Positions 1-43,047 of a stretch of 43,047 bases of DNA are shown piece by piece; the stretch's first letter is position 1, and every line of letters starts with the position of its first letter. Origin of the DNA: an uncultured SAR116 cluster alpha proteobacterium. Its GTDB lineage: Bacteria; Pseudomonadota; Alphaproteobacteria; Puniceispirillales; Marisalimonadaceae. The notes beneath the pieces are model-generated. The model ran no database searches and had not been told where the DNA came from. It was given only the letters and a program-made list of their open reading frames with translations. The stretch is taken from assembly GCA_902517275.1 (NCBI GenBank), contig CABYBQ010000010.1, forward strand, positions 1-43,047. The letters run 5' to 3'. The position numbers were made by a program, and so were the translations under genes.

Positions 1-2
1 AA

Positions 3-158
3 ATATATTCAGATTCTTTTGGTCAAGACGAAAAGTTTTTTAAGTTTTACCGATCAATGCTTGCATATGAAAATACTTTTTCTGACGACGGTACAACAAT
101 GTTATTGAGTCCTGATAGTGATTTTTTTAGTTTTTTTGGCAAACAAGCTGGTAATTAA
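3..158 (+). CDS. hflC: HflC C-terminal end (partial)
   Basis: This is the 3' end of a gene cut by the window start. The frame from base 3 to the TAA at 156-158 gives about 51 residues, including FYRSMLAYENTF and LLSPDSDFFSFFG. These match the C-terminus of HflC, the SPFH/band-7 partner of HflK that modulates the FtsH protease at the inner membrane. A DegP-type protease follows 110 bases downstream on the same strand, a common alphaproteobacterial order (hflK-hflC-degP) for envelope quality control. The SPFH domain itself lies outside the window, so the call rests on the tail motif and the neighbour. Confidence 0.85.
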   Translation: MYSDSFGQDEKFFKFYRSMLAYENTFSDDGTTMLLSPDSDFFSFFGKQAGN

Positions 159-268
159 GTTATAATAAAATAAATTCTTTCTTATTAAATTGTAGAGCTA
201 AAAGGTTTAGCCTTAAATCTGCCTTTTTGTTTAGGCATAAAATATTAAATTAATAATGCGGTGAACAC

Positions 269-1711
269 ATGTCTCATATATCAAATTGTTTTAAAAATTA
301 TGGTCTCATAGTTAGCTTTAACATTTTTGTATTACTTTTTTCAATTAATTTAGTCAGTGCTAAAAGTGCCCCTGAAAGTTTTGCAGATCTTGCTGAAAAA
401 CTGAGTCCTTCTGTAGTAAATATTTCTACGACTACAGTTATTGAACAGAGATCAAGAGAAATGCCTTCTTTTCCACCAGGTTCTCCATTTGAAGATTTTT
501 TTAAACAATTTGAGAAGCCAAATGGTAAAAAAAGAAGAGCTCAATCCTTAGGTTCAGGCTTTATCATAGACGAAACTGGATATATAATTACTAATAATCA
601 TGTAATAGACAATGCCGAAAAAATTATGGTCATCCTATATGATGATACGTCTTTTGAGGCTAAAGTTGTTGGTAAGGATCCAAAAACAGATGTTGCACTT
701 TTAAAAATTGAGCCTAAGAAAACAAAACTAAAAGCTGTAAAATTTGCTGACTCTAATGATCTAAGAGTTGGAGATTGGGTGATGGCAATTGGAAACCCTT
801 TTGGATTTGGTGGTACAGTTACAGCTGGTATCGTATCCGCGAGGGGTAGAAACTTGTCAGGATCATATGATGATTACATTCAAACTGATGCATCAATTAA
901 TAGAGGTAATTCAGGTGGCCCACTATTTGATATGAATGGCAAGGTAGTAGGAATTAATACTGCCATTTTCTCCCAATCGGGTGGATCAGTCGGCATTGGA
1001 TTTGCAGTGTCATCCAATTTAGCTAAACAGGTTACAGATCAACTTAAGGAATTTGGTAGAACAAAAAGGGGTTGGCTTGGTGTACTCATTCAAGAAATCT
1101 CTAAAGAAATTGCAGACAGTTTAGGTATGAAAACAGCAAAAGGTGCATTAGTTTCTTCAGCTACTGAGGGTGGTCCTGCTGAAAAAGCTGGTGTGAAAAC
1201 TGGAGACGTTATATTAAAATTCAATAATATCGAAATTGAAAATATGAAAGAACTCCCAAAGGTTGTTGCTGGAACTCCCGTTGGTGAATCCGTTCCATTG
1301 GTAATTTTGAGAAACGGAAAAGAATTAACGCTTAATGTGACATTAGGTGAGCTTGAATTAGCAGAGAAAGAAAATTTAATAGGTAAAACAAGTTCTGAAA
1401 ATATAAAATCTAAGGTATATGATAAACTTGGCTTTGCTGCAGAAGAGTTAAACAGCAAAAACAAGTCAAAATTCAAACTTAAGAATATTGATAAAGGTGT
1501 TATAATTACATCTGTCCAAGAAAATAGTTCTGCCCAAGGTGCTGGTCTTACACCTGGTATGGTTATTATAAGAGTTGGTCAGATTGAGGTTAATTCCCTT
1601 AAAGTTGTTGATGAAGCAATTAAGAATGCTCTAAAGCAGAAGAGAAAAGCCTTATTGTTATTAGTAAAAGTTGAAAATGGCAGTAGATTTGTTGCACTAG
1701 AGTTAAAATAA
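269..1711 (+). CDS. degP: DegP/HtrA-family periplasmic serine protease (Do)
   Basis: A periplasmic chaperone-protease that degrades misfolded envelope proteins. The 480-residue product starts with a hydrophobic signal peptide (about residues 12-31, ending near VSAKS). The trypsin-like domain shows the triad: His in NNHVIDNA, Asp in KTDVALLKI and Ser in GNSGGPLF. Two PDZ domains follow (about residues 265-360 and 385-478), the DegP/DegQ/MucD layout and length. It lies behind hflC, consistent with a shared membrane quality-control role. The start is preceded by GGTGA about six bases upstream of the ATG. The convergent serB gene ends only five bases after its stop. Confidence 0.93.
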   Translation: MSHISNCFKNYGLIVSFNIFVLLFSINLVSAKSAPESFADLAEKLSPSVVNISTTTVIEQRSREMPSFPPGSPFEDFFKQFEKPNGKKRRAQSLGSGFIIDETGYIITNNHVIDNAEKIMVILYDDTSFEAKVVGKDPKTDVALLKIEPKKTKLKAVKFADSNDLRVGDWVMAIGNPFGFGGTVTAGIVSARGRNLSGSYDDYIQTDASINRGNSGGPLFDMNGKVVGINTAIFSQSGGSVGIGFAVSSNLAKQVTDQLKEFGRTKRGWLGVLIQEISKEIADSLGMKTAKGALVSSATEGGPAEKAGVKTGDVILKFNNIEIENMKELPKVVAGTPVGESVPLVILRNGKELTLNVTLGELELAEKENLIGKTSSENIKSKVYDKLGFAAEELNSKNKSKFKLKNIDKGVIITSVQENSSAQGAGLTPGMVIIRVGQIEVNSLKVVDEAIKNALKQKRKALLLLVKVENGSRFVALELK

Positions 1712-1716
1712 AAAAA

Positions 1717-2631
1717 TTAGGAAATTATTTGTTTGTCACTATATCCTTGTGCATACAATAATCCTAAAAGGTTTGTTGTCTTAAAATGAAGATTGGCCTC
1801 CTTTTCCAATGCTTTTTTACCATTATATGAAACTCCTAAACCAGCTTTTTTGATCATTTCAATATCATTTGCTCCATCTCCAACACATATAGTCTCTTCA
1901 TAATCTAGTTTATTCTTTCTTACATAATCATCTAAGTACCAAACTTTTGCATGTTTATCTAAAATTGGGTCTATAACTTTACCTGTTATATACATTTTGT
2001 TTGAATTGTTAGTACAAATTTCAAGTGAATTAGCGTGGGCATGTTCAAAACCCAGGGATTTTTTTATATAATCAGTTAAAAAAGTGAAACCACCAGACAC
2101 AAGAACAGTAATTGCATTATTGTGATTCATAGTTTTAATTAACTCCATAGCTCCATCATTGATATTTATACTTGTTTTTAATTCTTCTAATATCTCAGCA
2201 GGTTGATCTTTAAGAATTGCTACCCTCTCTAATAATGCTTTTTTAAAATCAATTTTACCATTCATTGCCTCATTCGTAATCTTAATAACTTTTTTTTCTT
2301 TGCCAATCCGCTTTGCAAGTTCATCTAGACTTTCTTCTCTAATAATTGTGCTATCCATGTCAGCTAAAAGTAATTTTTTTCTCCTATCTTTTCTTTCTTT
2401 TATAAAATTACAGTCAATATTATTTTGCAAAAGGAAATTTTTAGTAGATTTTTTAAGTTCTAGATTAATTTCTTCATTTTTAAGTTCTAATTCATAAGCT
2501 TTTTGCGGACTTAATTCTCTAAAATTTGTGTCTTTAAATGATATATCTTCTAATTTTTTTGATAAATAATTTAGAATATTATTGTTAATCTTTTTTTCTG
2601 TAGTATTAGAAATTAATAAAAATTGTTTCAT
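1717..2631 (-). CDS. serB: Phosphoserine phosphatase
   Basis: Catalyses the last step of serine synthesis, L-phosphoserine to L-serine. It is a HAD-superfamily enzyme: motif I is DMDSTI (nucleophile and acid aspartates), motif II is the Ser of LVSGGF, and motif IV is VGDGANDIEM. The 304-residue length fits SerB with an N-terminal regulatory extension of about 85 residues, which here is very Lys/Asn-rich and poorly conserved. It is divergent from miaA, with starts about 30 bases apart, and convergent with degP, so it is probably a single-gene transcript. Confidence 0.93.
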   Translation of the reverse strand: MKQFLLISNTTEKKINNNILNYLSKKLEDISFKDTNFRELSPQKAYELELKNEEINLELKKSTKNFLLQNNIDCNFIKERKDRRKKLLLADMDSTIIREESLDELAKRIGKEKKVIKITNEAMNGKIDFKKALLERVAILKDQPAEILEELKTSININDGAMELIKTMNHNNAITVLVSGGFTFLTDYIKKSLGFEHAHANSLEICTNNSNKMYITGKVIDPILDKHAKVWYLDDYVRKNKLDYEETICVGDGANDIEMIKKAGLGVSYNGKKALEKEANLHFKTTNLLGLLYAQGYSDKQIIS

Positions 2632-2660
2632 GAAGCCCTAATTATATTATTGTGTTTATT

Positions 2661-3584
2661 ATGTCTAGTTTGTTGAATGTTGAGACATTATTTGATTTAT
2701 CAAAGAATAATTATTCTTATGTCAACGATATGATTATAATTGCAGGCCCTACAGGTGTTGGAAAATCTAAAATAGCAATAGAGCTAGCTAAAAAGGTAAA
2801 TGGTGCTCTAATAAATGCTGATTCAGTTCAATTATATAAAGATCTTTCATTATTATCTGCAAGACCATCAAAAGTAGATATTAAAAAAGTTCCTCATTTT
2901 TTATATGGATATGTAGACTCAAATATTAATTATTCGGTTGTAGACTGGCTCTTAGAGCTAAAAAAAACATTATCTCAAATAGAATTAAAAAATAAAATAC
3001 CTATTTTAGTTGGGGGTTCAGGGTTATACATAAATGCCGTAATAAATGGCCTAGTTAATATTCCATTAATATCAGAAACGATTAAAAACCAAAGTTTAAT
3101 GAAATTTAATGAGGTTGGTATTGAGAAATTTAGACAAATCAATTTTCAAATTGATCCTAGGTTTATGCAAAATAATAATGATAAACATAGATTACTTAGA
3201 GCTTATGGTATTTTTCTTCAAACAAAAAAAAATATATCTTTCTGGTATGAGCAGCCTAGAGTTAAAACTGTAAACAAAAATAATTATTCATTTTTTATAT
3301 CATCAGAACGAAAATCAATATACAAAAAATGTGAAATTAGATTTGAAGATATGCTTGCTAAAGGCGCTATAGATGAAGTTAAAAAATTACATAATTCAAA
3401 TATTGACAGGTCACTTCCCATTTCAAAAAGTTTAGGTGTTAAATGGCTTTTAAGTTATTTAGATAATAACATTTCATATGAAGAGGCTGTAAAATTAAGT
3501 AAAAGAGATACTAGAAGATATGTTAAAAGACAATTTACATGGTTTTCGCACAATTATATTCCGTATAAAATAATAAATTTGTAA
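2661..3584 (+). CDS. miaA: tRNA dimethylallyltransferase MiaA
   Basis: Transfers a dimethylallyl group to A37 of tRNAs that read UNN codons. The P-loop GPTGVGKSK, the following NADSVQLYKDL (substrate-binding Asp), and VGGSGLYINAV are typical. The C-terminal QFTWFSHN region matches the family tail. Length, about 307 residues, is normal. The start is uncertain: a GTG at 2652 extends the frame, ATG 2661 gives a 30-residue lead before the P-loop, and ATG 2730 begins seven residues before it, as in many homologues. With ATG 2730 there would be room for divergent promoters facing serB. Confidence 0.92.
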   Translation: MSSLLNVETLFDLSKNNYSYVNDMIIIAGPTGVGKSKIAIELAKKVNGALINADSVQLYKDLSLLSARPSKVDIKKVPHFLYGYVDSNINYSVVDWLLELKKTLSQIELKNKIPILVGGSGLYINAVINGLVNIPLISETIKNQSLMKFNEVGIEKFRQINFQIDPRFMQNNNDKHRLLRAYGIFLQTKKNISFWYEQPRVKTVNKNNYSFFISSERKSIYKKCEIRFEDMLAKGAIDEVKKLHNSNIDRSLPISKSLGVKWLLSYLDNNISYEEAVKLSKRDTRRYVKRQFTWFSHNYIPYKIINL

Positions 3585-3630
3585 TAAAATTTTATATTTA
3601 TGAATATAATTATAATTTTATATTAACATG

Positions 3631-3672
3631 TTGACGATTTATAAAATTGTTGTTAACAACCAATTTGATTAA
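3631..3672 (+). promoter_or_regulatory. Putative ilv promoter with palindromic operator
   Basis: TTGACG at 3631-3636 resembles a -35 box, and TAACAA lies 17 bases downstream at 3654-3659. A perfect 12-bp palindrome, GTTGTTAACAAC (3649-3660), overlaps this -10. Imperfect flanking symmetry (AATTG on the left, CAATT on the right) extends it. This placement fits a repressor site controlling ilvB-ilvH-ilvC. No leader peptide rich in Ile, Val or Leu codons is seen in the roughly 110-base gap, so an attenuator is not supported. The binding protein is unknown. Confidence 0.4.
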
Positions 3673-3695
3673 ATAATATGAAAGAATTATAAAAA

Positions 3696-5459
3696 ATGAC
3701 TGCAGTTAAAAGGATTACTGGTGCTGAAGCTGTAATAAAGGCTTTAGTTGAAAATGGCGTAGAAGTTATATTTGGATATCCAGGGGGAGCTGTTTTACCT
3801 TTATATGATGCTATATTTGATAATAAAAATATCAAACACATATTAGTAAGGCATGAACAAGCAGCTGTGCATGCAGCTGAGGGATATGCTCGATCCACAG
3901 GTAAAGTCGGTTGTGTATTAGTTACATCTGGACCTGGTGCGACTAATGCAATTACTGGATTAACTGATGCACTTATGGATTCTATTCCTATTATCTGTCT
4001 TAGCGGTCAAGTACCAACACATTTAATTGGAACTGACGCATTTCAAGAAGCTGACACCACAGGTATATCAAGACCATGTACTAAACATAATTACTTAGTA
4101 AAGAATGCAGACAAATTGTGTGATATTATTCATGAATCCTTTGAAATTGCCTCAACTGGAAGACCAGGACCAGTGCTCATTGATTTACCAAAAGATATTC
4201 AGCTAACTACGGTTCAATACGATAAAAAAATTAATAAAATTAAAAGTAATTTAATTAAAAACAAGTCAAAGATTGATCAAAAAGTGATTACTAAAGTTGC
4301 TGAGCTACTTATAAGTGCAGAAAGACCTATTATTTATGGTGGTGGTGGAGTAATTAATGCAGGTCCTAAAGCATCAAATCTTTTAACAGAGTTAGTTGAT
4401 TTATTAAATTCTCCAGTAACACTTACATTGATGGGATTAGGTTCTGTATCAAATAATCATAAAAATTTTTTAGGAATGCTTGGAATGCATGGGACTTATG
4501 AAGCCAATTTGGCCATGCATAATTGTGACGTAATGCTTAATGTTGGTGCTCGTTTTGATGATAGAGTTACAGGTAGGTTAAATGCTTTTGCTCCTAAATC
4601 AAAAAAAATTCATATAGATATAGATAAATCTTCAATTAATAAAGTCGTTTCAGTGGATTTTGGCTTAGTTGGAGATTGCAAAGAGGTTTTAACTATACTA
4701 ATTCAAGAAATCAAAAAGTTAAAAAAACAAAAAATTTTGAAATCAAAACTAGATTGGTGGGTCCAAATAAATGAATGGAAAAAGATAAATTCTTTGGGTT
4801 TTAAACAAATAGGTAAGAATATAAAACCACAACAAGCTATAAAATCTTTATATCATAAGACAAAACATATTGACACTTATGTTACCACAGAAGTTGGTCA
4901 ACATCAGATGTGGGCTGCACAATATTTTGGGTTTTCAAAGCCCAATCATTGGATGACTTCTGGAGGTTTAGGCACTATGGGGTATGGTCTTCCATCTTCA
5001 ATAGGTGTTCAACTAGCTCACCCAGATTCTTTGGTTATTGATATTTCTGGGGAAGCTTCTTTCTTAATGAATATGCAAGAGCTTTCAACAATTGTCCAAT
5101 ATAAATTACCAGTTAAAATTTTTATTCTAAACAATCAATGGATGGGTATGGTAAGGCAATGGCAAGAATTAAATCATGGATCAAGATATAGCGAAAGTTA
5201 TACAGAATCTTTGCCTGATTTTGTTATGCTTGCAAAAAGTTTTGGTATTAAAGGCCTAAGAGTTGAAGAAATAGATAGGTTAGACCTAACAATTGATGAA
5301 ATGATCAATACTAAAGGTCCAGTAATTGCTGATATCAGGGTTGAAAAAGAGGAAAACTGCTTTCCAATGATACCCTCTGGTGCCGCTCATAACGAGATGA
5401 TTTTAGGATCTGAGGATAAGCCAAAAGATATGTCAGATGCAGGTTTAGCATTAGTATAA
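3696..5459 (+). CDS. ilvB: Acetolactate synthase large subunit
   Basis: Thiamine-diphosphate enzyme that condenses two pyruvates, or pyruvate plus 2-oxobutyrate, in the first common step of Val/Leu/Ile synthesis. The 587-residue protein has the three domains of the family: the N-terminal ThDP-Pyr domain with [15 protein letters not shown] and the catalytic Glu in [16 protein letters not shown], a central domain, and the ThDP-PP domain with GEASF and [12 protein letters not shown]. The usual GDGSF metal motif reads GEASF here; GEAS is a frequent variant in alphaproteobacterial IlvB. The small subunit starts ten bases after the stop. Confidence 0.95.
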
Positions 5460-5469
5460 GGTAATTAAA

Positions 5470-6021
5470 ATGTCAGTATATCAAAATAATGATATTAAAG
5501 AGGAAGAAATTTCAAGAACATTATCTCTTGTTGTTGACAACCAACCAGGAACGTTAGCTAGAGTAATCGGCCTATTTTCAGGGAGAGGTTATAATATTGA
5601 AAGTCTTACTGTTACGGAAATAGATAACGCGCGTAATTTATCTAGAATTTCACTTGTTACAAGAGGTACTTCTATGACTATTGAACAAATAAAGTCTCAG
5701 TTATTGAGAATTGTACCTGTTCATATAGTTCGAGATTTAACACTTGAAGGCCCATTTATCAAGAGTGAATTGGCCTTAGTTAAGGTTGTTATAAAAGGTG
5801 CCAACAGGGTTGAAGCCTTACGAGTTGCAGAAACATTTAGAGCAAGAACATTAGATGTGACTTTATCCAGTTTTGTTTTTGAATTGACTGGCAAACCTTC
5901 CAAGTTAGACGCCTTTATAGAATTAATGCGATCACTAGGCGATACAGAAATTTCTAGAACTGGGGTTTCAGCTATTTCAAGAGGAAATAAAACGGAAACA
6001 AAATTACTAGAACAAATTTAA
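5470..6021 (+). CDS. ilvH: Acetolactate synthase small (regulatory) subunit
   Basis: Regulatory partner of IlvB that confers valine feedback inhibition. The 183-residue protein carries an N-terminal ACT domain (SRTLSLVVDNQPGTLARVIG then GLFSGRGYNIESLTV) and the ACT-like C-terminal domain (about residues 95-175, with VEALRVAETFRARTLDV). Normal IlvH/IlvN subunits are 160-180 residues. It lies between ilvB and ilvC on the same strand and is likely cotranscribed with both. Confidence 0.95.
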   Translation: MSVYQNNDIKEEEISRTLSLVVDNQPGTLARVIGLFSGRGYNIESLTVTEIDNARNLSRISLVTRGTSMTIEQIKSQLLRIVPVHIVRDLTLEGPFIKSELALVKVVIKGANRVEALRVAETFRARTLDVTLSSFVFELTGKPSKLDAFIELMRSLGDTEISRTGVSAISRGNKTETKLLEQI

Positions 6022-6026
6022 CTTAA

Positions 6027-7094
<1,068 letters not shown>

Positions 7095-7166
7095 TATTTA
7101 TTAATTTACTAATATAAGATATTAATCAAATGTAGTTTAATTGTAATTAACTAAATAAGCTTTTAA

Positions 7167-8225
<1,059 letters not shown>

Positions 8226-8259
8226 TTTTAATTTAAAAATTATTAATGAGTGAGAAAAG

Positions 8260-9195
8260 ATGGTTTCAGGTAAGCCGTCACAAGTCAAAATATTTAAGAG
8301 TAGAAAAAACTTTAACTTATTTTTAGTTTTTTCATGTTTAACACTTGTTTTTTTAGGTAAAATAGACCTTGTGGCTGTAAGGAATATTAAATCTTTTTTT
8401 TCTGATTTTCTAGCACCGGTTACTTATGCTTTTAACAAACCAGTTAAAGAAATAGCCGGGGTTCTAGAGGACGTTAAATCAGCTAGCTCTTTAAGAGATG
8501 AAAATATTAGATTAAAAAGCGAATTAAGAAGAATTAAAGTACTGAATAGTAAAATTGCAAGTCAAGAGCTGGAACTATTTGAATTAAGAGAACTATTAAA
8601 AGTTTTACCTAAAAATAAAAATAACATTGTTACTGGTCGGGCTATTACGGCACCAGGAGGCATTTTTGCTAACACGGTATTAATTAATGCAGGTAAAGAT
8701 TATGGCATAAAAATTGGCCAACCTGCTATTTCCTCATATGGTTTCGTTGGTTATGTTGTAAATGTAGGATTGAAAACCAGTAGAGTGCTCTTAACTATAG
8801 ACATTAATTCAATGATTCCTATTTACTTAACAGAAAGTAATTGGCCAGCGGTAGCCCAAGGACAAAATGGTGATCTTTTAATAATTAAATTTCTTTCGTC
8901 TGATGCGAAGCCAATAGATGGTGAAGTGGTTGAGACATCTGGACATGGTGGAAGATTACCCCCAGGAATAAATGTAGGGAAAATATTTAAAAGCTTTTCA
9001 GGGACTTATTTCGTCAGACCTGCAGTAGATTTTCATAGACTAACATATATTTCTATAATAACTAATCAAATACAAAATACAACTGTTTTGGATGGTTTCC
9101 AGGGATTTGCACCTTTACAAAAACCTGTAAAACTTCCAGTTCTCAAAGGTTTAGACTCAAGTGGTACAAGAAAAATAGAAAGAATAGAAGATTGA
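8260..9195 (+). CDS. mreC: Cell shape-determining protein MreC
   Basis: Periplasmic scaffold that links MreB and MreD to PBP2 and RodA. It has one N-terminal membrane helix (about residues 20-45), then a coiled coil (around residues 72-110, rich in Leu/Glu/Arg and containing ENIRLKSELRRI), then the beta-barrel MreC domain with ITAPGGIFANTVLINAGKDY and GFVGYVV. Length of 311 residues fits the family. The stop overlaps the proposed TTG start of mreD, suggesting translational coupling. Confidence 0.93.
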   Translation: MVSGKPSQVKIFKSRKNFNLFLVFSCLTLVFLGKIDLVAVRNIKSFFSDFLAPVTYAFNKPVKEIAGVLEDVKSASSLRDENIRLKSELRRIKVLNSKIASQELELFELRELLKVLPKNKNNIVTGRAITAPGGIFANTVLINAGKDYGIKIGQPAISSYGFVGYVVNVGLKTSRVLLTIDINSMIPIYLTESNWPAVAQGQNGDLLIIKFLSSDAKPIDGEVVETSGHGGRLPPGINVGKIFKSFSGTYFVRPAVDFHRLTYISIITNQIQNTTVLDGFQGFAPLQKPVKLPVLKGLDSSGTRKIERIED

Positions 9196-9716
9196 TTAAA
9201 AATTATATAATCACCCATTTTTTATATGGATTTTCTAAAAATTTTATATATTTAATTTTTTTGTTTTTCATAATAAATTTTGAAAAATCATTAAGTTTTT
9301 TTTCACTATTTAAAATCGCAACTCCAAGTTTGATTTCTATTATAATTTATATTTTTATAAAAAAACTAAATATGGTTCCTTCTTATTTTATTTTATTTCT
9401 AGTAGGTTTTATCAATGACATTATAATAGGTAGTAATTTAGGTACTACACCAATTTTTCTACTTTTAATTAAATTTTTCAGCGAAGGTTTACTTTTTGAC
9501 AATGTTAATAAAAATGACCAACAGGATTGGATATCTTTTACAGCAACATTCTTAGTATCTTTTTGCATAGTTTTTTTTATAAATATCATTCTTAACTCTT
9601 CTATTCCTGACTTAAGCCCTGTATTTTATTATGTTGGAACAACTTTGATATTTTTTCCTATTTTAAATTTAAGTATAAATTTTATATTTTTTATTAAAAG
9701 ATTATTAAAAAGTTAA
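9192..9716 (+). CDS. mreD: Rod shape-determining membrane protein MreD
   Basis: Very hydrophobic 174-residue protein with about five predicted membrane helices, located between mreC and the PBP2 gene. MreD is poorly conserved in sequence, and the call rests on position, size and the conserved-type segment FLVGFINDIIIGSNLGTTP, which resembles the MreD GLL-D-(x)n-G-P region. The start is a TTG at 9192 that overlaps the mreC stop; no better start is seen near it. mrdA begins four bases after its stop. Confidence 0.8.
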   Translation: MIKNYIITHFLYGFSKNFIYLIFLFFIINFEKSLSFFSLFKIATPSLISIIIYIFIKKLNMVPSYFILFLVGFINDIIIGSNLGTTPIFLLLIKFFSEGLLFDNVNKNDQQDWISFTATFLVSFCIVFFINIILNSSIPDLSPVFYYVGTTLIFFPILNLSINFIFFIKRLLKS

Positions 9717-9719
9717 AAT

Positions 9720-11639
9720 ATGAAAAATAAAAGCCAAAAAAAATTAGAACAAACGGTTTCTAGAAGATTTCTTTTCCTTTCTTTATTTAAAGGTTCCATT
9801 ATTGGAACAATTGGCTGGAAATTATTTGACCTGCAATTAGTGGAAAATAGAAAATACGAAAAACTCTCTGACAATAATCAATTCAACTATAGAATCATAG
9901 CTCCTGAAAGAGGAAGAATATTAGACAGAAAAATGAGACTTCTAGCAGGAAATATGGATGGATTTTCTCTTGTTTTGAATTGGAATAAATACTTAAATGT
10001 TCATCAAATTATAAAAAATATATCTACAATTATTATTTTAAATGAAAAAGATATTAATAATTTTTATAATAAAATCAGATATCAGAAAAATGACTTTTCA
10101 AAGCAAATCTTAATTACTAAAAAATTGTCTCAAAAAGATGTAGCAAAGTTAGCTGTTAGAATTATTGAGTTTCCAGAGATAAGTTTTTCCATGTCAAAAA
10201 GACGTGTGTATCCACAGGGTATAATTGCAGGCCACATAACAGGCTATACTGGCCCATATTCAAAAAATATTGAAAATACTTCTTTACATGGGATCGATGT
10301 AGGTAGAAGAGGACTAGAAAAGTTTTTTGATGCTCAATTAAGAGGTGAATTTGGTAGAAAGAGAAATGAAGTAACATCTAAGGGCTATGTTATTGATTCA
10401 CAGATTTATGAAAACACAAAGCCAGGTTCAGATATACAAGTATCTCTAGATATGAAACTTCAAGCCTTTGCTGTTGAGAGGCTTCAAAGGGGTAATTATG
10501 ACTTAGTTTTTGTTGACAATAAAAATATAAAAAACCAAATCAGCAAACTTAAAAATTTTAGCTATGTAAGTAAAAATCACGTTTACATAAATAAGAAAAA
10601 AAAGGTTGTTAATCCCCAATCTGGCTCTTTAATTGTTATGGATATTAATAATGGAGAAATTCTTTGTTCTGTTTCGTCGCCTGGCTTTGATCCAAATATT
10701 TTTTCAAAGGATCTAGAAGTTGATGATTGGAATTATGTTAAAAATAATTCTAGATCTCCTCTTTTAAATAGAAGCATGGCAGGTGTATATCCACCTGGTT
10801 CTACAATTAAGATGGCTGTTGCGTTGGCTGCTTTGGAAAGTGGTATAATAGATTATAATACAAGATTTTCATGCAATGGATCAAAGGAGTTAGGTACTAG
10901 TAAATTTCACTGTTGGGCAAAAGATGGACATGGAAATCTAAATTTAATGGAAGCAATTGAACAATCATGTGATGTTTTTTTTTATGAGTTAGGATTAAAA
11001 GTTGGAATTGATAAAATAGCTCTTATGATGAGAAAACTAGGTTTAGGCCAGTACTATGATATTCAGATTCATGACAGAGCTAAGGGTGTTGTTCCAAATA
11101 TTGAATGGAAGCTAAAACGAGATGGATTAAATTGGTCTCTAGGAGAAACATTAAATGCTTCAATTGGTCAGGGATATATACTTACAACACCTCTTCAACT
11201 GGTAACTATGGTTTCAAGAATTGCAAATGGTAAATTTGCAGTGAATCCTTCTTTAACAATTTCCTCAGAAATTAAAAAATTTAAAGTGTTGAATATTAAT
11301 AATGAACATTTAAATTTTATTAAAAAAGCAATGGAAAAGGTGGTTGTTGGAAAAAAAGGAACTGCAAAAAATTATAAAATTGGATCTAAAAATATAGAAA
11401 TGGCTGGTAAAACTGGTACGGTTCAAGTTGTTAGAATTACTGAGTTGGAAAGAGAACAAGGGTTAATTAAAAATGAAGACCGACCATGGGAAAAAAGAGA
11501 CCATGCTTTATTTGTAGGTTATGCTCCTACCATTAATCCTAAATACGCTATAAGTGTAGTAGTTGAGCATGGAGGTAGTGGTTCGTCAGTTGCAGCACCA
11601 ATTGCAAGGGATGTTTTTAAACATTTATTTAAATTATAG
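9720..11639 (+). CDS. mrdA: Penicillin-binding protein 2 (peptidoglycan transpeptidase)
   Basis: Class B PBP that cross-links wall during elongation with RodA. The 639-residue protein has a short cytoplasmic N-terminus and one membrane anchor (about residues 18-40), a pedestal domain with APERGRILDRKMRLLAGN, and a transpeptidase domain. Catalytic motifs are present: the Ser-x-x-Lys in PPGSTIKMAVALAAL, the Ser-x-Asp/Asn-type motif in EQSCDVFFYELG, and Lys-Thr-Gly in AGKTGTVQV. It lies between mreD and rodA in the elongasome operon. Confidence 0.95.
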   Translation: MKNKSQKKLEQTVSRRFLFLSLFKGSIIGTIGWKLFDLQLVENRKYEKLSDNNQFNYRIIAPERGRILDRKMRLLAGNMDGFSLVLNWNKYLNVHQIIKNISTIIILNEKDINNFYNKIRYQKNDFSKQILITKKLSQKDVAKLAVRIIEFPEISFSMSKRRVYPQGIIAGHITGYTGPYSKNIENTSLHGIDVGRRGLEKFFDAQLRGEFGRKRNEVTSKGYVIDSQIYENTKPGSDIQVSLDMKLQAFAVERLQRGNYDLVFVDNKNIKNQISKLKNFSYVSKNHVYINKKKKVVNPQSGSLIVMDINNGEILCSVSSPGFDPNIFSKDLEVDDWNYVKNNSRSPLLNRSMAGVYPPGSTIKMAVALAALESGIIDYNTRFSCNGSKELGTSKFHCWAKDGHGNLNLMEAIEQSCDVFFYELGLKVGIDKIALMMRKLGLGQYYDIQIHDRAKGVVPNIEWKLKRDGLNWSLGETLNASIGQGYILTTPLQLVTMVSRIANGKFAVNPSLTISSEIKKFKVLNINNEHLNFIKKAMEKVVVGKKGTAKNYKIGSKNIEMAGKTGTVQVVRITELEREQGLIKNEDRPWEKRDHALFVGYAPTINPKYAISVVVEHGGSGSSVAAPIARDVFKHLFKL

Positions 11640-11656
11640 AAAAGCAAATAAATATT

Positions 11657-12781
11657 ATGAATAGGAATACTAATAAATTTTCCTCTGAGACTATGATTAC
11701 TGTTTTGTTTTCAAAACTGTTAAAAATAAATTGGATAATTATACTTTGTTTGATTTTGTTAGGATTAGTTGGGGTGGCGTCATTATACTCTGCTGCAGGG
11801 AGTGATTGGGATCCTTGGGCTAGGAACCATTTGATAAGATTAATTTTTGGATTTTTTTTGATGTTTGTTATTGCGTTTATTCCATCTCATTTTTTTATAA
11901 AGTATAGTCTTTTATCTTTTATTTTGGGTATCTTTGCGCTCATCTTGGTTAAATTTATAGGTTCAGGAAGTGTGCAAAGATGGATATCTTTTGGTAGTAT
12001 AAATTTTCAACCTTCGGAAATTATGAAATTAGCGCTAATTTTAATTCTTGCAAAATACTTTGACCATATTTCAAAGATACAACTTAATAAACTTATACCG
12101 TATATTATTCCAATTTTAATTATTATGATTCCTGGTTTTTTGGTAATTTCTCAACCAGACTTAGGAACTGGTTTAACAATAATTTTGCTTGGATTTTCTA
12201 TATTATTCTTTGTAGGAATATCAATGAAATTTGTAATTTTCTCTATATTAATATCAATTTCATCGGTCCCTTTTATCTGGCAACAATTATATGAATATCA
12301 AAAAAATAGAATTCTAGTTTTTCTAAATCCAGAAATGGATAGTTTAGGTAGTGGTTATCAAATAATACAATCGAAAATTGCAATAGGTTCTGGTGGGTTG
12401 TTTGGGAAAGGATATTTATTGGGAACCCAAAGTAGACTAAATTATTTACCTGAAAAACATACTGATTTTATATTTACTTTAATTTCAGAAGAGTTGGGTT
12501 TTTTGGGATCAATTTCTATTATTTTAATATTTTGTTTGTTAATTACATCAATTATGAAAATTTCTTTTAAGGTTGAAAGTCTTTTTTCCAAAGTTGTGGT
12601 CTTTGGTATAGGTTTTTTAATTTTTCTTTATTTAAGTTTAAACATAGGTATGGTGTGTGGATTACTTCCAGTCGTAGGTGCACCATTACCTTTAGTAAGT
12701 TATGGAGGAACATCCCTGCTTACAGTATTGATTGGTGTTGGGATAGTATTAAGTATCAATATTCATGATAAAAAAGTATGA
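11657..12781 (+). CDS. rodA: Peptidoglycan glycosyltransferase RodA (SEDS family)
   Basis: Polymerises lipid II into glycan strands and pairs with PBP2. The 374-residue polytopic protein has about ten membrane helices and SEDS hallmarks: QPSEIMKLALILILAKYF, QPDLGTGLTIILLG (containing the Asp near the active site), FLPEKHTDFIF-like LPEKHTDFIFTLISEELG and GAPLPLVSYGGTSLLT. It follows the mrdA stop by 17 bases and is the last recognisable elongasome gene. Confidence 0.95.
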   Translation: MNRNTNKFSSETMITVLFSKLLKINWIIILCLILLGLVGVASLYSAAGSDWDPWARNHLIRLIFGFFLMFVIAFIPSHFFIKYSLLSFILGIFALILVKFIGSGSVQRWISFGSINFQPSEIMKLALILILAKYFDHISKIQLNKLIPYIIPILIIMIPGFLVISQPDLGTGLTIILLGFSILFFVGISMKFVIFSILISISSVPFIWQQLYEYQKNRILVFLNPEMDSLGSGYQIIQSKIAIGSGGLFGKGYLLGTQSRLNYLPEKHTDFIFTLISEELGFLGSISIILIFCLLITSIMKISFKVESLFSKVVVFGIGFLIFLYLSLNIGMVCGLLPVVGAPLPLVSYGGTSLLTVLIGVGIVLSINIHDKKV

Positions 12782-12809
12782 TAAATAATATTTTATTGTA
12801 AGGAAGAAA

Positions 12810-13796
12810 ATGTTTAGATTTTTCGTAATTAGAAAATGGCTTCTATGGTCTTGGTTAGGGTCATTTGTTATTTTGTCATCCTTATGGGTTCAAGTTAAAA
12901 TTGATGTAAAGATAAATGAATGGTTTGGAAAATTTTATGATATGATACAAAAAGCTCTAGCTGAACCAAATGCAATCACAATAGAAGAATATTGGGAAAG
13001 TTTATTTTCATTTATATCTTTAGCAGGTTTGTACGTTGCTGTTTATGTGATAATAAGTTTTTTTACAGCTCATTATTTGTTTAGATGGAGAGCAGCAATG
13101 GTTGAGTGGTATCATTCAGTTTATGACAAAGCTAGTAAGATAGAGGGTGCTGCTCAAAGAGTACAAGAAGATACAATTAAATTTTCACGTATAATGGAAT
13201 CTTTGGGAACAAGCTTAATAGAGTCAATGATGGTACTATTTCAATTTATTCCAATATTATTAGGACTTTCTGTAGGGATACCAATTTATTTTTTTGGAGA
13301 TTGGCAATATGGATTGATTACTGGTGCATTAATATGGACTTTAGGTGGAACTATTTTTTTAATTGCTCTTGGTTGGATTTTAAGATTAGTAGGTGTAGAA
13401 TATGATCTACAAAAAAAAGAAGCAGCTTACAGAAAATTATTAGTAATAGCTGAGGATGATGGTTCTGTTCGACCTAAAAGAATAGAAGAGTTATTTGATG
13501 ATGTTAAATCTATTCATTTTTTGAGTTATATTCGTTATTTATATTTTAATGTCGGGCGAATGGCATATTTACAGGCAAACGTTTTATCAGCATATGTATT
13601 TCTAGCACCTGCCATTGTCGCAGGTGTAGTAACTCTTGGAGTAATGCAGCAAATCATTAGAGCCTTTGGAAGAGTAGAGGGATCGATGCAATATTTATTA
13701 AAAGCGTGGCCAACTATTATTGAGTTAGCAAGTGTTTACAAACGATTAAGAGAATTTGAAGCGAGGATATTAGATGATAGTAAAATTAAAGTATAA
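12810..13796 (+). CDS. SbmA/BacA-like inner-membrane transporter
   Basis: Polytopic membrane protein of 328 residues resembling SbmA/BacA, proton-driven importers of peptide antibiotics that share the fold of ABC membrane domains but lack an ATPase. Supporting segments are the N-terminal VQVKIDVKINEWFGKFYDMIQ, the HYLFRWRAAMVEWYHS loop, and IEGAAQRVQEDTIKFSRIMESLG followed by helices and a conserved-type LQANVLSAYVFLAPAIVAG. It is shorter than E. coli SbmA (about 406 residues), lacking part of the N-terminal extension. No nucleotide-binding domain follows. In alphaproteobacteria BacA can also affect very-long-chain fatty acids of lipid A. Confidence 0.85.
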   Translation: MFRFFVIRKWLLWSWLGSFVILSSLWVQVKIDVKINEWFGKFYDMIQKALAEPNAITIEEYWESLFSFISLAGLYVAVYVIISFFTAHYLFRWRAAMVEWYHSVYDKASKIEGAAQRVQEDTIKFSRIMESLGTSLIESMMVLFQFIPILLGLSVGIPIYFFGDWQYGLITGALIWTLGGTIFLIALGWILRLVGVEYDLQKKEAAYRKLLVIAEDDGSVRPKRIEELFDDVKSIHFLSYIRYLYFNVGRMAYLQANVLSAYVFLAPAIVAGVVTLGVMQQIIRAFGRVEGSMQYLLKAWPTIIELASVYKRLREFEARILDDSKIKV

Positions 13797-13812
13797 TTTT
13801 GTAAATTATTAA

Positions 13813-14613
13813 ATGAATGAACTACAATTTTCAATTGGTATTTTGAGTTGGAGGGGGTATGATAGTTTAAAAAACTCACTTATTTCATATGAAAAAAATG
13901 GTCTATCACAATTAACAAATAAAAAGTTTATTTGTTTACCTGAATACAATGAAGAAGGAATTAATATAGCTAACAAGTTTAATTATAAGCCTATTTTAAT
14001 TAAAGAGAATATTGGAATTCTTGGAGGTTTCAAAGAATTAGCTAAACAAATGCCTAAAGGGCCTATCTTGTTATTAGAAAATGATCTAGAGTTAATTGAG
14101 AATAAAAAAACTACATTTAATCAAATTAAACAATCAATTGATAATCTTTATAAATATAATGCAATTCAAGTAAGATTAAGAAGCAGGTTCGATCCTGGAG
14201 AACCTTTTGTGGGCCTAGTGAAATACAAAAGATATTGGTCGAACAATTTTTTTTGTTCTATTAAAAGATTTTTTAGACCAGAAAAGGCAAACAAATTAAT
14301 TGGAACTTCAATATACTCAATTCAAAATCCAGAAATTCGTCATCCCAAATATATAAAAAAACTATCAAATGGTTTTTTTTTAGTACCGAGCTCAACTTTA
14401 AATTGGGCTAATTTAGCGATTTTAGTTGATCGTGATAGTTATTTAAAAATTATCATAAAAAGGGCAGAACAAACTAAATCGAAGAAATATATTAATGGTT
14501 TCAAAAATGTGGAAATTGAATTAAATAGTAATTGGTGGTCAGAAAATAACTTTAAAATCTTATTAGCATCTGGCTTGTTTAAGCATAATAGACTATTGGA
14601 TCGAGGTTATTAA
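13813..14613 (+). CDS. Putative glycosyltransferase-like protein
   Basis: A 266-residue soluble protein. The N-terminus (FSIGILSWRGYDSLKNSL) and the following FNYKPILIKENIGILGGFKEL then GPILLLENDLELIE resemble a GT-A nucleotide-diphospho-sugar transferase with an acidic metal-binding motif (ENDLEL in place of the usual DxD). The second half is Lys/Asn-rich and unassignable. It starts 16 bases after the SbmA-like gene and ends near the convergent glmU. A surface-polysaccharide role is plausible but not shown by the sequence. Confidence 0.55.
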   Translation: MNELQFSIGILSWRGYDSLKNSLISYEKNGLSQLTNKKFICLPEYNEEGINIANKFNYKPILIKENIGILGGFKELAKQMPKGPILLLENDLELIENKKTTFNQIKQSIDNLYKYNAIQVRLRSRFDPGEPFVGLVKYKRYWSNNFFCSIKRFFRPEKANKLIGTSIYSIQNPEIRHPKYIKKLSNGFFLVPSSTLNWANLAILVDRDSYLKIIIKRAEQTKSKKYINGFKNVEIELNSNWWSENNFKILLASGLFKHNRLLDRGY

Positions 14614-14626
14614 CCTGACATTTTTA

Positions 14627-15913
14627 TTATTTTTTCTTTTTGTTGGTTTGGTAAGCTCTACCAATAGAAAGTGTATTATCAGGTATATCTTTGTTGAAAG
14701 TACTCCCAGCTCCCATTGTAACATTTTCACCAATTTTAATTGGAGCAATAATTGTCGAGTTAGACCCTACAAAGGAGTTTTTACCAATTTTAGTTTTTTG
14801 TTTATTTTTTCCATCATAGTTACAGGTTATTGTTCCAGCTCCGATATTTGTAGATGAACCGATTTCACTATCACCAATATATGATAAATGGTTTACTTTT
14901 ACCTCTTCTAAAAGTTTGCTTTTTTTAATTTCAACAAAATTACCTATTTTAGATTTTTTGCCTATGACGCTATTTTCTCTTATCCTTGCAAATGGACCAA
15001 TTATAGATCCTGATTCTACTTTACATTTCTCTAAATGAGAAAAAGATTTGATTTCGACTGATGCCTCAATAATAACATTTTGGCCAAAAACAACATTAGG
15101 ATGTATTACAACATCTCTTCCAAATTTAGTGTCATGATTGATAAAAATAGTTTCAGGATCTATTAACTTAACGCCTTTTAACATAGCTTTTCGTCTTAAT
15201 AAATTTTGAGAAATTTTTTCTGCTATTGACAAGTCAACTTGATTGTTAACACCTATAATTTCTTCCTCTTTTATTTCAATAAAAGATATTTTCTTTTTTT
15301 CTTTATTTAATATTTTGACAAGATCGGTTAAATAAAACTCCTTACTAATTAAATTTTCTTGAATTTTTTCCAATTGATCTATCTCTGAGCTATGAATGGC
15401 CATAACGCCACCATTACAGTAATCTGAATGAATATTACTTTCTTTAGCATTTTTTTGCTCTATAATTTCTATAGGTTCATTTTTAGATGAGAATATAATT
15501 TTTCCATAGTTATTTTTTTCAAACTTCTTAAAGCCAGTTATTACAAGTTTAGTTTCATTTTCAAATGCCTTTATAACTCTTATAAAAGTTTCAGAGGTTA
15601 AAAAAGGGGTGTCTCCAAAACATATAAGTATTATACCTGTAAACTTTTTAAGCAAATTAGAAGCTTTTTTAACAGCATCACCAGTACCCTTTGGTGTTTT
15701 TTGAACAACGGTTTCAAAATCGTTGCAAATGTCTTCAAAAGCTTCGCACTTTTCTGGAATAACAATTATACATTTTTTTATGTTTGCTGACCTGTTGGCG
15801 TCAATTACTCGCTCAAGCATTGTTTTACCAGAAATTAAGTGCAATGGTTTAGGAATGTCTGAAAACATCCTACTACCTTTTCCAGCACTTAAAATTATTG
15901 AACAAACTTCCAT
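14627..15913 (-). CDS. glmU: Bifunctional UDP-GlcNAc pyrophosphorylase / GlcN-1-P acetyltransferase
   Basis: Makes UDP-N-acetylglucosamine for peptidoglycan and lipopolysaccharide. The N-terminal uridyltransferase domain has the signature LSAGKGSRMFSDIPKPLH, and the magnesium-site region appears at CFGDTPF. The C-terminal left-handed beta-helix acetyltransferase domain shows hexapeptide repeats (for example IGPFARIRENSVIG and VGSNSTIIAPIKIG) and the family motif NIGAGTITCNYDGKNK. At 428 residues it is slightly short of the usual 450. It is divergent from glmS, so both hexosamine genes could share the 92-base region between them. Confidence 0.96.
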   Translation of the reverse strand: MEVCSIILSAGKGSRMFSDIPKPLHLISGKTMLERVIDANRSANIKKCIIVIPEKCEAFEDICNDFETVVQKTPKGTGDAVKKASNLLKKFTGIILICFGDTPFLTSETFIRVIKAFENETKLVITGFKKFEKNNYGKIIFSSKNEPIEIIEQKNAKESNIHSDYCNGGVMAIHSSEIDQLEKIQENLISKEFYLTDLVKILNKEKKKISFIEIKEEEIIGVNNQVDLSIAEKISQNLLRRKAMLKGVKLIDPETIFINHDTKFGRDVVIHPNVVFGQNVIIEASVEIKSFSHLEKCKVESGSIIGPFARIRENSVIGKKSKIGNFVEIKKSKLLEEVKVNHLSYIGDSEIGSSTNIGAGTITCNYDGKNKQKTKIGKNSFVGSNSTIIAPIKIGENVTMGAGSTFNKDIPDNTLSIGRAYQTNKKKK

Positions 15914-16005
15914 AAAAATGTTATATATCTTAACATTATAAATTTAAAGCTTAAAAATTTTACAAAATTATACCTTTATTTATTATTTTTCAAAAGAGGC
16001 TAAGC

Positions 16006-17853
16006 ATGTGTGGTGTAGTTGCTGTTTTAGGTAAAGAAAATGCAAGCCAACTTGTTATTGAAGGACTAAAAAAACTTGAATATCGTGGTTATGACTCAGC
16101 AGGTATTACTTCTGTTTCCAAAGGTTTATTACAAACAATAAAATCTGAAGGCAAACTATTAAATTTGATTGGAAAGTTGGATATATCAACGAAAGAGAAA
16201 TTATATTTTGATAATTCTATTGCTTTAGGTCATACAAGATGGGCAACACACGGAAACGTAAGTTTTGAAAATGCTCATCCTTTAACTAGCGAAAACAAAA
16301 TAGCTGTTGTACATAATGGAATAATAGAAAACTTTGAAATTTTAAAAAAAGAACTGATATCGCTAGGTTATAATTTTACAAGTAAGACAGATACTGAGGT
16401 GTTACCTCATTTATTTATGAAATATATTAAAAGGGGCAATGATCTTTTGGAAGCAGGAAGACTTGTGCTTAAAGACATTAAAGGTGCATTTGCTTTTGTT
16501 GCGATGAGTGTGGATTTCCCAAACCAGTTTTTTGTCTCAAGAAACTCATCCCCTTTAGTAATAGGGTTGGGAGAAAATGCGAATTTTATAGGTTCTGATG
16601 CTCATTCCATAGATCACTTAACACAAAAAATTATTTATCTAGAAGATGGTGATCATGCATTAGTAAAAATTAATAATATTAATATTTATGATAAAAATTC
16701 AAAAAAAGTAAGTAGAAAGATAATTAATATTAAAGCTGAAATAGGGTTGATCACAAAAGGTGGTTACAAACATTTTATGGAAAAAGAAATTTTTGAACAA
16801 CCAGTAGTTTTGCCTCAAACTACTTCTAGTTTTATTAAAAATAATTCTGAAATTACAATTGATCTTGACAAATTAGGCTTTAAAAACAAAAATTCGTTAA
16901 TCATTTGTGCAGCGGGTACAAGTTATTATGCTGGAATAGTTGGCAAGTATTGGATTGAACAAATTGCAGATATACCTGTTATTGTTGATCTTGCTTCAGA
17001 ATATAGATATAGAAAACCATCAATTTTTGGTCAAAGTTCGATGTTAGTTATTTCTCAATCTGGGGAAAGTTTAGATACGCTTATGGCATTGAGATATGGA
17101 AAAGAACTAGGTCTTAAAACGAATGCAATTGTAAATGTAGAAGGTAGTACTATAGACAGAGAAGTTGACTATAGTCTATATAGTAACGTGGGACCAGAAA
17201 TAGGTGTTGCAAGTACAAAATCATTTACTTCCCAACTTGTTATTTTATTTTTAATTGCTGTAAGTTTAGGTAAAAAATTCAATAGCTTAACTCTACCTCA
17301 AATGGGAAAAAAATGTCAGTTAATGAATATGTTACCTAGTGCTATTGCTGAAATGTTAGAAACAGAAAATCAAATAAAATTAATTGCTCAAAATATTAAG
17401 AATTCAAAAAGTGTTATTTTCCTGGGTAGAGGTCTTTTATATCCTCTAGCACTTGAAGGAGCATTAAAATTAAAAGAAATTAGCTATATTCATGCTGAAG
17501 GTTTTGCCGCAGGAGAAATGAAACATGGACCAATTGCTCTTATCGAAGATGACGTTCCAGTTATCATGTTTTTAATATCAGATGGTAATGAAGACAAAGC
17601 AATAAGTAATCTACAAGAAGCTTATTCAAGAGGAGCAAAAATTATTTTAATTGCTGATAAAAAATGTATTGATAAAGCGTCTTTTGCGCATTTTAAAGTT
17701 GAAATACCTTACTTTGAAACTGAATTTCAATCTTTATTGTCTCCTCTATTAATGTCTATTCCTGCTCAGTTGTTAGCTTATCACGTTGCTAAGGAAAGAG
17801 GTACAGATGTAGACCAGCCAAGGAACCTAGCAAAGTCAGTCACAGTGGAATAA
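16006..17853 (+). CDS. glmS: Glutamine-fructose-6-phosphate aminotransferase (isomerizing)
   Basis: Produces glucosamine-6-phosphate from fructose-6-phosphate and glutamine. The 615-residue protein has the N-terminal glutaminase domain with nucleophile Cys2 (MCGVVAVLG), GHTRWATHG and HNGIIENFE, then two SIS sugar-isomerase domains (CAAGTSYYAG, SQSGESLDTL) and the invariant tail LAKSVTVE. These last codons (17836-17853) are the copy-of-origin for the repeated short sequence that marks every module in the island downstream. A GAGG sits shortly before the ATG. Confidence 0.97.
   Translation: MCGVVAVLGKENASQLVIEGLKKLEYRGYDSAGITSVSKGLLQTIKSEGKLLNLIGKLDISTKEKLYFDNSIALGHTRWATHGNVSFENAHPLTSENKIAVVHNGIIENFEILKKELISLGYNFTSKTDTEVLPHLFMKYIKRGNDLLEAGRLVLKDIKGAFAFVAMSVDFPNQFFVSRNSSPLVIGLGENANFIGSDAHSIDHLTQKIIYLEDGDHALVKINNINIYDKNSKKVSRKIINIKAEIGLITKGGYKHFMEKEIFEQPVVLPQTTSSFIKNNSEITIDLDKLGFKNKNSLIICAAGTSYYAGIVGKYWIEQIADIPVIVDLASEYRYRKPSIFGQSSMLVISQSGESLDTLMALRYGKELGLKTNAIVNVEGSTIDREVDYSLYSNVGPEIGVASTKSFTSQLVILFLIAVSLGKKFNSLTLPQMGKKCQLMNMLPSAIAEMLETENQIKLIAQNIKNSKSVIFLGRGLLYPLALEGALKLKEISYIHAEGFAAGEMKHGPIALIEDDVPVIMFLISDGNEDKAISNLQEAYSRGAKIILIADKKCIDKASFAHFKVEIPYFETEFQSLLSPLLMSIPAQLLAYHVAKERGTDVDQPRNLAKSVTVE
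17836..17853 (+). repeat. att-like core 1 (native glmS 3' end)
   Basis: The last five glmS codons plus TAA, reading Ser-Val-Thr-Val-Glu-stop as TCAGTCACAGTGGAATAA. Four further copies lie downstream at 19412, 20723, 22191 and 23108, each followed by a related helix-turn-helix reading frame. The right flank here (from 17854) already belongs to the island, so this is the junction between chromosome and first module. Confidence 0.7.
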
Positions 17854-18088
17854 ATTCAAACGTACCTATCAAAATTATAAATTATTTTTTAAGTTCAACA
17901 TTTTAATTGAGACTAATCAATTAGGACAATTTCAACTATCTAAAGAACGAATAAAAAGACTAGAACTAATCTATTCACTTCATAAAACTGGTTATACTAA
18001 TAGAGAAATTTGTGATTTTTTAAATAATAAGAAATTAAAGACATTTAGAACAAACAAAAATACTAAATCTTTTTCCGTTATTGACCAA
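17846..18088 (+). pseudogene. Type-A HTH reading frame, copy 1
   Basis: A reading frame shifted relative to glmS begins in the glmS tail (QWNKFKRTYQNYKLFFKF...) and runs through RLELIYSLHKTGYTNREI, then FLNNKKLKTFRTNKN. It matches copies 2, 4 and 5 in this island. The pattern, a short helix, Gly, a recognition-like helix, Leu-Asn and then Thr, resembles the DNA-binding 'recombinase' segment of large serine recombinases, but no catalytic domain is present. No ATG, GTG or TTG occurs in frame before 18110. The frame continues without a stop into the downstream DUF5655-like sequence, making a chimera. Function is unknown. Confidence 0.5.
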
Positions 18089-18109
18089 GGATACTCTTAT
18101 CTTTCTGTT

Positions 18110-18787
18110 ATGTTGAATAACAAATCAGATTTTGTTTTAGAATATAATGAAAATATGAAAGAAAATATTAAAAGAGATGATGTAGATTGGTCTCAATCAA
18201 GAGTAATTTTCATCTCATCCAAGTTTAATGATTATCAAAAAAATAGTGTAAATTTTAAAGATGTTCCATTTGAATTGTGGGAAATTGAAAAGTTTTCAAA
18301 TGGAACAATAGGAATTCAACAAATCCTTTCAAATTCTAAAGAAAGTATTAAAAATTTAGAAAATAAAAATAATACTATTGTTAAGAAAGTTTCGGATGAA
18401 GTTATTAAATACGATGAAGAGACAATTATTACCAAGTATAATAAAAATTCTTTGAATGTTTATGAAAAATTAAAAAAAGAACTACTTGAATTAAATGATA
18501 TATCTATAAAAGTTACAAAAGGTTATGTAAGTTTCTTAAAAAATAAAAAAGGGTTTATTTACCTTAATCCTAGAAAAGATTATTTAGAATTAGATTTTAT
18601 ATATAGAATTGATTTTGAAGGTAAAGTTAAAACTAAGAAAAGTATATTTAAGTTTAATGATCCTGACAAACAGTTTACTTTTCATTCAAACAACTACAAA
18701 GAACAGTATAAACATAAGTTGACTGAAAAAAGTGATATTAGTTATGTAATGTTTTGTTTAAGACAAAAATATGAATCTATGAAGTAA
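18110..18787 (+). CDS. Truncated DUF5655-type nuclease-like protein
   Basis: A 225-residue product resembling the later part of DUF5655-family proteins, which carry an N-terminal PD-(D/E)XK nuclease-like domain and a C-terminal DUF5655 domain. Recognisable segments are MLNNKSDFVLEYNENMK, WSQSRVIFISSKFNDYQK, NFKDVPFELWEIEKF and the C-terminal YEKLKKELLELNDISIKV region. In-frame sequence upstream (SFSVIDQGYSYLSV) also belongs to the family, but the stretch that should hold the catalytic Asp and Glu-x-Lys is replaced by the type-A HTH sequence from the preceding frame. The protein therefore looks like a decapitated cargo gene. The family assignment is from memory of its motifs. Confidence 0.65.
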   Translation: MLNNKSDFVLEYNENMKENIKRDDVDWSQSRVIFISSKFNDYQKNSVNFKDVPFELWEIEKFSNGTIGIQQILSNSKESIKNLENKNNTIVKKVSDEVIKYDEETIITKYNKNSLNVYEKLKKELLELNDISIKVTKGYVSFLKNKKGFIYLNPRKDYLELDFIYRIDFEGKVKTKKSIFKFNDPDKQFTFHSNNYKEQYKHKLTEKSDISYVMFCLRQKYESMK

Positions 18788-18794
18788 TATTTAA

Positions 18795-18887
18795 ATGAGA
18801 AAAGAACTTAAATTATTTTATAAAGTTGTCAGTATTGAAACTCTATTTTGGGTTATTTTGATCATTGGAACTTTGTATTTCATATAA
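18795..18887 (+). CDS. Small single-pass membrane protein (30 aa)
   Basis: A 30-codon frame starting seven bases after the DUF5655-like stop. It encodes a Lys-rich start (MRKELKLFYK) followed by a hydrophobic helix (residues 16-30, LFWVILIIGTLYFI). A similar short basic-then-hydrophobic frame occurs in module 4 at 22545. Position and layout recall small toxic or regulatory membrane peptides, but nothing identifies its role. It could be chance in AT-rich DNA. Confidence 0.35.
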   Translation: MRKELKLFYKVVSIETLFWVILIIGTLYFI

Positions 18888-18971
18888 TTGTAATTAAAAC
18901 TTTTTGAAATTAGTTATTTTTATTTTTATCATTTGAGTTATATTTAAACTACCAAGTTGGATATTTGGATT

Positions 18972-19023
18972 GGTGTAGTAACGACCTAACACGTTCTGGT
19001 GTAGTAACGACCTAATACGTTCT
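18972..19023 (+). repeat. Tandem 26-bp direct repeat
   Basis: Two adjacent 26-base units (18972-18997 and 18998-19023) beginning GGTGTAGTAACGACCTAA, differing by one C/T. Each contains a short AACG...CGTT dyad. They sit 50 bases before the start of the next gene (19073), where a -35/operator region would be. They are more GC-rich than their surroundings. A regulator-binding site or a recombination scar are both possible. Confidence 0.7.
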
Positions 19024-19072
19024 ATTTCCTAATCAAATATTCTTTTTGTTAAAAAAACAACAAGGAGAAATT

Positions 19073-19399
19073 ATGAGAAAAATTGTAAATACGTCTGTTA
19101 TATGTGTTAATATAAAAGTATTTTATGATTATTTTATTTTAGAACCTCTTAAAACATTAAACCCAATGGGTAACTTTTACAGATCCAATCACCTTCATAA
19201 AAAAACTCAAAAATTTATGGAAAATTATTTAAAAAATGGAAACTTACCAAAAGTAGGTGAAAAAGTAATTTCAGATTGTTTGTTTTCTGATTTGAAAATT
19301 ACAAACATATGTTTTGAATATAAAAGAACCAAAGGAGAAACTTTTTTAAAAAACTTAGAGGATAAATTTTTAATAGAAAAACAAAAATTAAATAGGTAA
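19073..19399 (+). CDS. Unknown cargo protein of module 1 (108 aa)
   Basis: A 108-residue protein (MRKIVNTSVICVNIKVFYDY...) with no family I recognise. The start at 19073 is chosen because AAGGAG lies about six bases upstream; an in-frame ATG at 19046 has no such site. The sequence is Lys/Asn-rich without clear membrane segments or signal peptide. It lies immediately before att-like core 2 and behind a tandem 26-bp repeat, so it is the last gene of module 1. Confidence 0.55.
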   Translation: MRKIVNTSVICVNIKVFYDYFILEPLKTLNPMGNFYRSNHLHKKTQKFMENYLKNGNLPKVGEKVISDCLFSDLKITNICFEYKRTKGETFLKNLEDKFLIEKQKLNR

Positions 19400-19411
19400 C
19401 TATGAATCTAT

Positions 19412-19429
19412 TCTGTTACAGTGGAATAG
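19412..19429 (+). repeat. att-like core 2 with perfect dyad
   Basis: TCTGTTACAGTGGAATAG would read Ser-Val-Thr-Val-Glu-stop, but no glmS sequence lies upstream. It sits in a perfect inverted repeat, AATCTATTC (19405-19413), ten-base spacer, GAATAGATT (19424-19432). The wider 46-base stretch 19396-19441 matches 23092-23137 around core 5 at 41 of 46 positions, defining flank type L1. Confidence 0.7.
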
Positions 19430-19544
19430 ATTTAGAAATACTTCTTATTCTGATGAAAAATTTTATTTTGAATATAATTTTTTAGTTGAAACAAAAAGAC
19501 TTGGATTATTTAAACTCAACAAAAAAAGAGAGAATAGAATAAAA

Positions 19545-19799
19545 ATGATCTATTCTTTACATAAAATTGGATTAAGTAACAAAAATATTTCGGATTTTTT
19601 AAATTACTTTAATTTGAGAACACTTAGAACAAACAAAATTTATACTCCAAAATTAATTTGGGGAACTCTCCATAAATATAAAAAACGTCTTAATAGAAAT
19701 CTTGATAAGATAATATGGGTCAAAGAGAGTTTAAACATGTCGGTATCAAAGAAAAATACAATTTTGGAATGGTTTATCGTAGAATTTCAAAGTGGTTAA
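19545..19799 (+). CDS. Type-A HTH protein, copy 2
   Basis: An ATG at 19545 gives 84 residues beginning MIYSLHKIGLSNKNISDF, with LRTLRTNKIYTPKLIWGTL and a basic HKYKKRLNRN tail. The same frame is open upstream to core 2 (QWNRFRNTSY...), as in copies 1, 4 and 5. It is the only copy with an ATG ahead of the helix-turn-helix. The shape resembles the DNA-binding segment of serine recombinases, with no catalytic residues. It may bind the att-like core beside it; that is inference. The last 50 bases overlap the start of a type-B HTH frame. Confidence 0.5.
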   Translation: MIYSLHKIGLSNKNISDFLNYFNLRTLRTNKIYTPKLIWGTLHKYKKRLNRNLDKIIWVKESLNMSVSKKNTILEWFIVEFQSG

Positions 19800-19954
19800 A
19801 TGAAAATGGATACAAAACAATTAGAGGACATTAGTTCAAAAACACTCATGTCTACTCTATTCTGCTTAAGAAAAAGATTTCTGATGAAAGAATATATAAT
19901 ATGTCTAAACCTATAATTACAAACTTTAGAATTAAATTGGTATATAATCATTAA
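19730..19954 (+). pseudogene. Type-B recombinase-like HTH, copy 1, with in-frame TAG
   Basis: The frame reads YNFGMVYRRISKWLNENGYK then TIRGH, a TAG stop at 19832-19834, and FKNTHVYSILLKKKISDERI in the same frame, ending at TAA 19952-19954. It matches copy 2 (21260-21535) on both sides of the stop. The pattern, Leu-Asn-x-x-Gly-Tyr-x-Thr-x-Arg-Gly followed by a basic helix, resembles the PF07508 'recombinase' DNA-binding segment of large serine recombinases. It is probably a decayed fragment; no start codon is evident. Confidence 0.5.
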
Positions 19955-19993
19955 TATTGAATTAAAATGCCATGTATGTTCTATTCATTAATT

Positions 19994-20689
19994 ATGAAAT
20001 GTAAAAAAAGTATAAAAAGTCTATTTTTTCTTTTATTTATATTTATTTTTTTAAACGCATGTAAACCTAATTCCTCTGAAACAATAATTTACACTTCTGA
20101 CGTTGAAGAAGTTAAAAATGGTGAAATTGTTGAGGTGCCCATGAAATTATCTTTTCAAATGTTAGGAGAAGATACAGATAATTCATTGGAGAAATCAAAA
20201 AATATTGCAATAGATTTTTTACATCCAGATTCAAAATTTTATATTACCAAAGGTCAATATACTCAAGATTTTGTTGTAGAAACCTTTGTCCCTATGATTA
20301 AAGCAGATAACAAAATTATAAAATCGTATTTAAAAAATAATAAGCGTCTAGTTTCACTTTATTATCATCCAAAGTTTACACAAAGAGGATCTGACAAAAT
20401 TGAACTTGTTTTTCAAAAATCTTTTGCTAAATCTTTGAATCAAAAACTTTTTAATATAAACCCTTTATTGCAATTGAAATTTCCTGCACAAGAAACAAAA
20501 TTTAGAGTTGTTAGTGATAGTAAAAAAGAAAAAAAAGTAGGCGCTTATTCTGTATGGGTTTCAAAAAAACCATTTTTATCAAAAATTGCTACTTTAAAAC
20601 GCAGGCAAGAGATTGTATTTGTTTTTAAAGGTGGTGCGGATAGCGTGTATAGTAATATTAATCCACATATTTATTTAATAAATAAGTAG
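19994..20689 (+). CDS. Predicted lipoprotein, cargo of module 2
   Basis: A 231-residue protein with a basic start (MKCKKSIKS), a hydrophobic core and lipobox LNAC, so Cys would be lipidated in the periplasm or outer membrane. An in-frame ATG at 19967 would add nine residues before the signal sequence; 19994 gives a normal lipoprotein signal. The mature part, beginning KPNSSETIIYTSDVEEVKNG and continuing VPMKLSFQML, is beta-rich with no family I can name confidently. It ends just before att-like core 3 and is the sole complete cargo gene of this module. Confidence 0.7.
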   Translation: MKCKKSIKSLFFLLFIFIFLNACKPNSSETIIYTSDVEEVKNGEIVEVPMKLSFQMLGEDTDNSLEKSKNIAIDFLHPDSKFYITKGQYTQDFVVETFVPMIKADNKIIKSYLKNNKRLVSLYYHPKFTQRGSDKIELVFQKSFAKSLNQKLFNINPLLQLKFPAQETKFRVVSDSKKEKKVGAYSVWVSKKPFLSKIATLKRRQEIVFVFKGGADSVYSNINPHIYLINK

Positions 20690-20722
20690 TTGGATAAATG
20701 TAAAACAACACAACCCCACTAT

Positions 20723-20740
20723 TCAATTACCGTGGAGTAG
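20723..20740 (+). repeat. att-like core 3
   Basis: TCAATTACCGTGGAGTAG would read Ser-Ile-Thr-Val-Glu-stop, the most divergent copy at the DNA level yet conserved in codon meaning. The 40 bases 20701-20740 match 22169-22208 around core 4 at 36 of 40 positions, including ACACAACCCCACTA, which defines flank type L2. Confidence 0.65.
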
Positions 20741-20873
20741 TTCGGAACGGACTTTTTACCGAAGTATATAGATACTTTAATTTTTTATATTTTGAGTTAA
20801 ACAAAGGTTTAACAACCTTATACCTGAACAAAACCCAAATAGATATTCTGAAAAACAACTTAAAACATACCGT

Positions 20874-21092
20874 TTGATTAATTCTCTTAATAAAAAGGGA
20901 TTAGGTTATAGAAAAGTTTCAAAGTATCTCAATTCCATTAACGTTAGAACTTATAGTGGACGAACTTGGACAGGGAGTCTGGTGTATTCTGTTATGAAAC
21001 GTTTTAGAGAAAGACAAGCAAGATTAAAGCAAAAGAATAAAAAATATCCTATATATCGTTCAAAGATGATTATGAAGTTTGAGAAAGAGTAA
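20874..21092 (+). CDS. Type-A-like HTH protein, copy 3
   Basis: A 72-residue frame from a TTG at 20874, INSLNKKGLGYRKVSKYLNS then VRTYSGRTWTGSLVYSVMKR and a basic tail. It is the most recombinase-like copy, with the Gly-Arg-x-Trp-Thr segment typical of PF07508. The frame upstream (PNRYSEKQLKTYR) extends the similarity back to about 20797, but stops at 20770-20796 separate it from core 3. Start choice is weak because no ATG exists. A stem-loop with a T-run follows about 100 bases downstream. Confidence 0.5.
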   Translation: MINSLNKKGLGYRKVSKYLNSINVRTYSGRTWTGSLVYSVMKRFRERQARLKQKNKKYPIYRSKMIMKFEKE

Positions 21093-21190
21093 TCTATATT
21101 TCTCTCTGGATACTATCGTAGTTTATAGATTAGGTATTGACTTTATTAATTATAAATGACCATCCCCGAAATCTAGTAATGTCATTAACA

Positions 21191-21242
21191 GTTGAATGAT
21201 GGGGTTAGGTGGCATTTAGATAATCCTAATATTCAACTTTTT
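21191..21242 (+). terminator. Stem-loop with T-run
   Basis: Outer arms GTTGAAT (21191-21197) and ATTCAAC (21231-21237), inner arms TTAGG (21205-21209) and CCTAA (21225-21229), then a run of five T. The stem is interrupted by an asymmetric GATGGGG bulge. It could end transcription of the copy 3 HTH gene. The left part also resembles an inverted copy of the L2 flank (AACCCCA-n3-TTCAA), so an element end is an alternative. Confidence 0.4.
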
Positions 21243-21259
21243 ATATCATTTACAATTAA

Positions 21260-21535
21260 AATAACTGCTTCACATTTAGAAAAATAAGATATTTACCATT
21301 TCAACATGAATTATGGAATATTTGTAATTCTATACAAGAAGAGGGTGCTACATTTCTTGCTATTGCAAAGTATCTAAATGAAAATGGTTATAAATCTGCT
21401 CGTGGAAAATTATTTAAAAACTCACACATACATTCAATACTTGAAAACAAGTTAGTAGCAGACAATAGAATAAATAAAATAAATGAACCAAGTACTGAAA
21501 ACTTACACATATATTATTGTAAGAATTTGTGTTGA
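21260..21535 (+). pseudogene. Type-B recombinase-like HTH, copy 2
   Basis: Open frame of about 91 codons without an ATG, reading FQHELWNICNSIQEEGATFL, IAKYLNENGYKSARGK and LFKNSHIHSILENK, ending at TGA 21533-21535. It matches the type-B copy at 19730-19954 (LNENGYK, then Arg-Gly, then FKN-His-x-x-Ser-Ile-Leu). The pattern fits the DNA-binding 'recombinase' segment of large serine recombinases. The catalytic domain is absent, so it is a fragment or a stand-alone DNA-binding piece. It ends six bases from the convergent lipoprotein gene. Confidence 0.45.
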
Positions 21536-21540
21536 GAAAA

Positions 21541-21999
21541 TTACGTGCTCTTTTTAAATGGAAAGATACAAATTAATTTTTCTTCTTTAAACTTAAAATT
21601 AATATTATCTTCATTTATAATTAATTCTAGTTTAACAGTTTCGCCAGAAATACCTTTTAAGGTAATCATATTATCGTTTAATTTTGTTTCTTGACCAAGG
21701 TCATCCCAAAAAATTTTATCTTTAAATAATTCTATTGTTGTTGGAGTTGTATCAACATCCATTAATTTGCTCATATCAGGTGCTTCATTAGATTTTAACA
21801 TATTAAGCAATTCTTTTGAGAAAAGAATAGAAGTTAATCCACAACTTAATTCGTCCATTGGTGCATTTGAGACTGTATATTTTTTAATATTCTTTTGCAT
21901 TTCATTTGAATCAAACACATATTTTTGTGATGCATAAGTTTTGCTACAACCTATTAATAAACATAAAATTATAATAGGTAAAAAAGTTATTTTATTCAT
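21541..21999 (-). CDS. Predicted lipoprotein, cargo of module 3
   Basis: A 152-residue protein with signal sequence MNKITFLPIIILCLLIGCSK and lipobox LIGC, so it is likely a lipid-anchored envelope protein. The mature region contains MDELSCGLTSILFSKELLN and a beta-rich C-terminus (VKLELIINEDNINFKFKEEK). I do not recognise the family. It is encoded on the strand opposite to the HTH frames, has no close partner gene, and occupies the end of module 3 before core 4. The upstream 190 bases to core 4 hold no other gene that I can support. Confidence 0.65.
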   Translation of the reverse strand: MNKITFLPIIILCLLIGCSKTYASQKYVFDSNEMQKNIKKYTVSNAPMDELSCGLTSILFSKELLNMLKSNEAPDMSKLMDVDTTPTTIELFKDKIFWDDLGQETKLNDNMITLKGISGETVKLELIINEDNINFKFKEEKLICIFPFKKST

Positions 22000-22190
22000 T
22001 GCCTAAACCAGTATTTAGATAAAGTATAAATATTATTTAATTTGAAAGATTAAAGTTGAAATGTCAAATCATATACAAATAATTTATAATTTAAGGATTG
22101 AACTTATACAATTTTATCAAAATTGAAATTAAACTTTAAATATGTTTTGTTTGTTAAGTTATGAAATATAAAACCACACAACCCCACTAA

Positions 22191-22208
22191 TCAATTACAG
22201 TGGAATAG
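22191..22208 (+). repeat. att-like core 4
   Basis: TCAATTACAGTGGAATAG would read Ser-Ile-Thr-Val-Glu-stop. Its left flank (22169-22190) is the L2 type shared with core 3; its right flank runs into type-A HTH copy 4, closer to those after cores 2 and 5. This mix of flanks fits independent joining at the core. Confidence 0.7.
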
Positions 22209-22545
22209 ATTTAAAAGTAGTATCTTTGAATACAGATTTTATTTTCGGTTTCAAATTTTAATCCAAACTAACAAATTAAGTGTATTTCGGATAGGAAATG
22301 AAAGACTTAAAAGATTAGACCTGATTTATAATCTTCACAAAAACGGTTTAACTAATAAAGAAATTTGTGAATATCTTTCATTAAAAAAATTTAAAACGTT
22401 TAGATCACAAAATGATTATACACTTAAACTGATTTGGGGAAGAATCCAGAAATACGAAAAGAGATTACAAAGAAATAATAATAAAATATTATTTGTAAGG
22501 GAAAGTTTGTATGTAGAAAAATTTTGGAAAGACAATTCAGAATAA
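22201..22545 (+). pseudogene. Type-A HTH reading frame, copy 4
   Basis: Open frame from the core, QWNRFKSSIFEYRFYFRFQI then ERLKRLDLIYNLHKNGLTNK, LKKFKTFRSQNDYTLKLIWG and a basic tail, ending TAA at 22543-22545. It is 115 codons with no ATG, GTG or TTG start before the helix-turn-helix. The protein-level match to copies 1, 2 and 5 is continuous from the core to the stop, so the frame has been under coding constraint somewhere. Its stop overlaps the ATG of the small membrane peptide (TAATG). Function unknown. Confidence 0.5.
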
Positions 22546-22622
22546 TGTGGGAAATTTATAAAAAGTTTTTATTAATAATTGGGGTAAGTGTAATTTTTGT
22601 TTTTGTTTTATATTCGTTATAA
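22545..22622 (+). CDS. Small single-pass membrane protein (25 aa)
   Basis: A 25-residue frame, MWEIYKKFLLIIGVSVIFVF and then VLYSL, whose ATG overlaps the TAA of HTH copy 4. It has a short basic N-terminus and one hydrophobic helix, like the peptide at 18795-18887 in module 1. The overlap suggests translational coupling if the HTH frame is translated. Too short to assign. Confidence 0.35.
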   Translation: MWEIYKKFLLIIGVSVIFVFVLYSL

Positions 22623-22639
22623 TTAGAAAAATTAAATCA

Positions 22640-23035
22640 TTATTTTTTAGACGATTTCTCTAAGGAACAAATAAAATCAGTAAAGTACATTCCAATAGAC
22701 CCTTTTTTGAATGTTATCCAATTTCCAACTTCATTTAAAACTTTTGATTTACCTTTTCCCATATTTCTTTCGTAGTAAATATCTTTTAAAAATCTACTTT
22801 GTAATTTGTTACAATCAGTTTCAATATGAATAATATTTGAATTTTCACCATATTGATCTTTTTTTTTGTAGTTCCTAAGTCTTAAATAGAATCTTTTGTT
22901 ATCCTTAATTACAAAAGAATTCATATCGATATAAAAATTACCGTTTTCAGTTTTTGTTATGAGTTTCCAATCATAAACCCCAAAACAAACCGAAGGAAAT
23001 AGTAAAAAAATTATTAAAGTTAAAATTCTATTCAT
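22640..23035 (-). CDS. Exported surface-adhesin E-like protein
   Basis: A 131-residue secreted protein. The start at 23035 gives a proper signal peptide (MNRILTLIIFLLFPSVCFG); an upstream in-frame ATG at 23107 would run into att-like core 5 and bury the signal sequence. The mature pattern, Trp-x-x-Ile...Asn-Gly-x-x-Tyr-Ile-Asp (VYDWKLITKTENGNFYIDMN), a Tyr/Lys-rich middle, an Asp-Cys (IETDCNKLQSR), and a C-terminal Cys after TFKKGSIGMYFTDFIC, matches the small 'surface-adhesin protein E' (PF16747-type) fold. It is the cargo of module 4. Family call is by motif memory. Confidence 0.6.
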   Translation of the reverse strand: MNRILTLIIFLLFPSVCFGVYDWKLITKTENGNFYIDMNSFVIKDNKRFYLRLRNYKKKDQYGENSNIIHIETDCNKLQSRFLKDIYYERNMGKGKSKVLNEVGNWITFKKGSIGMYFTDFICSLEKSSKK

Positions 23036-23107
23036 ATTGATATGATAATTTAAATAAAACCAAATGTGAAATAATCTCTGTTTTTGATATAGTAACTTTA
23101 AATCCAT

Positions 23108-23125
23108 TCCGTTACAGTGGAATAA
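23108..23125 (+). repeat. att-like core 5
   Basis: TCCGTTACAGTGGAATAA would read Ser-Val-Thr-Val-Glu-stop. The surrounding 23092-23137 is the L1 flank shared with core 2, and its dyad (AAATCCATTC, ten bases, GAATAAATTT) is imperfect. This is the most distal copy; no sixth copy was seen up to yhbY. Confidence 0.7.
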
Positions 23126-23462
23126 ATTTAGAAATACGTATTACGATTATAAATTATTTGTAAATTTTAGAGTTATAGCTCGAACTAATAGGTTAGGTAT
23201 ATTTCGTATCCGAAATGAAAAACTTAGAAGATTAGAATTAATTTATAGTTTACATAAAAAAGGATTAACTAATAAAGAAATTTCAGAACATCTATATGAT
23301 ATAAATCTAAAAACTTTTGGAACAAATGATATTTATACACCAAAGATAATTTGGATGACACTTAAGAAATATAGAATAAGACTTTTAAGAAATAATTATA
23401 ATATTATACAAATAAAAATAAAATTTTTAAACAATACGACTGAAACAATAACCTACAGTTAA
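23118..23462 (+). pseudogene. Type-A HTH reading frame, copy 5
   Basis: Open frame of 114 codons from the core to TAA 23460-23462, including QWNKFRNTYYDYKLF, LRRLELIYSLHKKGLTNKEI, LKTFGTNDIYTPKIIW and a basic KKYRIRLLRN tail. No ATG, GTG or TTG start precedes the helix-turn-helix. It aligns residue by residue with copy 2 starting before the core (SN-F-K-SI-LQWN against GN-Y-E-SI-LQWN). Function unknown; resembles the DNA-binding piece of serine recombinases. Confidence 0.5.
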
Positions 23463-23518
23463 GTGAAATTTTGAGACAACTAAAAAAAAATTTAAAAAGA
23501 GTAATTGTGATAGGATAA

Positions 23519-23608
23519 ATGTTGCTTTTCCCATTTATTTTGAATGCTGAATATATTGATCCTTCTTGGTCTGTAACTAAAAATTTTAGAAAGGTTATTA
23601 TTTTTTAA
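23519..23608 (+). other. Short frame resembling a truncated exported protein
   Basis: A 29-codon frame (MLLFPFILNAEYIDPSWSVT...) that looks like the hydrophobic end of a signal peptide plus the first residues of a mature protein. It may be the remnant of a lost cargo gene; equally it may be chance. The rest of the gap between HTH copy 5 and the gene at 23663 shows nothing else I can support. Confidence 0.2.
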
Positions 23609-23662
23609 ATTAATTATAAAGTTAATATTGTATTCTCAGTTTTCTTTCATTATGTAACTATC

Positions 23663-24166
23663 ATGTTCAAAATAATATCTATAACAATTATATTTTTTCT
23701 CCACTCTTTACCTTCTTATGGAAGTATTGATAGTAAAGGAATTATCTGTAAATGTTTAGATTGTAAGTTAAATCATTTAGATCCTTCTTCATACTTACCC
23801 AATAAAAAACCTACTGAAATAGGATTTCATTTTAAAATTAATAAAGTAGCAATATATTATATTAGCAAAATCGGAGATAATATTAAAGTCAGTGAGAATA
23901 TTCAGACAACTCTAAGAAAGAAAAAAAGATTTTATCTAGACCAAAATGAAATTAAGTGGACTTATAAAGATAGTTTAAATATTTATGCGTACGAATTAGA
24001 TAGGAAAACTTTAATCTTAAGCAAAATGAACATTACAAAAACCAAAACGCTTAATCGTAGAAATTGTAAAGCATATTCAGAAATTGAATTTTTTAAAAAT
24101 ATGAATTTATTGTCTGAAAAATATCAAATTTATTATGATAAAAAACCCAATAAGAATAAAATTTAA
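23663..24166 (+). CDS. Exported protein of unknown function, cargo of module 5
   Basis: A 167-residue protein with signal peptide MFKIISITIIFFLHSLPSYG. The mature part starts with a Cys-rich GIICKCLDCKLNHLDP, then GFHFKINKVAIYYISKI, a Lys-rich middle, IKWTYKDSLNIYAYELDRKT and NRRNCKAYSE. I know similar short exported proteins (Cys near the start, Gly-x-x-Phe, Ile-x-Trp, Leu-Asp-Arg-Lys-Thr) from marine alphaproteobacteria only as unnamed hypotheticals, so no function is given. It is followed by the convergent XRE regulator gene. Confidence 0.65.
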   Translation: MFKIISITIIFFLHSLPSYGSIDSKGIICKCLDCKLNHLDPSSYLPNKKPTEIGFHFKINKVAIYYISKIGDNIKVSENIQTTLRKKKRFYLDQNEIKWTYKDSLNIYAYELDRKTLILSKMNITKTKTLNRRNCKAYSEIEFFKNMNLLSEKYQIYYDKKPNKNKI

Positions 24167-24192
24167 ATAAGTTAAGAACTTAAATAATCTTG

Positions 24193-24603
24193 TCATTTAT
24201 ATTTCCATTTAATACCATTTTCATTAATTCTCCATTCATCTAATTCTTTAATCAGCATTTCATAATTTTTGCTTATTTGTCCCTTAGTAAACCAACCGTT
24301 AATTGATAAATTCACATAACCTGGTTTTCTTTTGTGGTAAACCCTATGAAAAGAATTAGTTTGATTGTTTAGAAAATCATCGTCTATTTCTCTTAATATT
24401 TTTCCTTGAAAAACTTCATTAGGTTCACAGTTGAATATTTTTGATAATTTCTTGATATGTTTATTAACATTAGTTTTGCCTTTTTCAATTCTAGAATATT
24501 GCGATTGAGTAATACCAAGAAGTTTAGACATATCTTGCTGACTATATCCAAGTTGAGATCTTCTTCTTTCAAGTGGATTTGTTAACTTAGAATTTTTAAA
24601 CAT
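24193..24603 (-). CDS. XRE-family transcriptional regulator
   Basis: A 136-residue protein with an N-terminal Cro/CI-type helix-turn-helix (about residues 9-65: RRSQLGYSQQDMSKLLGITQ, then QYSRIEKGKTNVN, then LSKIFNCEPNEVFQG). The C-terminal 70 residues are not recognisable and end NENGIKWKYK. It is the last gene of the island, next to core gene yhbY, and reads toward the modules. A perfect 21-bp operator overlaps its promoter, indicating self-repression. It may control the island or may be a lone remnant of a mobile element. Confidence 0.85.
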   Translation of the reverse strand: MFKNSKLTNPLERRRSQLGYSQQDMSKLLGITQSQYSRIEKGKTNVNKHIKKLSKIFNCEPNEVFQGKILREIDDDFLNNQTNSFHRVYHKRKPGYVNLSINGWFTKGQISKNYEMLIKELDEWRINENGIKWKYK

Positions 24604-24609
24604 ACTTTT

Positions 24610-24639
24610 ACATATTATGTAATAATATGTCTATGTCAA
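24610..24639 (-). promoter_or_regulatory. XRE promoter with perfect 21-bp operator
   Basis: ACATATTAT (24610-24618), three-base centre GTA, ATAATATGT (24622-24630) is a perfect dyad. On the minus strand TTGACA (24639-24634) is a consensus -35, and AATATG (24616-24611) lies 17 bases downstream as -10. The dyad covers the spacer and -10, the expected position for autorepression by the XRE protein whose gene starts at 24603. Confidence 0.6.
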
Positions 24640-24745
24640 TATATTTATTAAAATTAATTTATTTATTGAATTAAATATAAGTTTGCTATTATTTCTCTTT
24701 TAGAAAAATCTTATAATAAACAGTTCAAATTATTAGGCATATATT

Positions 24746-25027
24746 ATGAAAAATATTCTTTCAAGTATTGAAAAGAAAGCATTACGAAAAAAAGCTTACT
24801 CACTTAAACCTGTTGTTATGATTGGTCAAAAAGGTCTTACTGATGCTGTTCTAGCTGAAATTGATGTTTCTCTGCATTCACATGAACTTATAAAAATTCG
24901 TATTAGGGGTGCCAATAAAATTGAGCGTTATAATCTATGTTTGAAGATAGAACAAAAATTAAACGCAGAATTGGTACATCAAATAGGTTTCATTAAAGTT
25001 TTTTATAGAGCTAATTTAAAAAATTAA
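24746..25027 (+). CDS. yhbY: Ribosome-associated RNA-binding protein YhbY (CRM domain)
   Basis: A 93-residue single CRM-domain protein, binding pre-50S rRNA during ribosome assembly. It has the family motifs LRKKAYSLKPVVMIGQKGLT, the ELIKIRIRG strand and a C-terminal GFIKVFYR. Length is standard for YhbY. It is preceded by an AT-rich promoter-like region, and marks the return to core genes after the glmS island. Confidence 0.92.
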   Translation: MKNILSSIEKKALRKKAYSLKPVVMIGQKGLTDAVLAEIDVSLHSHELIKIRIRGANKIERYNLCLKIEQKLNAELVHQIGFIKVFYRANLKN

Positions 25028-25055
25028 TTTATTTTAAAAAATAATAACCTAGATT

Positions 25056-26195
25056 CTATTTTTTTATATTCGCTTGATTAAGTAAAGTACTAATTTTCTT
25101 TTTAAAATTAAAAAAACCTTTAGTAGCGTGTTGGAAAGCATTACAATCCCATTCTCTTAAATAGAAGGTATATCTTACTTCTAAATTTGTAATATTTTTT
25201 AAAAATTCATTTTCGTAGAATACTTTATTTCCAACTGTTTCATAAGGTAAGATCAAATTTTTTATATTTTTATCTTTCAACCATTTATAAATATCCTGAA
25301 AATTATTTACAGACACAATATTATGGTCATTATTTTTAATATCTTCACATATTTTTTTTTGAAAATTATTAATCAAAATATTTTTGTGCTCTTTAAAAAG
25401 TAAACAGCACTCAAATATTATTTCTTTTTCTTTTAATAGTTGGTGTAAGGACAAATCATTGTTATTTAAAATAATACCTAAATTTTCATATTTTATTAAT
25501 TTCTTTGCGTCAGGTTTTATAAAATCTTTTGGCTTACCATTTGTCAAATTTTGATTATTTAAAATGAAATTTTCTTTTAATTCGTTTTGTGGATAAAATC
25601 TTTTATTAGTAAAAAATTTTATATTATCCGCTCTAGCTAAGTAAGGTTTCCCGATTGTTTGTAATCCAGCAACCCATCTCCATCCTAGAGTGTTTGAAGC
25701 AGGACAAAAATCAAGTAGGTTATTTTTAAAAAAATTAGCTCCGGATTGCCAACTATAGCCTAAAGTAAAGATCCAAATACTTGCAAACCACATACGTGAA
25801 TGATTATGAAGATATCCAGTATCTAATAATTCTTCCTTCCAATGTTCAAAACATTTTATACCTGTTTTCTCAGGAATACATTCATCTTTATCATACGTCT
25901 TATATTGATCATAAATCCATGGATGACTTTCAAGCCATCCTCTCCAATATGTTCTCCAAAAAATCTCTTCAATAAATTTTTCTATTTCATTAATTTTGTG
26001 ATATCTAAGGACTATGCTTAAGATCTCTTCTTCACTTATAAACCTTCTTCTTAGATAAGGAGATATTTTTGATACATTATGATGAGGTGATCCATAATCA
26101 AAATTCCTATTAGACGCATAATTTTGAAGTTTATTTTGACTGAAATTAATCAAATTCGTTATTAATTCTGATTTTGTAAAAGGAAAATTAGTCAT
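25056..26195 (-). CDS. Photolyase/cryptochrome-type FAD-binding protein lacking the N-terminal antenna domain
   Basis: The first two thirds match the FAD-binding helical domain of DNA photolyases and cryptochromes: NFDYGSPHHNVSKISPYLRR, IEEIFWRTYWRGWLESHPW, TGYLHNHSRMWFASIWIFTL, CPASNTLGWRWVAGLQTIGK and YLARADNI. The usual N-terminal alpha/beta photolyase domain is absent; the protein begins almost directly with the helical domain. The last 150 residues look alpha/beta (YENLGIILNNNDLSLHQLL; IKNLILPYETVGN; LREWDCNAFQHATKGFF), possibly a degraded or displaced equivalent. Binding of FAD and a light-driven repair or sensing role are inferred from the family. Gene is 379 codons and downstream of the DUF3429 gene by seven bases. 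Confidence 0.8.
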   Translation of the reverse strand: MTNFPFTKSELITNLINFSQNKLQNYASNRNFDYGSPHHNVSKISPYLRRRFISEEEILSIVLRYHKINEIEKFIEEIFWRTYWRGWLESHPWIYDQYKTYDKDECIPEKTGIKCFEHWKEELLDTGYLHNHSRMWFASIWIFTLGYSWQSGANFFKNNLLDFCPASNTLGWRWVAGLQTIGKPYLARADNIKFFTNKRFYPQNELKENFILNNQNLTNGKPKDFIKPDAKKLIKYENLGIILNNNDLSLHQLLKEKEIIFECCLLFKEHKNILINNFQKKICEDIKNNDHNIVSVNNFQDIYKWLKDKNIKNLILPYETVGNKVFYENEFLKNITNLEVRYTFYLREWDCNAFQHATKGFFNFKKKISTLLNQANIKK

Positions 26196-26202
26196 TAATT
26201 TC

Positions 26203-26688
26203 TCAAGGAGTTTGCATTATAAAATATGAATATATTAAAATAAGAACTACAAATAATGTTAATGTACGTCTTAAAGGTAAATACCAACTTGGAAATAACA
26301 AAAATTTATAACATATTTCGTCGACTAATTGACATAACAAGAAACCTATAGATAGCAATAAAAGGCTGAAATTGCTTTTCATAGTTAGAATTATAATTGC
26401 TAAAATTGAGGGTGCAACTGACCAAATGATAATACAAAATCTAATTTGTTCAGTAACAAGATTTTCTCTCGGTAAATTCAATATAGAACCCCAATAAATC
26501 GCCCCTAAAAATGTTAAAATAATAGATCCATAATATTTTGGTAGATTAACTACAAAAAATAAATTATTTTTATTAATCAATAAATCAAGTAATCCTATGG
26601 AAAAAGGGAATAAGCCTAATAGACCTATGAAAATAAATAGTTTTTCACTTTTATTTAACAAATTTTTTTTAATGGTTATTTTTCTCAA
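26203..26688 (-). CDS. DUF3429 family membrane protein
   Basis: A 161-residue protein with five predicted membrane helices. The segments FIGLLGLFPFSIGLLDLLIN and YYGSIILTFLGAIYWGSIL match the DUF3429 (TMEM69-like) family, whose function is unknown. It is upstream of, and on the same strand as, the photolyase-like gene (seven bases apart). In many proteobacteria DUF3429 genes neighbour photolyase-type genes, so the pair may share a transcript. Confidence 0.8.
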   Translation of the reverse strand: MRKITIKKNLLNKSEKLFIFIGLLGLFPFSIGLLDLLINKNNLFFVVNLPKYYGSIILTFLGAIYWGSILNLPRENLVTEQIRFCIIIWSVAPSILAIIILTMKSNFSLLLLSIGFLLCQLVDEICYKFLLFPSWYLPLRRTLTLFVVLILIYSYFIMQTP

Positions 26689-26763
26689 TTAAATTACTTT
26701 TATGATCATTTAAATTTCCTTCATGTTATTCTATTTGAGAGATATTGTTTATAGTTTTACCTA

Positions 26764-27399
26764 ATGAAAATATGCACAGTCTGTAAAAATAATAAAATAG
26801 AGTTTTTTTTGAACATAGAAAACTTAGACTATTGGCAATGTAAACTTTGTAAAGCAACGATGTTAAATCCTATTCATCATATTTCAAGTAATAAAGAAAA
26901 GAAACATTATTTAAAACACAATAACGAAATTGATGATACTCGCTATAGAGATTTTCTCACTAATCTTATTGAACCTCTAAAAGATAAGATTTGTGTTAAT
27001 GATATAGGATTGGATTATGGATGTGGGTATGCTCCTGCTTTAGCAGATATTCTTAAAAAAGACGGATTTAACATTGAGTTATATGACCCATTTTTTTTTA
27101 GAAATGAAAACATCTTTTTTAGAAAATTTAATTTTATTACTTGTTCAGAAGTTGTTGAGCACTTTTTTAAACCTTATGAAGAGTTTAATAAAATTGATGG
27201 ACTGCTTGCTGGAAAATCATGGTTTGCCGTTATGACCTCATTTATGACTGAAGATTATTTATTCAAGCATTGGTATTATAGACGAGATCCAACCCACGTG
27301 GTCTTTTACAAAAAAATTACTTTTAAAGTTATAGCAAATCAAAGAAATTGGGAATTAACATTCCCATCTAAAAATTTAGTTTTTTTTCATAAAAAATAG
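26764..27399 (+). CDS. SAM-dependent methyltransferase with zinc-ribbon-like start
   Basis: A 211-residue class I methyltransferase of the Methyltransf_23 type. Two Cys pairs (CTVC near residue 4 and CKLC near residue 32) suggest a small zinc ribbon. The SAM motif is LDYGCGYAPALADIL, followed by the acidic end of strand 2 (IELYDPFF) and the motif FNFITCSEVVEHFFKPYEEF. The tail with WYYRRDPTHVVFY resembles many predicted methyltransferases. Substrate is not deducible. Its neighbours downstream are a 44-residue frame and another methyltransferase-like gene. Confidence 0.8.
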   Translation: MKICTVCKNNKIEFFLNIENLDYWQCKLCKATMLNPIHHISSNKEKKHYLKHNNEIDDTRYRDFLTNLIEPLKDKICVNDIGLDYGCGYAPALADILKKDGFNIELYDPFFFRNENIFFRKFNFITCSEVVEHFFKPYEEFNKIDGLLAGKSWFAVMTSFMTEDYLFKHWYYRRDPTHVVFYKKITFKVIANQRNWELTFPSKNLVFFHKK

Positions 27400-27457
27400 T
27401 CTCAAATAACTTTTTATATGTTATTAAAATAAGCAAAGTTATTGATTTGTTAAATGT

Positions 27458-27592
27458 ATGAAAAAATTTAGAATTAAAACAACCTGTGGTCTTGAAAAGT
27501 ATGATAAACTTAAAATAAATAAAACTTTTATAGGAAAATTACGTTTATATTGGTTCAAATTTTTTGCAATAATTAGAGATCTAAATAAATAA
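27458..27592 (+). CDS. Small basic protein (44 aa) coupled to next gene
   Basis: A 44-codon frame, MKKFRIKTTCGLEKYDKLKI then NKTFIGKLRLYWFKFFAIIR and DLNK. Its TAA overlaps the ATG of the next gene (TAATG), which suggests a genuine translated frame. Very basic, one amphipathic C-terminal helix, no known family. Confidence 0.4.
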   Translation: MKKFRIKTTCGLEKYDKLKINKTFIGKLRLYWFKFFAIIRDLNK

Positions 27593-28164
27593 TGTCAAAA
27601 ATGCAAAGGGGAGAAATTATTCTTTTTGATGGTGATGACTATCTTTTCAAACAATATCTAATAAACTGTAATATTTATTTTGAGTACGGTGTTGGAGCTT
27701 CAACTCGTTGGGTTTTAGAAAATACAAGATCAAAAATAATTTCTGTTGATACAGACAAAAAATGGATAAACACCATTGATGTTTGTGATAAAGGTTCTAG
27801 AGTTAAATTAAATTGGATTAATTTAGGTGAATTAGGAAATTGGGGTCGACCTAAATCCTATGTATATAGAGACCGTTTTATAGATTATATTAGCAATGTT
27901 TGGAATTTTAACAAAAAAGCAGATGTTATTCTTATTGATGGTAGATTCAGAGTTGCTTGTTTCCTCTATAGTTTAATAAATGCAAAAATAAATAGTTTAA
28001 TAATCTTTGATGATTATAATAATAGACCTTATTATCATATTGTTGAAGAAATTGTACCTATTTATAAGATTTGTGGACGACAAGCTTTATTTAAAGTACC
28101 AAAATTTTTTAATAAAAAATCAGCCCAAAAACTACTTGATAATTTCACATATGTATTTGATTAA
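27592..28164 (+). CDS. Class I methyltransferase-like protein
   Basis: A 190-residue protein with a Rossmann-like methyltransferase pattern: the glycine motif FEYGVGASTRWVLEN, acidic end of strand 2 in IISVDTDKKW, and a later strand ending DVILIDGRFRVACFLYSLI. The downstream IIFDDYNNRPYYHIVEE is typical of a group of predicted methyltransferases found near polysaccharide genes. Substrate unknown. The last four bases overlap the convergent lptD gene. Confidence 0.7.
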   Translation: MSKMQRGEIILFDGDDYLFKQYLINCNIYFEYGVGASTRWVLENTRSKIISVDTDKKWINTIDVCDKGSRVKLNWINLGELGNWGRPKSYVYRDRFIDYISNVWNFNKKADVILIDGRFRVACFLYSLINAKINSLIIFDDYNNRPYYHIVEEIVPIYKICGRQALFKVPKFFNKKSAQKLLDNFTYVFD

Positions 28165-30344
28165 TTTTTTAAACTTTCACTTAAAGCTCCAGTTATTGCT
28201 TTTGGTTTATACCTAAAGTCTCCTAAATTCCTAAAATTAAAAGTTAAATAAATAGAGTCTTCAGGAAGTAGATCTCTGTCTGCTATACCTCCATCACTTT
28301 TATACTCAAACAAAATAGTTAGGCAATTTCCAAACATATATCCTGTTCCTAAATATTCCAAACTTAAAGATTCAGAAATGAGTTCTTCTTTGTCATTATT
28401 TAAATCATAGGTTCTAGAATAACTAGTTTTAAAATTTGAAAATTTTTTCGATAATCCCAAATTTAATTCTTCTCGATCGATATCATTAGAAATAAAGTCT
28501 TTATCAACTGAACTATGATTTATTGAATAGCTCCATCCATTATAGGATCCATTAAAATTAAAGTCTGAAGTGTCTGATTTAAAATTATGATGGTTATATA
28601 ATGAGAACCAAGAAAATTTATACATCTCACTCGGATTCCAGTCTATTGAGTTGATAATATGCGATTGTCTATCATCATTAGCTATAATTACATTTTTTTG
28701 ACTACCACTAACTTTTTGACTTTGTCCTATAAAAAAATTTATATCACCTAAGTTTTCTGTCATAGCTAGTGAGGTAATACCGAGATTTATTCTATCATTT
28801 TTTTGAATATTATCTCTTCCTTGAAATTGATTATTTAAAAATAAATTAGCTTGATCTAACCTAAATTCTGCCGAGTCTCTATTAGGAACCTCATCGGTCC
28901 TATCAGAGGAAAAAACAGAACTAAATTGAATTTTTGGTTCGATAATTATTATAGTTCTATCAGTTATAAAACCATATTGATTACTTGCAGCGAGAGAAAA
29001 TCCTGAAGAAATTCTATCAATGTATCTATTATCGTTACTATCAGTTGAAGGTCTTCCTTGAATAGAATATAAATCTAATCCGATATTTGCATCTGCTTCT
29101 AAAGTAATATCTGTAAAATTTAATTTTTTATTGATTTTTCCAGACCCAGACCATCTTTTGATATCATAACTTTCGTCATTATAAATAGAGTGAGCATTAA
29201 ACTTAATGTCGTAATTATATTTTTTGTTACTATTAAAAATATGGTGTGATATTGATGGAGCTAATACTGGTTCATTATTACTACTTTTCTCATCTAGATT
29301 TTGAATGTTATATATTTCAATAAATGAAAGTGAGTTTTCGTTTATTTTTTCTAACTCTAAATAACTTTTATATTTTGATTCTCCATCAAAACCATATCGC
29401 CTCATAAAAGTTTCTTGGTCGGCATACTTACCCCCAAGGTTCATATTCCAGTTGCTTTTGAGATTAGACGATGCTTTCAGATTAACACCAAATACGTTGT
29501 CTCCATTTGATTTATTAGTATCTAAGTTTCCTTTAAAAATATTTGCTTCTAGTGTTGTTTTTTCGTATTCCTTTCTAATATTTAATTGGTCAGCATGTCC
29601 TGTTTTTCCATTTTGGTGAGATGTAAATGTCATATCCCAAGTAGGATCATTTTCTGGAGCAAAATAATATGGAATTTTCATATGGAGCCTATTTCGTTTT
29701 GAATAACCATAAATAGGTGTTAAAAAACCTGAGCGTCTTTTTATAGTCCAATCTGGAAAACTTAAATATGGAAGATAATAAACAGGCAATGAAAATATTT
29801 TCATTACAGGATGTTTAAGGTAAACAGTTTGTGTTTTTGGATCATGTTTTATTAGTTTAGATTCCAGCCTCCATATAGGTGTTTCATCTTTTTTTAAATC
29901 ACATTCACAAGCAGTATATGTACCTTCACGAAAAAAACTTTCACCAACATCATTTTTATCAAATTTATTAGCGCTAACATTTGATTTATCAACTAATTTT
30001 CCAAAAAGTGGTATAGCGATGACAGATTTGAATTCATTTGTTAAGATAGCTTCATCTGTTTCATAGATAGAGCCATCTTTTTCTGTTAATACAACATTAC
30101 CAACAGCAACAGCCTTATCAGAATTTTGATTATATGTAACCTTGTCAGCATTAATTTTTCTTGAATCATTAATGATCACAACATTACCTGATGCAGTCAC
30201 AATTTTATTTTTCTCATCTACCTCTATGTTGTCGCTTGAGAATTTAACTTCATCACTATTTGATGATAAACTTTTATCCTTTTGGCCAAAGGCCTCTACA
30301 GAAATAAAAAATATTAAAATATACAATATTTTAAAAATTTTCAT
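28161..30344 (-). CDS. lptD: LPS-assembly outer membrane protein LptD
   Basis: Inserts lipopolysaccharide into the outer leaflet with LptE. The 727-residue protein has a signal peptide (MKIFKILYILIFFISVEAFG), a periplasmic OstA/LptA-like beta-jellyroll domain (about residues 35-150, VTASGNVVIINDSRKINADK and AVAVGNVVLTEKDGSIYETD) and a C-terminal beta-barrel, with the DWTIKRRSGFLTPIYGYSKR segment typical of the family. The Cys pair in YTACECDL may supply disulfides. Its presence implies that the cell makes LPS. The gene stands alone rather than next to surA and pdxA. Confidence 0.94.
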   Translation of the reverse strand: MKIFKILYILIFFISVEAFGQKDKSLSSNSDEVKFSSDNIEVDEKNKIVTASGNVVIINDSRKINADKVTYNQNSDKAVAVGNVVLTEKDGSIYETDEAILTNEFKSVIAIPLFGKLVDKSNVSANKFDKNDVGESFFREGTYTACECDLKKDETPIWRLESKLIKHDPKTQTVYLKHPVMKIFSLPVYYLPYLSFPDWTIKRRSGFLTPIYGYSKRNRLHMKIPYYFAPENDPTWDMTFTSHQNGKTGHADQLNIRKEYEKTTLEANIFKGNLDTNKSNGDNVFGVNLKASSNLKSNWNMNLGGKYADQETFMRRYGFDGESKYKSYLELEKINENSLSFIEIYNIQNLDEKSSNNEPVLAPSISHHIFNSNKKYNYDIKFNAHSIYNDESYDIKRWSGSGKINKKLNFTDITLEADANIGLDLYSIQGRPSTDSNDNRYIDRISSGFSLAASNQYGFITDRTIIIIEPKIQFSSVFSSDRTDEVPNRDSAEFRLDQANLFLNNQFQGRDNIQKNDRINLGITSLAMTENLGDINFFIGQSQKVSGSQKNVIIANDDRQSHIINSIDWNPSEMYKFSWFSLYNHHNFKSDTSDFNFNGSYNGWSYSINHSSVDKDFISNDIDREELNLGLSKKFSNFKTSYSRTYDLNNDKEELISESLSLEYLGTGYMFGNCLTILFEYKSDGGIADRDLLPEDSIYLTFNFRNLGDFRYKPKAITGALSESLKN

Positions 30345-30405
30345 TTTTTTCCTTATATGCTTAATAAAACTTATTTCTTGACACTTTAATTCAAATTATT
30401 AATTT

Positions 30406-31863
30406 TTAACATAAAACTTTGCCTGGATTCATAATTCCTTTTGGGTCTAATTGATTTTTTATAATCTTCATAAGAGAATAGGCAACATTATTTTTGTGGG
30501 TTTTTAAGTTATTTTTCTTTAATTGCCCAATTCCATGTTCAGCAGAAAAAGATCCATTGTATTTATGGACAATCTCATAAAGCTTATTAGTTAAATTTAG
30601 GCTTTCACCCTTAAATCCATCTGGTAATGATCCATTCCCAAAAATATTATAATGAAGATTGCCGTCACCTAAGTGTCCAAAATATATAGTCCTTAATTCG
30701 GGTAAAAAATTTGATATCATATTTTGTGCATCTTTATGAAAATCGTCAATAGATTCGACAGGAAGAGAAATATCATGTTTTAAACATTTAATTAAGTTAG
30801 ATTTTTCAAGTTCTTTTTTTTCAGACTCAGCAGCGGCTTCTCTGATTGACCATAATGATTTACTTTGATTTTCATTTTTACAAATAGTTGCATCAGATAT
30901 TAAGTTTTTTTCAAAACATTCTTCTAATACATTCTCAATTGTTTTAATTATTGGGATTTCACCTTCTTCATTAGGAGAAGTGTTATCTTTAGAGTAACTA
31001 GAAATATCTATCAAAACACCCATCTCAGGCGTTTTATATAAAGGTAGTATAATTTTTTCGATATTATTTTTAGCAACCTCCCAGAAAACTTTTGGCATAA
31101 GTTCAAATGATTCAATTCTGTCTGGAAAATATGACTTGAAAATATTAAGTAATTTTATAGAATTCGAAATGTTATCTGCATCTACAAATAACGTAGAGAC
31201 CATTTTTGGCAATTGAAAAAGTTTCAAAGTAGCCGCAGTTATTATACCAAGAGTACCTTCCGCTCCAATAAAAATATTTTTTAAATCGTATCCAGTATTA
31301 TCTTTTTTTAGTTCTGAAAGTAGGTTCATTATTTTACCATCTGGTAAAACCACTTCTAAACCAAGGCAAAGTTCTCTTGTATTACCATATTTTAAAACAT
31401 TAACACCACCAGCATTTGTTGATAAATTCCCACCGATCATGCATGACCCTTTAGCACCTAAACTTAGTGGAAAAAACAAATTTTCATTTTCTACTATCTC
31501 GTGAATTTGAGATAGTACCATACCAGACTCAACAGTAATAGTTTGAGCAGCTTTATTAAATTGTCGAATATTATTCATTTTCTCTAATGAAATAATGATA
31601 GATCTTCCTGTGTTGTCTGGGGTTGCTGCCCCACAGAGGCTTGTGTTTCCTCCTTGAGGAACAACATCAACATTATTTTTATGGGCAAATCTTAAGATAG
31701 CTGAAACTTCTTCTGTATTAATAGGTTTTAATATAGCTGCAGCCTGTCCTTTATATTGTCCTCGCCAGTCATTCACGTATTTGCTATGATCATCTTTATT
31801 GAATAAAGGTGGATGTTTTAGATTAAGTGTTCTGAGATCAATATCTAAAAGTGTTTGTTGCAT
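30406..31863 (-). CDS. FAD-binding oxidase (GlcD/D-2-hydroxyacid dehydrogenase type)
   Basis: A 485-residue flavoprotein of the VAO/FAD_binding_4 family that oxidises D-2-hydroxy acids such as D-lactate, glycolate or D-2-hydroxyglutarate. The FAD domain shows VVPQGGNTSLCGAATPDNTG and GGNLSTNAGGVNVLKYGNTR; the C-terminal FAD-oxidase_C domain shows HLGDGNLHYNIFG and SAEHGIGQLKK. Exact substrate cannot be read from sequence. The gene lies 19 bases after the CysQ-Sua5 fusion on the same strand; FAD oxidase next to sua5 is common in alphaproteobacteria. Confidence 0.85.
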   Translation of the reverse strand: MQQTLLDIDLRTLNLKHPPLFNKDDHSKYVNDWRGQYKGQAAAILKPINTEEVSAILRFAHKNNVDVVPQGGNTSLCGAATPDNTGRSIIISLEKMNNIRQFNKAAQTITVESGMVLSQIHEIVENENLFFPLSLGAKGSCMIGGNLSTNAGGVNVLKYGNTRELCLGLEVVLPDGKIMNLLSELKKDNTGYDLKNIFIGAEGTLGIITAATLKLFQLPKMVSTLFVDADNISNSIKLLNIFKSYFPDRIESFELMPKVFWEVAKNNIEKIILPLYKTPEMGVLIDISSYSKDNTSPNEEGEIPIIKTIENVLEECFEKNLISDATICKNENQSKSLWSIREAAAESEKKELEKSNLIKCLKHDISLPVESIDDFHKDAQNMISNFLPELRTIYFGHLGDGNLHYNIFGNGSLPDGFKGESLNLTNKLYEIVHKYNGSFSAEHGIGQLKKNNLKTHKNNVAYSLMKIIKNQLDPKGIMNPGKVLC

Positions 31864-31882
31864 TTTTTTCCTAATTAATATT

Positions 31883-33664
31883 TTAAGTTTTATAAGACGC
31901 TCTTTTCAAGCGATCATTTATAGCAATTCCAACTCCTTTGTTGGGTATTGGCATTACTTGAATATTTTCAACACCACAAGAGTCTAGGTAACGTAAACCT
32001 GAAAATAGCAAATAACATGCTTGAATTAAATTTTTATTAGGACTTAAATTAAACAGATTTTGTTTTTTCTGCAATGATTTTGGAGTATTCCCAAAAATTA
32101 ACCAGCCACTATTTTTCATATTAGATTTTTGATTTAAATGGACATTTGCATTTGGTGAGTAGTGACTTTTTAACAGTCCAGGAGAAATCATCTCTTCATT
32201 GCTTTTAATATCCATGACTTTAGTTTTTACAGCATTATAAATCATCTCAGCAGTTATATAGCCGTGTCTGAGTATAATTGGGTTATCTCCACGACAATCA
32301 ACTACAGTAGATTCAATTCCAACTTCACAAAACCCGTAATCAATTATTTTAGAAAGCTTCCAACCATTACCTTTAAATTTTGGTCCAAAATCATCAATAA
32401 CATGTTTAGCAGTTGTTGGACTTACACCACCAGACTTATTTGCACTAGGAGCTAGGATAGGGATTTTTACTCTTTCTAGCAAATCAAGTGCTACGGGATG
32501 AGATGGTACTCTAATTCCAAGACTACTTTTACCTTGTGATAATAGATTTGATTTATCATTTTTTTGTGTTTGTAATATTATAGTCAGTGGACCTGGCCAG
32601 AATTTACTAGTTAATCTATTTGCAACATCTGTAAATTGTACATATTTTTCAGCTTCGTTTTTATTATATGTATGAGCTATCAAAGGATTGCTTAATGGAC
32701 GATCTTTAGCAGAATATATGCTTTTAATTGCTTTTTTACTGTTTCCTATCGCCCCAATCCCATAGACGGTCTCAGTAGGAAACGCTACTAGTTCTTTTTT
32801 ATTTAAAGCATTAGCTGCTAAGGTTAAATCGATTTCATATTTTTTGTTATTTGTATTACTTAGGTTTAATAGAAACTTACATGGTAAATCATTAGTAAGA
32901 CCATAAGCCAAGAATTTTTCATTTTTGAAATTTTCTTTACCATATCTCATTTCCAAACCTGAATTGGAAATGATATTTCCGCCAGCAGCTTTAAGAATAC
33001 TATGCCCAGCCGCAATGTCCCACTCCATAGTTGGAGAAGTACGAGGATAAAAATCAACTTGACCTTCAGCTAAATAACAAAACTTTACACTAGATCCAAC
33101 ATCTCGATCTGAAACAGGATTAAAAGTGGAAATCCAATTTTCTAATTCTTTTGATCTATGATTTAAGCTGCTTAAAATTTTTAAATTATTGTAATCAATT
33201 TGATTACATTGTATCTGCTTAGAACTTTCAAATTCTTCATCTTTTTCTAATTTCCATGCCTTACCTTTGAAGTTATACCAAATATTACCAGTGTAAGGTT
33301 GTGATATTAATCCAAATATGGGTAAATTATTTTTTATAAGAGCAAAATTCACAGTGAAATTTGGCTTCTTATTTATAAACTCTTTGGTACCATCTATTGG
33401 ATCAATTAACCAAAAAACATTATTATTTCTGAAGAATTTCTGAGATTTCTCAAACTCTTCACTAACAATTTTAACCTTTGGAAAAAGTTTTTTTATCCCA
33501 TTAACCGCTATTTGATTAACTTCAAGATCTGCTTGAGTAAGTGGAGAGTTGTCATTTTTGTACTTTACCTGATTAAAACTAAGATTTTGAAAATGCAACA
33601 TTGCACATTTATTACATTGCCTTGCTAAATCAATTAAGTGAAAAAGTTTTTTTAAACTAATCAT
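31883..33664 (-). CDS. CysQ-like phosphatase fused to Sua5-type threonylcarbamoyl-AMP synthase
   Basis: A 593-residue two-enzyme fusion. Residues 1-255 are an inositol monophosphatase/CysQ domain with Mg-binding motifs EE in VSEEFEK, DPIDGTKEF and WDIAAGHSIL, which would hydrolyse 3'-phosphoadenosine 5'-phosphate (PAP). Residues 270-593 are a Sua5/YciO domain with PTETVYGIGAIGNSK, KDRPLSNPLI, FWPGPLTIIL, APSANKSGGVSPTT and IESTVVDCRGDNPIILRHG, plus the C-terminal Sua5 domain; this makes threonylcarbamoyl-AMP for the t6A37 tRNA modification. No internal stop separates them. The start overlaps the AlkA-like gene (ATGA). Confidence 0.9.
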   Translation of the reverse strand: MISLKKLFHLIDLARQCNKCAMLHFQNLSFNQVKYKNDNSPLTQADLEVNQIAVNGIKKLFPKVKIVSEEFEKSQKFFRNNNVFWLIDPIDGTKEFINKKPNFTVNFALIKNNLPIFGLISQPYTGNIWYNFKGKAWKLEKDEEFESSKQIQCNQIDYNNLKILSSLNHRSKELENWISTFNPVSDRDVGSSVKFCYLAEGQVDFYPRTSPTMEWDIAAGHSILKAAGGNIISNSGLEMRYGKENFKNEKFLAYGLTNDLPCKFLLNLSNTNNKKYEIDLTLAANALNKKELVAFPTETVYGIGAIGNSKKAIKSIYSAKDRPLSNPLIAHTYNKNEAEKYVQFTDVANRLTSKFWPGPLTIILQTQKNDKSNLLSQGKSSLGIRVPSHPVALDLLERVKIPILAPSANKSGGVSPTTAKHVIDDFGPKFKGNGWKLSKIIDYGFCEVGIESTVVDCRGDNPIILRHGYITAEMIYNAVKTKVMDIKSNEEMISPGLLKSHYSPNANVHLNQKSNMKNSGWLIFGNTPKSLQKKQNLFNLSPNKNLIQACYLLFSGLRYLDSCGVENIQVMPIPNKGVGIAINDRLKRASYKT

Positions 33665-34299
33665 AATGTATAGCTTGCTTTTTCTACTTTTACTTTATTG
33701 TAAAAGTGCCATAAAAATAGGGCTGCTGCCGCTCTATGAGGCTTCCACATACTTCCAATTTTTTCCATCTCTTTTTCATTTGGTCTTGTTTCTAAACCCT
33801 TTAATAGTTTAACAGCTTCTTGCAGGGCTAAGTCAGCAGATGGCCAAGCGTTTGTATCTTGCAGAGCAAATATTTTGTAATTATTAATTGTCCAATGTCC
33901 AATTCCTTTAATTTTTATCAATAAATTTGTAACTTCATCACTATTTTGCTTATTAAGATAATCCAAATTAATTTCATTTTTAACTACTAATATTGCTAAA
34001 TTTTTTAGATAAAATGATTTTTGAGAAGATAACCCATAAAGCTTTAATTGTTCTATGCTGGCCTCAGACATTTCCTTTTCATTTAACATACCAGCTTTTT
34101 TTAATTTATCACTTAGAGATTTTGCTACACTAGTTGAAATTTGTTGTCCAATTATAATCTTAGCAAGGCTCTCAAAACCTTCCTTGATTGTACGATTAAG
34201 GGGCCAACCAAATTGCTCAAAAACTTTTTTAAAGCTTTCATCAATTTTAATAATACTGTAAAATGAACTGATCATATTGGTATTCCATCTTAAATTCAT
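33661..34299 (-). CDS. AlkA-like DNA-3-methyladenine glycosylase
   Basis: A 212-residue HhH-GPD base-excision glycosylase removing alkylated purines. The helix-hairpin-helix reads KIKGIGHWTINNYKIFALQD, and the catalytic Asp lies in NAWPSADLALQEA. The tail WKPHRAAAALFLWHFYNK is typical of DNA-3-methyladenine glycosylase II. An internal ATG at 34275 could be an alternative start. The stop overlaps the CysQ-Sua5 start by four bases, so both genes are cotranscribed with the FAD oxidase. Confidence 0.9.
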   Translation of the reverse strand: MNLRWNTNMISSFYSIIKIDESFKKVFEQFGWPLNRTIKEGFESLAKIIIGQQISTSVAKSLSDKLKKAGMLNEKEMSEASIEQLKLYGLSSQKSFYLKNLAILVVKNEINLDYLNKQNSDEVTNLLIKIKGIGHWTINNYKIFALQDTNAWPSADLALQEAVKLLKGLETRPNEKEMEKIGSMWKPHRAAAALFLWHFYNKVKVEKASYTL

Positions 34300-34358
34300 T
34301 CTTAACCTTTCAATTTAACTTTAAGCGCTGATTATATAAATGTACCAAACAGATTAAG

Positions 34359-34970
34359 AAAAAGATAATCAAGTTAAAGTCTGGGATCTTTATTTAAGAT
34401 TATTCCAGTTTATTTTAATAATTTTTATCATAGGCTCTTATATCTCAGCTAAATCAGATATGTTGAATATACATCAATATTTTGGTGTATCTATTTTAGG
34501 TTTAATCTTTTTTAGAATTTTATGGGGATTTACTGGAAGTTATTATTCAAGATTTGAAAGTTTTAATATATCTATAAAAAGAGCATTAACTCAGTTTTCT
34601 AAAAAAATATCAAAATAAATCAATAAGAACACCTCTTGGTAGTTTCTCAACTTTAACTTTTATAATTGTCCTAATTGGACTATCCATTTCAGGGTTGTTT
34701 TCAAGTGATGACGTTTTATACGATGGACCACTTGCTCAACTGGCGCCTAACTATGTATATTTCTGGACAGATATTCATAATTTACTTCACTTTTTTTTAT
34801 ATTTTTTGGTAGGAACTCATATTTGAGCTATTTTATACTATCAAATTATAAAAAAGCATAAAATTATAAAAAAGCATAAAATTATACAAAGAATGACTGA
34901 TGGATATACGAGAATAAACCAAAAAAGTGTGAGATCCATTAATGAAAAAACATCAAATGTATACTTTTAA
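34359..34970 (+). pseudogene. Cytochrome b561 (bacterial type) pseudogene
   Basis: Two frames joined by a frameshift. The first reads VWDLYLRLFQFILIIF, HQYFGVSILGLIFFRILWGF, GSYYSRFESF and stops after FSKKISK. The next gives RTPLGSFSTLTF, SGLFSSDDVLYDGPLAQLAP, DIHNLLHFFLYFLVGTHI then TGA where the family has Trp, followed by AILYYQIIKKHK. Membrane segments and order fit di-haem cytochrome b561. The first haem-ligand His is Gln here (RLFQF for RLFHW), and the GHNPLG motif is reduced to IRTPLG. It lies between two minus-strand genes, with no intact start. Confidence 0.8.
34843..34886 (+). repeat. 18-bp tandem repeat in the b561 pseudogene
   Basis: Two perfect units AAATTATAAAAAAGCATA (34843-34860, 34861-34878) followed by eight bases of a third. 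The unit keeps the frame (Ile-Ile-Lys-Lys-His-Lys). Slipped-strand expansion in a gene no longer under selection is the simplest reading. Confidence 0.75.
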
Positions 34971-35022
34971 TATCTGTTTTTATTTTAACACCAATTTTAA
35001 TTTTGAGTTCTTTTTAGATACT

Positions 35023-35469
35023 TTACCCTATATCTGCTTTATATCCCACTGACTCAATTCCAGAAACTGCAGCAATTTCGTCATTATCTGATGTATCACC
35101 AGAAATTCCTAGAGATCCTACAACGTTATTATTTTTGTCTCTTATTAACACACCTCCTGGAACAGGAACTAAAGCCCCATTTGTAAGAGCGTTTACAGAG
35201 TTTATAAAATAAGCTTGTTGTTCTGCTCTATTAAACAATGCTCTTGAACCCATACCCATCTGATATGCACCATTAGCCTTTCCATGAGCTATTTGAAAAC
35301 GTAAATTACTAATTCCATCTTCACCAGAACAGGCCTTTATTGCTCCGCGGTGATCTAAGAGAACAACCATAATAGGATTAATTTTTATTTCTCTTGCTTT
35401 ACTGATTGCATTTTTGATAATTAGATTTGCTTTTTCTAATGTTATTTGCTCCAAAACAATTTCAGACAT
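35023..35469 (-). CDS. GlcG/HbpS family haem-degrading or haem-binding protein
   Basis: A 148-residue protein of the GlcG/HbpS (DUF336) fold. The segments LEKANLIIKNAISKAREI, MVVLLDHRGAIKACSGEDG, VPVPGGVLIRDKNNNVVGSL and GISGDTSDNDEIAAVSGIES are characteristic. Family members bind or degrade haem or are cofactors of GlcDEF; the precise function is not established. No signal peptide is seen, so it is probably cytoplasmic. It lies beside the decayed cytochrome b561, another haem protein. Confidence 0.88.
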   Translation of the reverse strand: MSEIVLEQITLEKANLIIKNAISKAREIKINPIMVVLLDHRGAIKACSGEDGISNLRFQIAHGKANGAYQMGMGSRALFNRAEQQAYFINSVNALTNGALVPVPGGVLIRDKNNNVVGSLGISGDTSDNDEIAAVSGIESVGYKADIG

Positions 35470-35583
35470 TGTAAAACTCCATTCTAAAAACTTTAGTATT
35501 CAATAATATAATATTTTAACGTATATTCTAATTTATTTAATTTGTGTTATTTTTTTTTAAATCTTTGGAATAAATGAAATATT

Positions 35584-36594
35584 ATGTGTCCTAAATTAGA
35601 TTATCAAGATTTTTTAAAGTCTAATGAAAATACAATTAGAAATTATGATATTTATATTGTAGTTGCATTTTATAAATTTTTTGATGTAAGCAATCTGTTT
35701 GATTTACAAACCTTATTGGATTCAATTCTATCTAGGACAGAGATTAAAGGTACTATTCTGTTAGCTAATGAAGGGATAAATGGGACTATTTCTGGCAAAA
35801 AAAATGAAATATCAGAAGCTTTAGAAAGTATTTGGAAGATTGAAAATTTAACCGATCTGAAGCCTAAATTTTCTTTGGCCCCTAAAAATCCATTCTTTAG
35901 GATGAAAATTAAATTTAAAAAAGAAATTGTAACTTTAGGAATAAAAGATGTTTCACCAAATTATATAGTAGGGAAATATATTGAACCTGAAAAATGGAAT
36001 GAATTAATTTCAGATAAAAACCTATTGTTAATAGATACAAGAAATGATTATGAAGTATCTATTGGGACTTTTGAGAACGCTTTAAACCCAAATATCAAAA
36101 ACTTTAGAGAATTTCCAAAGTGGGTATCTAAAAACCTAATAAAAAAAGATCCTGAAATTAAAAATAAAAAAATTGCAATGTTTTGCACAGGAGGTATTAG
36201 ATGCGAAAAGTCTACCTCATATTTAAAATCATTGGGCTTTGAAGATGTTTTTCATTTAGAAGGAGGTATATTAAAATATCTTGAAAAAATCCCTGAGAAA
36301 CATAGTAAATGGAATGGTAGTTGTTTTGTTTTTGATTATAGAGTTTCTGTTCAACACAATTTAAAATTAGGTAATTATGATATGTGTTTTGCCTGCAGAA
36401 TGCCTATCAAAGAAGAGGATAAAAAACATAAATTTTTTGTGCAGGGTGAAAGTTGTCATCACTGTTATAATTTTTCCAATAAAAAACAAAAACAAAAATT
36501 TAAAGAACGTCAAAAACAAATTGAATTATCAAAATTAAAAAATGAATCTCATATTGGCATTCCAAATATTAAGAGTAAAATAACAAAACTCTAA
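35584..36594 (+). CDS. trhO: tRNA uridine(34) hydroxylase (rhodanese family)
   Basis: Oxygen-dependent enzyme that installs 5-hydroxyuridine at position 34 of certain tRNAs. The 336-residue protein has the N-terminal acylphosphatase-like domain with KGTILLANEGINGTISG and a rhodanese domain with the active-site Cys in MFCTGGIRCEKSTSYLKSLG. The C-terminal Cys-rich tail (NYDMCFACRMPI and GESCHHCY) is typical of TrhO/YceA. A Rho-independent signal is not evident. The stop codon overlaps the convergent remnant of an ArsC-like gene. Confidence 0.93.
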   Translation: MCPKLDYQDFLKSNENTIRNYDIYIVVAFYKFFDVSNLFDLQTLLDSILSRTEIKGTILLANEGINGTISGKKNEISEALESIWKIENLTDLKPKFSLAPKNPFFRMKIKFKKEIVTLGIKDVSPNYIVGKYIEPEKWNELISDKNLLLIDTRNDYEVSIGTFENALNPNIKNFREFPKWVSKNLIKKDPEIKNKKIAMFCTGGIRCEKSTSYLKSLGFEDVFHLEGGILKYLEKIPEKHSKWNGSCFVFDYRVSVQHNLKLGNYDMCFACRMPIKEEDKKHKFFVQGESCHHCYNFSNKKQKQKFKERQKQIELSKLKNESHIGIPNIKSKITKL

Positions 36595-36960
36595 TTAAAT
36601 AAAGTATTTACTGTTTCAGGTGGTCGCCCAATTACTGACTTAACTAACAAACCATCAATGAATTAAGTAATTAATGGTCTTTGTAATAAGATAGAATTTT
36701 CAATAATAAGTCTCTTAATTTCATTCTTATTTAGTTCTATTTTATCTAGATTTAAATTTTTAAAGGTGATTTCATTTTTTCTTATCAAATCATCTTGTGG
36801 GATATTTTTTAAATTTAATATTTGACTATATTACATTTTCATCAATTCCGATCTCTAAATATCTTATAATTTTGTAACTTTCAGTTCTCAACTTTAGTAG
36901 TTCCAATGCTTTTCTTGATTTTGAACATCTTGAATTGTGGTACTTGATAAAAGCTTTATT
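36591..36960 (-). pseudogene. ArsC-family (arsenate reductase-like) pseudogene
   Basis: Minus-strand frames reconstruct an ArsC/Spx-family protein: FIKYHNSRCSKSRKALELLK with the catalytic Cys, YKIIRYLEIGIDENVI then TAG; a frame change to LNLKNIPQDDLIRKNEITFK, ILLQRPLIT then TAA, and VIGRPPETVNTLF at the end. Two stops and one frameshift break it. The start region after the preceding gene (ATGAAATAAAG) is also out of frame. The 366-base gap between trhO and the MoeA-like gene is fully explained by it. Confidence 0.82.
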
Positions 36961-37953
36961 TCATAATAATCCACCGTTTCCCATATAATTAATATTATTA
37001 TTAGAGATGCCTAATCCACAAAAGATTCGCCATAATATCCAATCTACACCATTTTCTTTTGGAGAACGAGCGCATCCAGGCATACCTATGAAAGTAATTG
37101 TTTTGTATGCATTTTTAATCTCTCCTAAGAGTATCAAATTTCCAGGTTCTACAGGCATTCCTAACCGTAAAATTTTTCCGTTATTTTTTTTCAAAGATTT
37201 TGGGACAACGTCATTTTTATCACATATAGCAGACGCTCCAAAAACTAAAATTAAGTCTGCGTTTTCGTCAATACTCTCATGTATTTTCGATGATAATGAT
37301 TTAATTTCATGATTACATTTCTTTTCTAAAATGCTAGTAATACCACAATTAAGCAATCTTTTTTTTGTAGTAACTACAGTTTTTTCCAAAACTTTTTCAA
37401 GGGTATTTTGATTACGACTTTGAATTAAGTGAACATTTTTTTTTAGGAAAGGTAAGACCTTAAAACAATTATTTGATGCTTTAATTATTTGTTTTAATAC
37501 TTCTTTATTTATTGCAAAAGGGATGGCTTTTATAGATGCGATTACTTGGTTTTTTTTGACATATGAATAAGGCTTTAAACTAGCAACTCCAATTTCATCT
37601 GTCACTGAATTTATTAAAAATAACTGTTCATGATCAAATACCAACAATCCGTTTATATTTGATATTATATTACATCTCCCTTGTCTTGGACCTTTGATAG
37701 TTAAACTAGACTGCTCATTATTTAGTATATTTTTTGAAATTTCATGAACTGCTTTATTTTCTTCTACGTCATCTTTATCTAGTTTGGCACAAGTTACTAA
37801 TTTAATATCATTTTTTAATAACAAATTAATTAATTTTTTATTTATTATTGTACCTTTTTTAACCTTAATTATATCCTTGTTTTCATGTAATATTAATGAC
37901 GATGCCAAGATGCCATTCATTGATGATTCTGTTTTAATTTCTCCAAATATCAT
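36961..37953 (-). CDS. Molybdopterin-binding (MoeA-like) protein, apparently truncated
   Basis: A 330-residue protein with a MoCF_biosynth/MoeA-like domain: ADLILVFGASAICDKNDVVP, then KILRLGMPVEPGNLILLG and TFIGMPGCARSPKENGVDWI, ending NINYMGNGGLL. In alphaproteobacteria the full-length relative (annotated as 'molybdopterin-binding/glycosyltransferase family 2', about 530 residues) continues after this point with a MobA-like nucleotidyltransferase domain. Here a stop occurs exactly at the domain edge and ArsC debris follows. No molybdoenzyme or other cofactor gene is in the window, so the present function is unclear. Confidence 0.75.
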   Translation of the reverse strand: MIFGEIKTESSMNGILASSLILHENKDIIKVKKGTIINKKLINLLLKNDIKLVTCAKLDKDDVEENKAVHEISKNILNNEQSSLTIKGPRQGRCNIISNINGLLVFDHEQLFLINSVTDEIGVASLKPYSYVKKNQVIASIKAIPFAINKEVLKQIIKASNNCFKVLPFLKKNVHLIQSRNQNTLEKVLEKTVVTTKKRLLNCGITSILEKKCNHEIKSLSSKIHESIDENADLILVFGASAICDKNDVVPKSLKKNNGKILRLGMPVEPGNLILLGEIKNAYKTITFIGMPGCARSPKENGVDWILWRIFCGLGISNNNINYMGNGGLL

Positions 37954-38043
37954 TATTTTCCTTAAAATAAAATTATTAGGATAATATACATATATTAATT
38001 TCTAAAAAATGTTAATAATTTTGGTTTTAAAACATAATAATTC

Positions 38044-38072
38044 TTGACGATAGGAGGTTCAAAGGATATTTA
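38044..38072 (+). promoter_or_regulatory. Promoter of tRNA-Ala
   Basis: TTGACG (38044-38049) and TATTTA (38067-38072) are separated by 17 bases, and the tRNA begins 17 bases further on at 38090. This spacing fits a sigma-70-type promoter with a start near 38080. Confidence 0.5.
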
Positions 38073-38089
38073 ACACAAGTAAAGTGTAT

Positions 38090-38165
38090 GGGGCTGTAGC
38101 TCAATTGGGAGAGCGCCTGCTTTGCAAGCAGGAGGTCGTCGGTTCGATCCCGTCCAGCTCCACCA
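38090..38165 (+). tRNA. tRNA-Ala (anticodon TGC)
   Basis: A 76-base tRNA with encoded CCA. The acceptor stem pairs GGGGCTG (38090-38096) with CAGCTCC (38155-38161), one G-T pair. The anticodon stem-loop reads CCTGCTTTGCAAGCAGG with TGC in the loop centre. The T arm has GGTTCGATCC. It stands alone, away from any rRNA gene. Confidence 0.97.
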
Positions 38166-38208
38166 TATACTTATTATTTTAATATGATTTTTTATCAGAA
38201 AGTTCATT

Positions 38209-38394
38209 ATGGCAGTACCAAAAAGTAAAATAACAAGATCAAGAAGAGGTATGAGACGATCTCATGATTATTTAAGCCCTGATGCATATGTTGAAAGTAA
38301 AGATACAGGTGAATTACACAGACCGCATCATATCGACCTTAAGACTGGCATGTATAATGGAAAGCAAGTTTTAAAAGTTAAATCAAAAGTTTAG
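38209..38394 (+). CDS. rpmF: 50S ribosomal protein L32
   Basis: The 61-residue large-subunit ribosomal protein L32, recognised by [20 protein letters not shown] and [20 protein letters not shown]. It lacks the zinc-binding Cys motif, as usual for alphaproteobacterial L32. It lies between tRNA-Ala and hspQ, and not with the yceD/plsX/fab genes that often flank it elsewhere. Confidence 0.96.
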
Positions 38395-38430
38395 TTCTGC
38401 TTTATTATATCAGTATCCATAAGGTGTAAA

Positions 38431-38832
38431 ATGTCGATAAAAAAAAATAATGATGAAAAAAAAGAAGCTTTAAATGCTAGTCCAAATTTATCAAAAAAAA
38501 TAAAAGTTTATAAAGACCCTTTATTTAACATTGGCGATATTGTTAAGCATCGTATTTACCCATTTAGAGGGGTAATAGTTGATGTTGATCCTGAATTCTC
38601 CAATACGGAGGAATGGTACCAATCTATACCCGCTGAAATACGACCATCTCGAGAACAACCATACTACCATCTCATGGCAGAAAATACTGAAACGTTCTAT
38701 ACTGCATATGTTTCTCAACAAAATTTGGTTAGTGATGGTGAAAATGGCCCTTTGGAACACCCTGATTTGGAAGAAATTTTTAGTGGTGTGGATCACGGGA
38801 AATATCAATTGAGAAATGAGGTTAGAAATTAA
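38431..38832 (+). CDS. hspQ: Heat-shock protein HspQ (YccV family)
   Basis: A 133-residue protein of the HspQ/YccV family, a hemimethylated-DNA-binding fold that acts as a specificity factor for Lon protease. Typical motifs are FNIGDIVKHRIYPFRGVIVD, PEFSNTEEWYQSIP, EQPYYHLMAE and YVSQQNLV. A Lys/Asn-rich start precedes the conserved core at about residue 25. It lies just upstream of the SUF operon. Confidence 0.92.
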   Translation: MSIKKNNDEKKEALNASPNLSKKIKVYKDPLFNIGDIVKHRIYPFRGVIVDVDPEFSNTEEWYQSIPAEIRPSREQPYYHLMAENTETFYTAYVSQQNLVSDGENGPLEHPDLEEIFSGVDHGKYQLRNEVRN

Positions 38833-38884
38833 TTTTTTCTAATTTAATCTTTAATTAGTACTATCAATGTACTATATGTTTAAA

Positions 38885-39346
38885 ATGATAAAACTTAACA
38901 AAATGACTGATTATGCTGTTGTCTGTCTTGGAATGTTATCACGTAAATCAGGATACCCAATGTCAGCTTCAGAATTATCAAAAGAAACTGGTTTAACATT
39001 GTACACAGTTCAAAAAATCTTAAAAATTATTGTATCCAAAAGTGACCTAATTAGTGCCCATCGTGGAGCTTTAGGCGGATACGTTTTAAATAGAAAATCT
39101 TCGGAAATATCTGTGGTTGAAATTATAGAAGCATTAGAAGGACCTATTACTTTGACTGCATGTGTTGAGAATTCAGAAAATCTTTGTGAAGCGAGTAATA
39201 TTTGCTTCTTAGGAGGAAAGTGGAATAAAGTTAATGATGTTATCAGAAAAACACTTAACGATATTTCATTAAATGACCTACTTAATTTTGGAAACCCTTT
39301 TATAACTGAGGGTAAAAAAGAAGTTGTAGCTAGTACAATTAATTAA
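38885..39346 (+). CDS. Rrf2-family SUF operon regulator (SufR/IscR-like)
   Basis: A 153-residue Rrf2 protein. The start at 38885 (MIKLNKMTDYAVVCLGML) matches SufR-like start sites; an upstream ATG at 38867 adds six residues. The winged-helix DNA-binding region follows (SASELSKETGLTLYTVQKIL), with HRGALGGYVL forming the wing. Three Cys in TACVENSENLCEASNIC fit a [2Fe-2S] or [4Fe-4S] cluster site, so it likely senses iron-sulfur status and controls the sufBCDS genes immediately downstream (sufB starts 12 bases after its stop). Confidence 0.9.
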   Translation: MIKLNKMTDYAVVCLGMLSRKSGYPMSASELSKETGLTLYTVQKILKIIVSKSDLISAHRGALGGYVLNRKSSEISVVEIIEALEGPITLTACVENSENLCEASNICFLGGKWNKVNDVIRKTLNDISLNDLLNFGNPFITEGKKEVVASTIN

Positions 39347-39357
39347 AAGGAATTTAA

Positions 39358-40809
39358 ATGGTAGCCACCCAAGAAACAATTGATAAAGTAAAAGAAGTTA
39401 CTAGCTCTTACAAATATGGTTTTGTAACAGAACTTGAAGCCGAAAAAGCACCACTAGGTTTAAGTGAAGAAATTGTAAAATTTATATCCAAAAAGAAAAA
39501 AGAGCCTAAATGGTTGTTAGACTGGAGATTAAAGGCTTACAAAAAATGGCTAACTATGGATGAACCTAATTGGGCCATGGTTAATTTTCCAAAAATAGAT
39601 TTTCAAGAAATTTATTATTATTCAGCACCTAAGACTAAACCTAAATTGAATAGTCTTGACGAGGTGGATCCTGAGTTATTGAAGACTTACGAAAAACTAG
39701 GCATACCAATAAAAGAGCAGGAAGCTCTAGCAGGTGTTGCCGTTGACTACGTTTTTGATTCAGTTTCAGTTGCGACGACTTTTAGAGAAAAACTTGCAAA
39801 TGAAGGTATTATTTTTTGTCCAATATCAGAAGCAGTTCAAAATTATCCAGATCTTGTTAAAAAATATATTGGATCTGTTATACCTATTGGTGATAATTAT
39901 TATGCCGCTCTTAATTCCGCTGTTTTTACAGACGGATCATTTGTATTTGTTCCTAAGGGCGTAAAATGTCCAATGGAATTATCAACCTACTTTAGGATAA
40001 ATGAACAAAATTCAGGTCAATTTGAAAGAACTTTAATTATAGTCGAAGATAATGCTTATGTTTCATATTTAGAAGGTTGTACTGCCCCGCAAAGAGATGA
40101 AAATCAGTTGCACGCTGCTGTCGTGGAATTAGTTGCTATGGATGATGCGGAGATTAAATATTCAACAGTTCAAAATTGGTATCCAGGTGATAAAGATGGT
40201 AAAGGCGGAATTTATAATTTTGTCACCAAAAGAGGTAATTGTCTTGGTAAAAGATCAAAAATATCATGGACACAAGTTGAAACCGGATCAGCGATAACCT
40301 GGAAATATCCATCTTGTGTCCTCAAAGGAGACAATTCAGTTGGAGAATTTTATTCTGTAGCTGTGGCAAATAACGCTCAACAGGCTGATACTGGAACTAA
40401 AATGATCCATATAGGCAAGAATACTAAATCTACAATTATTTCAAAAGGAATTTCAGCAGGTAAAGCTCAGAATACTTATAGAGGTCAAGTTCAAATTCAA
40501 AAAAATGCTATGGGTTCCAGAAATTTTACACAATGCGATTCTTTGTTAATTGGTGATCAGTGTGGAGCTCATACTGTTCCTTATATAAATCAACATACTC
40601 CATCTGCAAGAGTTGAACATGAAGCTACTACATCGAAGATTTCGGAAGATCAACTTTTTTACTGTCTTCAAAGGGGATTAGATAGTGAGCAAGCTACATC
40701 ACTAATTGTGAATGGTTTTTGTAAAGAAGTAATGAAAGAGTTGCCAATGGAGTTTGCAGTAGAAGCCCAAAAACTAATCGGAATAAGTTTAGAGGGTTCT
40801 GTAGGTTAA
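39358..40809 (+). CDS. sufB: Fe-S cluster assembly protein SufB
   Basis: Scaffold subunit of the SufBC2D complex that builds nascent Fe-S clusters. The 483-residue protein has the core SUF motif with [19 protein letters not shown], the C-terminal [18 protein letters not shown] and [20 protein letters not shown]. An AAGGAA ribosome site precedes the ATG. It is the first structural gene after the Rrf2 regulator. Confidence 0.96.
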
Positions 40810-40842
40810 CCGAACTAATAAACTATTTTAAATGGAATTGAT

Positions 40843-41595
40843 ATGTCATTACTTGAAATCAAAAATGCTCATCTAAAACTTGATGATAAAAATATTTTGA
40901 ATGGGGTTTCTTTATCAGTTAATAAAGGAGAAGTTCACGCAATCATGGGACCTAACGGTTCAGGTAAAAGTACTTTATCTTATATGTTAGCAGGACGAGA
41001 TGGATATGAGTTAGAAAAAGGGGAAATTTTATTAGATGGAATTTCTTTATCAGAAATGGAAGCAGATGAAAGAGCAAGATCTGGTTTATTTCTGGCTTTT
41101 CAATATCCTGTTGAGTTGCCTGGTGTTGGCGGTATGAGTTTTTTAAGAGAAGCGGTTAACTCAAGAAGGAAGTTTTTAGGCGAAGAGGAACTCGATCATT
41201 TAGCTTTTGTTAAGGAAGCAAGGAAAGAAGCTTCAAAAATGTATGTCAAAGACGAAATGTTAAAAAGAGCTGTAAATGTTGGATTTTCTGGAGGAGAAAA
41301 AAAAAGGTTTGAGATTTTACAAATGGCAATGTTAAAACCAACAGTTTCTATTTTGGATGAAACCGACTCAGGTCTAGATGTTGACGCTCTCAAAATAGTT
41401 TCTGATGGTGTTAATGCACAGAGAAATAGTGAAAATGCTATTGTTGTTATTACCCACTATCAAAGGTTATTAGATTATATTGTTCCCGATTTTGTTCATA
41501 TTTTGTCTGACGGTGTAATTATCAAGTCAGCTGGACCAGAATTAGCTCTAGAAGTTGAAAAAAATGGTTACTCAGGTTTAATTAATGCAGCATAG
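40843..41595 (+). CDS. sufC: Fe-S cluster assembly ATPase SufC
   Basis: ABC-type ATPase of the SufBC2D complex. The 250-residue protein has Walker A GPNGSGKST, the Q-loop in FQYPVELPGV, signature FSGGEKKR, Walker B VSILDETDSGLDVDAL and the switch His in ITHYQRLLDYI. It follows sufB by 33 bases and overlaps the start of sufD by 11 bases. Confidence 0.97.
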   Translation: MSLLEIKNAHLKLDDKNILNGVSLSVNKGEVHAIMGPNGSGKSTLSYMLAGRDGYELEKGEILLDGISLSEMEADERARSGLFLAFQYPVELPGVGGMSFLREAVNSRRKFLGEEELDHLAFVKEARKEASKMYVKDEMLKRAVNVGFSGGEKKRFEILQMAMLKPTVSILDETDSGLDVDALKIVSDGVNAQRNSENAIVVITHYQRLLDYIVPDFVHILSDGVIIKSAGPELALEVEKNGYSGLINAA

Positions 41596-42847
41596 TATTA
41601 AAAACTATTACATCAATTCTATTAAAAATTATACTAATCAGTTTGAAGACACGAACTTTAGAAGAATAGCATGTAATGATTTTAAAAGTTGGCCTAGTCC
41701 TCGAGAAGAAACATGGAGATTAAGTAGATTAGGGTCTTTATCTAGAAAAAAAATCAAACCTATAAATCCTAATTTAAAAAAGAATAATTATAATACATTA
41801 AACCTTATTGGATCAACAATTATTCAATTTGTTGATGGGGCTTATCGAGAAGATTTATCCTCTAAATTGCCTTCAGGTGTTAATTTGTCAGTTCTTAGTG
41901 ATAGTGAAAGTCTAAAGTATTTGCAAAAAATAAAAAAGAGTAATTTAAGTGATCATCCCTCTACAAATGTTTCATTATCTTGCACTCCGTCAATAATGAA
42001 ATTAACAGTATCAAAAGACATAAAAGTAAAAGATTTTCTCGAAATCATATATGAAGGTGGTGAAGACAGCAAATCAGTTCATCCAGTCTTATATTTAGAA
42101 TTGGAAGAGAATAGTAGTTTATATTTAATAGAACGATTTAATCATCTAACTTCATTGGCAATGCCATTGCAGCTTATTGAATTAAGAAATAAAGCTTCTT
42201 TAAATTCTATAAAAATATTTAATGATAATGAAAAAACATATAATTTATCTGCTAATTGTGTTTATTTGTCTAAAGAATCTTATTTAAATTCGTTTTCCTT
42301 GATAAAAGGTGGAATTTTTACTCGTTCAGAAACGCATGCTTATTTAAATGGTTGCAATGCAAAATTAAACCTTAACGGTATCTATATATCTTGTAACAAA
42401 CAGCATCACGACTTAACTACAGCAATTTATCACGATGTACCAGATTGTACTTCTAAACAAATTGTAAGAGGTGTCCTTGGTGGAAAATCAACAGGTGTTT
42501 TCCAAGGTAAGGTCAGAGTTGCAAAAGATGCTCAAAGAACTGATGGCCAACAAATGAGTAGAGCTATTTTACTATCTGATACTGCAAGTGCTAATGCTAA
42601 ACCTGAACTAGAAATTTATGCTGATGATGTGATCTGTGCGCATGGTGCCACAGTTGGCGAATTAGATGATGATCAACTATTTTATCTTAATAGTAGAGGT
42701 GTTCATATGGATAAGGCTCGGGAAATACTTATTAAAGCCTTTTTAGAAGATATGATCAATCAATCTGTTGATAATTCATTACATGATTTTGTGTTTAAAG
42801 AAGCTGAATTAGCCTTGTCCTCAATTATAACAAAAGAAACATTATAA
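41585..42847 (+). CDS. sufD: Fe-S cluster assembly protein SufD
   Basis: Second core subunit of the SufBC2D scaffold. The 420-residue protein contains the SufBD beta-helix with FSLIKGGIFTRSETHAYLNG, QHHDLTTAIYHDVPDCTSKQ, GKVRVAKDAQRTDGQQMSRA and ICAHGATVGELDDDQLFYLN. The N-terminus (PSPREETWRLSRL) matches SufD. It overlaps the end of sufC by 11 bases, so translation is likely coupled, and sufS begins one base after its stop. Confidence 0.95.
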   Translation: MQHSIKNYYINSIKNYTNQFEDTNFRRIACNDFKSWPSPREETWRLSRLGSLSRKKIKPINPNLKKNNYNTLNLIGSTIIQFVDGAYREDLSSKLPSGVNLSVLSDSESLKYLQKIKKSNLSDHPSTNVSLSCTPSIMKLTVSKDIKVKDFLEIIYEGGEDSKSVHPVLYLELEENSSLYLIERFNHLTSLAMPLQLIELRNKASLNSIKIFNDNEKTYNLSANCVYLSKESYLNSFSLIKGGIFTRSETHAYLNGCNAKLNLNGIYISCNKQHHDLTTAIYHDVPDCTSKQIVRGVLGGKSTGVFQGKVRVAKDAQRTDGQQMSRAILLSDTASANAKPELEIYADDVICAHGATVGELDDDQLFYLNSRGVHMDKAREILIKAFLEDMINQSVDNSLHDFVFKEAELALSSIITKETL

Positions 42848-42848
42848 A

Positions 42849-43047
42849 ATGAAACATTATGACTTACAACACATTAGAGGCCAATTTCCAGCTTTAAATA
42901 GACAAGTTTGGAATAAACCACTTGTATACCTTGATTCTGCTGCATCAATGCAAAAACCTAGAAAAGTTTTAGAAGCTATAAATAAAAATTATTCATTTAA
43001 TTACTCAAATGTTCACAGAGGTTTGCATAAATTGTCTGAAGAGGCTA
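42849..43047 (+). CDS. sufS: Cysteine desulfurase SufS (partial)
   Basis: N-terminal 66 residues of a PLP-dependent cysteine desulfurase that supplies sulfur to SufBCD, cut by the window end. LDSAASMQKPRKVLEAI and YSNVHRGLHKLSEEA are the conserved SufS/CsdA start. PLP-Lys and catalytic Cys lie outside the window. Its ATG lies one base after the sufD stop. Confidence 0.9.
   Translation, partial: MKHYDLQHIRGQFPALNRQVWNKPLVYLDSAASMQKPRKVLEAINKNYSFNYSNVHRGLHKLSEEA

Follow-up and report, generated by a model that had tools for sequence, protein, structure and literature searches.

Gene features of the locus

The window is the whole 43,047-nucleotide stretch of DNA that was analysed; it comes from a genome of 1.2 Mb that is 53 % complete and whose named relatives are SAR116 single-cell genomes. 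A single open reading frame on its minus strand, without internal stop or frameshift, encodes a CysQ-type phosphatase followed by a Sua5-type threonylcarbamoyl-AMP (TC-AMP) synthase. The fused gene, its parts and its two neighbours are as follows:

30406..31863, minus strand: FAD-linked oxidoreductase (GlcD / 2-hydroxyacid dehydrogenase type), downstream, 19 bp after the fused frame
31883..33664, minus strand: fused CysQ-Sua5 coding sequence, 593 amino acids, ATG at 33664, stop codon at 31883-31885
31895..32257, minus strand: SUA5 C-terminal domain and interdomain loop, residues 470-590 (PG 495-496, HY 501-502)
32261..32809, minus strand: TsaC-like (YrdC) catalytic domain, residues 286-468 (K320xR322, S407xN409, signature P406)
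32810..32905, minus strand: joint, residues 254-285, from the CysQ tail to the first helix of Sua5
32906..33640, minus strand: CysQ / IMPase-superfamily phosphatase domain, residues 9-253 (E69-E70, D88-P-I-D91-G-T, W215-D216)
33661..34299, minus strand: HhH-GPD DNA glycosylase (AlkA-like), upstream, overlapping the fused frame by 4 bp

The initial annotation of this DNA had given the position (31883-33664) and the length of 593 exactly, leaving the strand, which is the minus strand, unstated. The FAD-linked oxidoreductase is a conserved neighbour of sua5 across the SAR116 order.

Elsewhere in the window, a 330-amino-acid open reading frame (36961-37953, minus strand) has no Pfam match and is kept beside the fused locus in three genera at 38-95 % identity; by eye, its C-terminal half looks like a molybdopterin-binding domain. 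Positions 18100-26700 hold short, sparse open reading frames and an Xre-like regulator, in contrast to the dense genes on either side, and are possibly a variable island.

Domain architecture and conserved residues

Pfam profiles matched the fused protein at residues 10-236 (Inositol_P, E 2e-45), 286-468 (Sua5_yciO_yrdC, over the whole profile length, E 4e-50) and 470-590 (Sua5_C, PF03481, profile positions 1-135 of 136, E 8e-19). The NCBIfam model TIGR00057 matched residues 279-477, and the CysQ model TIGR01331 aligned nearly end to end with residues 9-253, at 223.9 bits against a strict cut-off of 228.8. Relatives of solved structure are CysQ 3b8b for the N-terminal part (E 1e-33) and Sua5 6f87, 2eqa and others for the C-terminal part (E down to 1e-45). 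The Pfam and NCBIfam matches bear out the original assignment of the halves as a PAP phosphatase-like enzyme and a TC-AMP synthase.

Conservation was assessed in an alignment of 41 fused proteins, comprising 40 full-length sequences and that of genome G065. In the phosphatase half E69, D88, P89, D91, G92, T93, W215 and D216 are invariant in all 41 and E70 is the same in all but one, that one being an ambiguous base; the IMPase metal-binding motifs EE, DPIDGT and WD are thus found in 41/41 except for this ambiguous base and one I-to-V change. With the Sua5 motifs defined as in PMC10321239, the tetrad K320xR322 / S407xN409, the signature P406, P495-G496 and H501-Y502 are each present in 41/41 sequences, and a GVE-type interdomain motif is found as G449, I/L450 and E451. 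The KPSPT motif retains SPT alone, its K and P being lost, and reads mostly GVSPT. Intact motifs in both halves had been noted from the window itself, and for the active-site residues checked they extend to all 41 sequences.

It could be argued that one half is a pseudo-enzyme, for example that the CysQ domain is a mere structural module, since the CysQ scores of most members lie slightly under the NCBIfam cut-off (203-230 bits among the full-length fused members, two of which pass). This is very improbable: that cut-off is reached in just 2 of 14 control genomes, the metal-binding and catalytic residues listed above do not vary, and the fused CysQ is the only CysQ in every genome of the family but one.

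Distribution in the family AAA536-G10

Genomes carrying the fusion belong to a single family of the SAR116 order, coded f1 in our analysis and taken to be the GTDB family AAA536-G10. The full-length fused frame occurs in 40 genomes from four genera of this family, at 48-98 % identity and with no stops, and is held by six named public single-cell records. Two further copies, in G065 and G029, are incomplete and end at contig ends, and one, in G030, is broken by a chimeric contig, giving 43 of 58 genomes. These 43 are every AAA536-G10 genome that has any PF01300 domain over cut-off, with one such gene each, and in all of them the fused copy is the sole Sua5/TsaC gene over cut-off. The remaining 15 lack both the fusion and the orthologous oxidoreductase downstream (78-80 % identical in G013 and G030). 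Because this neighbour is missing as well, the locus was probably not assembled in these 15 genomes, and a loss of the fusion from them was rejected.

G030 has cysQ and sua5 on different contigs, and gene fission was considered and rejected in favour of chimeric contigs, as the flanking DNA looks foreign. Next to the sua5 half lies a second cysteinyl-tRNA synthetase, which shares only about 40 % identity with that of the family, and the cysQ half is flanked by unrelated genes. Although G030 is listed as 100 % complete, its contigs look chimeric at the fused gene (L080:1-1600, and L081:1-3240 beyond CysQ): on one side SAR116 sequence passes into DNA with the divergent synthetase, on the other into DNA with a PrmC gene.

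Single-cell genomes, which may contain chimeras, are the named sources of the fusion, and G030 is clearly chimeric at this very gene. An artefact of assembly, sequencing or single-cell amplification that joined two genes is nevertheless effectively refuted by the recurrence of the same joint in 40 full-length assemblies at 48-98 % identity, with purifying selection across it. The joint, which the initial annotation had proposed to verify in independent assemblies, carries no stop or frameshift in any of these 40 frames, and the absence of an internal stop from the window's own frame was likewise upheld. The CysQ-Sua5 frame is a genuine gene fusion, fixed in AAA536-G10.

The joint between the two halves

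A short linker had been placed at residues 255-270. A joint is present, but it lies slightly later, at about 254-285, and has little extra sequence, the CysQ tail meeting the first helix of Sua5. The distance from F251 to F295 is 45 residues in 36 of the 41 aligned sequences and 46 in the other five. Pooled pN/pS over 21 close pairs was 0.21 for CysQ, 0.18 for the joint and 0.17 for Sua5; the joint, being like both domains in this respect, evolves as constrained coding sequence.

Since the domain termini meet here with little sequence between them, the two activities could be made separately from the fused frame, by internal initiation or by proteolysis at the joint. Between residues 245 and 294, however, an in-frame ATG or GTG occurs in only 10 of the 41 fused sequences, at differing sites, and none is conserved, which makes conserved internal initiation of a free Sua5 unlikely. 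Separate products are on the whole quite improbable, and the protein is presumably translated as one uncleaved chain. An AlphaFold model built from a shallow alignment of seven sequences had a mean pLDDT of 30 and was uninformative on the domain arrangement.

Non-fused relatives and search outside the family

In the sister family f2 the gene order is AlkA - X - cysQ - sua5 - FAD oxidoreductase, with cysQ and sua5 as separate, adjacent, co-directional genes between the same flanks; they overlap by 4 bp in some genomes and are 9, 12 or 33 bp apart in others. Families f3 and f4 have an AlkA - X - sua5 - FAD cluster without cysQ, which is located elsewhere; in G042 it comes after two open reading frames that look by eye like cysD-cysNC in G009. 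Outside the order, other Alphaproteobacteria repeatedly have cysQ and sua5 in tandem, with 0-24 bp between them.

In the other SAR116 families, most members have some 700-940 bp between AlkA and cysQ or sua5 (L079, L085, L098-L101). This stretch is absent from AAA536-G10 and from G043, consistent with local compaction.

Outside AAA536-G10 no fused frame was present among the matches listed for the other genomes of the order and for 385 genomes of the class and 398 of the phylum, the search beyond the order covering about 740 distinct Pseudomonadota genomes. A full-length fusion would top such match lists; one with a very divergent half could escape. Four candidates with long frames were rejected: G040, whose 624-residue open frame translates with two stops between the genes, and G407, G191 and G201, in which CysQ and Sua5 lie in different open reading frames.

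Origin of the fusion

The trees of both domains unite all fused sequences in a single clade with full support. In the Sua5 tree f3 is sister to this clade (support 97/93), a grouping that would agree with the low-GC subclade described in PMC8547437, but both lineages are rich in AT. In the CysQ tree from which long branches had been removed, the fused CysQ groups with the sua5-adjacent cysQ of f2 (93/86); the alternative grouping with the lone SAR116 cysQ clade was not rejected (p-AU 0.126). The CysQ half may descend from a sua5-adjacent copy, a descent that is not strongly supported.

In this lineage of 28 % GC, the fused loci have a GC content of 26-29 % and gene spacings of -11 to +41 bp, bar a few that reflect start-codon calls. 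The subclade containing AAA536-G10 has been described as streamlined, with about 30 % GC and spacers under 22 bp (PMC8547437). Operon compaction and a real coupling of the two activities had both been proposed at the outset as the cause of the fusion. The evidence strongly favours compaction in a streamlined genome over functional coupling, because cysQ and sua5 are adjacent in f2 and other Alphaproteobacteria, the loci combine low GC with near-zero spacing, and the lineage is streamlined; no evidence was found for metabolic coupling.

The fusion would have had a single origin, the loss of a stop codon between adjacent, co-directional cysQ and sua5 genes during genome streamlining, with an ancestral order of cysQ, then sua5, then the FAD oxidoreductase. 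In the most economical history, an ancestral cysQ-sua5 pair would first have lost stretch X, which separated AlkA and cysQ, and then the stop codon, the latter in the ancestor of AAA536-G10.

Predicted function

The catalytic activities of both halves and the substrate of the CysQ half are deduced from their sequences. The N-terminal half is predicted to dephosphorylate 3'-phosphoadenosine phosphates, converting PAP to AMP and Pi, and the C-terminal half to form TC-AMP from threonine, bicarbonate and ATP for tRNA t6A37 and to hand it to TsaBDE. The reaction of the second half is the established one of the Sua5 family. As the only Sua5/TsaC gene found, the fused Sua5 must be active if the cells make t6A, and TC-AMP synthesis by the fused protein is to be expected; TsaE, a partner in t6A formation, exceeds the cut-off in 40 of the 58 AAA536-G10 genomes.

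PAP, an inhibitor of sulfotransferases and oligoribonuclease, is a product of PAPS-using enzymes and of CoA metabolism (PMC8268124). Just 17 of the 58 genomes gave a strong PAPS_reduct match over the full length. The one looked at, in G009, is a CysD encoded in an accessory cysD-cysNC-cysQ cassette, whose cysQ stands alone. AcpS was found in 38 of the 58, the source genome included. This enzyme releases PAP from CoA and is a general source of PAP. Given the few genomes with PAPS_reduct, the separate cysQ of the G009 cassette and the frequency of AcpS, the fused CysQ is best seen as a putative housekeeping PAP phosphatase rather than as a part of sulfate assimilation. It would remove PAP from CoA-dependent carrier-protein activation and, in some strains, also from sulfation. 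The link to sulfur metabolism made initially is weak, as such PAPS_reduct matches occur in only those 17 genomes.

The accessory cassette of G009 with the stand-alone cysQ (L083:3040-7200) is set among genes that by eye resemble sugar-transferase and nucleotide-sugar genes, which suggests that some members of the genus use it to supply PAPS for sulfated surface glycans.

PAP and t6A pathways share no obvious intermediate and the sequence gives no hint of channelling or allostery, so the two active sites are taken to be independent, the fusion probably just fixing co-expression and stoichiometry. Under a coupling of the halves, the level of PAP, as a read-out of CoA, sulfur or stress, or the AMP and Pi released by CysQ, would modulate TC-AMP synthesis and convey nutrient state to t6A and translation. 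The fixation of the fusion in four genera, the almost invariant length of the joint and the recurrence of cysQ-sua5 adjacency in Alphaproteobacteria speak for such a coupling. It is unlikely, given that the joint evolves like the remainder of the protein, that two other SAR116 families have a distant cysQ and sua5 beside the same neighbours, that the reactions have no obvious common intermediate, and that a literature search of partial coverage gave no paper tying CysQ to Sua5. Slightly less likely still is its more specific form, a regulatory device in which PAP or its hydrolysis controls TC-AMP synthesis, so that CoA or sulfur status tunes t6A and decoding in oligotrophs, the Alphaproteobacterial adjacency being a looser form of the same arrangement. 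Were coupling true, PAP metabolism would be linked to a universal tRNA modification. The best explanation overall, in which we have good confidence, is a bifunctional protein with independent halves that arose by operon collapse.

Comparison with known systems and significance

The N-terminal half resembles the CysQ 3'(2'),5'-bisphosphate nucleotidase (TIGR01331; IMPase/FIG superfamily) in its full-length domain, all checked metal and catalytic motifs and a near-cut-off score, and differs in that its C-terminus is joined to Sua5 and that all but one genome of the lineage lack a separate CysQ. The C-terminal half is like Sua5-type TC-AMP synthases (PF01300 and PF03481; 6f87, 2eqa), having both domains, the KxR/SxN tetrad, the signature Pro, PG, HY and GxE, but has an added N-terminal phosphatase domain and a KPSPT motif diverged to mostly GVSPT. 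HypF and TobZ combine YrdC and Kae1-like domains (PMC10321239, PMC9654439), and these, like the 1008-residue chain of PDB 8ide, attach a YrdC-type domain to a second enzyme domain. In those proteins the product of YrdC is used by its partner, whereas the metabolite on which CysQ acts is unrelated. The relative G009 has CysN-CysC (sulfate adenylyltransferase/APS kinase), which also unites two activities in one protein, but these are consecutive steps of one pathway, which those of CysQ and Sua5 are not. No report of a CysQ-Sua5 fusion was found in the part of the literature that was covered, and provisionally it is apparently an unreported domain architecture of two known enzymes that arose by an ordinary process.

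The fusion adds to the universal Sua5/TsaC family an architecture that is fixed across a whole bacterial family. Sua5 apparently accommodates a large N-terminal partner, given that no TC-AMP synthase other than the fused one was found. The locus also offers a well-resolved case of two neighbouring genes becoming fused in a streamlined lineage, and sister families in which they are separate can serve for comparison.
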